From NCBI GenBank assembly GCA_007130855.1, contig SLRS01000058.1:1-36398 (forward strand): a DNA stretch of 36,398 bases, in the 5' to 3' direction. This DNA comes from Trueperaceae bacterium (GTDB taxonomy: Bacteria > Deinococcota > Deinococci > Deinococcales > Trueperaceae). Positions 1 through 36,398 of the stretch are shown in pieces. Made by a program: the position numbers and the translations under genes. Every line of letters starts with the position of its first letter. The stretch's first letter is position 1. Below the pieces are notes generated by a model. That model was given only the letters and a program-made list of their open reading frames with translations, did no database searches and was not told where the DNA came from.

Positions 1-218
1 AGCATGCACCCGGGCGACCCCGGGTTCGCGGGAGGGACGTGCTACGCTTGGGCCTGGCCGCTGGGCCGTCGATCGGCGCTGTGCTGGACGCACTCGAACG
101 GGCCCGGGCAGCGGGCGAGGTCGACAGCTTCGAAGACGAACTCGCGCTCGCCGAGCGCTTGGTTCGTGAACGCCAGGCAAGTGGCGCAGGCCCGGCCACG
201 GACGAGACGTCATCATGA
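1..218 (+). CDS. CCA-adding enzyme / tRNA nucleotidyltransferase, 3' end only
   Basis: Partial gene entering from the left edge; the reading frame begins at base 3 and stops at the TGA at 216-218. The visible 71 residues include LGLAAGPSIGAVLDALERA followed by an acidic-basic helix ending in LAERLVRER. This is the typical C-terminal segment of class II CCA tRNA nucleotidyltransferases / poly(A)-polymerase-like enzymes (pattern LGLxxGPxIGxxLxxLxxA). These enzymes build or repair the CCA tail of tRNA in the cytoplasm. The catalytic head lies outside the window, so the call rests on the tail alone. The stop overlaps the ATG of the next gene as ATGA, implying translational coupling. Confidence 0.6.
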   Translation, partial: HAPGRPRVRGRDVLRLGLAAGPSIGAVLDALERARAAGEVDSFEDELALAERLVRERQASGAGPATDETSS

Positions 219-856
219 TCCTGAGGTTCTTCGACAACCCCACCGTGCTGATCATCGCCTCGATCGTGATGGTGATGGCCCTGATCTTCCACAACATCGC
301 GCAGGCCTGGATGGCCTCGCGGCTGGGCGACGCCACGCCGCGCTATCAGGGCTTCCTGGCGTTCGATCCGAAGACCCATCTGGAGCCCATGGGCGTGCTG
401 TTCCTGTTCCTGCTCGGTTTCGGCTGGACCCGGCAGGTACCGGTGAACAGCCGCAACTACGCCGGCCGCGGGCGGCGCGAGGCGCTGGTCTGGTACACCG
501 GGCCGCTGGCCTACTTGCTGGTGGCCACGCTCTCGTACGTGGTGGCGTTCAGCTTCCTCCTGGCGGCCTCGGGCGAGCTGGCCTCGGCCTTCGCCGTCGC
601 CGGCGACGTGGCCATCTTGCACGCGGTGATCAACCTGTTCCCGGTCTACCCGCTCGACGGGGCGCGCGCGGCACTCGCCTGGGGCGATCGCAGCGTGCGC
701 CAGTTCGTGCAGCAGCTGGCCCAGTTCGGCATCCTCGGCTTCATCGTCATCTTCATGCTGCTCTCGTTCACGGGCGTGACCGGCGCCATCATGGGCTTCT
801 TCCGCTCCCTGATCATCGGCGGGCTCTCGGCGCTGTTCCGGGCCTTCGGCGGCTGA
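215..856 (+). CDS. Site-2-protease-like (M50) membrane protein with degenerate active site
   Basis: A 213-residue multi-pass membrane protein of the short M50 / site-2 protease family, whose members cut substrates inside the membrane. Family landmarks are present: FDPKTHLEPMG at 50-60, GPLAYLLVA at 96-104, and the third metal-ligand motif NLFPVYPLDGARA at 140-152 with Asp148. The zinc motif expected in the first membrane helix (HExxH) reads H26-N27-I28-A29-Q30, so the catalytic Glu and second His are replaced by Asn and Gln. It should therefore be unable to hydrolyse peptides by the family mechanism. It may be a non-catalytic pseudo-protease. The start ATG overlaps the upstream stop (ATGA). 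The family call is firm; the function is unknown. Confidence 0.75.
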   Translation: MILRFFDNPTVLIIASIVMVMALIFHNIAQAWMASRLGDATPRYQGFLAFDPKTHLEPMGVLFLFLLGFGWTRQVPVNSRNYAGRGRREALVWYTGPLAYLLVATLSYVVAFSFLLAASGELASAFAVAGDVAILHAVINLFPVYPLDGARAALAWGDRSVRQFVQQLAQFGILGFIVIFMLLSFTGVTGAIMGFFRSLIIGGLSALFRAFGG

Positions 857-876
857 GCCGGCGGCGCGCCGCTCAG
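853..876. terminator. Hairpin shared by two converging stop codons
   Basis: CTGAGC at 853-858 pairs with GCTCAG at 871-876, with a further GGCG/CGCC stem inside (one bulged C) and a 3-nt loop. The stem contains the TGA of the protease-like gene (854-856) and, on the other strand, the TGA of the kinase gene (873-875). There is no U-tract on either side. It is probably a bidirectional transcript end between convergent genes. Confidence 0.5.
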
Positions 877-2924
877 TTCGGGCGCGCGTCGACCAACATG
901 TGCACCACCGGTGCGTAGGTCTCCACCTTGTCGATCAGCGCGCCGCGCGGATCGAAGCGGCGGATGAGGTGCCCACCGCGGCGCGCCACGTAGAGCCGCC
1001 CCTCGCTGTCGACGCCCATGTCGACCAGCTCGTCGCTCGCCTCGCCCTGGAGCTTCTCGAACGCGAACGTGGCGCCGAGCTTGCCTTGCGGCGTGATGCT
1101 GCGGATCTTGCCGGCGGTGGCGTCGCTGATGTAGAGCGCTCCGTGGCGATCGATGCATACCCCGTCGAGCAGCCGCATGCCGGGCTGATCCCGACCGAGT
1201 CTGAACGCCCAGCGGGTGTCGTAGGCGCCGTCGCAGCCGAGCCGCTGTACCTGCCGATTGCCGTAGTCCAGCACGTAGACGCCGCCTTCGGGGCCCAGCA
1301 CCAGCTGGCGCGGGTCGTTGAAGGTCCCGTGCCCGGCGCCGCGGCCGCCGAAGCGTCCGATCACCTCGCCCTGCGGATCGAAGTGGGTGATGGTGTGGGT
1401 CTCGCTGTCGAGCACGTACACGCTACCGTCGCGCGCCACGGCCAGCGCCGCCGGGTAGAGCAGCTCGCCGGGCTGCATGCCGTAGGCGCCGAAGGTGTGC
1501 GCCACACGGCCGTCGTTGGTGCGCTTGACGATCATGTGATGGCGCTCCTGGCCGACGCGGTACTCGAAGGAGGCCATGTACAGGTGGCCGTCGGGACCCG
1601 CCGCCACGGACACCGGCGCCGTCGAGAAGGCCGGCTCGCCCACCCCCAGGTCGCCGAGCGAGACGTGCAGGTTCCCCTCCAGATCGAGTACCCGCACCAC
1701 CCCTTGGCGCGCGTTGACGGTCAGGACGATGCGGTCGCCGAGATCGTCGAGGAGGCCGTCGGCCAGGTCGATGGTCGCCAGCGTCCCCTCGATCTCGCTC
1801 AGTGAGGGACGCTCGTCGGGATCCTTGGCGATCATGCGCATCACCAGCGCATCGAGCACTTTCGGCACCCGCAGGTTGATCTGCCGCGGTGGTGCCGGGG
1901 TCTGGAAGATCTGCTGATGGACGATCGCCTCGTAGCCACCCTTGAAGGCCGTCTGACCGGTCAGCATCTCGTAGAACACCAGGCCGAGCGAGTAGATGTC
2001 GCTGCGGTGGTCGATCTTCAGCCCGCGGGCCTGCTCGGGCGACATGTACACCGGCGTGCCGACACGCGCGCCCGTCATGGTGAGCCGCGAGAGCACCTTG
2101 CCGCCGGCGATGCCGAAGTCCATCAGCTTGACGGCCTCGTCATGGAGCGTCTTGCCGCCGTCCGGAGCGTCGCTGATGCCGCCCTTGAGGATCATGATGT
2201 TCGCCGGCTTGATGTCGCGGTGGATGATGCCCACCGAGTGGATGTGCTGGAGCGCGATCGCGACCCGCCGCATCACCGCCACGCACAGGTCGGTCGTCAG
2301 GTCGCCCGACTCGACGTACCCCTCGAGCGAGCGTCCGTCGACGTACTCCATCGCCATGTAGTGCTGCGGACCGAGACTGCCGTGTTCGAAGGTGCGGACG
2401 ATGTTGACGTGATCGAGCCGCTGGGCCACCTCGGCCTCGCGGTGGAAGCGGCGGATGAACTTGGCGTCGGCGACGTACTGCTCCATCGGCACCTTGAGCG
2501 CCACGAGTTGGCCGTCTTGGACGCGCTTGGCCTTGTACACCGAGGCCATGCCGCCCGAGCCGACCTTCTCCAGGATCTCGTAGCCCGGGATCGACAGCGC
2601 ATCGTTGCCGTTGGGCAGCAAGACCGGGTCGCCGCCCTTGGTGAGCGTGCGACGGCGCTTGGCGAACGCCGGCACGCCCACCGGCCGACGCTTGGCAGGC
2701 GCGACGCGGCTGTTGCGGTACGTCACCGCGCCGGCCGGGACCAGCAGGCCCAAGGCCAGCCCGTACGCGATGAGCGGCCCCACCGCGCGTTCGAGGCCCC
2801 CGAGGTAGAGACTGCCGCCCGCCAGGATCACCGAGAGTCCCAAGAGCGTCAGCAGCACCCACTGCGGCACCCGCACCAGGAGCAGGGCCGCCGCCAGCGC
2901 CAGGAGCGCCAGCGCGATGATCAT
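873..2924 (-). CDS. Membrane-anchored Ser/Thr protein kinase with C-terminal NHL beta-propeller
   Basis: 683 residues. Two or three hydrophobic helices (about 1-67) are followed by a basic linker (78-96) and a Hanks-type kinase domain (about 114-385). The kinase has a Gly loop GSGGMASV (122-129), Lys144, HRD at 235-237 with IKPAN after it, DFG at 269-271 and SPE at 295-297, so it looks active. Residues 400-683 are a series of NHL-type blades (repeats such as DGSVYVLDSETH and EGGVYVLDYGNRQV). Unlike mycobacterial PknD, no membrane segment separates kinase and propeller, so both probably face the cytoplasm. The start ATG overlaps the stop of the upstream phosphatase gene by 4 nt. It presumably phosphorylates proteins on Ser/Thr, reversed by that phosphatase; the substrates are unknown. 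Confidence 0.9.
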   Translation of the reverse strand: MIIALALLALAAALLLVRVPQWVLLTLLGLSVILAGGSLYLGGLERAVGPLIAYGLALGLLVPAGAVTYRNSRVAPAKRRPVGVPAFAKRRRTLTKGGDPVLLPNGNDALSIPGYEILEKVGSGGMASVYKAKRVQDGQLVALKVPMEQYVADAKFIRRFHREAEVAQRLDHVNIVRTFEHGSLGPQHYMAMEYVDGRSLEGYVESGDLTTDLCVAVMRRVAIALQHIHSVGIIHRDIKPANIMILKGGISDAPDGGKTLHDEAVKLMDFGIAGGKVLSRLTMTGARVGTPVYMSPEQARGLKIDHRSDIYSLGLVFYEMLTGQTAFKGGYEAIVHQQIFQTPAPPRQINLRVPKVLDALVMRMIAKDPDERPSLSEIEGTLATIDLADGLLDDLGDRIVLTVNARQGVVRVLDLEGNLHVSLGDLGVGEPAFSTAPVSVAAGPDGHLYMASFEYRVGQERHHMIVKRTNDGRVAHTFGAYGMQPGELLYPAALAVARDGSVYVLDSETHTITHFDPQGEVIGRFGGRGAGHGTFNDPRQLVLGPEGGVYVLDYGNRQVQRLGCDGAYDTRWAFRLGRDQPGMRLLDGVCIDRHGALYISDATAGKIRSITPQGKLGATFAFEKLQGEASDELVDMGVDSEGRLYVARRGGHLIRRFDPRGALIDKVETYAPVVHMLVDARPN

Positions 2925-3685
2925 GGGACCTCCACCAGCACCACGGTGATGTTGTCGTGCCCGCCGCGCTCGTTGGCACGCGCCAGCAGGTAGTCGACGG
3001 CGTGTTGGCGGTCGCGCGTGCGCTTGAGCTCGGCCAGGATCTCCTCGGGCTCCACCAGGCCGTGCAGGCCATCGGTGGAGAGGACGAACACGTCGCCGCG
3101 GCGCACCTCGAGTTCGGCCAGGTCGGGCACCACCTGCTGGCGCGTGCCGAGTGCGCGCGTGATCAGGTTGCGCCACTCGTGGTCGAGCGCCTCTTCCTCG
3201 GTCAGGAGCCCCTTCTCGATCTGCTCCTCCACCCAGGAGTGGTCCTTGGTCAGCTGGTAGATGGTGTCGCCGCGGACCAGGAAGGCGCGCGAGTCGCCCA
3301 CGTGGCCCACGTAGCCGCGCCCGCCGAGCATCGCCAGGCAGGTGAGGGTGGTACCCATCCCGCGTCGCCCCTCGCTCTGGGTGGCGAGCCCGAACACGCG
3401 CCGATTGGCCAGCCGGAACGCCTTGTCGACCAGCGAGCCGACCGGCACGACGGCGTGGCCGTTGTTGGTCTCTTCGGAGTAGCGCCTGAAGCTTTCGTCC
3501 AGGACCTCCATCGCCACCTTGCTGGCCACCTCGCCCGACGACGCGCCACCCATGCCGTCGGCCACCGCGAACAGGTCGAGCGTGGTGCGTCCGATTGGGA
3601 ACGACCACACCCGGTGGTAGTCCTCGTTGAGGGGGCGGACGCGGCCCACGTCGGAACCGTGCCCTACGATCAGGCCACTGCGCAC
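2921..3685 (-). CDS. PP2C-family Ser/Thr protein phosphatase
   Basis: 254 residues, the usual size for bacterial PrpC/Stp1. Metal-binding and catalytic motifs of the PPM family are in order: GHGSDVGRVRPLNED near the N-terminus, VADGMGG, GDSRAFLV, LTKDHSWVEE, STDGLHGLV and GGHDNITVVLV at the C-terminus. It dephosphorylates phospho-Ser/Thr using two Mn or Mg ions. It directly precedes and overlaps (ATGA) the kinase gene, giving the common phosphatase-kinase pair. The start is GTG at 3685: a TAGACT box sits 6 nt upstream, with no room for a ribosome binding site, so the mRNA is probably leaderless and the phosphatase-kinase operon starts here. Confidence 0.93.
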   Translation of the reverse strand: MRSGLIVGHGSDVGRVRPLNEDYHRVWSFPIGRTTLDLFAVADGMGGASSGEVASKVAMEVLDESFRRYSEETNNGHAVVPVGSLVDKAFRLANRRVFGLATQSEGRRGMGTTLTCLAMLGGRGYVGHVGDSRAFLVRGDTIYQLTKDHSWVEEQIEKGLLTEEEALDHEWRNLITRALGTRQQVVPDLAELEVRRGDVFVLSTDGLHGLVEPEEILAELKRTRDRQHAVDYLLARANERGGHDNITVVLVEVP

Positions 3686-3691
3686 GCAGCG

Positions 3692-3697
3692 AGTCTA
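3692..3697 (-). promoter_or_regulatory. -10 box TAGACT, leaderless start of the phosphatase-kinase operon
   Basis: TAGACT ends 6 nt before the GTG at 3685. With this spacing its TAG is an in-frame stop 12 nt upstream of the start, so no longer ORF is possible. No clear -35 is seen. Confidence 0.6.
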
Positions 3698-3853
3698 CCG
3701 TGCGGGGGTCCGCGGAACGGCCAAGAAAGCCACGCCTGCGCAAGGGCACGACGTTCTTGTCAGGCACGCCGGCTCTGCTCGCGAGCCTGCGCGAGACCGG
3801 CGGGGCACTCGGGCACGGAGCAGCCCGCTGGCCGGGGCCGCGGTTCGCGGCTG

Positions 3854-4483
3854 CTAGTCGAGCCTGGCGCGGGGACGCCGGACGGTCTCGAGGTAGGGGT
3901 AGCGGGTCAGCAGCTCGTGGAAGCCGCGGAACAGCGCCACTGCCTCCGCGCGGTCGATGGGCAGTTCGCGCAGGCGGAAGTACGCCGAGTGACCGTCCGC
4001 GAACGCGAAGGTCGGAGTGCCGAACACGTCCTCGCGCGCCGCGCGGCAGTGCTCTTGGGCCAATGCGGTGCGCAGTTCCGGGTCGTCGAAGTCGCGCTCG
4101 AAGCAGGCCATGTGGAGGCCGGCGGACTCGGCACAGCTGAACGTCAGTGCCCGCGAGAATGGCTGTCGGTCGCGGTGGCGGGCGCGCAACAGCGCCAGGC
4201 GGAAGCGATCGAACCCCTCGCGTCCCTGCCTGCGCGCGGCGGTGGAGGCCAGGAACGGCAACAGGCCCTTCGAGCCGGTCTCGTCGGCCTCGTCGAGCTT
4301 CTGGTTCCAGACGTGCCAACGGGCGTCGCCGCGGTAGTTCGCCTGGTAGAGGCTGAAGTGACGCCAGTCGAAACTCAGCTCGAGCTCATCGGCCACCAGT
4401 TCGACCACCTCGGCGCCACGCCAGGCGTAGGGGCAGAGGTAGTCGAAGTAGACCGCCACGGAACCGTTCTGCATCGGCGTCAT
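3854..4483 (-). CDS. DsbA / FrnE-like thioredoxin-fold protein with single active-site Cys
   Basis: 209 residues from ATG 4483; an ATG at 4474 is also possible, and an upstream GTG-type start at 4525 seems less likely because it only adds a low-complexity tail. The thioredoxin-fold active site is C17-P-Y-A, following VYFDYL, with one cysteine rather than CxxC. The cis-Pro segment VFGTPTFAF is present near residue 150. This pattern matches the DsbA/FrnE/2-hydroxychromene-carboxylate isomerase group. There is no signal peptide, so it is probably cytoplasmic. Loss of the resolving cysteine argues against a simple disulfide oxidase and for an isomerase or glutathione-dependent role. The exact reaction cannot be read from the sequence. 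Confidence 0.75.
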   Translation of the reverse strand: MTPMQNGSVAVYFDYLCPYAWRGAEVVELVADELELSFDWRHFSLYQANYRGDARWHVWNQKLDEADETGSKGLLPFLASTAARRQGREGFDRFRLALLRARHRDRQPFSRALTFSCAESAGLHMACFERDFDDPELRTALAQEHCRAAREDVFGTPTFAFADGHSAYFRLRELPIDRAEAVALFRGFHELLTRYPYLETVRRPRARLD

Positions 4484-4553
4484 GACACCCCGCGGCGCCC
4501 CTCGGGCTGGTCGTGCGGCACACACGGTCCGCTCATGTCGACCTCACGCATCG

Positions 4554-4595
4554 GCTCGTGCGGTACTCGCGACGGCGTTCGCACGCCGCACGAGC
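4554..4595. terminator. 10-bp stem-loop after the Roadblock/DUF3467 operon
   Basis: A perfect 10-bp inverted repeat (4554-4563 with 4586-4595, loop 22 nt) begins 7 nt beyond the DUF3467 stop. There is no T-run. A terminator or mRNA-end stabiliser is the simplest reading. Confidence 0.4.
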
Positions 4596-4602
4596 GGCGA
4601 TC

Positions 4603-4920
4603 TCAGTTGCTGGAGTCGGGGTCGTGCGGCACCGGCAGCGGCCGCTCCGGAATGGTGCCGTGGCGCTTCTCGAAGCGGGCCACGTTGTCGGCCAAGGTCC
4701 GCAGCAGCGCCTTGGCGTGCTGCGGGCTGGTGATGACCCGACTCAGCACCCGCACCGGTTGGCGCGGGTAGGCGAGCGCGAAGTCGAGGATGAAGGCGTC
4801 GTCGGTGTGGGTCACCACCGCGGCATTGGCGAAGCGTCCCTTGGCGGTCTCGGCGTCGATCTCGAGCTTCAGTTGGCGGGCCTCGCCGCGCGAGGCTCCA
4901 CCGCTGTCGTCGTTGGGCAT
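4603..4920 (-). CDS. DUF3467 domain protein
   Basis: 105 residues matching the small DUF3467 family. The core is LKLEIDAETAKGRFANAAVVTH, then a DAFILDFALAYP strand, RVITSPQHAKALLRTLADNVARFEKRHG and an IPERPLP tail. The family is widespread, of unknown biochemical function, predicted cytoplasmic and all-in-one-domain. A good ribosome site AAGGAG lies 7 nt before the ATG. It is 31 nt downstream of the second Roadblock gene on the same strand, so it is likely the last gene of a three-gene operon and may work with the Roadblock proteins. A hairpin follows its stop. Confidence 0.85.
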   Translation of the reverse strand: MPNDDSGGASRGEARQLKLEIDAETAKGRFANAAVVTHTDDAFILDFALAYPRQPVRVLSRVITSPQHAKALLRTLADNVARFEKRHGTIPERPLPVPHDPDSSN

Positions 4921-4951
4921 GGCTCGGCTCCTTCGTCGTGCTCGGCGGCGC

Positions 4952-5347
4952 TCACGCGCTGCGCCTACTGGCGGCCGCGACCTGCGCGACCAGCCGCGGG
5001 AGTTGGAAGCGCACGCGGCCCAGATCGGCGAGCCCCGCGAGGCGCAGCGTCAGCACCACCTGGACCTCGCCGGGATCGGTCGCCCCCGGCGCCCGCGGCA
5101 CCGGGGTGAGCACCACCGGACCGCCGCGGTACTCGATGACGGCCTGCTCCAAGCCACCCCCCAAGAACCCCCCCAGCACCCGGCTGGCCGAGAGGGCGGC
5201 AGCGACCAACCCGCCCGCGCTGTCGAAGCCCGGGGGCTCGCGCTCGGCCGCGGCCAGCACCTCCCCGCCGACGTCCACCACCGCCGCCGCCAGCACCCCT
5301 TTCACCGCCAGCAGGTCGTCGAGTACGCGCTCGAGTTCCGCGTTCAT
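4952..5347 (-). CDS. Roadblock/LC7 domain protein (second of pair)
   Basis: 131 residues beginning MNAELERVLDDLLAVKGVLA, the characteristic first helix and strand of Roadblock/LC7 proteins. These form alpha/beta dimers and, as in MglB, regulate small Ras-like GTPases. AAVVDVGGEVLAA and the helix GGLVAAALSASRVLGGFL fit the fold. The first ATG overlaps the stop of the preceding Roadblock gene (ATGA). No MglA-like GTPase is visible in the window, so the partner, if any, is elsewhere. The family call is good; the role is unknown. Confidence 0.75.
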   Translation of the reverse strand: MNAELERVLDDLLAVKGVLAAAVVDVGGEVLAAAEREPPGFDSAGGLVAAALSASRVLGGFLGGGLEQAVIEYRGGPVVLTPVPRAPGATDPGEVQVVLTLRLAGLADLGRVRFQLPRLVAQVAAASRRSA

Positions 5348-5706
5348 GTCAACAGCTCCCGCACACGGTGCGCGCCTTCCTCCAGCGCCCGCGCAGCCGC
5401 GCCGGTGTCGGCACTCGGCTGCAACGCCAGCAACAGGTAGTGTTCGGGGCTCACGTGCCGCACCAGCGCCTGGACCCGCTCGGTGCGGATGCTCAGCTGC
5501 TCCACGGCACCGCCGGCGAGGGCCTCGCCGATCGCGCGGCGCGCGCCCACGAGGGCGTTGGTCAGTTCGGCGACGCAACTCGCCAGATCGGCCCCGGCCT
5601 GCGGCCGCTGCTCCACGAGCAGTCCGTCCATGCCGCCGACGGCCACCACCACGGCACCCTCGGCCTGTGTCAGCATCCGCTCCAGGATCTCGTCCAGCGT
5701 GCGCAT
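5344..5706 (-). CDS. Roadblock/LC7 domain protein (first of pair)
   Basis: 120 residues starting MRTLDEILERMLTQAEGAVV. It has the Roadblock layout: helix, the strand VVVAVGGMDGLLVEQ, a long helix over CVAELTNALVGARRAIGEAL, then strands around QLSIRTERVQALVRHV and LLLALQPSA. It is related to but distinct from the next gene, which suggests a heterodimer like MglB- or LAMTOR-type pairs. The start ATG 5706 is preceded by TAGACT with 7 nt between, so the transcript is probably leaderless and drives both Roadblock genes and DUF3467. The promoter is divergent from that of the phosphorylase at 5757. Confidence 0.78.
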   Translation of the reverse strand: MRTLDEILERMLTQAEGAVVVAVGGMDGLLVEQRPQAGADLASCVAELTNALVGARRAIGEALAGGAVEQLSIRTERVQALVRHVSPEHYLLLALQPSADTGAAARALEEGAHRVRELLT

Positions 5707-5713
5707 CCCGCGG

Positions 5714-5719
5714 AGTCTA
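5714..5719 (-). promoter_or_regulatory. -10 box TAGACT, leaderless start of Roadblock operon
   Basis: TAGACT lies 7 nt before ATG 5706. The divergent phosphorylase -10 box begins 25 bp away on the other strand. Confidence 0.55.
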
Positions 5720-5744
5720 CCACCGCTCGTCGGTGTCGCCCTGC

Positions 5745-5750
5745 TATGGT
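5745..5750 (+). promoter_or_regulatory. -10 box TATGGT, leaderless start of nucleoside phosphorylase
   Basis: TATGGT is 6 nt upstream of GTG 5757. No ribosome site fits in the gap. It decides the GTG as start. Confidence 0.55.
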
Positions 5751-5756
5751 GCCGGC

Positions 5757-6479
5757 GTGAGCCAGCTCCACGTCCGCGCCCCCGCCGGAGCCGTCGCCGA
5801 GTTCGTCTTGCTGCCGGGCGACCCCAACCGCGCCACCCGTATCGCCGACGCCTTCCTGGACGACGTCGTGCGCTACAACGATCACCGCCAACTGCTCGGC
5901 TACACCGGCCACTACCGCGGGCTGCGCGTGAGCGTCCAGGCGACGGGCATGGGCTGCCCGAGCCTGGCGATCGTCGCCGAGGAGGTGATCCGGCTGGGCG
6001 CTCGACGCCTCGTGCGCGTGGGCACCGCCGGCATCGTGAGCGAGCGGGTCGGACCGGGCGACCTGATCGTCGCCACCGGCAGCGTCGCCAACGACGGCAC
6101 CACGCGCCAGTACCTGGGCGGGGCGGCGTACGCACCCGTCGCCGACCACCGCGTGGTGTGCGCGCTGGAGGAGGCCGGGCGCGCCGCCGACACGCCGCTG
6201 CACGTCGGCCTGATCCAGACCGAGGACGCCTTCTACGCCACCAGCGCAGCCGACGTCCCCGCCCTGCGCGAGCGCGGTGTGTTGGCCATCGAGATGGAGG
6301 CCAGCGCGCTGTTCCTGATCGCCGCACTGCGCGGCGTGCAGGCGGGCTGTGCCCTGGTGGCCAGCAACCACATCGGCGACCCCGTGTTCGTGCCCCAGGC
6401 AGTGCTCGACGACGGCGTCGAGGCCATGACGCGCATGGCCCTCGAGGCCGGCGTGACGCTCTCGCGGCAGCGTCCCTGA
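5757..6479 (+). CDS. deoD: Purine nucleoside phosphorylase (DeoD / PNP-UDP family 1)
   Basis: 240 residues, the normal size of hexameric phosphorylases. LLPGDPNRATRIA near residue 20 is the phosphate-binding signature. TGMGCPSLAIVAEE, RVGTAGIVSERVGPGDLIVAT and the nucleoside-binding AIEMEASALFLIAAL motif follow. It splits purine nucleosides with phosphate into base and ribose-1-phosphate in the cytoplasm (salvage). Choice between purine and uridine substrates is not certain from motifs alone. The start is GTG 5757, favoured by the -10 box 6 nt upstream. The next gene starts 1 nt after its stop, so it is co-transcribed with fatty-acid genes, a loose functional link. Confidence 0.85.
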   Translation: MSQLHVRAPAGAVAEFVLLPGDPNRATRIADAFLDDVVRYNDHRQLLGYTGHYRGLRVSVQATGMGCPSLAIVAEEVIRLGARRLVRVGTAGIVSERVGPGDLIVATGSVANDGTTRQYLGGAAYAPVADHRVVCALEEAGRAADTPLHVGLIQTEDAFYATSAADVPALRERGVLAIEMEASALFLIAALRGVQAGCALVASNHIGDPVFVPQAVLDDGVEAMTRMALEAGVTLSRQRP

Positions 6480-6480
6480 G

Positions 6481-7347
6481 ATGGCCGAGGCAACGGCACC
6501 AGGGGTGGTGAGCGTGCTCGGTGCCGGGGCGATGGGGGCCGGCATCGCCCAGGCGTGCGCCACTGCGGGCCACACGGTGCACCTGGTGGACGCCGACCCG
6601 GACGCCCTGACGCGCGGCCGCGCCGCGATCGAGGACAGCCTCGTGCGCCTCGTGCGCAAGGGCTCGCTCGACGAGGCGGGCGTGGCGCGCACTCTCGCGA
6701 ACGTCCACGGTGGTGGCGACCTGCGCAGCGCGGTGTCCGCCGCCGACGTGGTGATCGAGGCCGTCACCGAGGACCTGGAGGTCAAGCGCGGGCTGTGGCG
6801 GCAGGTGGCGGCCCATGCGCGCGCCGGCACGCTGCTGGCCACCAACACCAGCAGCCTGTCGGTGACCGAGATCGCGAGTTTCGGTGGCGATCCTGCCGCG
6901 AGTTGTGGACTGCACTTCTTCAACCCGGTGCCGCTGCTGCCGCTCGTGGAGGTGGTGCGCGGTGAGCACACCAGCGACGCCACCGTCGCCCGCGCGGTGG
7001 CCTTCGTCGCCGGGATCGGCAAGACCCCCATCGTCTGCCGCGACACGCCCGGCTTCATCGTCAACCGCCTGCTGATCCCGTACTTGAACGATGCCGTGCA
7101 TGCCTACGCCGAGGGCGTGGCCACGGCGGCCGACCTCGACGCCGCCATGACGCTCGGGGCGAACCTGCCGTTGGGCCCGCTGGCGCTCGTCGACCTGATC
7201 GGCCTCGACGTGACGCTCGCCGCGATCGAGGCGCTGCATCGCGAGACCGGCGACCCGCGCTTCCGTCCCGCCCCGCTGCTGCGCCGCATGGTGCGCGCCG
7301 GCAAGCTCGGCCGCAAGCGCGGCGAGGGCTTCCACCGCTACGCCTGA
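6481..7347 (+). CDS. 3-hydroxyacyl-CoA (3-hydroxybutyryl-CoA) dehydrogenase
   Basis: 288 residues, the length of the monofunctional enzyme. The N-terminal Rossmann site is VLGAGAMGAGIAQ. ATNTSSLSVTEI and the catalytic GLHFFNPVPLLPLVEVV segment (His of the His-Glu dyad) follow, then DTPGFIVNRLL and the C-terminal dimerisation domain with LGANLPLGPLALVDLIGLD. It oxidises L-3-hydroxyacyl-CoA with NAD in beta-oxidation or butyrate-type pathways. It sits 1 nt after the phosphorylase and 13 nt before the enoyl-CoA hydratase, which supplies its substrate. Confidence 0.93.
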   Translation: MAEATAPGVVSVLGAGAMGAGIAQACATAGHTVHLVDADPDALTRGRAAIEDSLVRLVRKGSLDEAGVARTLANVHGGGDLRSAVSAADVVIEAVTEDLEVKRGLWRQVAAHARAGTLLATNTSSLSVTEIASFGGDPAASCGLHFFNPVPLLPLVEVVRGEHTSDATVARAVAFVAGIGKTPIVCRDTPGFIVNRLLIPYLNDAVHAYAEGVATAADLDAAMTLGANLPLGPLALVDLIGLDVTLAAIEALHRETGDPRFRPAPLLRRMVRAGKLGRKRGEGFHRYA

Positions 7348-7360
7348 CCGAGGAGCGAGC

Positions 7361-8209
7361 ATGAACCGACACGACGAACACGCACCCGACGAGCACGAGC
7401 TCGACGAGCACGGACCCGAGGAGCACGCGGTCATTGCGTTCGATCACCTCTCGCTCGAGAAGGGCGAGCACGTCGCGGTCCTCACGATCGAGCGCGAGGC
7501 GGCGCTCAACGCGCTCAACGGCGAGCTGTTGATCGAGCTCGCCGCCGCCTTCGACCTGGTCGAGGGCGACGCCGACGTGCGCGCGCTGGTGATCACCGGC
7601 GCCGGCCGCGCCTTCGTGGCGGGCGCCGACATGCAGGCCTTCGCCGAGGCGCGCGACGGCTTCGCCGGTCGCGACGCGGCCCTCTCGGGCCAGGACGTCA
7701 TGAACACGCTGGCCGCCCTGCCGATCCCGACGATCGCTGCGATCAACGGCTTCGCCTTGGGCGGCGGGCTGGAGCTGGCGCTGGCGTGCGATCTGCGCGT
7801 GGCCGCCAGCGGCGCGAGGCTGGGCCTGCCCGAAGTCACGCGCGGCCTGATCCCCGGCTTCGGCGGCACCCAGCGGCTGCAGCGCCTGATCGGCTTGGCA
7901 CGCGCCACCGATCTGGTGCTCACCGGCCGCATGGTCGAGGCCGACGAGGCACTCGCCCTCGGCCTCGTGAACCGGGTCGTGCCCGACGCCGTCGCCGGCG
8001 CGTTGGCGCTGGCCGAGCAGTGCGCCCGCAATGCGCCCGTGGCCCTGGGCCTGGCCAAGGAGGCGTTGATGCGCGGCCTCGATGTGACGCTGCCGCAGGG
8101 GCTGGAGATCGAGGCCGACCTGTTCGGCCTGGCGCTCACCACCGACGACGCCAAGGAGGGCATCGCCAGCTTCTTCGAGAAGCGCGATCCGGAGTTCGGC
8201 GGCAGCTAG
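7361..8209 (+). CDS. Enoyl-CoA hydratase with His/acid-rich N-terminal tail
   Basis: 282 residues; the crotonase fold starts near residue 25. The oxyanion-hole segment GRAFVAGADMQAF, the catalytic Glu in GGGLELALACD and the second Glu in PEVTRGLIPGFGGTQRL are intact, as is the C-terminal FFEKRDPEF. It hydrates trans-2-enoyl-CoA to 3-hydroxyacyl-CoA, feeding the dehydrogenase just upstream. A strong GAGGAG lies 6 nt before ATG 7361, so the odd first 22 residues, made of repeated D/E-E-H triplets (five His), are probably translated. Such a tail is not part of the family; it could bind metal or be a disordered cap. Confidence 0.92.
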   Translation: MNRHDEHAPDEHELDEHGPEEHAVIAFDHLSLEKGEHVAVLTIEREAALNALNGELLIELAAAFDLVEGDADVRALVITGAGRAFVAGADMQAFAEARDGFAGRDAALSGQDVMNTLAALPIPTIAAINGFALGGGLELALACDLRVAASGARLGLPEVTRGLIPGFGGTQRLQRLIGLARATDLVLTGRMVEADEALALGLVNRVVPDAVAGALALAEQCARNAPVALGLAKEALMRGLDVTLPQGLEIEADLFGLALTTDDAKEGIASFFEKRDPEFGGS

Positions 8210-8216
8210 GGAGGGA

Positions 8217-8235
8217 GGCGCGGCGCCGCCGCGCC
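8217..8235. terminator. 8-bp GC hairpin between converging genes
   Basis: GGCGCGGC at 8217-8224 pairs with GCCGCGCC at 8228-8235 around a 3-nt loop. It lies between the hydratase stop and the DUF1028 stop. No T-run; likely a bidirectional transcript end. Confidence 0.45.
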
Positions 8236-8239
8236 GACC

Positions 8240-9109
8240 TCAGGGCCGCCCGAGCCGCTCGAGGTGCTCGAGCACTGCACGGTCGACGCGGCCCGGCTCG
8301 CACAGGCGCTCCTCGAGGTTCTCGACGCCCGCCAGGGCCCGCAGGGCGTGCTCTGCGGTCTCGTCCCAGCGCGTGCCCACCTCGAACCCCGCCGCACGAA
8401 GCAGGGCCAGCAGCCGCTCCTCCACCTCGCCCTCGATGGGCACGACGTCACCCTCGGCGGGCTTCTCGAAGTAGAGCCGCTGCAGCGCCAGCAGCTGCCG
8501 CAGTCGCGGTACCGGGTCCGGGTCGTCATCGACCCGGAGATCGATGTAGCGGTCGCTCAGCCCACCGTAGCCGCCGGCGGCGCGGACCACCAGCAGCGCC
8601 GCCGACTGGCGGCCGCGCGAATCGCCGCCCGCGGCGTCGGCCGCCTCCAGGGCCAGCAGCAAGCGCTCCGCGAGCGGTCCACGAGCGGTTTCGAAGGTCT
8701 CGCTCAGCACCTCGACCACCTCGGGCCCGGTGAGCAGGTTGCCTTGCGCCGCGTATCCCGGCCCGATGCTGCCGCCGGCCCACGGGTGGCACTCCGCGCC
8801 AGTGAAGGTCACGGCCGCTCCGGCGGCGTCCACGAGCCCGTACTGCCGCAGGGCGATCTGCTCGTCGGTCGAGCGCAGCCCCTGGTCGATCAGATCGAGC
8901 GGCATCCCGGCGCGCAGGGCGGCGATCACCCGCGGACCCAGGCCGGTGTTGGCGTAGGACTGGGTGGCCACGGCGCCGACGTCGGCGACGGCGTAGGGCA
9001 CGACGGCCCCTACGGCCAGGAACTTCGAGGCGGTGGCGACGCCGAGGTCCCCGGTCTCGGGGTCGCGCGCGACGAGCGAGAAGGTGCTGACGCGACGTGG
9101 ATGTGCCAT
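8240..9109 (-). CDS. DUF1028 family protein (Ntn-hydrolase-like)
   Basis: 289 residues. The opening STFSLVARDPETGDLGVATASK is diagnostic of DUF1028, followed by VGAVATQSYANTGLGPR, AGAECHPWAGG-type and GYAAQGNLLTGPEVV segments and GGDSRGRQSAALLVV. The fold is related to Ntn hydrolases and the substrate is unknown. Many members carry a short C-terminal peptidoglycan-binding-like domain; residues about 215-289 here could correspond. There is no signal peptide. Start ATG 9109 is supported by TAGGCT 6 nt upstream. The cysteine near 108 (ECHPW) is visible but its role is not established. Confidence 0.88.
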   Translation of the reverse strand: MAHPRRVSTFSLVARDPETGDLGVATASKFLAVGAVVPYAVADVGAVATQSYANTGLGPRVIAALRAGMPLDLIDQGLRSTDEQIALRQYGLVDAAGAAVTFTGAECHPWAGGSIGPGYAAQGNLLTGPEVVEVLSETFETARGPLAERLLLALEAADAAGGDSRGRQSAALLVVRAAGGYGGLSDRYIDLRVDDDPDPVPRLRQLLALQRLYFEKPAEGDVVPIEGEVEERLLALLRAAGFEVGTRWDETAEHALRALAGVENLEERLCEPGRVDRAVLEHLERLGRP

Positions 9110-9115
9110 TCGCAG

Positions 9116-9121
9116 AGCCTA
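9116..9121 (-). promoter_or_regulatory. -10 box TAGGCT, leaderless start of DUF1028 gene
   Basis: TAGGCT sits 6 nt before ATG 9109, in frame so that its TAG closes the frame upstream. Confidence 0.55.
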
Positions 9122-9164
9122 CCAGGACCGCCGCTTGCGTCCCGGCCGGACGCTGCGTGGTTCA

Positions 9165-10205
9165 ATGGCGGTCGTGCCCTTTCGGATCAAGGTCTCCCTG
9201 TGGCTGCTCGGCTTCCTCCTGGCGGTACCCCTGCTCGGCCCCTTCTTGGTGCCGATCGCGCCGCTGCGGGGTGTCACCAGCGCGGAGGCGCTCGCCGGCC
9301 CCGAAGGCGTGTTCGTGCGCGTCGAAGGCGTCACCCTGCACGTCGAGACCTGGCCTCCCGGCCTGACGCCGGAAGCGGCGCAGGCACGCGCGAAGCCCGG
9401 CGTGGGCGTGGTCATGCTGCACGGCTTCGGCAGTCAGACCCGCACCTGGCGGCACCTGGGCGCGGCCCTGGCCGACGCCGAGTTCGCACTGGCGTTGGCC
9501 TTCGATCGTCCCGGCTTCGGCCTCAGCGAACGGCCTGCGGCTGGAAGCTGGGGGCGCGAGCGCAATCCCTACGGCCCCGAGGCCCAAGTCGCGTATGCGC
9601 TGGGGCTGCTCGACGCCTACGGCCTGGAGCGCGCCCTGCTGGTGGGTCACTCGGCGGGCGGCGCGCTGGCCCTGCAGGTGGCCCTGGCCGCGCCGGAGCG
9701 GGTCGTCGGCCTCGTGCTCGTGAGTCCCGCCGTCTACCAGGGCGGTGGAGCGCCGGCCTGGACGCGTCCGATCCTCTCGACACCACAGTTGAACCGAATC
9801 GGCCCGCTGTTCATGCGGGCCTTCGCCGGCGAGCCGGGCGAGAACTTCCTGCGTGCCGCCTATCACGATCCCGGCGCGCTCGATCCGCTCGACGAGGCCG
9901 CCTACCGGCGTGCCCTGCGCGTGGAGGACTGGGACCGCGGCCTGTGGGAGCTCGTCAAGGCGAGCCGCGAGCCCGACCTGGCGCCGCTGCTGCCGCGTGT
10001 GAGCCAGCGCACGCTGGTCCTCACGGGAGCGCAGGACGCCATCGTGAGCGTCGATCAGAGCCGCCGCCTCGCGAATGAGCTCGCGAGTGCCAGCTTCGTG
10101 ACCCTCGACGCCTGCGGCCACGTCGCCCACGAGGAGTGCGCGTCGGCGACGGTGGCTGCGGTTCTTGCCTGGCTCAGCGATCAAGGCCCTCGGCTGCTAG
10201 AGTGA
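9165..10205 (+). CDS. Alpha/beta hydrolase, membrane-anchored
   Basis: 346 residues from ATG 9165; GTG 9174 is an alternative, with a weak TTCAAT box 7 nt upstream. One N-terminal hydrophobic helix (about 8-28) acts as anchor or uncleaved signal. The hydrolase core shows the oxyanion strand VVMLHGFGSQTRTW, the nucleophile elbow VGHSAGG, the acid in LTGAQDAIV and the His in CGHVAHEE, a complete Ser-Asp-His triad. The substrate cannot be predicted; members cleave esters, amides or epoxides. Its stop overlaps the -10 box of the next gene. Confidence 0.85.
   Translation: MAVVPFRIKVSLWLLGFLLAVPLLGPFLVPIAPLRGVTSAEALAGPEGVFVRVEGVTLHVETWPPGLTPEAAQARAKPGVGVVMLHGFGSQTRTWRHLGAALADAEFALALAFDRPGFGLSERPAAGSWGRERNPYGPEAQVAYALGLLDAYGLERALLVGHSAGGALALQVALAAPERVVGLVLVSPAVYQGGGAPAWTRPILSTPQLNRIGPLFMRAFAGEPGENFLRAAYHDPGALDPLDEAAYRRALRVEDWDRGLWELVKASREPDLAPLLPRVSQRTLVLTGAQDAIVSVDQSRRLANELASASFVTLDACGHVAHEECASATVAAVLAWLSDQGPRLLE
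10198..10203 (+). promoter_or_regulatory. -10 box TAGAGT, leaderless start of phosphoesterase gene
   Basis: TAGAGT ends 6 nt before ATG 10210 and overlaps the last codons and stop of the hydrolase gene. This suggests an internal promoter rather than simple read-through. Confidence 0.5.
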
Positions 10206-10209
10206 CGCG

Positions 10210-10950
10210 ATGCGCATCGGGCTGATCTCGGACGTCCACGCCAACGTGCTGGCGTTGGAGGCGGTGCTGGGCGAGCTCAAGCGCAAGGGCGCCACCTTGG
10301 TGCTGTGCCTGGGCGACCTGGTCGGCTACGGCCCGGCACCCAACGAGACGCTCGACCTCTTGCGCGCGAGCGACGTGATGTGCACGCTCGGCGAGGCCGA
10401 CGAACGCATCGCCTACGGCTTCGCGACGCGTGCCACGCGCGCCGGCGTCGCCGACCAGACGATCGAGTGGACCCGCACCGTGATCGAGGCGCGCCACGTC
10501 GAGTGGTTGCGCGGGCTGCCGGTACAGCGCCGCATCGAGACGCCGGCCGGCCGGCTGCGCTGGTTCCACGGCAGCCCCGAGGACCCGGCCGATCGGATCA
10601 ACCTGCACCAGGACCCGGTGACGCTGGCGCGGCTCCTGAACCGTCAGCGCTGCACGATCCTGAGTTGCGGCGGCTCGCACGTGCCCTACTTCCGCAAGAT
10701 CGCCAGCGCTGGCTGGGTGATCAACCCGGGTTCGGTGGGGCTGTCGCTCAACGGCGAGCCCGGCGCCGACTACGCCTTGCTGGTGATCGAGGGCAACGAG
10801 GTCGAGATCCGGATGGACAAGGTCGAGTACGACGTGGCGGCGGTGGCGTTCGACATCGTCGCCTGGGGCCTGCCGCCGGTGATCGCCGAGGCCGTCCAGC
10901 GCGGCCGCATGCCCGAGGGCGGCATCAGCGGCAGCAAGCCGGGTTCCTGA
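10210..10950 (+). CDS. Metallophosphoesterase-fold protein with altered metal ligands
   Basis: 246 residues resembling the YfcE-like calcineurin-type family. Asp8 and His10 (ISDVHAN), Asp36 (LGDLVGYGP) and His120 (WFHGSP) are retained, as is the strand INPGSVGLS. Two other ligand motifs are altered: the usual GN(H/C)D reads G61-E-A-D, and the usual GHTH reads G154-G-S-H. Such changes would weaken or remove one of the two metal sites. It could still be an enzyme with unusual metal use or a binding protein. It has its own apparent leaderless promoter and lies 4 nt after the hydrolase stop. Confidence 0.82.
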   Translation: MRIGLISDVHANVLALEAVLGELKRKGATLVLCLGDLVGYGPAPNETLDLLRASDVMCTLGEADERIAYGFATRATRAGVADQTIEWTRTVIEARHVEWLRGLPVQRRIETPAGRLRWFHGSPEDPADRINLHQDPVTLARLLNRQRCTILSCGGSHVPYFRKIASAGWVINPGSVGLSLNGEPGADYALLVIEGNEVEIRMDKVEYDVAAVAFDIVAWGLPPVIAEAVQRGRMPEGGISGSKPGS

Positions 10951-10979
10951 ACCCCGCCGAGACCGGCCGAGCGCGGCCG

Positions 10980-12131
10980 TCAGACCAGTTCCAGCGCCAA
11001 CGCCAGGGCTTCGCCCCCACCGATGCAGATCGCGGCCACCCCACGGCGGCCGCCACGGCGACGCAAGACGTTCAGCAGCGTCACCACGATGCGGGCGCCG
11101 GAGGCCCCGATCGGATGCCCGAGGGCCACCGCCCCACCGAAGACGTTCACCCGCTCACCCGCTAACCCCAGGCTGGCCATCGCCGCCAGCGGCACCACCG
11201 CGAAAGCCTCGTTGATCTCGAAGGCGTCGACGTCGTCGACCGTCCAGCCGGTGCGCTCGAAGAGCTTGTGCATGGCACCGATCGGGGCCGTGGCGAAGTC
11301 GGCCGGCGCCTGCGCGTGGACACTCCAGCCCACCAGCCGCGCCTCGATCGGGTAGCCCTCGGCGCGCGCTACGTCCTCGTCGGCCAACGCCAGCGCCGCC
11401 GCGCCGTCGTTGATGGTGCTGGCGTTCGCGGCCGTGATGGTCCCGTCGGCCTCGAAGACCGGCCGCAGCGTCGGCAGCCTGGCGAAGTCGACCTTCGACG
11501 GTCCCTCGTCGACCGCCACCGGGAGTCCCGTGGCGACGATCTCGGCGTCGTAGCTGCCGTCCCCCGCTGCGGCCTGGGCCCGCTCGTACGAGCGCACCGC
11601 GTAGGCGTCCTGGGCTGCGCGGTCGATGGCGTAGTCGCGGGCGCAGGTCTCGGCGCAGCTACCCATGTGACGGCCATCGTAGGCGTCGAGCAGCCCGTCC
11701 ACCAGGATCGAGTCGAGCATCTGCGCATGCCCCAGCCGGAGCCCGGCGCGCGTGCCGGGCAGCACGTGCGGCGCGTTGCTCATCGACTCCATGCCGCCGA
11801 CCACCACGCGGCGGGCATCGCCCACGGCGATGGCCCGCGCGCCCTGGATCAGGGCCTCGAGGCCGCTCCCGCACATCTTGTTGAGCGTCACCGCCGGGAT
11901 GGCGTCCGGGAGCCGCGCCAGGCGCGACGCCTGCCGTGCGGGCGCCTGGCCGGTGGCGGCGGTGAGGACGTTGCCGAGCAGCACCAGCTCGATCGCCTCG
12001 CGCGCCAGCCCGGCACGACCGACGGCGCCGGCGATGGCGACGGCACCGAGTCGCGCCGCCGTCAGCGTGGCAAGACCACCCTGGAAGGCGCCGATGGGGG
12101 TCCGGGCGCTGCTGAGGATCACGACGGCCAT
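10980..12131 (-). CDS. Thiolase / acetyl-CoA C-acetyltransferase
   Basis: 383 residues, normal for the family. The acyl-accepting Cys87 is in LNKMCGSGLEA. NEAFAVVPLAAM, GGAVALGHPIGASG (catalytic His) and the second cysteine in AICIGGGEALAL complete the active site. It either splits 3-ketoacyl-CoA (beta-oxidation) or condenses two acetyl-CoA. GGAGG lies 7 nt before ATG 12131, so this gene uses an ordinary Shine-Dalgarno site. It is on the opposite strand from the dehydrogenase/hydratase pair 3 kb away but belongs to the same pathway. Its 3' end converges on the phosphoesterase gene with a 29-nt gap. Confidence 0.93.
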   Translation of the reverse strand: MAVVILSSARTPIGAFQGGLATLTAARLGAVAIAGAVGRAGLAREAIELVLLGNVLTAATGQAPARQASRLARLPDAIPAVTLNKMCGSGLEALIQGARAIAVGDARRVVVGGMESMSNAPHVLPGTRAGLRLGHAQMLDSILVDGLLDAYDGRHMGSCAETCARDYAIDRAAQDAYAVRSYERAQAAAGDGSYDAEIVATGLPVAVDEGPSKVDFARLPTLRPVFEADGTITAANASTINDGAAALALADEDVARAEGYPIEARLVGWSVHAQAPADFATAPIGAMHKLFERTGWTVDDVDAFEINEAFAVVPLAAMASLGLAGERVNVFGGAVALGHPIGASGARIVVTLLNVLRRRGGRRGVAAICIGGGEALALALELV

Positions 12132-12155
12132 GCTTCGCCTCCGGTACGCGAGCAT

Positions 12156-12171
12156 GCGGCCGGCCGGCCGC
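12156..12171. repeat. 16-bp perfect GC palindrome between stalk gene and thiolase
   Basis: GCGGCCGGCCGGCCGC is self-complementary. It lies upstream of the thiolase ribosome site and downstream of the stalk-domain gene on the same strand, so it could be a terminator stem or an operator. Nothing more can be said. Confidence 0.4.
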
Positions 12172-12241
12172 GGCGGGGTGTGACCGCTACCGTACACCCC
12201 GAGCGCACGCCTGCACGGCGCGTCTGGTCGCGTCGCCGGCG

Positions 12242-13177
12242 TCAGCGGCGCAGGGTGAGCGTGCCACTCGCGCCGGCCCAGCGCAGGGTGATGGGGCGGC
12301 GCAGGTCGAAGCCAGCGGGCAGGAAGGCCACCGCCGCCACGGGCGCGCCGGGGCGCACGTCGCCGGGGTCGCCATCGAGCACCTGGACGTCGAGCGGGGC
12401 GCTGAGCAGCAGCTCCACGCCGTCTTGGCGCACGTACAGGGCCGGGTCCCAGGTGGACGGTCCGAGGCTGGTGACGGCGAGGAAGAGGGCCTTCTCGCCC
12501 CCGAGCGCGCGCAACTGCGCGTCGAGCGCCTGGCGCTGCTCCGGGAAGGCCAAGGCCAGCATCCCCAGATCGACCGCCAACAGGCTCACCGCGTGCGGGC
12601 CTGCCGGCGAGTGCGCGTAGAGCCGCAGGGCCGGCACGGCGGGGGCGAGTTCGAGTTGCTCGGCGCCCCCGGCGAGCGGCGGCGGCGGGCGTGGCGGGAG
12701 CGCCAGCGACCGACGCCGACCATCGCCGAGCAGCGCCTCGTCGCCCTCGAGCCGCACCCCGAGCACCCCCACCAGGTCCTCGGGCAAGAACCAGCGACCG
12801 TCGACCCACAGCGGCGGCGCGAAGGCCGCCACCTCGCTCGGGAGCGACGTGCCGCGCGCCTGCCAGATCGCGTCGGGCGCACCCGCGAAGGCCGTGAGGA
12901 CGCCCTCGTCCGTGCGCAGGGTCAATCCCTCGGGCGTGCTCGTCAATGGCGCGCCCAGGGCCCGGGCCAGGTCGTCGGCGGCCACGAAGCGAAACGGACC
13001 CTGCTGGCGGATCGCCAAGGACTCGCCCTGGGCCAGCGCCGCGCCGCCGGCCAACGCCAGCAGCACGGCCGCCAGCGGCAGCGCGAGCGGCAGCGCCATC
13101 AGGCGCGCGACGAGCGCGCCGAGCGCGAGCGCAAGCGCACTGCGGTGGGCGCCGAGAGGGCGGCGAGCGAGCGGCAC
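12242..13177 (-). CDS. Exported protein with stalk (copper-amine-oxidase-N-like) domain
   Basis: 311 residues. The N-terminus is long, basic then hydrophobic (about 13-49), ending in LAQG, and fits a signal peptide or anchor. Residues 53-145 resemble the stalk domain often labelled copper amine oxidase N-terminal-like: FRFVAADDLARALGAPL, then LWVDGRWFLPEDLVGVLGVRL. The rest has a Pro-rich linker (about 163-170) and a beta-rich C-terminal region of unknown type. No amine oxidase catalytic domain is present, so it is not an oxidase. It probably acts at the cell envelope. Start GTG 13177 is set by TAGCGT 6 nt upstream. Confidence 0.65.
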   Translation of the reverse strand: MPLARRPLGAHRSALALALGALVARLMALPLALPLAAVLLALAGGAALAQGESLAIRQQGPFRFVAADDLARALGAPLTSTPEGLTLRTDEGVLTAFAGAPDAIWQARGTSLPSEVAAFAPPLWVDGRWFLPEDLVGVLGVRLEGDEALLGDGRRRSLALPPRPPPPLAGGAEQLELAPAVPALRLYAHSPAGPHAVSLLAVDLGMLALAFPEQRQALDAQLRALGGEKALFLAVTSLGPSTWDPALYVRQDGVELLLSAPLDVQVLDGDPGDVRPGAPVAAVAFLPAGFDLRRPITLRWAGASGTLTLRR

Positions 13178-13183
13178 GAGGCG

Positions 13184-13189
13184 ACGCTA
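13184..13189 (-). promoter_or_regulatory. -10 box TAGCGT, leaderless start of stalk-domain gene
   Basis: TAGCGT lies 6 nt before GTG 13177. The divergent hflX -10 box is 18 bp away, so the two promoters are back to back. Confidence 0.5.
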
Positions 13190-13207
13190 CCACGCCCGAG
13201 CACGTGC

Positions 13208-13213
13208 TAGCCT
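13208..13213 (+). promoter_or_regulatory. -10 box TAGCCT, leaderless start of hflX
   Basis: TAGCCT ends 7 nt before GTG 13221, which is in frame with HflX. It makes a leaderless start more likely than the larger upstream frame. Confidence 0.45.
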
Positions 13214-13220
13214 AGCGTCG

Positions 13221-14978
13221 GTGACGGCGTCCGTGCGCCCCAGACGGGAACGCGGCACGCCTGAGAGGAGCCACCCCATAGAGAAGGTCCACGGTCAACT
13301 CGCCGGTCTGAAGCCCGCCCAGGTCAAACGCCTTTCCAACCTCTACCGCCGCCGCGTGGCGCCCCAACAGGCCGTGTCACGCGAGTTGGCCCGCTCCATG
13401 GCCGAACTGGCGCTCGAGCTCGGCCGCCCGGTGACGGTGCTGCTCGATCGGCGCGGCCGGGTGGTGACGGTCGCCGCCGGCGACGCCGAGCACTGCCCGC
13501 TGCCGCCGAGCGCGGGCGAGGCGGAGGCGCGGCTCGCGGGTCTGCGGCTGGTGCACGTGCACCTCAAGCCCGGCGGCCTGTCGCGTGCCGACCTGACGAG
13601 CCTGTTCCTGAATCGGCTCGACGCGATGCTGGCGGTCGATGCCCACCGCGGGGCGAATGGGGTCGCGGAGCTCGGTTCGGTGCACCTGGCCTTCGTGGCG
13701 CCGCCGACGGCCGACGAGGAGGACTGGCTGATCGACGCGCCGGGCGACCTCGTTGAGGTCGAACGCAGCGACATCCTCGAGCGGGTGCGGGCGCTCGAGG
13801 AGGAGCTCGCGCGCGCCTACCGGGCTCGCGACGTGCGCAGCGGCAGCGAGGAGCGAGCGGTGCTGGTGGGCCTCGAGACCGGTGAGGGCGCGATGGAGGC
13901 GCAGTCGCGCCTCGACGAGCTCGCCGAGTTGCTGCGCAGCGCCGGCGGCGTCGTGGCCTTCCAGGCGCTGCAGGCGCGCAAGGCGGCCGACGCCCGCACG
14001 CTGGTGGGCCGCGGCAAGCTCGACGAGCTGGTGTCGGCGGCGTACCACGAGAACGCCGACCTGCTGGTGTTCGACCGCGAGTTGTCGCCCGCGCAGGCGC
14101 GCGAGATCGAGAAGGCGACCAGGCTCAAGGTGCTCGATCGTACCCAGGTGATCCTCGACATCTTCGCGCAGAACGCGCGTGGTCGCGAGGCCCAAGTGCA
14201 AGTCGAGCTCGCGCAGTTGACGTACCAACTGCCGCGGCTCACCGGCCGGGGCACCGCGATGTCGCGGCTCGGGGGCGGGATCGGCACCCGCGGGCCGGGC
14301 GAGACGAAGCTCGAGGTCGACCGCCGCCGCATCCGCGAGCGGCTCGCGGCGCTCGAGCGGGACGTCGACACCATCAGCCGGCGCCGCAGCGAGGGCCGCA
14401 AGGGTCGGACCGACGGACCCACGCCGGTCATCGCGCTGGTGGGCTACACCAACGCCGGCAAGTCGACGCTGTTCAACGCGCTGGCGAAGTCGAGCGTGCT
14501 CAGCAAGGACGCGCTCTTCGCCACGCTGCGTCCCACGACGCGCGAGGGCTGGCTGCCCGAGCGCGGCGAGTGGGGCGCCCCGGCGCTCTTCACCGACACC
14601 GTCGGCTTCATCCGCGACCTGCCGAGCGAGCTCATGAACGCCTTCCGAGCCACGCTCGAGGAGCTGCACGACGCCGACCTGCTGCTGCACGTCGTCGATG
14701 CCGCCGCACCGGGCGCACCCGACCGGGTGTTGGCGGTCGAACGGATCCTCGACGAGCTCGAGCTCACCGTGCCGCGGCTGGTGGTGCTCAACAAGGCCGA
14801 CCTCGCCGACTCGGTGGTGACGCGCGATCTGTCGATCCGCTACGGCGCCGCGACGGCCGTGTCGGCCCGTACGGGCGACGGCTTGGCGGCACTCAAGGCC
14901 CAGCTCGCGAGCGTGTTGGCGCGGCCTTCGCAGGCCCCTCCGGGGGAAGGGGCGGTGAGCGCCCATGCACGTGCGTGA
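13221..14978 (+). CDS. hflX: GTPase HflX with long N-terminal domain
   Basis: 585 residues from GTG 13221. HflX binds and can split stalled or hibernating 50S/70S ribosomes. Residues about 18-175 form an extra N-terminal domain (GQLAGLKPAQVKRLSNLYRR onward) seen in longer HflX proteins. The HflX domain with LVGRGKLDEL and QVQVELAQLTYQLPRL and the GIGTRGPGETKLE linker precede the G domain: P-loop GYTNAGKST at about 408-416, DTVGFIRDLP for G3 and NKAD for G4. The downstream ubiD-type gene starts 14 nt before its stop, so the two are translated from one message. Confidence 0.95.
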   Translation: MTASVRPRRERGTPERSHPIEKVHGQLAGLKPAQVKRLSNLYRRRVAPQQAVSRELARSMAELALELGRPVTVLLDRRGRVVTVAAGDAEHCPLPPSAGEAEARLAGLRLVHVHLKPGGLSRADLTSLFLNRLDAMLAVDAHRGANGVAELGSVHLAFVAPPTADEEDWLIDAPGDLVEVERSDILERVRALEEELARAYRARDVRSGSEERAVLVGLETGEGAMEAQSRLDELAELLRSAGGVVAFQALQARKAADARTLVGRGKLDELVSAAYHENADLLVFDRELSPAQAREIEKATRLKVLDRTQVILDIFAQNARGREAQVQVELAQLTYQLPRLTGRGTAMSRLGGGIGTRGPGETKLEVDRRRIRERLAALERDVDTISRRRSEGRKGRTDGPTPVIALVGYTNAGKSTLFNALAKSSVLSKDALFATLRPTTREGWLPERGEWGAPALFTDTVGFIRDLPSELMNAFRATLEELHDADLLLHVVDAAAPGAPDRVLAVERILDELELTVPRLVVLNKADLADSVVTRDLSIRYGAATAVSARTGDGLAALKAQLASVLARPSQAPPGEGAVSAHARA

Positions 14979-16893
14979 CCTGCGCGGCTTCCTGGGGTTG
15001 CTCGAGGAGCGCGGTCAACTCGTACGGATCCCGGAGCAGGTCTCGCCCGAGCTCGAGATCACCGCGCTGGCCGACCGGGCCGTGAAGGCCGGCGGGCCGG
15101 CGCTCCTGTTCGAGAACGTCGAGGGCGCCGAGTTGCCATTGGTGATCAACCTCTTCGGCACGCGTGAGCGCATGGCCTGGGCGCTCGGGGTCGAGTCGCT
15201 CGCTGCCCTCACCGAACGCTTGCGCGAACTGCTCGACGTCAAGATCGGCGGCGGCCTCTTCCGCATGGCGTCGAACTTGCCGAAGCTGCGGGAGCTGGCG
15301 TCGCTGCCGCCGCGGTACGTGAAGCGAGCACCGGTGCAGGAGCTGGTGTGGCGCGGCGACGAGGTCGACCTCACCAAGCTGCCGATCCTCAAGTGCTGGC
15401 CTCAGGACGGCGGCCGCTTCGTGACGCTGCCGCTGGTGATCAGCGAGGATCCCGAGTCGGGCGAGGTCAACGTCGGCATGTACCGCATGCAGGTGTTGGA
15501 CCAACGCTCCACGGCGATGCACTGGCAGCGCCACAAGACCGGCGCGAGGCACCTCGAGAAGGCGCGCAAGGCGGGCAAGAGGCTGGAGGTCGCCGTGGCG
15601 TTGGGCGGCGATCCGGCCCTCATCTATGCCGCCACCGCGCCGATCCCGCCGGTACCGGGCATCAACGAGTACTCGCTCACGGGCTTCTTGCGCGGCCATC
15701 GCGTCGAGTTGGTCAAGGGGGTCAGCGTCGATCTGGCGGTGCCCGCCCAGGCCGAGATCGTCTTGGAGGGCTACGTCGACCCGGAGGAGCCGTGGGTGGT
15801 GGAGGGTCCGTTCGGCGATCACACCGGTTTCTACACGCTCGAGGACGACTACCCGCGCTTCCACGTCACCGCGATCACCATGCGGCAGGGGGCCGTGTAC
15901 CCCGCCACCATCGTCGGCCGGCCGCCGATGGAGGACGCCTATCTGATCGAGGCCAGCGAGCGCCTCTTCCTGGTGCCGGCGCAGCTGATCCTGCCCGAGA
16001 TCGTCGATTACCACATGCCGCCCGCGGGCATCGCCCACAACCTGGTGAACGTGCGAATCACCAAGGGCTATCCGGGGCAGGCCTACAAGGTCGCCAACGG
16101 CCTGCTGGGACTCGGCCAGATGATGTTCGCCAAGGTCGTGCTGGTGTCGGACACCGAGACCGCGCCGCAAGACCACCTGGCCTTCTGGCGCTCGGTGCTC
16201 CAGCACGCCCGCCCGGGACGCGACGAGCAGTTCGCCAAGGGCCCGATCGACGTGCTCGACCACGCCAGTCGCTCGTGGAGCTACGGCAGCAAGTTGGTGA
16301 TCGACGGCACCGTCAAACACCGCGAGGAGGGCGGCAGCGTCGACGGCGTGGCCTCCCCGCACCGCGCCGGTCCGGCCGACACGGGTGGGAACGCGGCCGC
16401 GAAGGGCGAGGGGCGCCCCGTGCCGGCACGGGCGACTGCGCCGGCACGACAGGGCCCGACGGCCTGGGTGCCCAACGCGGAGACCAGCGCCGAAGACCTC
16501 CCGCTGCATGCCGAGGTGCTCGATCAGCACCAGCTCGCGGGCGGCTTCTGGTTCCTGACCACCCGCAAGGATCGCGCCGATCAGGGGCGCCACATCGGCG
16601 AATGGGCTGCACACCAGCCGGCTGCCAAGGGCGTCAAGCTGATCGCGGTGCTCGACCACGAGACCGACCCGCGCGACTTCGAGGACGTGATGTGGACGCT
16701 GCTCAACAACATCGACCCCGAGCGCGACGTGCGCATCGTCCACGAGGGCACCGCGTCGGGATCGGTGTGGGTGATGGACGCGACGCCGAAGCTGGCCGAC
16801 GAGGACTTCGAGCGGCGCTGGCCCGACAAGATCACCATGCCCGAGGACGTGACCGAGCGGATGGCCGCGCTGGCCGAGGCGCACGGGTTCTGA
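14965..16893 (+). CDS. UbiD-family decarboxylase
   Basis: 642 residues, longer than E. coli UbiD. The family uses prenylated FMN to decarboxylate aromatic or unsaturated acids. Seen here are GMYRMQVLD (171-179), GINEYSLTGFLRG (232-244) and VVEGPFGDHTGFYT (278-291), which holds an acidic active-site residue. The likely role is in menaquinone synthesis by the futalosine route (MqnL-like), common in this type of organism, but this is inference as no other men or mqn gene is in the window. Residues about 453-506 are a Gly/Ala/Pro-rich insertion splitting the C-terminal part, in the same base composition as the rest. The start overlaps hflX. Confidence 0.88.
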   Translation: MHVRDLRGFLGLLEERGQLVRIPEQVSPELEITALADRAVKAGGPALLFENVEGAELPLVINLFGTRERMAWALGVESLAALTERLRELLDVKIGGGLFRMASNLPKLRELASLPPRYVKRAPVQELVWRGDEVDLTKLPILKCWPQDGGRFVTLPLVISEDPESGEVNVGMYRMQVLDQRSTAMHWQRHKTGARHLEKARKAGKRLEVAVALGGDPALIYAATAPIPPVPGINEYSLTGFLRGHRVELVKGVSVDLAVPAQAEIVLEGYVDPEEPWVVEGPFGDHTGFYTLEDDYPRFHVTAITMRQGAVYPATIVGRPPMEDAYLIEASERLFLVPAQLILPEIVDYHMPPAGIAHNLVNVRITKGYPGQAYKVANGLLGLGQMMFAKVVLVSDTETAPQDHLAFWRSVLQHARPGRDEQFAKGPIDVLDHASRSWSYGSKLVIDGTVKHREEGGSVDGVASPHRAGPADTGGNAAAKGEGRPVPARATAPARQGPTAWVPNAETSAEDLPLHAEVLDQHQLAGGFWFLTTRKDRADQGRHIGEWAAHQPAAKGVKLIAVLDHETDPRDFEDVMWTLLNNIDPERDVRIVHEGTASGSVWVMDATPKLADEDFERRWPDKITMPEDVTERMAALAEAHGF

Positions 16894-16918
16894 CCCGCGC
16901 TCGGCCGCCTTGGTGCAC

Positions 16919-18022
16919 TCAGACCGGCGCCGGGACGATCTCCACGCGAACCTGGTTGCGGCCGCCGCGCTTGGCGAGGTAGAGCGCCGCGTCGGCGCGA
17001 GCGACCAGCGACGCGACGGTGTCGCCGGGGCGGTAGCTGGCCACGCCCAGGCTGACGGTGACTTCGAAACGCTCGGCGAGCACCTGGTCGCCGACGTGAC
17101 CCCGCACGTTCTCGGCCAGCCGGCGCGCGTCCTCGAGCCGCGTCTCGGGTGCGAGCAGCAAGAACTCCTCGCCACCCCAGCGTGCGATGGTGTCCGACGC
17201 CCGCACCAGGCCGCTGAGGCGCTGCGCCAGCTCGACGAGCACCGCATCGCCCGCCTGGTGGCCGAAGCGGTCGTTGAGCTCCTTGAAGTGATCGATGTCG
17301 ACCATCACCAGGCTGAACACGCGCCCGTAGCGCTCGGCGCGGCGGAGTTCGCGGGCGAGGTGCTCCTCGGCCTGCCGTCGGTTCGCCAGTCCGGTGAGCG
17401 CGTCGGTGTTGGCGAGGTGGCGCATGGTGCGGGCCGTCTCCTCCATCGCCGCCATGCGCTGGTGCAAGTCGGCGAAATGGTAGAGCGCCACGATCAACAC
17501 CGCCGAGGCGCCGTAGGCCTGGAGCATCACGCCGAGGCCGGGCGCGACGAACAACGCTCCGCCGCTGGTGAGCCCGTAGGGCAGCGTCACGAGCACCAGC
17601 AGCACCAGCAGCGCGGCCGAGTACCGTAGCGAGGTGTCGCCGTCGAAGGCGATGGTGCTGAAGACGAACAGCAGCGGCAGCCACAGCAGCGAGGTGATGA
17701 CGGCGCTTGCCGCCTCCGGGCCCAGCGGGTAGAGGTAGAGCCGCAGCCCCAGGTTGCCGATCAGGAGCGCCGAGCCGCCCCACAGCAGCAGGTGCTCGAT
17801 CACCACGAGCGAGCCGAAACGCGACTGCGCCATGATCGCGATCACGAGGAAGCCCAGCGCCGCGACGGCACCTACGGCGACGGCGGGGCCGTCGATCGTG
17901 ACGGCCGTCGCGTTGCGCGCGAGCGAGATCGCAGTGGCGACGAAGGCGAGCCAGGTGAGGCCGGCGTAGGCGTTCCGCTTCCGGCGGAGCCCCTCGAGAG
18001 GCATGGCCGTATTGCTCCGCAT
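16919..18022 (-). CDS. Membrane diguanylate cyclase (GGDEF)
   Basis: 367 residues from ATG 18022. About six hydrophobic helices (residues 18-190) form a membrane sensor region without a recognisable ligand domain. A short coiled linker (HQRMAAMEETARTMRHLANTD) leads to a GGDEF domain starting DALTGLANRR. The active site reads GGEEF and an RASD inhibitory site lies five residues before it, so it should make cyclic di-GMP and be product-inhibited. The start is chosen by TAGACT 7 nt upstream and a TCGACA -35 element; a longer frame to 18061 crosses the promoter. It converges on the UbiD gene. Confidence 0.93.
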   Translation of the reverse strand: MRSNTAMPLEGLRRKRNAYAGLTWLAFVATAISLARNATAVTIDGPAVAVGAVAALGFLVIAIMAQSRFGSLVVIEHLLLWGGSALLIGNLGLRLYLYPLGPEAASAVITSLLWLPLLFVFSTIAFDGDTSLRYSAALLVLLVLVTLPYGLTSGGALFVAPGLGVMLQAYGASAVLIVALYHFADLHQRMAAMEETARTMRHLANTDALTGLANRRQAEEHLARELRRAERYGRVFSLVMVDIDHFKELNDRFGHQAGDAVLVELAQRLSGLVRASDTIARWGGEEFLLLAPETRLEDARRLAENVRGHVGDQVLAERFEVTVSLGVASYRPGDTVASLVARADAALYLAKRGGRNQVRVEIVPAPV

Positions 18023-18029
18023 CGCCTGG

Positions 18030-18057
18030 AGTCTAGCACGCGAAGCAGCCCTGTCGA
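18030..18057 (-). promoter_or_regulatory. Promoter of diguanylate cyclase gene (TCGACA - 16 bp - TAGACT)
   Basis: -10 TAGACT at 18030-18035 and -35 TCGACA at 18052-18057, one mismatch from TTGACA, 16-bp spacer. ATG 18022 is 7 nt downstream of the -10, so the message should be leaderless. Confidence 0.6.
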
Positions 18058-18098
18058 GCACGCGTTTTTCGTGTCCTGGTCGTTACTCTCGCGCCACT

Positions 18099-18962
18099 TC
18101 AGCGCCGCTGCGTGAAGGCCGCGATCACGAACACCAGCGCCTGCGTGAGGATGATCGCGCTCCCGGTCGGCAGATCGAACAGGTACGAGCCGGCCACGCC
18201 CAGCGCCGTCGTGGTGGTGCCGATGATCACCGCGATCACGGTCATGGCGATCATCGAGCGGGCCCAGAGGCGCGCGGCCGCCGCCGGGATCACCAGGTAG
18301 GCGGCCATCAGGATGATGCCTACCACGGTCGCGCTGACGGCGATGATCACGGCCGCCAGGCCGAACAGCAGGTACTCGAGCAGCCGCGAGCGCACGCCGT
18401 CCGTGCGCGCGAGCTCGTCGTCGAACGTCGCGTAGGCCAGTCGCCCCCAGAGCGTCAGCAGCAGCGTGATCGAGCCGACAGCCACCAGCGTGATGATGAT
18501 CAACTCGGTGCCGCGCACGGCCAGGATGCTGCCGAAGAGCAGGTCCATCACGTTCACGCCGATGTTCACGTCGGGCGGGATGCGCGAGAAGAACAGCACC
18601 CCCAGGGCCACCGCCACCGCGAAGAACACGCCGATGGCGGTGTCGCTCGACAGCTCGGTGCGGTCGCGGACCCAGGCGATCCCGAGGCCGGTGAGGAGCG
18701 CGAAGGGGACGGCGATCCACAGCGGATTGCGCAGCAGCGCGGCACCCTCGCTCGAGAGCCCGGAGACGACGATGACGAAGGCGCCGATGCCCATCCCGCC
18801 GAAGGCGGCGTGGGCCAACCCATCGCCGAGGAACGACAGCCTGCGTTGCACCACGAACACGCCCAACAGGGCGCACATGCACGCGATCAGCAGGCCGGCG
18901 AGCAGCGCGCGCTGCATGAACCCGAAGGCGAACGCCTCGACCAGCTCGCCGACCAGGGTCAC
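18099..18962 (-). CDS. znuB: Zinc ABC transporter permease ZnuB
   Basis: 287 residues, a typical ABC-3 family permease with about eight membrane helices. It opens with the helix FGFMQRALLAGLLIACMCALLGVFVVQRRLSFLGDGLAHAAFGG-like conserved stretch (first 55 residues) that defines zinc/manganese permeases. It forms the membrane channel for Zn uptake with the ATPase and binding protein encoded just upstream. Start GTG 18962 overlaps the ATPase stop (GTGA). Manganese cannot be excluded from the permease alone; the neighbouring AztD and Fur-family genes favour zinc. Confidence 0.92.
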   Translation of the reverse strand: MTLVGELVEAFAFGFMQRALLAGLLIACMCALLGVFVVQRRLSFLGDGLAHAAFGGMGIGAFVIVVSGLSSEGAALLRNPLWIAVPFALLTGLGIAWVRDRTELSSDTAIGVFFAVAVALGVLFFSRIPPDVNIGVNVMDLLFGSILAVRGTELIIITLVAVGSITLLLTLWGRLAYATFDDELARTDGVRSRLLEYLLFGLAAVIIAVSATVVGIILMAAYLVIPAAAARLWARSMIAMTVIAVIIGTTTTALGVAGSYLFDLPTGSAIILTQALVFVIAAFTQRR

Positions 18963-19750
18963 GAGTGCACCCGCCGCGCGTGGGTGTGCGGCACGTGGCC
19001 GTGCCCGACGTGGCCGTACGCCTCCTGCAGGCAGGCCTCGCACATCACGTCCGCGGGCAGTCCGAAGCCGTGGACCCGGCTGTTGAGCACCAGCGCGCGC
19101 GTGGCGTGATAGCGCGCGGCGGCGAGGTCGTGCGTCACCATCACGACCGTGGCGCCGGTGCGGGCCTGGTAGCGCTCGAGCAGGAGCGACAGGTCGTGTT
19201 CGGCCAGGTAGTCGACGCCGGTGGCGGGCTCGTCGAGCAGCACCAGCGCGGGCTCGCGCACCAGGGCCCGTGCCAGGTAGACGCGCTGCAGCTCTCCGCC
19301 CGACAGGCGTGACAAGGCCCGGTCGGCCAACGCCGCCGCGCCGACCTCCGCGAGCGCCTCGAGCGCCCGGTTGCGCTCCGGGGGACGCACGCGCGCCGGC
19401 CAGCGGCGGCGTAGCCCCGTCACCACCAGCTCCACCGCCGTCGCTGGGAAGGTGCGGTCGAACGTCTTGAGTTGCGGGACGTAGCCGATGCGCTCGGGCA
19501 CGTCGCCGGCATGGCGGCCGAAGAGGGCGGCGTGACCCGAGTCGGGAGTCACCAGCCCGAGGGCGACCTTCACCAGCGTCGACTTGCCGGCGCCGTTCGG
19601 GCCGACGATGGCGAGGAACTGGCCCGCCTCGAGGTCGAAACTGACCCGGTCGAGCACCTGCGCGTCGCCGAAGCGCACGCTCACGTGATGCACGTGCACC
19701 ACCGGCAGCGCCCCGGCCTGCCGAGCTGGCCGGCGCGCGGCGACGCTCAC
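18959..19750 (-). CDS. znuC: Zinc ABC transporter ATPase ZnuC
   Basis: 263 residues. Walker A GPNGAGKST at 50-58, Q-loop VPQLKTFDR near 91-99, signature LSGGE at 149-153, Walker B LVLLDEP at 169-175 and switch His207 are intact. It powers uptake through ZnuB. GTG 19750 overlaps the znuA stop (GTGA). The C-terminal tail (236-263) has C-E-A-C at 237-240 followed by six His in GHVGHGHVPHTH and one more near the end, a likely metal-binding tail of a kind seen in some zinc and metal ATPases that could sense cytoplasmic Zn. Confidence 0.92.
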   Translation of the reverse strand: MSVAARRPARQAGALPVVHVHHVSVRFGDAQVLDRVSFDLEAGQFLAIVGPNGAGKSTLVKVALGLVTPDSGHAALFGRHAGDVPERIGYVPQLKTFDRTFPATAVELVVTGLRRRWPARVRPPERNRALEALAEVGAAALADRALSRLSGGELQRVYLARALVREPALVLLDEPATGVDYLAEHDLSLLLERYQARTGATVVMVTHDLAAARYHATRALVLNSRVHGFGLPADVMCEACLQEAYGHVGHGHVPHTHARRVHS

Positions 19751-20709
19751 CGCAGGCCTTCGAGGAGCACCCCGGCGTTGTGACGCAGCAACTCGTCGTA
19801 CGCCTCGCGCCCCGGGAAGCCGCCGAGCGGATCGAGCTCGAACAGCTCGATGCCGGCCTCGGCGGCCACCACTTCCGCGGGTCGCCGGTTGAGCTGGACC
19901 TCGCTGAACACGGCGCTCGCGCCGCTCGCGGCGATCTTGCCCAGGGCGTAGCGCAGGTACGCGGGGCTGGGCTCCCGCCCCGGGAACGGCTCGATCTCGA
20001 CGATCAGATCGAGCCCGTAGCGCGCCGCGAAGTAGGGCCAGGCGTCGTGGAACGGCACGAAGGCGGCCCCAGCGATCGGGCCGAGCAGCGCCTCGAGTTC
20101 GGCGTCGAGGTCGAGCAGTTCCTGCCGGACGCGACTCGCCGCGGTGGCGTAGGCCTCGGCGTTGGCGGGATCGACGTCGGCGAGCGCCTCGGCCACCAGC
20201 GCCGCGGCCTCGCGCATCACCAGCGGATCGAGCCACACGTGAGGGTTGAATCCCAGTACGGCGCCATGCGCGTCGATCGGAAGCAGGTCCGGGAAGGCCC
20301 CGCGCAGGACCCCCTGGACCCGCTCGTCGGCGATGACCTCCACGAGCGGAGCGCGGCTCCCGGAGGCTTCGACCAGCTCGCGCAGCCACAGGTCGAGCCC
20401 GCCGTTGAGCACCACCAGGTCGGCGTCGGCGATGCGGCCCACGTCGCGCGGCGTCGGATCGAAGGTGTGCGGGGAGGCGCCGGGCGGCAACACCCGCACC
20501 ACGTCGGCGTGCGCACCGGCGACCTGGCGCACGATGTCGAACAGCGGGTGGATCGACACCACCACGCTGGTCCGCGCGAGGGCGCCGCCCAGCAGCGCGA
20601 GCACGGCGATCGCGACGACCAGGCGCGCGCGACGGTCAGACCCGCCGCAACGCGCCGAGGAGCGGATGCGATTCCCCATGCGGCTCCGTAGTTGGGAACG
20701 AGTTCTCAT
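19747..20709 (-). CDS. znuA: Zinc-binding periplasmic protein ZnuA
   Basis: 320 residues, cluster A-I metal-binding protein. Candidate Zn ligands are His54 (SIHPLFD), His81 (SPHTFDP), His157 (NPHVWLDP), His221 (PFHDAWPYF) and Asp293 (ELDPLGG). There is no long His-rich loop between the second and third ligands, unlike many ZnuA proteins. A long basic N-terminus (28 residues) precedes the hydrophobic export segment (about 29-46). ATG 20709 is 6 nt after a TAGGAT box, so it is probably leaderless. Its first codons also form the putative Zur operator. It delivers zinc to ZnuBC. Confidence 0.92.
   Translation of the reverse strand: MRTRSQLRSRMGNRIRSSARCGGSDRRARLVVAIAVLALLGGALARTSVVVSIHPLFDIVRQVAGAHADVVRVLPPGASPHTFDPTPRDVGRIADADLVVLNGGLDLWLRELVEASGSRAPLVEVIADERVQGVLRGAFPDLLPIDAHGAVLGFNPHVWLDPLVMREAAALVAEALADVDPANAEAYATAASRVRQELLDLDAELEALLGPIAGAAFVPFHDAWPYFAARYGLDLIVEIEPFPGREPSPAYLRYALGKIAASGASAVFSEVQLNRRPAEVVAAEAGIELFELDPLGGFPGREAYDELLRHNAGVLLEGLR
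20693..20708. promoter_or_regulatory. Putative Zur operator at znuA (TGGGAACGAGTTCTCA)
   Basis: A 16-bp imperfect palindrome, TGRGAAC-like half sites separated by 2 bp. It starts 8 bp downstream of the -10 box and lies within codons 1-6 of znuA. It matches the box before rpmG at 12 of 16 positions, including both outer ends. A bound repressor here would block the start of transcription. No other regulator site is visible. Confidence 0.55.
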
Positions 20710-20715
20710 GACGTG

Positions 20716-20721
20716 ATCCTA
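20716..20721 (-). promoter_or_regulatory. -10 box TAGGAT, leaderless start of znuACB operon
   Basis: TAGGAT is 6 nt before ATG 20709. No ribosome site fits, and no good -35 is seen. Confidence 0.6.
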
Positions 20722-20747
20722 CCGCACCCCTCGGGCGACCATGCCCA

Positions 20748-20799
20748 CGCCAGCACCCCCGCGCGCGCCGGACGTGGCGCTCAGGCGGGGGTGCTGGCG
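20748..20799. terminator. 15-bp perfect stem-loop between rpmB and znuA
   Basis: 20748-20762 pairs with 20785-20799 over all 15 bp, with a 22-nt loop. It lies downstream of rpmB and upstream of the znuA promoter on the same strand, so it probably separates the two units. There is no T-run. Confidence 0.45.
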
Positions 20800-20807
20800 G
20801 AGGTGTG

Positions 20808-20877
20808 GATCGCGCCGCCGGCGCCGGCGCTGCAGATCGCGCCGCCGGCGCCGGCGCTGCAGATCGCGCCGCCGGCG
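20808..20877. repeat. 27-bp tandem repeat, 2.6 copies
   Basis: The unit begins GATCGCGCCGCC and ends GCTGCA. Copies are at 20808-20834, 20835-20861 and partial 20862-20877, all identical. It lies just after the rpmB stop, in non-coding DNA. It is probably a minisatellite; unit length is a multiple of 3 but no plausible gene uses it. Confidence 0.8.
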
Positions 20878-20886
20878 GGCTCGTCG

Positions 20887-21129
20887 TTACTTGTTGGGGT
20901 TCACGAGCAGCGACGGGTCGAGGCTGCGCAGCGCCTTGGCAGAGATCCACACGCGCTGCGGCTTGCCTTCGATCCAGAGTGTCTTCTTGAGCAAGTTGGG
21001 CTTGAAGGTCCGCTTGTGTACGCCCACCTGCTTGAGACCGACCCCGCCGCGCTTCTTGGGCGAGCCCTTGCGCTTGCTGGTGGTCTGGCTGCTGGTGCGC
21101 TTGCCGGTGATCGCACAGACGCGCGGCAT
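20887..21129 (-). CDS. rpmB: 50S ribosomal protein L28
   Basis: 80 residues from ATG 21129, with GGAGG 8 nt upstream, so it uses a normal ribosome site. MPRVCAITGKRTSS at the start, GGVGLKQVGVHKRTFKPN and RVWISAKALRSL fit L28, most like the Deinococcus form as I recall it. Only one Cys is present, so it cannot hold the zinc knuckle of C+ L28 proteins. It binds 23S rRNA in the large subunit. Its own TAGCAT box implies a leader of about 85 nt. It neighbours the zinc genes but no operator-like palindrome is seen before it. Confidence 0.95.
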   Translation of the reverse strand: MPRVCAITGKRTSSQTTSKRKGSPKKRGGVGLKQVGVHKRTFKPNLLKKTLWIEGKPQRVWISAKALRSLDPSLLVNPNK

Positions 21130-21219
21130 CGTGTTCCTCCGAGGGGCGCGGCCGCATCGGGCCGGGCGGGGCGTTGAAGTGGAGCGGCCCGCGGCCCAGG
21201 GCCACGCGGCACAACGGAC

Positions 21220-21225
21220 CATGCT
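21220..21225 (-). promoter_or_regulatory. -10 box TAGCAT upstream of rpmB
   Basis: TAGCAT about 90 nt before ATG 21129, giving a GC-rich leader of roughly 85 nt. No convincing -35. Confidence 0.4.
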
Positions 21226-21250
21226 AACACATCAGCGCCCGCCAGGTCCG

Positions 21251-22084
21251 TCAGGGCTCGCCGCGTTGCAACGGCCGCGGCTCGCCGCCAGCGTCGGCCT
21301 CGCCGCCAGCGTCGGCCTCGCCGCCGGGCGGGGGATCCACGCGCCCGAGCGCCGCCGCGCGGTCGAGGGCACCGCCGAGTTGGGTCCACAGCCCCCGCAG
21401 GCGCGCCACGTCGTCGTCGTCGGTCACGGCCCGGGCGAACAGCCGCCGCATGTGCCGCATCATGCTGGTGAGGCGCAGTGCATCGGTGTACCCCGTGCGC
21501 AACGCCAGCGCCTGGAACTGCGCCAGCATCGCCTCGACCTGCTCGCGCCGCGGCGGCTGCGAGCTGCGAGCGTGCCCGTCGGGTGACCCGCCGCCCGCGT
21601 GCTCAGCAGCCTCGGGCGAGGCCGGAGGCCCCGCGGAGCGCCCGCTGAACCACAGGTACGCCAGCAGCACCGCCGCCTGCGCGAGGTTGAGCGACGCGTA
21701 GGGTGCCGTCGGGATGGTGACCACGAGATCGCAGCGGTCGAGCGCGGCGTTGTCGAGACCGGTGTCCTCGGGACCCAGGACGAGCGCTCCCGCCTGCCCG
21801 TGCAGCCGCGCGAGTGCCTCCTCGGGGCCGACGGCGGCATGTTCCTCGAAGGCGCGAGGTCGGGCCGACGTACCCACCACCAGCGTGCGGTCGGCCAGCG
21901 CCTCGTCGAGGGTGGCCACGACGCGTGCGGCGGCCAACACGTCGGCGCCGTGCACCGCGAGCGCCTGGGCCTCGCGGCCGAGCCGACAGCGCGGCGCGAC
22001 GAGCCACAGGTCGGCGAGCGCGAAGTTCGCCATCGCACGCGCCACGGCGCCAACGTTGCCCTCGTGCTTGGGCGAGACGAGCAC
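21251..22084 (-). CDS. SpoU/TrmH (TrmJ-like) RNA 2'-O-methyltransferase
   Basis: 277 residues if GTG 22084 is the start. SPOUT-fold motifs are SPKHEGNVGAVARAMANF at the N-terminus, VLGPEDTGLDNAALDRCD in the middle and IPTAPYASLNLAQAAVLLAY, the AdoMet-binding knot. The order and C-terminal helical tail match TrmJ, which methylates position 32 of tRNA. GTG 22084 cuts the first strand short; the frame is open to a CTG at 22144 that overlaps the rpsT stop as CTGA. The C-terminus carries a repeated GGEADA motif from an 18-bp duplication. It follows rpsT and is likely co-transcribed. Confidence 0.85.
   Translation of the reverse strand: MLVSPKHEGNVGAVARAMANFALADLWLVAPRCRLGREAQALAVHGADVLAAARVVATLDEALADRTLVVGTSARPRAFEEHAAVGPEEALARLHGQAGALVLGPEDTGLDNAALDRCDLVVTIPTAPYASLNLAQAAVLLAYLWFSGRSAGPPASPEAAEHAGGGSPDGHARSSQPPRREQVEAMLAQFQALALRTGYTDALRLTSMMRHMRRLFARAVTDDDDVARLRGLWTQLGGALDRAAALGRVDPPPGGEADAGGEADAGGEPRPLQRGEP
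21280..21315. repeat. 18-bp direct duplication in TrmJ-like gene tail
   Basis: Two adjacent copies of an 18-bp unit encode GEADAG twice near the C-terminus. It looks like recent slippage in a dispensable tail. Boundaries are approximate to a few bases because flanking bases also match. Confidence 0.6.
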
Positions 22085-22140
22085 GACCCGAGGCGCGTCG
22101 GCGCCCCGGGTCGTGGCCTGGTCGGTGACGGTCGTGTCGC

Positions 22141-22425
22141 TCAGACGGCCGCTTCGCCGCCGGACTTCGCCGTGTTGAGCCGCTTGGCCAGGCGTGCCTT
22201 GCGGCGCGCCGCCGTATTCTTGTGCAGCGTCGAACCCTTGGCGGCGCGGTCGACGAGCCCCTGGACCACCTTCTGGTACTTCGCTGCGGCGTCGTGGTCG
22301 CCCGACTCGGCGGCGGCGAGCGCCTTCTTCGTGAAGGTGCGGATGGTGCTCTTGCGCGAGCGGTTCACCAGGCGTCGTTTCTCCGACTGGCGGTGGAACT
22401 TCATAGCAGAGGGGGTGCGGGCCAT
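22141..22425 (-). CDS. rpsT: 30S ribosomal protein S20
   Basis: 94 residues, the usual size. [21 protein letters not shown] and the downstream helix [24 protein letters not shown] are classic S20. It binds 16S rRNA. AGGAG lies about 7 nt before ATG 22425. A TACACT box about 55 nt upstream is a likely -10. The stop TGA sits in the possible CTGA overlap with the following methyltransferase gene. Confidence 0.96.
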
Positions 22426-22478
22426 CGTCGATCTCCTACGTGCAGCGGTCGAGCACCTTGCGGTGGGCGTCCGTCAGA

Positions 22479-22484
22479 AGTGTA
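22479..22484 (-). promoter_or_regulatory. Possible -10 box TACACT of rpsT
   Basis: TACACT on the minus strand, giving a leader of about 47 nt with a ribosome site near its end. No clear -35; alternatives nearby (TACTAC) exist. Confidence 0.3.
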
Positions 22485-22549
22485 GTACCGAGCGAACGCG
22501 AGATGCGCTCGCCAACCGGCGCATCGTAGCACACGTCGGCGCGCACGGG

Positions 22550-22555
22550 TAGCAT
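22550..22555 (+). promoter_or_regulatory. -10 box TAGCAT, leaderless start of pyrE
   Basis: TAGCAT ends 7 nt before ATG 22563 and overlaps the upstream ATG 22554, ruling the latter out as start if the message is leaderless. Confidence 0.55.
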
Positions 22556-22562
22556 GCCCGCC

Positions 22563-23093
22563 ATGGAGCGCCACTCACTCGCCGCCGCCGTGTTCGACCG
22601 AAGTCACCTGCTCGGGGAGTTCGTCCTCCGCTCGGGCCACGTGTCGCACGAGTACTTCGACAAGTACCGCTTCGAGGCCGATCCGCGCCTGCTGCGGGCG
22701 CTGGCCGAGGCGCTCGCCGAGCTGGTACCCGCGGAAACCGAGGTCCTGGCCGGCCTCGAGCTCGGAGGCGTGCCACTGGCCGTGACCCTGGCTCAGGTCA
22801 CCGGGCTGCCCTGCGCCTTCGTCCGCAAGGCCGCCAAGCCGTACGGTACCCGCCGGGTGGCCGAGGGAACCGACGTGGGGGATCGCCGGGTGTTGGTGGT
22901 GGAGGACGTGGTGACGTCTGGTGGCCAGGTGGTGGCGTCCACCGAGGACCTGCGGCTGCTCGGCGCCGTGGTCGAAGACGCGCTGTGCGTGATCGACCGC
23001 GAGGCGGGTGGGCCGGAGGCGCTGGCAGCCATCGGCGTGACGTTGCGGCCGCTGTTCACGATGACCGAGCTCAAGGCGGCGGCGGGCACGTAG
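22563..23093 (+). CDS. pyrE: Orotate phosphoribosyltransferase
   Basis: 176 residues from ATG 22563. The PRPP-binding motif VLVVEDVVTSGGQVVAS is textbook for PyrE, and FVRKAAKPYGT with the flexible-loop lysines and GHVSHEYFDKYRFEADP at the N-terminus agree. It joins orotate to PRPP to make OMP in pyrimidine synthesis. It stands alone with its own apparent leaderless promoter, divergent from rpsT and convergent with aztD. Confidence 0.95.
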   Translation: MERHSLAAAVFDRSHLLGEFVLRSGHVSHEYFDKYRFEADPRLLRALAEALAELVPAETEVLAGLELGGVPLAVTLAQVTGLPCAFVRKAAKPYGTRRVAEGTDVGDRRVLVVEDVVTSGGQVVASTEDLRLLGAVVEDALCVIDREAGGPEALAAIGVTLRPLFTMTELKAAAGT

Positions 23094-23193
23094 CTGACCG
23101 GACCAGCGAGCGGTCACCGCCGGTCCCGACGCGGCCACGGCTCGGCGCGTGATGGGCGGGGCCTCCGCTGAGCGCCGGCCTGGCACCGGTCGA

Positions 23194-24861
23194 TCAGTGG
23201 ATGACGGCGCCGGGGATCGCCATGACGGCGACGCTGCCCGGGGCGAACGGCAGGTGGAAGTGGGTCTCCACCTCCATATTGTCGAGGTCGACGACCCAGA
23301 CCGAGTGGTGACCTGGGTCGGTCACGAAGGCGTGGTCGCCGAGCAGCGCGAAGGCCGGCCGCGGCTGTCCCGCCTCCCAGGCGTCGAGGACTGCGAGGCT
23401 GGCGCGCACGTCGCCCGTCATGGGGTCGAGCGCGTGGAGGTGACCGTCGAGCGTGAGCACCACCAGGGTGGATCCATCGTCGGCGAAGCGCATGCCCGCA
23501 GGACCCGCGCTGAGCGCAACGGGGGTGAGCGTGGCGCCGTCGGGATCGATCAGCGCGATGCCTGGGCCGAAGTTGCCCACCATCATGGCGCTGCCGGGGT
23601 CCGCCGCGAGGGTGCCCACGCGGGCGCGCTCTGGACTGCCGCTCGGGTTGTCGATCTTGACGGACGAGAAGCCGCCCTCGCCGTCGACGGACACGACGAG
23701 GACCCCGTCCGCGCAACCGAAGGCGACCGCGTTGCCGCGTACCGCCTGGCCGTGGAGGCCAGGACAGCCGTCGAAGCTGGCGAGTTCGCTGCCGACACGG
23801 TCATGGACGCGCACACCCGCCTCGCCCAGGCCGCCGCCGATCAGGTAGCCGTCGACCACCGCGAGCGAGCCGTGGTCCGCGGCCGGGCCTGGCACTTGGA
23901 CGAAGTCGAGGCTGATGCCCAGCAAGCGGGCGTCGAGCCACGCCATGCTGCCGTCGCCGTCGTTGTACACGGCGATGTCGTTGCCTCGCGCGAAGAAGTG
24001 CGTCGGCTGCGGCCCCAGGTTGACCGTCTTGAGCACGTAGGGGGAACCCTGGAGGAGGTCCATGTGGTCGCCGTGGTCGACGACGCTGAGGCCGCTGTGC
24101 ACGAAGCTGACACGGTTCGCGTCACGGTGCGTGACGGCGGCGAACTGCGCGTTGGGGAGTTGGTGCACGCGTCCGAGACTCGGAACCGTGAAGCGGCCCA
24201 GCACATCGCCATCGGCGGCATCGAGCACGAGCAGCTCCGGTCCGTCGAGCGACGCGACGAGCAGGCGAACGCCGGCGAGTTCGCCGTGGTCGTGGCCGAG
24301 GTCGTGGTCGCCGTCGTGGTCGTGCTCGTGGCCATGATCGGAGTCGTGATCGTGGTCGTGGTCGTGGCCGTGACCGTTGTCGTCGCCCGCGCTCGGATCG
24401 ACCACGCGCACGGCGATCGGCGGCGTCGTGTAGCGCAGTTCGCCCCGGTGGGTCCAGGTGAACACCACCTCGCTGACGCCGACGCCGACGCCGCGCACGT
24501 GGACGTGGTCGCCGTGATCGACGAACTCGACGACGCCGGCGGGCGCACCGGGCGCCAGCGCGACCCCGAAGTCGTTCACGCTCGGGTCGCCCAAGTCGCG
24601 GTCGCGCCCGTCGGCGGACACGATCACCGCGCCCAGCGACACGCGGCCGTCGAGCGGCACGTCCGGGAGACGACCGTGCCAGTGCTCCCCGTGGACGTCC
24701 GCAACCGGTGCACGATCGGCTCCGCGGTCGAGGATGACGAACTCGGCGATGGGGCTCTCGTGATCGTGATCGTGCGCATGGTCGTGAGCGGTGGCCCACG
24801 CCACGGCGAACAGGGTGAGGACGGCGATGCCGAGGATCGATCGGAGGAACGCTCGCGTCAT
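23194..24861 (-). CDS. aztD: AztD-like zinc metallochaperone with extra N-terminal domain and His-rich linker
   Basis: 555 residues from ATG 24861, preceded by AGGAG 6 nt away. An ATG at 24903 overlapping the rpmG stop (TGATG) is also possible, but the shorter form gives a clean signal peptide (1-25, ending AWATA). The mature end starts HDHAHDHDHE. Residues 37-155 are an extra His-bearing domain (VHGEHWHGRL, DHGDHVHV) I cannot name. Residues 162-192 are a His/Asp run with 14 His. Residues 196-555 are a beta-propeller matching AztD, which hands zinc to the binding protein in the periplasm; two Cys (PGCPGLH-type CPGLHG and FGCADG) are visible. It follows rpmG in one operon behind the Zur-like box. 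Confidence 0.8.
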   Translation of the reverse strand: MTRAFLRSILGIAVLTLFAVAWATAHDHAHDHDHESPIAEFVILDRGADRAPVADVHGEHWHGRLPDVPLDGRVSLGAVIVSADGRDRDLGDPSVNDFGVALAPGAPAGVVEFVDHGDHVHVRGVGVGVSEVVFTWTHRGELRYTTPPIAVRVVDPSAGDDNGHGHDHDHDHDSDHGHEHDHDGDHDLGHDHGELAGVRLLVASLDGPELLVLDAADGDVLGRFTVPSLGRVHQLPNAQFAAVTHRDANRVSFVHSGLSVVDHGDHMDLLQGSPYVLKTVNLGPQPTHFFARGNDIAVYNDGDGSMAWLDARLLGISLDFVQVPGPAADHGSLAVVDGYLIGGGLGEAGVRVHDRVGSELASFDGCPGLHGQAVRGNAVAFGCADGVLVVSVDGEGGFSSVKIDNPSGSPERARVGTLAADPGSAMMVGNFGPGIALIDPDGATLTPVALSAGPAGMRFADDGSTLVVLTLDGHLHALDPMTGDVRASLAVLDAWEAGQPRPAFALLGDHAFVTDPGHHSVWVVDLDNMEVETHFHLPFAPGSVAVMAIPGAVIH

Positions 24862-24902
24862 GGTGACTCCTAGGGCGGCCGTCAGGCCTCGTGGCGAGGC
24901 CA

Positions 24903-25064
24903 TCAGGCCCAGTGCTCCTCGAAGGACACGTGCTTGCGGAGGATGGGATCGTCCTTGCGGCGCTCGACCTTGGCGGTGGTCGTGCGGCGGTTCTTCGTGG
25001 TGGCGTACGTGGTGCCGGCGCTGCTGCGCAGCAACATCGTGATGCGGGGTCCGTCCTTGGCCAC
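24903..25064 (-). CDS. rpmG: 50S ribosomal protein L33, zinc-independent form
   Basis: 53 residues from GTG 25064; AGAGG lies about 7 nt upstream. [38 protein letters not shown] and KHVSFEE are L33. It has no cysteine, so lacks the zinc ribbon of C+ L33. In many bacteria such C- paralogues are made under zinc starvation under Zur control to spare zinc. Position behind the operator-like palindrome and ahead of aztD supports that here. Some bacteria have only a C- L33, so paralogy is not proven. Confidence 0.93.
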
Positions 25065-25095
25065 GGTGTTCCTCTCTCCGGGGTGTGAACCTTAT

Positions 25096-25111
25096 TGAGA
25101 ACGGAGTCTCA
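25096..25111. promoter_or_regulatory. Putative Zur operator at rpmG-aztD (TGAGAACGGAGTCTCA)
   Basis: A 16-bp palindrome-like site, 17 bp downstream of the -10 box. A further TTCTCAA at 25112-25118 completes an outer 24-bp repeat with TTGAGAA at 25095-25101. It shares 12 of 16 bases with the znuA box. Position downstream of the start of transcription fits repression. Confidence 0.55.
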
Positions 25112-25128
25112 TTCTCAACACGACGCTC

Positions 25129-25159
25129 AGTCTACGCATCCCCCCTGGGGCCGTGTCAA
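25129..25159 (-). promoter_or_regulatory. Promoter of rpmG-aztD (TTGACA - 19 bp - TAGACT)
   Basis: -35 TTGACA at 25154-25159, -10 TAGACT at 25129-25134, spacer 19 bp, longer than the 17 bp optimum. The leader is about 58 nt and carries a ribosome site, unlike its leaderless neighbours. Confidence 0.6.
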
Positions 25160-25189
25160 GCCTGCCTGCGAACAGCGGCCGACGTACCG

Positions 25190-25195
25190 TAGACT
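25190..25195 (+). promoter_or_regulatory. -10 box TAGACT, leaderless start of HIT-zur operon
   Basis: TAGACT ends 6 nt before ATG 25202. It probably drives the five genes to 28804. It is divergent from the rpmG promoter, and the palindrome at 25096-25111 lies 80-90 bp upstream. Confidence 0.6.
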
Positions 25196-25201
25196 CGAAG
25201 C

Positions 25202-25564
25202 ATGGCAGCCGACAACCTCTTTCTCAAGATCGTGCGCGGCGAGATCCCGGCCGACGTCGTCTACCGCGACGAGCTCGTCACCGCCTTCCGCGACATCAGC
25301 CCCCAAGCGCCGGTCCACGTGCTCATCGTCCCGAACCATGCCGTCGAGAGCGCAGCCGAGGCGGGCCCCGCAGACGAGCCGGCGCTCGGCCGCCTGTTCA
25401 CGGCGGCGCGCCGCATCGCCGAACAGGAGGGGCTGATCGAAGACGGCTACCGGTTGATCGTCAACTGCGGACCGCACGGGGGCCAGGAAGTGCCTCAACT
25501 TCACCTGCATCTCATGGGCGGCGAACCGCTCGGCCCCATGCGCAGCCGAAGGCGAGGGGGCTGA
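25202..25564 (+). CDS. HIT-family nucleotide hydrolase/transferase with altered first His
   Basis: 120 residues, HinT-like. [31 protein letters not shown] and the [23 protein letters not shown] core are typical. The HxHxH motif reads Q-L-H-L-H, with Gln in place of the first His; the central nucleophile His remains. The family cleaves purine nucleoside phosphoramidates and related nucleotides in the cytoplasm. It opens an operon: the Fur-family gene starts 1 nt after its stop. Confidence 0.9.
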
Positions 25565-25565
25565 G

Positions 25566-26012
25566 GTGTCCAGCGACGCCCAGAGCGGCCGCGCCGCCGA
25601 AGGCCGCGGCGGCGAGCGCCTCCCGCCCGACATGCGAAGCACCTCTCAACGACGTGCGATCCTGCAGGCCCTCGACGAAGCGCCCGGTCCGCTGACGCCG
25701 CATCAGGTGCTCGAACGCGCCGGCGCCATCCAGGGATCGCTCGGCCTCGCCACCGTCTACCGCAACCTCGCGACCCTCGAGGAGGCCGGCGAGATCGTGG
25801 CGGTGCATCTGCCGAACGAGACGCGGCGCTACGAGCCGACCGGCCGCGGCCACCACCATCACTTCCGCTGCGACAACTGCGAGGGTGTGTTCGAGCTCGC
25901 CACCACCTGCCCGGTGGCGGTGCTCGAGGGCGTGACGTTGCCCGGCGGCTTCGAAGTGCGCGGCCACGCCCTGACGCTCTACGGGCTGTGCCCGCGCTGC
26001 CGAGGGGCGTGA
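25566..26012 (+). CDS. zur: Fur-family regulator, probable zinc repressor Zur
   Basis: 148 residues from GTG 25566. The first 22 residues are an extra tail. A winged helix (23-85) has recognition helix GLATVYRNLATLEEAG (60-75). A metal site GHHHHFRC (95-102), Cys102/Cys105 (CDNC) and Cys142/Cys145 (CPRC) form the structural zinc of Fur proteins. Fur, Zur, Mur and PerR cannot be separated by these motifs alone. Location between znu and aztD genes, with matching palindromes at both, makes Zur the best reading. It would repress znuACB and rpmG-aztD when zinc is plentiful. Confidence 0.85.
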   Translation: MSSDAQSGRAAEGRGGERLPPDMRSTSQRRAILQALDEAPGPLTPHQVLERAGAIQGSLGLATVYRNLATLEEAGEIVAVHLPNETRRYEPTGRGHHHHFRCDNCEGVFELATTCPVAVLEGVTLPGGFEVRGHALTLYGLCPRCRGA

Positions 26013-26013
26013 G

Positions 26014-27174
26014 GTGGGGCTCGTTCCCGCGCCGGATGGCGGCCGCGGGCTGGGCCGCCTGCGCCTGTTGGCTTCACTGCTGACCATGCTCGCGTCGTTC
26101 GCGCTCGCCTTGCCGGCGGCCGCCCAAGGCGAGCCGGCGGCCACGCAGAGCGAGCCGATGGGGTATCTCGAGGGGCGCATCGTCGAGATCGTGCAGCGCA
26201 CCGGGCAGGACGACATCGCCCTGGTGCAGTCCAACGGCCGGGTGATCGAGGCCGTCATCCCGCCCGACGACCCCTTCGGTGACATCGTCCTCCCCCCCTA
26301 CCGCGTCGGTGAGCGCGTGGAGCTCTACGTCTCGCCCGGCCCCGACGGACGCCCCGTGTTCGTGGTCACGGACTGGGTGCGGCGGCCAGCGCTCGCCTGG
26401 CTCGTCGCGCTGTTCGCCCTGGTGTCGTTCGTGGTGGCGCGCTTCAAGGGGCTGCGCGCGATCGTTTCGACGGGCGCCAGCCTGGGGATCGTGGTCACGT
26501 TCATCGTGCCGCAGATCCTCGCGGGCACGAACCCGGTGCTCGTATCGCTGGTGGGGGTCGGCGGCATCCTGATCCTCGCGATCTACTTCGTGCACGGCGT
26601 GAACTGGAGCACCTCCGCGGCCCTGGCCGGAACCGTGCTGGCGGTGGTGGCGACGATGCTGCTCGCGCTGGTGTTCACCGACCTGGCGCGGCTGACCGGC
26701 CTCGGTAACGAGGACGCCATCTTCCTGCTGGCGGCCGCACCGCAGGTGGCGCTCAAGGGCTTGCTGCTGGCGGGGCTCCTGATCGGCGCGCTCGGCGCCC
26801 TCACCGACATCACCATCGTGCAGGCATCGGTGGTTCGGGAGCTCGCGCACACCGACCCAAGTCTGAATCTCGCCGCGCTCTACGGTCGTGCGATGAACGT
26901 GGGCCGCGACCACGTCGGCTCGCTGGTCAACACGCTGGTGCTGGCCTACACCGGGGCGAGCCTCTCGCTGCTGATCCTGCTCAACGTGGGCGAGTTCGGT
27001 GTCGAGCGGGCGCTCAACCTGGAGCTCGTCGCCAGCGAGGTGGTGCACACCCTGGTGGGCTCCATCGGCCTCGTGCTCGCCGTTCCGATCACCACCCTGC
27101 TGGCCGCACTGCTCTTCCGTGGCGACCGCATCCCCATCGCCCCCGGCGAACTCTCGCACGCGCATCACCACTGA
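26014..27174 (+). CDS. YibE/F-family membrane protein
   Basis: 386 residues from GTG 26014, 1 nt after the zur stop. A signal-like segment (about 16-38) is followed by a small beta domain (GYLEGRIVEIVQ to VELYVSP, 49-108) and about seven membrane helices. Conserved stretches are FKGLRAIVSTGASLGIVV, GALGALTDITIVQASVV and LAYTGASLSLLIL, diagnostic of YibE/F. The family's job is not known. The C-terminus ends GELSHAHHH, which with the operon position hints at a metal link, though this is inference. Confidence 0.9.
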   Translation: MGLVPAPDGGRGLGRLRLLASLLTMLASFALALPAAAQGEPAATQSEPMGYLEGRIVEIVQRTGQDDIALVQSNGRVIEAVIPPDDPFGDIVLPPYRVGERVELYVSPGPDGRPVFVVTDWVRRPALAWLVALFALVSFVVARFKGLRAIVSTGASLGIVVTFIVPQILAGTNPVLVSLVGVGGILILAIYFVHGVNWSTSAALAGTVLAVVATMLLALVFTDLARLTGLGNEDAIFLLAAAPQVALKGLLLAGLLIGALGALTDITIVQASVVRELAHTDPSLNLAALYGRAMNVGRDHVGSLVNTLVLAYTGASLSLLILLNVGEFGVERALNLELVASEVVHTLVGSIGLVLAVPITTLLAALLFRGDRIPIAPGELSHAHHH

Positions 27175-27185
27175 CGGCCCTCACC

Positions 27186-27803
27186 GTGGAGCTCACCGCC
27201 CTCGACCTGATCCCCGCCGCGCTCGCGCTCGACGCCGACGCGTTCGCGACGCTGCTGGCCCGACCGCGCTTCGGGCTGCGCGGGGCGCTGGTGATCGTGT
27301 TCCTGGCGGGCTTGTCCACCGAGTTCGGGCAGAGCGTCGTGCTGTTCGCCAACCGCGTGTCGCCGCGCCGCTTCGTCGCGACCTTGTTGGTGCAGGCGCT
27401 CCTGTTCGTGCTCACGTTCCTCGCCTGGGTGGCCACCGTATGGCTCGTCGGCACCCTCTTGATGGGGCGGCCCGTGCCGTTCGCTGCCGCCGCGGCCACG
27501 ATCGGGCTCGCCTACGCCCCGCAACTGCTCAACTTCCTGGTGCTCACCCCGTATCTCGGTTCCGGGGTCGGGGTGGCGCTGTCGGTGTGGACGCTGCTCG
27601 CGACGCTGGTGGCCATCGCCGTGACGTTCGATCTCGGCCAGGGCGAGACCGTGTTGGTCGCGCTCGCTGGCTGGCTGGTGGCGCAGGCGCTGGAGCGCAC
27701 CGTCGGGCGACCCGTGGCGCGTATCGGCCACTGGGTGCGGCGCCTCGCCGCCGGCACCGAACTGCGGCCCTTCGACCCGCCGCCGGGGATGTGGCCTCGA
27801 TGA
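27186..27803 (+). CDS. Yip1-like multi-pass membrane protein
   Basis: 205 residues from GTG 27186, about five hydrophobic helices. The layout (short cytoplasmic head, GLRGALVIVFLAGLS, then VATLLVQALLFVLTF, AATIGLAYAPQLLNFLVLTP and two more helices) is that of small bacterial Yip1/YIPF-type domains. No catalytic residues are seen. It is 11 nt after YibE/F and overlaps the next gene by ATGA, so belongs to the same operon. Function unknown. Confidence 0.65.
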   Translation: MELTALDLIPAALALDADAFATLLARPRFGLRGALVIVFLAGLSTEFGQSVVLFANRVSPRRFVATLLVQALLFVLTFLAWVATVWLVGTLLMGRPVPFAAAAATIGLAYAPQLLNFLVLTPYLGSGVGVALSVWTLLATLVAIAVTFDLGQGETVLVALAGWLVAQALERTVGRPVARIGHWVRRLAAGTELRPFDPPPGMWPR

Positions 27804-28804
27804 ACATCTTCGATCCCGTCACGGTGCTGGTCGTGGCGCTCTTGGCGCTGCTCCTCTCGGGCGCCTTCGCACCGCTCGAGGCACTCGGCTGGTGGGCCGG
27901 CTGGTACGGCGACCGAGCCGACGAGGAACCCCCACCGCGGGAGCGTGAGCCCACCATCATCCAGCCGCCGCGCAGCGGTATCGCGAACCGCTACGTGGTC
28001 TTCCTGTCGGGCATCGACAGCGTCTCCGACGAGCCCGTCCCGCGCCGCCAGGTGCGCTTCCTGGAGCGACTGCGAGAGGAAGTGCCCGACGCCGTGGTGC
28101 TGCAGGTGTTCCCCTACTCGGTCACCAACCGCGCGTTGACCGGCGAGCGGGTGTTCGCGCGCTTCTGGCGCTGGGCGCTGCGGCAGAAGCTCGGCACGCG
28201 CCGCATCGAGAAGATCGCCGGCATGCTCATCAACCTGCGCAACACCTGGCAGGTCCTGGTCTCGGCCGATCATCGCTACGGCCCCTTCTACGACCGTGGC
28301 AGCGCCGCGCTGATGGTGCGGCAACTGCGTCGCGCCGGCTACGAAGACGGCTCCGGCCTCCCCGTGGTCCTGATCGGCTACTCCGGCGGCGGCCAGATCG
28401 CCATCGGCGCCGCGCCCTTCGTGCGCGAGGCGTTGGGAGGGCCGATCTGGGTCCTGTCGCTCGGCGGCGTGCTGGCGGCCGATCCGGGCCTGCTGTCGGC
28501 CCAGCACGTGGTCCATGTCATCGGCACGGGGGACGGCGTCCAGCGGATGGGCGCGCTGCTGTTCCCGGGGCGCTGGCCGCTGTTCCCCCACTCGCCCTGG
28601 AACCGAGCCCGCAAGTACGGCAAGCTGCGCACGGTGGTGATCGGACCGTGCAACCACACCGGTGACGATGGCTACCTCGATGACGCCGTCCACGTGGCCG
28701 ACGGCCGCAGCTACTTCGAGGTCACGGTCGACGTGATGGCGTCGCTGGTGGATGACCCCAAGGCGCCGCCACCGGTGGCGCTGCCTCTGGGCGCTGCGGC
28801 CTAG
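27800..28804 (+). CDS. Membrane-anchored alpha/beta-hydrolase-like protein
   Basis: 334 residues from ATG 27800, overlapping the previous stop. One N-terminal helix (8-30) anchors it. After a Pro/Glu-rich linker (41-58) the hydrolase fold starts at NRYVVFLSGIDS. Nucleophile elbow GYSGGGQ has Ser195 and a likely His is His286 in CNHTGDDGYL. The acid residue is not certain. I do not recognise a named subfamily. It is last in the HIT-zur operon and faces the mutase gene 15 nt away. Confidence 0.65.
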   Translation: MNIFDPVTVLVVALLALLLSGAFAPLEALGWWAGWYGDRADEEPPPREREPTIIQPPRSGIANRYVVFLSGIDSVSDEPVPRRQVRFLERLREEVPDAVVLQVFPYSVTNRALTGERVFARFWRWALRQKLGTRRIEKIAGMLINLRNTWQVLVSADHRYGPFYDRGSAALMVRQLRRAGYEDGSGLPVVLIGYSGGGQIAIGAAPFVREALGGPIWVLSLGGVLAADPGLLSAQHVVHVIGTGDGVQRMGALLFPGRWPLFPHSPWNRARKYGKLRTVVIGPCNHTGDDGYLDDAVHVADGRSYFEVTVDVMASLVDDPKAPPPVALPLGAAA

Positions 28805-28819
28805 GCGGCAGCGCAGGCG

Positions 28820-30349
28820 TCACGCGTGTTCGCCCCAGACGCGCCGCAAGCCGTCGCACACCTCGCCCAGCGTGGCGCGCCGACGAAACGCCTCGCACAC
28901 GAACGGCAGCAGTGGCTGATCGGTCGCGGCCGCTCGCTCCAAGCGCTCGACCGCGCTCGAGGCGGCGGCACCGTCGCGAGCCGCTCGGAACGCCGAGAGT
29001 TGCTCGACGCGCGCGGACTCGACGGCGGGATCGATGCGCTGTGCCGGTACCTCCGGGGTGCCGTCCTCGACGAAGCGGTTCACGCCCACCACCACCTGCT
29101 CCCCCGACTCGACGCGGCGCTGATGCTGGTAGGCCGCCTCCTCGATGGCGTCTTGCAAGAAGCCCTGCTCGATCGCCGCGACGCTGCCGCCGCGCTCCTC
29201 GATCGCCTCGATGAGCGCCAGCGCCTCGCGCTCGAGCGCGTCGGTGAGATGCTCGACGTAGTAGCTGCCGGCCAATGGATCGATGACCGCGGGCACGCCC
29301 GTCTCGAACGCCAGCACCTGCTGGGTGCGCAGCGCCAGCGTCGCGGCCGCCTCGGTCGGCAGCCCGAGCGCCTCGTCGTAGGCGTTGGTGTGCAGGCTCT
29401 GGGTGCCGCCCAGCACAGCCGAGAGCGCCTGATAGGCGGTGCGCACGAGGTTGACCAGCGGCTGCTGGGCCGTCAGCGTCGAGCCGCCCGTCTGGGTGTG
29501 GAAGCGCAGCGCCTGGGCCCGCCGATCATCGACGCCGAAGCGCTCGTGCATGATCGTGGCCCACAGCCGCCGGGCGGCGCGGAACTTGGCGACCTCGTCG
29601 AGGAGCTGCCCGTGACAGGCGAAGAAGAACGACATCCGGGCCGCGAACGCTTCGAGCGCGAGGCCGGCGGCTTGGGCTGCACGCACGTAGGCGATCGCGT
29701 TCGCCAGCGTGAAGGCGAGCTCCTGCGCAGCCGTGGCCCCGGCCTCGCGCATGTGGTAGCCGGAGACGGAGATCGCGTTCCAGCGTGGCAGGTGCGTCGC
29801 ACACCAGCCGATCACGTCGATGGCGAGGCGCAACGACGGTGACGGCGGGAAGATGTAGGTCCCACGGGCGACGTACTCCTTGAGCACGTCGTTCTGGACG
29901 GTTCCACCGAGCCGCTCGAGGGGCGCACCCTGGCGCTCGGCCTCCAGGGCGTAGAGCGCCAGCAGCATCGCCGCCGGCGCGTTGATGGTCATCGAGGTGG
30001 TGACGTCGGCCAGCGCGATGCCATCGAACAGCGTGCGCATGTCGTCGACCGTGGCGATGGACACACCGACCCGGCCGACCTCGCCGCGCGCGCGCTCGTC
30101 GTCGGGGTCGAGGCCCAGCTGCGTGGGCAGGTCGAACGCCACCGAGAGCCCGCTCACCCCCTGCTCGCGCAGGAAGCGGTAACGCCTATTGCTCTCCTCG
30201 GCGGTGCCGAAGCCGGCGTACTGGCGCATGGTCCAGAGCCGACCGGTGCTGTACATCTGGGGGTAGATGCCGCGGGTGAACGGATACTGACCGGGCTGCC
30301 CCAGCCGCCGCGCGAGTCCCGGCGGCGGGGCGTCGTAGATGCGCTCCAT
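28820..30349 (-). CDS. Methylmalonyl-CoA mutase large-subunit (TIM barrel) protein
   Basis: 509 residues, only the substrate-binding barrel; the B12-binding domain is absent and must come from another gene. Substrate residues equivalent to Tyr89 and Arg207 of the P. shermanii enzyme look conserved (Y44 in MRQYAGF, R174 in FPPSPSLR), and SGYHMREAGA holds the catalytic His. These point to methylmalonyl-CoA rather than isobutyryl-CoA. It interconverts methylmalonyl- and succinyl-CoA, useful after odd-chain fatty acid breakdown. Start ATG 30349 is chosen over 30358 because TATCAT lies 7 nt upstream and overlaps the latter. Confidence 0.9.
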   Translation of the reverse strand: MERIYDAPPPGLARRLGQPGQYPFTRGIYPQMYSTGRLWTMRQYAGFGTAEESNRRYRFLREQGVSGLSVAFDLPTQLGLDPDDERARGEVGRVGVSIATVDDMRTLFDGIALADVTTSMTINAPAAMLLALYALEAERQGAPLERLGGTVQNDVLKEYVARGTYIFPPSPSLRLAIDVIGWCATHLPRWNAISVSGYHMREAGATAAQELAFTLANAIAYVRAAQAAGLALEAFAARMSFFFACHGQLLDEVAKFRAARRLWATIMHERFGVDDRRAQALRFHTQTGGSTLTAQQPLVNLVRTAYQALSAVLGGTQSLHTNAYDEALGLPTEAAATLALRTQQVLAFETGVPAVIDPLAGSYYVEHLTDALEREALALIEAIEERGGSVAAIEQGFLQDAIEEAAYQHQRRVESGEQVVVGVNRFVEDGTPEVPAQRIDPAVESARVEQLSAFRAARDGAAASSAVERLERAAATDQPLLPFVCEAFRRRATLGEVCDGLRRVWGEHA

Positions 30350-30356
30350 GCCGGGC

Positions 30357-30362
30357 ATGATA
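30357..30362 (-). promoter_or_regulatory. -10 box TATCAT, leaderless start of mutase gene
   Basis: TATCAT ends 7 nt before ATG 30349; it includes the earlier ATG 30358, so that codon would lie upstream of the transcript. Confidence 0.5.
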
Positions 30363-30423
30363 CGGGGACCGAGCGCCGTTCCCGGCCCCGACCGTGGCGA
30401 CGAGCGGCGCGCCTCAACGGCGC

Positions 30424-30459
30424 CGCCGGCACGCCCGCGCGAAGGCGGGCCTGCCGGCG
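30424..30459. terminator. Strong hairpin downstream of FAS1 gene
   Basis: 30424-30431 pairs with 30452-30459, then one C-C mismatch, then 30433-30438 pairs with 30445-30450 around a 6-nt loop. It lies 47 nt beyond the FAS1 stop. No T-run. Confidence 0.5.
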
Positions 30460-30505
30460 ACGCTTCCTCTGTGCTACGTCAGGTCAGGTCGACGTGTCGC
30501 GATCC

Positions 30506-31528
30506 TTACAGGCCGCGGTCGTCGATGACGTTGTCGACCGTATGGATGACGTTGCCTTCCGCCTCGATGTCCGCGGCGATCACGGTCACGGCGTCGTTGA
30601 TCACGAGGTCGTCGCCGACCTGTTCGACGAAGAGGTTCTCGCCGTCGATCGTCTGCAGACCGAGCGGTGCGCCGGCGGCGGCCGCGATCTCCAGCATCAG
30701 CTCCTCCGCCGTCCAGCGGCCTTCCACCACGTGGAGGCCGAGGCCATCACGCAGCTCCGGGCTGGCGACGAACTCGTCGATCGTCATGCCGCGCTCGCTG
30801 GCGGCTCGCTCGAGCGCCTCGTCGCTGGGCGCGAAGACCGTGTAGGGCCCTGCGGCCATGTCCTCGACGACCGGCGCCGCTGCGAAGATCGCCGCGAAGC
30901 GCTGCAGTTCAGGAACCGCCGCGGCGCTGGTGCTCACGTTGCGCGCGTCGTCGGTGGCGGTCACCGGCGCGAACTGCTCGGGCGTCGCGCCGATCTGCTC
31001 GGTCGCCGCGGTCGTGCCGAGGAAGGCATCGATGGTGTGGACGACGTGGTCCTGGGCCTCGAGGTCAGGGGATTCCAAGGCTGCGACGTCGTCGAACACG
31101 ATGGCGTCGTCGACCAGGCTCACCAGGACCGGTCGGCCGTCCATCGTATCCAGCGTCACCGGCATGCCGCCGGCAGCGTCGATCTCACTGCGCAGGTCGG
31201 CCTCGGTCCAGCGGCCCTCCACGACGTGGTAGCCGAACCACTCGAACAGTTCGTCACTGGCGAGGAACTCGTCGATGGTGATGCCGCGCTCGAGCGCCGC
31301 CTGCTCGAAGGCCGCATCGGTGGGTGCGAAGACCGTGTAGGGGCCCTCTGCCAAGTCCTGGCCACCGGGCCACGCCTCGAAGGCTTGCGAGAAGCGGCCG
31401 AGCTCGGGCACACCGGCCGTGACGTCCGTCAGGGTCCTGCCGGCGTAATCGTCGTGCTGATCCGCCGAGGCCGAACCGCCGACGAAGGCGAATGCAAGGG
31501 TGAGCGCGAGTAGGCTGCGGATGATCAT
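30506..31528 (-). CDS. Secreted protein with two FAS1 (fasciclin) domains
   Basis: 340 residues from ATG 31528, preceded by AGGAGG 7 nt away. Signal peptide 1-22 ends GSASA. Two FAS1 domains follow, roughly 27-170 and 190-340. Each has an H1 motif (GPYTVFAPTDAAF, GPYTVFAPSDEAL) and an H2 motif (VVHTIDAFL, NVIHTVDNVID). FAS1 domains mediate adhesion outside the cell. There is no anchor or sorting motif, so it is probably released or held by other matter. Within each domain the residues YHVVEGRWT recur, a sign of internal duplication. The long non-coding stretch upstream holds its leader. Confidence 0.92.
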   Translation of the reverse strand: MIIRSLLALTLAFAFVGGSASADQHDDYAGRTLTDVTAGVPELGRFSQAFEAWPGGQDLAEGPYTVFAPTDAAFEQAALERGITIDEFLASDELFEWFGYHVVEGRWTEADLRSEIDAAGGMPVTLDTMDGRPVLVSLVDDAIVFDDVAALESPDLEAQDHVVHTIDAFLGTTAATEQIGATPEQFAPVTATDDARNVSTSAAAVPELQRFAAIFAAAPVVEDMAAGPYTVFAPSDEALERAASERGMTIDEFVASPELRDGLGLHVVEGRWTAEELMLEIAAAAGAPLGLQTIDGENLFVEQVGDDLVINDAVTVIAADIEAEGNVIHTVDNVIDDRGL

Positions 31529-31635
31529 GACGTTCCTCCTCTTTGGACTCGCCGACGCACAGAGCGCCGGTCGGGTGCGCGGCCGGCTCGTCGCTTCGCC
31601 GCGTCCGGTGAACGGCGAGTGGCGCGCACCAGGTG

Positions 31636-31641
31636 AGCATA
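31636..31641 (-). promoter_or_regulatory. Possible -10 box TATGCT of FAS1 gene
   Basis: TATGCT about 108 nt before the start codon. TAAGGT at 31650-31655 is an equally good alternative. Both lack a convincing -35. Confidence 0.3.
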
Positions 31642-31954
31642 AGAACGGAACCTTAGCCATGTGTTGGTGCCACTTGAGAAGTACTGCCATCGGGTGAGGG
31701 CTCGCGGATCATGTCGGCGTGAACATGCGCGAAGGGACTGTCACGTCCGTCAGCCGCGCAGCGACGCTTCCTCACCGTGTTTCATCTTCGAACCCGCCAC
31801 ACCTTCGTTCGAGTCGCGAATCGACCTCGCCGACCTCGCTCATCTCGAATCCTTGTCGTGCTGAACGTGCTCAGGGGAGCCGTCGGCTCCTCCGTAGGGG
31901 ACCGCTGCGGCTGGGCCTCAGGCCCGGGCACCGCCCTGCCCGACCACGCACGAG

Positions 31955-31960
31955 TACGAT
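31955..31960 (+). promoter_or_regulatory. -10 box TACGAT of aldo-keto reductase gene
   Basis: TACGAT is 18 nt before ATG 31979, leaving room for GGAGG, so this transcript has a very short leader with a ribosome site. Confidence 0.4.
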
Positions 31961-31978
31961 GAGCCACGGAGGCAAACC

Positions 31979-32929
31979 ATGAACTACCGAAGACTCGGCC
32001 GCAGCGGCATCAAGGTCAGCAGCGTCAGTATCGGCGCTTGGACGACCTACGGCGACAGTGTCCAGGACAAGGGGCTGACCAAGGACATCGTGGCCAAGGC
32101 GTTCGAGGAGGGCATCAACTTCTTCGACAATGCCGACGCCTACGCCGCCGGCAAGGGCGAGGCGATCCTCGGTGAGGTGTTCGAGGACCTCGCCATCCCA
32201 CGCCACCACCTGGTGCTCTCGAGCAAGGTGTTCTGGCCGCTCTCGGACGACATCAACGACCGCGGCCTGTCGCGCAAGCACGTCCTCGAGTCGATCGACA
32301 TGTCGCTCGAGCGGATGCGCACCGATTACGTCGACATCTACTTCGCGCACCGCTACGATCCCGAGACGCCGATGGACGAGATCGTCGAAGTGTTCAGTGA
32401 CGTGGTGCGCTCCGGCCGCTCGCACTACTGGGGGACCAGCGAGTGGAGCGCCGCGCAGATCGCCGAGGCGCACACCTTCGCGCAGGCCAACGGGCTCGTG
32501 GCGCCGGTGACCGAGCAGCCACAGTACTCGATGCTCTACCGCGAGCGCGTGGAACAGCAGATCCTGAGCGTGACCGAGCCCAAGGGCATCGGCCTGGTGG
32601 TGTGGAGCCCGCTCGCCATGGGCATGCTCACCGGCAAGTACGACGACGGCCTGCCAGAGGGTTCACGCTTCGCCAGGTCGGAGGGCTTCCGCAAGACCTT
32701 CTTCAACGATGTCAACGTCGCCAAGGTCAAGGCGCTCAAGCCGCTGGCCGATGAGCTCGGCATCACCCGCGCGCAACTCGCCCTCGCCTGGGTACTGCGC
32801 CAGCCCGGCGTGTCGAGCGTGATCACGGGTGCCACCAGCGTCGAGCAGCTGCTCGACAACGTGGCCGCCGCGGAGGTCGAACTCGACGCTGCCGCGCTCG
32901 ACCGCATCGAGACGATCCTCGCCGACTGA
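31979..32929 (+). CDS. Aldo-keto reductase, Kv-beta-like
   Basis: 316 residues, full length. The catalytic tetrad of aldo-keto reductases is visible as Asp and Tyr in FFDNADAYAAGKGE, Lys in LSSKVFW and His in YFAHRYDPETP. GLSRKHVLESIDMSLERM is typical of the potassium-channel beta-subunit-like branch (AKR6/AKR14). NADPH-binding residues near ITGATSVEQL fit. It reduces aldehydes or ketones; the substrate is unknown. GGAGG lies 7 nt before ATG 31979. The NAD(P)HX repair gene follows after 5 nt, so one message probably joins a nicotinamide enzyme and its cofactor repair. Confidence 0.92.
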   Translation: MNYRRLGRSGIKVSSVSIGAWTTYGDSVQDKGLTKDIVAKAFEEGINFFDNADAYAAGKGEAILGEVFEDLAIPRHHLVLSSKVFWPLSDDINDRGLSRKHVLESIDMSLERMRTDYVDIYFAHRYDPETPMDEIVEVFSDVVRSGRSHYWGTSEWSAAQIAEAHTFAQANGLVAPVTEQPQYSMLYRERVEQQILSVTEPKGIGLVVWSPLAMGMLTGKYDDGLPEGSRFARSEGFRKTFFNDVNVAKVKALKPLADELGITRAQLALAWVLRQPGVSSVITGATSVEQLLDNVAAAEVELDAAALDRIETILAD

Positions 32930-32934
32930 GCACC

Positions 32935-34497
32935 ATGCCGGCGATGCGCCTCTATCGAGCCGCCAGCCTCCGCGCCGCAGACGCCGATGCCGCGGCCGCT
33001 GGCGTCGCGACGACCACGCTGATGCTCCACGCCGGGCTGGAGGTCGCGAGCGTCGCCTTGCGCCGCTGGCCGCACGCGCCGCGCGTGCTGGTCGTCTGCG
33101 GCCCCGGCAACAACGGCGGCGACGGCTTCGTGTTGGCGCAGGCCCTCGCTGCTGCGGGACGCGCCGTGACGGTGGCCGAACTGCGCCCCGGCGGCGCGCA
33201 GGGCGACGCCGCCTGGGCGCGTCGGCGTCTCGTCGATGCCGGCGTGCCGATCACCTGGTTCCCCGCCGAGGGCGAACCTGCCAGCGCTGGCCCCGCCGAC
33301 CTCCCGGTCGCGGCCCACGATCTGATCGTCGACGCCCTCTTCGGCACCGGGCTGACGCGGCCGCTCGAGGGCACCGGCGCCACCTGGGTGGAGGCCATCA
33401 ACGCCAGCGGCAAGCCGGTGCTGGCCGTCGACGTTCCCAGCGGTGTCGATGCCGACGTGGCCGTGCCGCCGGGCATCACCATCGAAGCCGCGCTCACCGT
33501 GCAGCTCGCCGGAGCGGTGCCGGCCTCGCTCCTCGCACCCGCCTGCGCCGCGTTCGGCGAAACGCGCGTCGTCGCGATCGGCATCCCCGAGCACGTGCTC
33601 GAAGCGCGCGCCGAGGCCCGCGCGGTAGACGAGGAATGGGTGCGGGCCCTGACTCCGCGGCGCGCGGCCGACGCGCACAAGTACGCGGCCGGTACGGTGA
33701 TGGTGGTCGGCGGATCGCGCCGCTACGCAGGCGCACCCGAGTTGAGCGCCCGCGCCGCCTATCGGGCCGGTGCCGGCCTGGTGACGCTGATCGCGCCGGC
33801 GCGCGCGCCGGCGGCCTGGCCGGAGGTGGTGTGGGAGCCGCTTGAGCGCGGCGAGGATCTCGCCGCTGCGGTGGCGCGCGTGATGCGCGCGCCCGGCGGC
33901 GAGCGACGGGCCGGCGCCGCGCTCGCCGGCCCCGGACTCGAGGTCGGGCCCGACGTCATGGCAGGCATCGTCGCCACGTTGCGCGGTCCGCTGGTGCTCG
34001 ACGCCGGCGCGCTCCATCCGGACCTTCGCAGCGTCGTGCGCCGCCACGGCCACTGCGTGCTCACACCCCACGCGGGCGAGGCCCAGCGCCTGCTCGAGGC
34101 GCTGCCGGAGGGCGATGGGGGCACGCTGCATGCACGCCGAGACCCGATCGGGGCCGCCCTGAGACTCGCCCGCGAGTGGCAGGCCGTGTGCGTGTTGAAA
34201 GGTCCGGGCACCGTGATCGCGGACGCGAGCGGGCGCTGGACCATCAGCGCCGCAGGCACCCCGGCACTCGCCACCGGAGGCACGGGTGACGTGCTGGCCG
34301 GCGTGATCGCGGCCTTCCTGGCCACGGCTCTCCGGGGCGCGGCCGGAGACGCCGGTGGCGCCTCTGCCTGGGCCGTGAGCGCCGCGGCCGTGCATCTGCA
34401 CGGCCTGGCCGGCCGCCGCGCTGCCGCGCGCGGCCCCGGCGTGGTGGCGAGCGACGTGGTCGAGGCGCTCCCGACCGTGCGGCGCGAGCATGCCTGA
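32935..34497 (+). CDS. nnr: Bifunctional NAD(P)HX epimerase / ADP-dependent dehydratase
   Basis: 520 residues, the two-domain fused form. N-terminal epimerase (YjeF_N, 1-215) has VVCGPGNNGGDGFVLA and FGTGLTRPLEG. C-terminal kinase-like dehydratase (225-520) has HKYAAGTVMVVGGSRRYAGAP, LTPHAGEAQRLL and ATGGTGDVLAG, the nucleotide and catalytic site with its Asp. It repairs hydrated NADH and NADPH damaged by heat or GAPDH. ATG 32944 is an alternative start. Pairing with the aldo-keto reductase upstream is tight (5 nt). Confidence 0.95.
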   Translation: MPAMRLYRAASLRAADADAAAAGVATTTLMLHAGLEVASVALRRWPHAPRVLVVCGPGNNGGDGFVLAQALAAAGRAVTVAELRPGGAQGDAAWARRRLVDAGVPITWFPAEGEPASAGPADLPVAAHDLIVDALFGTGLTRPLEGTGATWVEAINASGKPVLAVDVPSGVDADVAVPPGITIEAALTVQLAGAVPASLLAPACAAFGETRVVAIGIPEHVLEARAEARAVDEEWVRALTPRRAADAHKYAAGTVMVVGGSRRYAGAPELSARAAYRAGAGLVTLIAPARAPAAWPEVVWEPLERGEDLAAAVARVMRAPGGERRAGAALAGPGLEVGPDVMAGIVATLRGPLVLDAGALHPDLRSVVRRHGHCVLTPHAGEAQRLLEALPEGDGGTLHARRDPIGAALRLAREWQAVCVLKGPGTVIADASGRWTISAAGTPALATGGTGDVLAGVIAAFLATALRGAAGDAGGASAWAVSAAAVHLHGLAGRRAAARGPGVVASDVVEALPTVRREHA

Positions 34498-34536
34498 GGC
34501 CCCGCGTCGGTCTCCGAGCGACCGAGGCCGCCGCAC

Positions 34537-35451
34537 GTGATCCGCGTGCAGGTCTCGGCCTCGAGCGCGAACCTGGGTCCCGGCTTCGACTGCCTCGGGC
34601 TGGCGCTCGACTTGCAGCTCACCGTCGAGGCGCACCTGGGTCAAGGCGACGCGCTTCGCTACGAAGGCGACGGCATCGTCGCCGACCGGCCCGACAACCT
34701 GATCCATCAGGGCTTCCGACGGGCCTACGCCGCGGTGGGCCAGGACCCGCCGAGCGTGGCGTTCCACGCACGCAACCCGATCCCGTTGGGGCGCGGGTTG
34801 GGCTCGAGCTCGGCCGCGCTGGTGGCCGGTGCCGCAATCGCCGACGCTGCGCTCGGCGGCGCGCTCGGCCGTGACGGGGTGTTCGACCTGACTGCCGCGA
34901 TCGAGGGGCATCCCGACAACGTGGGGCCGGCGGTCTACGGCGGCCTGACCGTGGCCGCCGAGCGGGCCGATGGGCAGGGCTTCGATACCGCCGTCCTAGC
35001 GCTGCCGCCGCGCTGGCGGTTGCTGTTCGGCGTCCCCGCCTTCGAACTGCCGACCGAGCGCGCCCGCGCGGCCTTGCCGCAACGAGTCAGCCGCCGCGAC
35101 GCGGTCCTCACCGCCTCGCGCACGGCGCTGTGGGTGCTGGCGGCCGCTCGCGACGAGCCTCAGCTCCTGCGGACCGCGTCTCTGGACGTGCTGCACGAGC
35201 CCTACCGCGAACCGCTGGTGCCGGGGTTGGCCGCGGCCCGCACGGCCCTGCTCGCGGCAGGTGCGTACGCCGCCTTCCTCTCGGGCGCCGGCCCCAGCCT
35301 GGCGGCGGTGGCGCCGGCTGCGGCGCTGCCCGCCTGTCGACGGGTGCTGGCGGGCTTCGCCGGGGACGCTGCTCGCGTACTCGAGCTACGTCCCGGGGGT
35401 GGCTACGAGGTCTCGCTGCACGGCGCAACCGCCGATCGAGCCGCCGGCTAG
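34537..35451 (+). CDS. thrB: Homoserine kinase
   Basis: 304 residues, GHMP kinase. SASSANLGPGFDCLGLALD at the start and the ATP loop NPIPLGRGLGSSSAALVAG are diagnostic; EGHPDNVGPAVYGG and FLSGAGPSLAAV agree with ThrB. It phosphorylates homoserine on the way to threonine. Start is GTG 34537, 39 nt after the nnr stop. thrC and hom are not in the window. Its TAG stop shares the CTAG tetranucleotide with the stop of the convergent methyltransferase gene. Confidence 0.95.
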   Translation: MIRVQVSASSANLGPGFDCLGLALDLQLTVEAHLGQGDALRYEGDGIVADRPDNLIHQGFRRAYAAVGQDPPSVAFHARNPIPLGRGLGSSSAALVAGAAIADAALGGALGRDGVFDLTAAIEGHPDNVGPAVYGGLTVAAERADGQGFDTAVLALPPRWRLLFGVPAFELPTERARAALPQRVSRRDAVLTASRTALWVLAAARDEPQLLRTASLDVLHEPYREPLVPGLAAARTALLAAGAYAAFLSGAGPSLAAVAPAAALPACRRVLAGFAGDAARVLELRPGGGYEVSLHGATADRAAG

Positions 35452-36398
35452 CGCGGCTCGCGCCTGGCGGCGCTGAAGACGCGGTACCCGCGGACGTCGG
35501 CGGGCGTCAGGTCACGCAGGGAGCCCCACTCACCCAACAGACGCTCGAACGGCAGGGCCGCGTTGGCGACCAACCACAACCGGCCGCCGGGCCGCAACGC
35601 GGCGCCCGCTGCGGCGACGAAGCCTGCCGACAGGGCCGCCACGACCCGCCGTCCCACGTGGAAGGGAGGGTTGGTGAGCACGACGTCGTAGCCGTGTGCC
35701 TCGGGGACGTCGAGCGTGAGGTCGGACCACACGGCACGCGCCGCGCCCTGGCCCGGCAGGACGGCCCGGGTACTGCGTACGGCCGCCAGATCGTCGTCGA
35801 GCGCGAGCACCTCGGCGGCGCCGGCCCGCAGCGCCCGCAGTGCCAACACGCCGCTGCCGCAGCCGAGGTCGACCACGCGCGACCCGGCGAGTTCACCCGC
35901 CGCGCCGACCGCCTCGAGCGCCCTCAACAGGGCGGCGCTGCCGGCATCGAGGCGGTCGGCGGCGAAGGTACCCACGAGCGTGCGCATCGGCCCGTCCGGC
36001 CCGACCCAGTCGAGCCAGGGTTCGGGGGCGGCCGCGTTGGGCCGCGGCCGCGTCAACTCGACCACGCGCCAACCGCCGGCGCGGTTGACCACGCTCACCC
36101 CCTCGAAGCGCTCGGCAGCCATCCGCTCGGCGCGCTTCGCCCCCTCGTCCTTGTGCCATACGCTCACCAGCCGACCTGTCGGCAGCAGCGCCCGCGCCCA
36201 GCCGTCGAGTTCGGCCACGATCCGCGCCCAGCCCCGCTCGTTCGGCGGGCGCCACCACGCCTCGGCCACGCTCCGCGGGGCGAGGTCCCAGGGGTGATCG
36301 GCGCGTACTCGCGCGGGCGTCACCCCGAGCGCCAGGACCGCACGACGCGCCGCCGCGGAGCTGACCAGCGCCGCGCCGCCGGAGGCGCCGCCGGGGTC
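35448..36398 (-). CDS. RsmC-like class I methyltransferase, 5' end beyond window
   Basis: At least 316 residues. The frame is open from its stop at 35448 to the right edge, so the true start is outside; GTG 36323 is only an internal candidate. The N-terminal part is the degenerate methyltransferase-like domain of RsmC/RlmG proteins (VRADHPWDL, LVSVWHKDEGAKRAERM). The C-terminal domain has motif I VVDLGCGSGVLAL and the amino-methylating motif TNPPFHVG. These enzymes methylate guanine N2 in 16S or 23S rRNA. RsmC versus RlmG cannot be settled without the missing part. Confidence 0.85.
   Translation of the reverse strand, partial: DPGGASGGAALVSSAAARRAVLALGVTPARVRADHPWDLAPRSVAEAWWRPPNERGWARIVAELDGWARALLPTGRLVSVWHKDEGAKRAERMAAERFEGVSVVNRAGGWRVVELTRPRPNAAAPEPWLDWVGPDGPMRTLVGTFAADRLDAGSAALLRALEAVGAAGELAGSRVVDLGCGSGVLALRALRAGAAEVLALDDDLAAVRSTRAVLPGQGAARAVWSDLTLDVPEAHGYDVVLTNPPFHVGRRVVAALSAGFVAAAGAALRPGGRLWLVANAALPFERLLGEWGSLRDLTPADVRGYRVFSAARREPR

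Follow-up and report, generated by a model that had tools for sequence, protein, structure and literature searches.

On the reverse strand of the window (the whole 36,398-nucleotide stretch of Trueperaceae DNA analysed here), we identified a gene whose product is probably an AztD-family secreted zinc metallochaperone, made under zinc starvation, that has gained a mobile N-terminal zinc-capture domain. We also favour, with somewhat less assurance, the broader reading that this domain represents an undescribed zinc-capture family that has spread among alkaline soda-lake bacteria of three or more phyla and has entered, at His/Asp tracts, zinc-trafficking proteins that are unrelated to one another, an independently evolved parallel to the streptococcal Pht proteins. 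Literature searches for the insert or the fusion found no description among open-licence papers. The gene, the segments of its product and the zinc sites of the propeller are as follows.

23194..24861, reverse strand: aztD-like gene with an extra N-terminal domain, 555 aa (ORF translation; NF038015 AztD; 6ck1/6cmk)
24787..24861, reverse strand: Sec signal peptide, residues 1-25, ending in AWATA and without a lipobox Cys (sequence; helix 3-24 in the AF2 model)
24757..24786, reverse strand: His/Asp tract HDHAHDHDHE, residues 26-35, at the mature N-terminus (sequence)
24397..24756, reverse strand: extra domain, residues 36-155, a predicted Ig/BIG2-like beta-sandwich (AF2, relatives in ZnuA-type SBPs and lipoproteins, conservation in 28 copies)
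24277..24396, reverse strand: disordered His/Asp linker, residues 156-195 (composition; pLDDT < 50 in AF2)
23197..24276, reverse strand: AztD beta-propeller, residues 196-555 (NF038015, PDB matches, AF2, Foldseek)
24058..24075, reverse strand: zinc site 2 (transfer site), H263, H266 and D268, equivalent to PdAztD H99, H102 and D104 (alignment)
23197-23199, reverse strand: fourth site 2 ligand, the C-terminal H555, equivalent to PdAztD H408 (alignment)
23713..24000, reverse strand: zinc site 1, H288, H330 and H370, with disulfide C366-C383, equivalent to PdAztD H124, H167, H218 and C214-C231 (alignment)

Propeller, zinc sites and N-terminal extension

The start of the gene is preceded by a good Shine-Dalgarno sequence (AGGAG, 5 nt ahead of the ATG). 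The sequence-only reading had proposed that the C-terminal part resembles the AztD propeller, and profile, sequence and fold agree that the propeller is AztD. The NCBIfam model NF038015 (AztD) matches residues 205-546 (E=9e-51, 172.6 bits), the PDB AztD chains 6ck1 and 6cmk match by sequence (E=1e-31 and 2e-29, respectively), and a Foldseek comparison of the full-length AF2 model with AztD crystal structures gives TM scores (by target) of 0.82-0.87 at E<=1e-25, the next-best fold match standing at E=7e-13. The profile score of 172.6 bits lies below the 400-bit NCBIfam naming cut-off, which is reached by no AztD among 39 family genomes; this value is a conservative naming threshold, not a biological definition, and the protein is filed as a divergent AztD.

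All seven AztD zinc ligands and the disulfide cysteines, as described for sites 1 and 2 and for Cys214-Cys231 of Paracoccus denitrificans AztD (PdAztD; PMC6689063), are kept in the 555-residue protein, and H263, H266 and D268 are invariant across the family alignment. PdAztD donates zinc to AztC from site 2 only. The earlier reading's idea of a three-site zinc buffer that loads ZnuA is a proposal about function; given the conserved transfer site of the propeller itself, it is plausible that zinc is handed to the AztC-type SBP encoded nearby.

Ahead of the propeller, the open reading frame holds the approximately 120 extra residues that the earlier reading had described, with the motifs VHGEHWHG (residues 56-63) and DHGDHVHV (residues 115-122), and the mature N-terminus is His-rich as had been stated. 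Each of these motifs contains a histidine triad, H57-x-x-H60-x-H62 in the first and H116-x-x-H119-x-H121 in the second; a pair of HxxHxH motifs arises in the N-terminal domain in 2 of 20,000 composition-preserving shuffles, placing their occurrence above chance. The His-rich linker is likewise real, and its original count of 14 His in 31 residues was a small overcount, the tally being 12 His, alongside 12 Asp, over the 39 residues 157-195. The full-length AF2 model renders the propeller well and the N-terminal domain poorly, because just four alignment rows cover the latter.

Fold, conservation and spread of the extra domain

The extra domain could not be named from the letters, and Pfam, NCBIfam and PDB sequence searches with the domain and its alignment likewise returned nothing credible and no solved relative; plasmid and phage collections gave no match. 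What these analyses do reveal is a recurring module of ZnuA-type SBPs and lipoproteins. Modelled alone with 11 relatives, the domain gave a confident all-beta AF2 structure (pLDDT 93.9, pTM 0.86), whose best fold matches are mostly Ig-like (Rib, SbsC and LigA). The predicted fold is a general Ig-like beta-sandwich with no close structural relative. It resembles BIG2 and the bacterial Ig-like domains in this predicted fold and in a weak profile hit (22.7 bits) on G313, a repeat protein of BIG2-like type, and differs from them in that the TM scores reach only about 0.45-0.53, in that there is no Pfam Big-family match and in its paired histidine triads, which are the hallmark here. Fold matches to pMMO/AMO were rejected, being no better than those to other Ig-like sandwiches.

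Across 28 non-redundant copies, the first motif retains H57 in 21, H60 in 28, W61 in 28, H62 in 27 and G63 in 28, and the second retains H116 in 22, G117 in 28, D118 in 26, H119 in 27 and H121 in 22. It is the two HxH pairs that form the core, and the His that leads each triad varies more. HxxHxH occurs twice in the window copy and at least once in 26 of the 28, and some SBP copies lack one triad His or carry a degraded second motif (QGEYVD, HGDHLT or FGDHVV). The AztD transfer hairpin DHGDHMD and the domain sequence DHGDHVH have the letters DHGDH in common on unrelated folds, which we read as convergence.

A scan of short peptide patterns over the contigs of 84,980 species yielded 13 domain loci, in three Trueperaceae MAGs, eight Spirochaetaceae/Spirochaetales MAGs (where the best segment is 68-79% identical) and two 'Mollicutes' MAGs; by ORF reading, the Spirochaetal and Mollicutes copies sit inside ZnuA-type SBPs. 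All 13 named loci come, by their sample codes, from soda-lake MAGs, in a pattern scan that favours near relatives. The codes CSSed, T3Sed and B1Sed denote Kulunda soda-lake sediments, while DLM, GEM and PLM, read from their initials alone, are presumably Cariboo soda-lake mats, which is suggestive of a soda-lake habitat for domain carriers. Profile searches around one Mollicutes MAG (G117) found the domain in 7 of 346 genomes of its class and 14 of 90 of its order, and gave three matches, including the weak BIG2-like G313, among 392 genomes sampled from its phylum; the search around a Spirochaetal MAG (G111) found it in 8 of 297 genomes of the class. In Deinococcota, the domain is present in 4 of 111 genomes, all of the window's genus and fused to AztD. 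Far from being found in most AztD proteins, the outcome that the earlier reading had set against itself, it occurs nowhere in the 11 genomes with AztD from the family's other genera, although in two of these (G012 and G016) the AztD gene loses its start to a contig end. With a single-sequence query, other Deinococcota gave weak hits (E 1e-4 to 7e-3), which were unrelated proteins or wrong-frame ORFs and disappeared once the profile was used.

All complete ORFs with a strong domain match encode AztD, a ZnuA-type SBP or a standalone lipoprotein. AztD carries one copy, ZnuA-type SBPs carry one, two or three in tandem between their lobes, and lipoproteins made of domain copies (L052, L062, L063, L064 and L103) carry two or three, the genes for L063 and L064 adjoining an insert-bearing znuA on the same strand. 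Insert-bearing SBPs occur in Spirochaetaceae and Bacilli-type MAGs. One Bacilli-type SBP (L056) has a domain copy without its middle (about columns 26-80), possibly a decaying insert.

In four tested SBPs, PF01297 matched to either side of the insert; for one of the four, a single match ran across it. At the insertion point, a related SBP from the window's own genome (L094) has LLLPFEAGVDPHVW, a short turn, and the Spirochaetal L038 has, in the same place, LLAWEGHH-(His/Asp)-domain-(His/Asp)-DPHVW; His/Asp tracts bracket the domain in both AztD and SBPs. The window genome (G000) encodes two further ZnuA-type cluster A-I SBPs, L094 (contig C170) and L093 (C124), and L094 resembles the insert-bearing Spirochaetal SBPs, yet is without the insert. 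An empty site is also seen in a congener (G006), whose complete AztD start has a His/Asp tract without the domain, and the domain therefore varies within the genus. In G005 and G008 the contig ends within the linker of AztD, and these two were left out of the domain presence/absence comparison; G008 begins with PSHGH, resembling the sequence that follows the domain in G007 and G004. Protein identity between the window domain and Spirochaetal copies is about 71-73%, and DNA identity to the L034 copy is 68%. This identity despite different host phyla suggests horizontal transfer, together with domain recruitment.

The His of HWH and GDH are conserved like the structural core of the domain, and the domain is confined to zinc-uptake proteins in the searches made. 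With these two observations in view, we think it unlikely that the domain is mainly an Ig-like docking element or spacer that tethers the chaperone to the SBP or the envelope while the His/Asp tracts bind metal, even though the Ig/BIG2-like fold is typical of spacers and adhesins, the domain occurs in both presumed donor and acceptor partners as well as in tandem arrays, and the triads are incomplete in some copies.

Gene context and candidate regulation

A zinc-capture role is further suggested by the surroundings of the gene, in which the following features were identified.

24903..25064, reverse strand: rpmG, encoding a Cys-free (zinc-independent type) L33, immediately upstream of aztD (sequence)
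25095..25118, reverse strand: operator-like palindrome TTGAGAATGAGACTCCGTTCTCAA upstream of rpmG-aztD (conserved across family genomes)
20692..20708, reverse strand: second operator-like copy, at the 5' end of the aztC reading frame (genome pattern search)
19747..20709, reverse strand: aztC/znuA-type cluster A-I SBP (PF01297 E=6e-61; best NCBIfam AztC E=6e-42; PDB SBPs)
18959..19723, reverse strand: ABC ATPase of aztA/znuC type (best NCBIfam model MntA, AztA second)
18099..19043, reverse strand: ABC-3 permease (best NCBIfam model AztB)
25566..26012, forward strand: Fur-family regulator, candidate Zur (PF01475 E=2e-19)

The genome's other L33, on contig C269, is of the zinc-binding type, with CTEC and a further C/H pair. 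In other bacteria, it is well established that a zinc-independent L33 paralogue comes into use when zinc is limiting. Before aztD, the palindrome is kept as TGAGAATGA-N7-TTCTCA in the window and in seven other family genomes, including other genera. A pattern built from the rpmG-aztD and aztC sites has only these two matches in the 3.55 Mb genome; the pattern was derived from the same two sites, and its informative part is the absence of further matches. The aztC-A-B-type genes (20709-18099) lie 2.5 kb from aztD and do not form one continuous operon with it. Taken together, the Cys-free L33, the importer genes and the operator-like palindrome common to aztD and aztCAB look like a zinc-starvation context, and we infer Zur regulation of the aztD and aztC operator-like sites.

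Several further observations concern these genes and their neighbours. The operator-like sequence (20692-20709) overlaps with the ATG listed for aztC, and translation probably begins instead at the internal Met 11 (MGNRIRSSARC), ahead of the signal peptide. Just upstream of aztC, an L28 gene (20887-21222, reverse strand) has a single Cys in its likely reading, i.e. it is of the Cys-poor type, and is possibly a second zinc-independent ribosomal paralogue. Directly behind the Fur-family gene, a YibE/F-family membrane protein (PF07907; 26014-27174, forward strand) ends in HAHHH and could belong to the same metal response. A secreted protein encoded at 30506-31690 (reverse strand) apparently has two tandem fasciclin-type (FAS1) repeats, judged by eye.

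It seems improbable that the domain serves Cu, Ni, Co or Mn and marks a different SBP specificity: HxH pairs bind Cu and Ni too, pMMO/AMO subunits are among the weak fold matches and the best model for the ATPase is the manganese MntA, but the best NCBIfam models for the other partners are AztD, AztC and AztB, the Cys-free L33 paralogue is a zinc-starvation signature, and a His/Asp/Glu-rich flexible loop indicates zinc specificity in cluster A-I SBPs (PMC7463823). Similarly improbable is a periplasmic zinc buffer or detoxification sponge in place of an uptake feeder, for although the very high His/Asp content would offer many low-affinity sites, the Cys-free L33 paralogue, importer genes and common operator-like sequence have the look of zinc starvation, and the same domain is found inside importer SBPs.

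Proposed zinc capture and its parallels

We hypothesize that the domain of approximately 119 residues, inserted with its two histidine triads within the His/Asp tract ahead of the propeller, would act with the flanking His/Asp stretches to trap scarce periplasmic zinc. The trapped zinc might raise the local zinc concentration beside transfer site 2 (H263, H266, D268 and H555), from which zinc would pass on to the ABC importer encoded nearby, by way of its AztC-type binding protein. Placed in the loop between the lobes of ZnuA, or made as a lipoprotein of tandem repeats from a gene next to znuA, the module could work in the same way. The analysis itself shows the architecture, the conserved ligands, where the domain occurs and is inserted, the gene context and the predicted fold; that the triads bind zinc, and in which direction it is transferred, is what we infer. 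A docking model of PdAztD places the N-terminus at the AztC interface (PMC7463823). The short N-terminal His tract of the P. denitrificans protein binds a third, weak zinc, and its deletion was without effect on the transfer rate (PMC7463823), which counts against a simple capture-and-feed version of the proposal. The window AztC has one His in the loop that requires three in P. denitrificans, and therefore the docking partner or mode may differ.

The protein resembles the characterized AztD proteins (P. denitrificans 6ck1 and Citrobacter koseri 6cmk; PMC6689063) in its propeller, both zinc sites, the Cys pair and the C-terminal His, as well as in the His tract at the mature N-terminus (DHDHDHE in PdAztD; PMC7463823) and the aztABC-type genes nearby. 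It differs in being only about 26% identical to them, in its extra two-triad domain and long His/Asp linker, and in the position of its gene, which stands apart from aztCAB and is preceded by rpmG.

The closest functional parallel, offered as an analogy, would be the streptococcal Pht/AdcAII pair, in which a ZnuA-like SBP receives zinc from an HxxHxH protein whose gene lies next to its own (PMC3842936). Pht proteins have in common with the present domain their HxxHxH motifs, extracellular location, repeated arrangement, position beside a ZnuA-like SBP and proposed role as zinc scavengers feeding it, whereas the fold predicted here is Ig-like and that of Pht is a small three-stranded sheet. Pht Pfam and NCBIfam models found no match at E<=1 in 11 domain copies, and the Pht PROSITE pattern (PMC3842936) matched none of the 28. 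Homology to Pht was rejected by these profile and pattern tests, and the comparison is kept as an analogy of motif likeness alone. AdcA (ZnuA fused to ZinT) and ZinT provide a precedent for a second zinc-capture domain on a zinc SBP; the domain described here differs in having no ZinT match, in lying in the interlobe loop and not at the C-terminus, and in occurring also on AztD.

Few donors are known on the route of zinc from the environment to the high-affinity SBP (ZinT, Pht and AztD). That donor (AztD) and acceptor (ZnuA) families have a domain in common offers a natural experiment on the contribution of such a module, and one genus provides AztD both with and without it. This unannotated domain is also a flag for zinc-uptake proteins in genomes from habitats that are probably poor in zinc. 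More generally, the pattern suggests that the zinc-capture module is portable, passing between proteins that are unrelated and being plugged into whatever feeds the zinc ABC importer.
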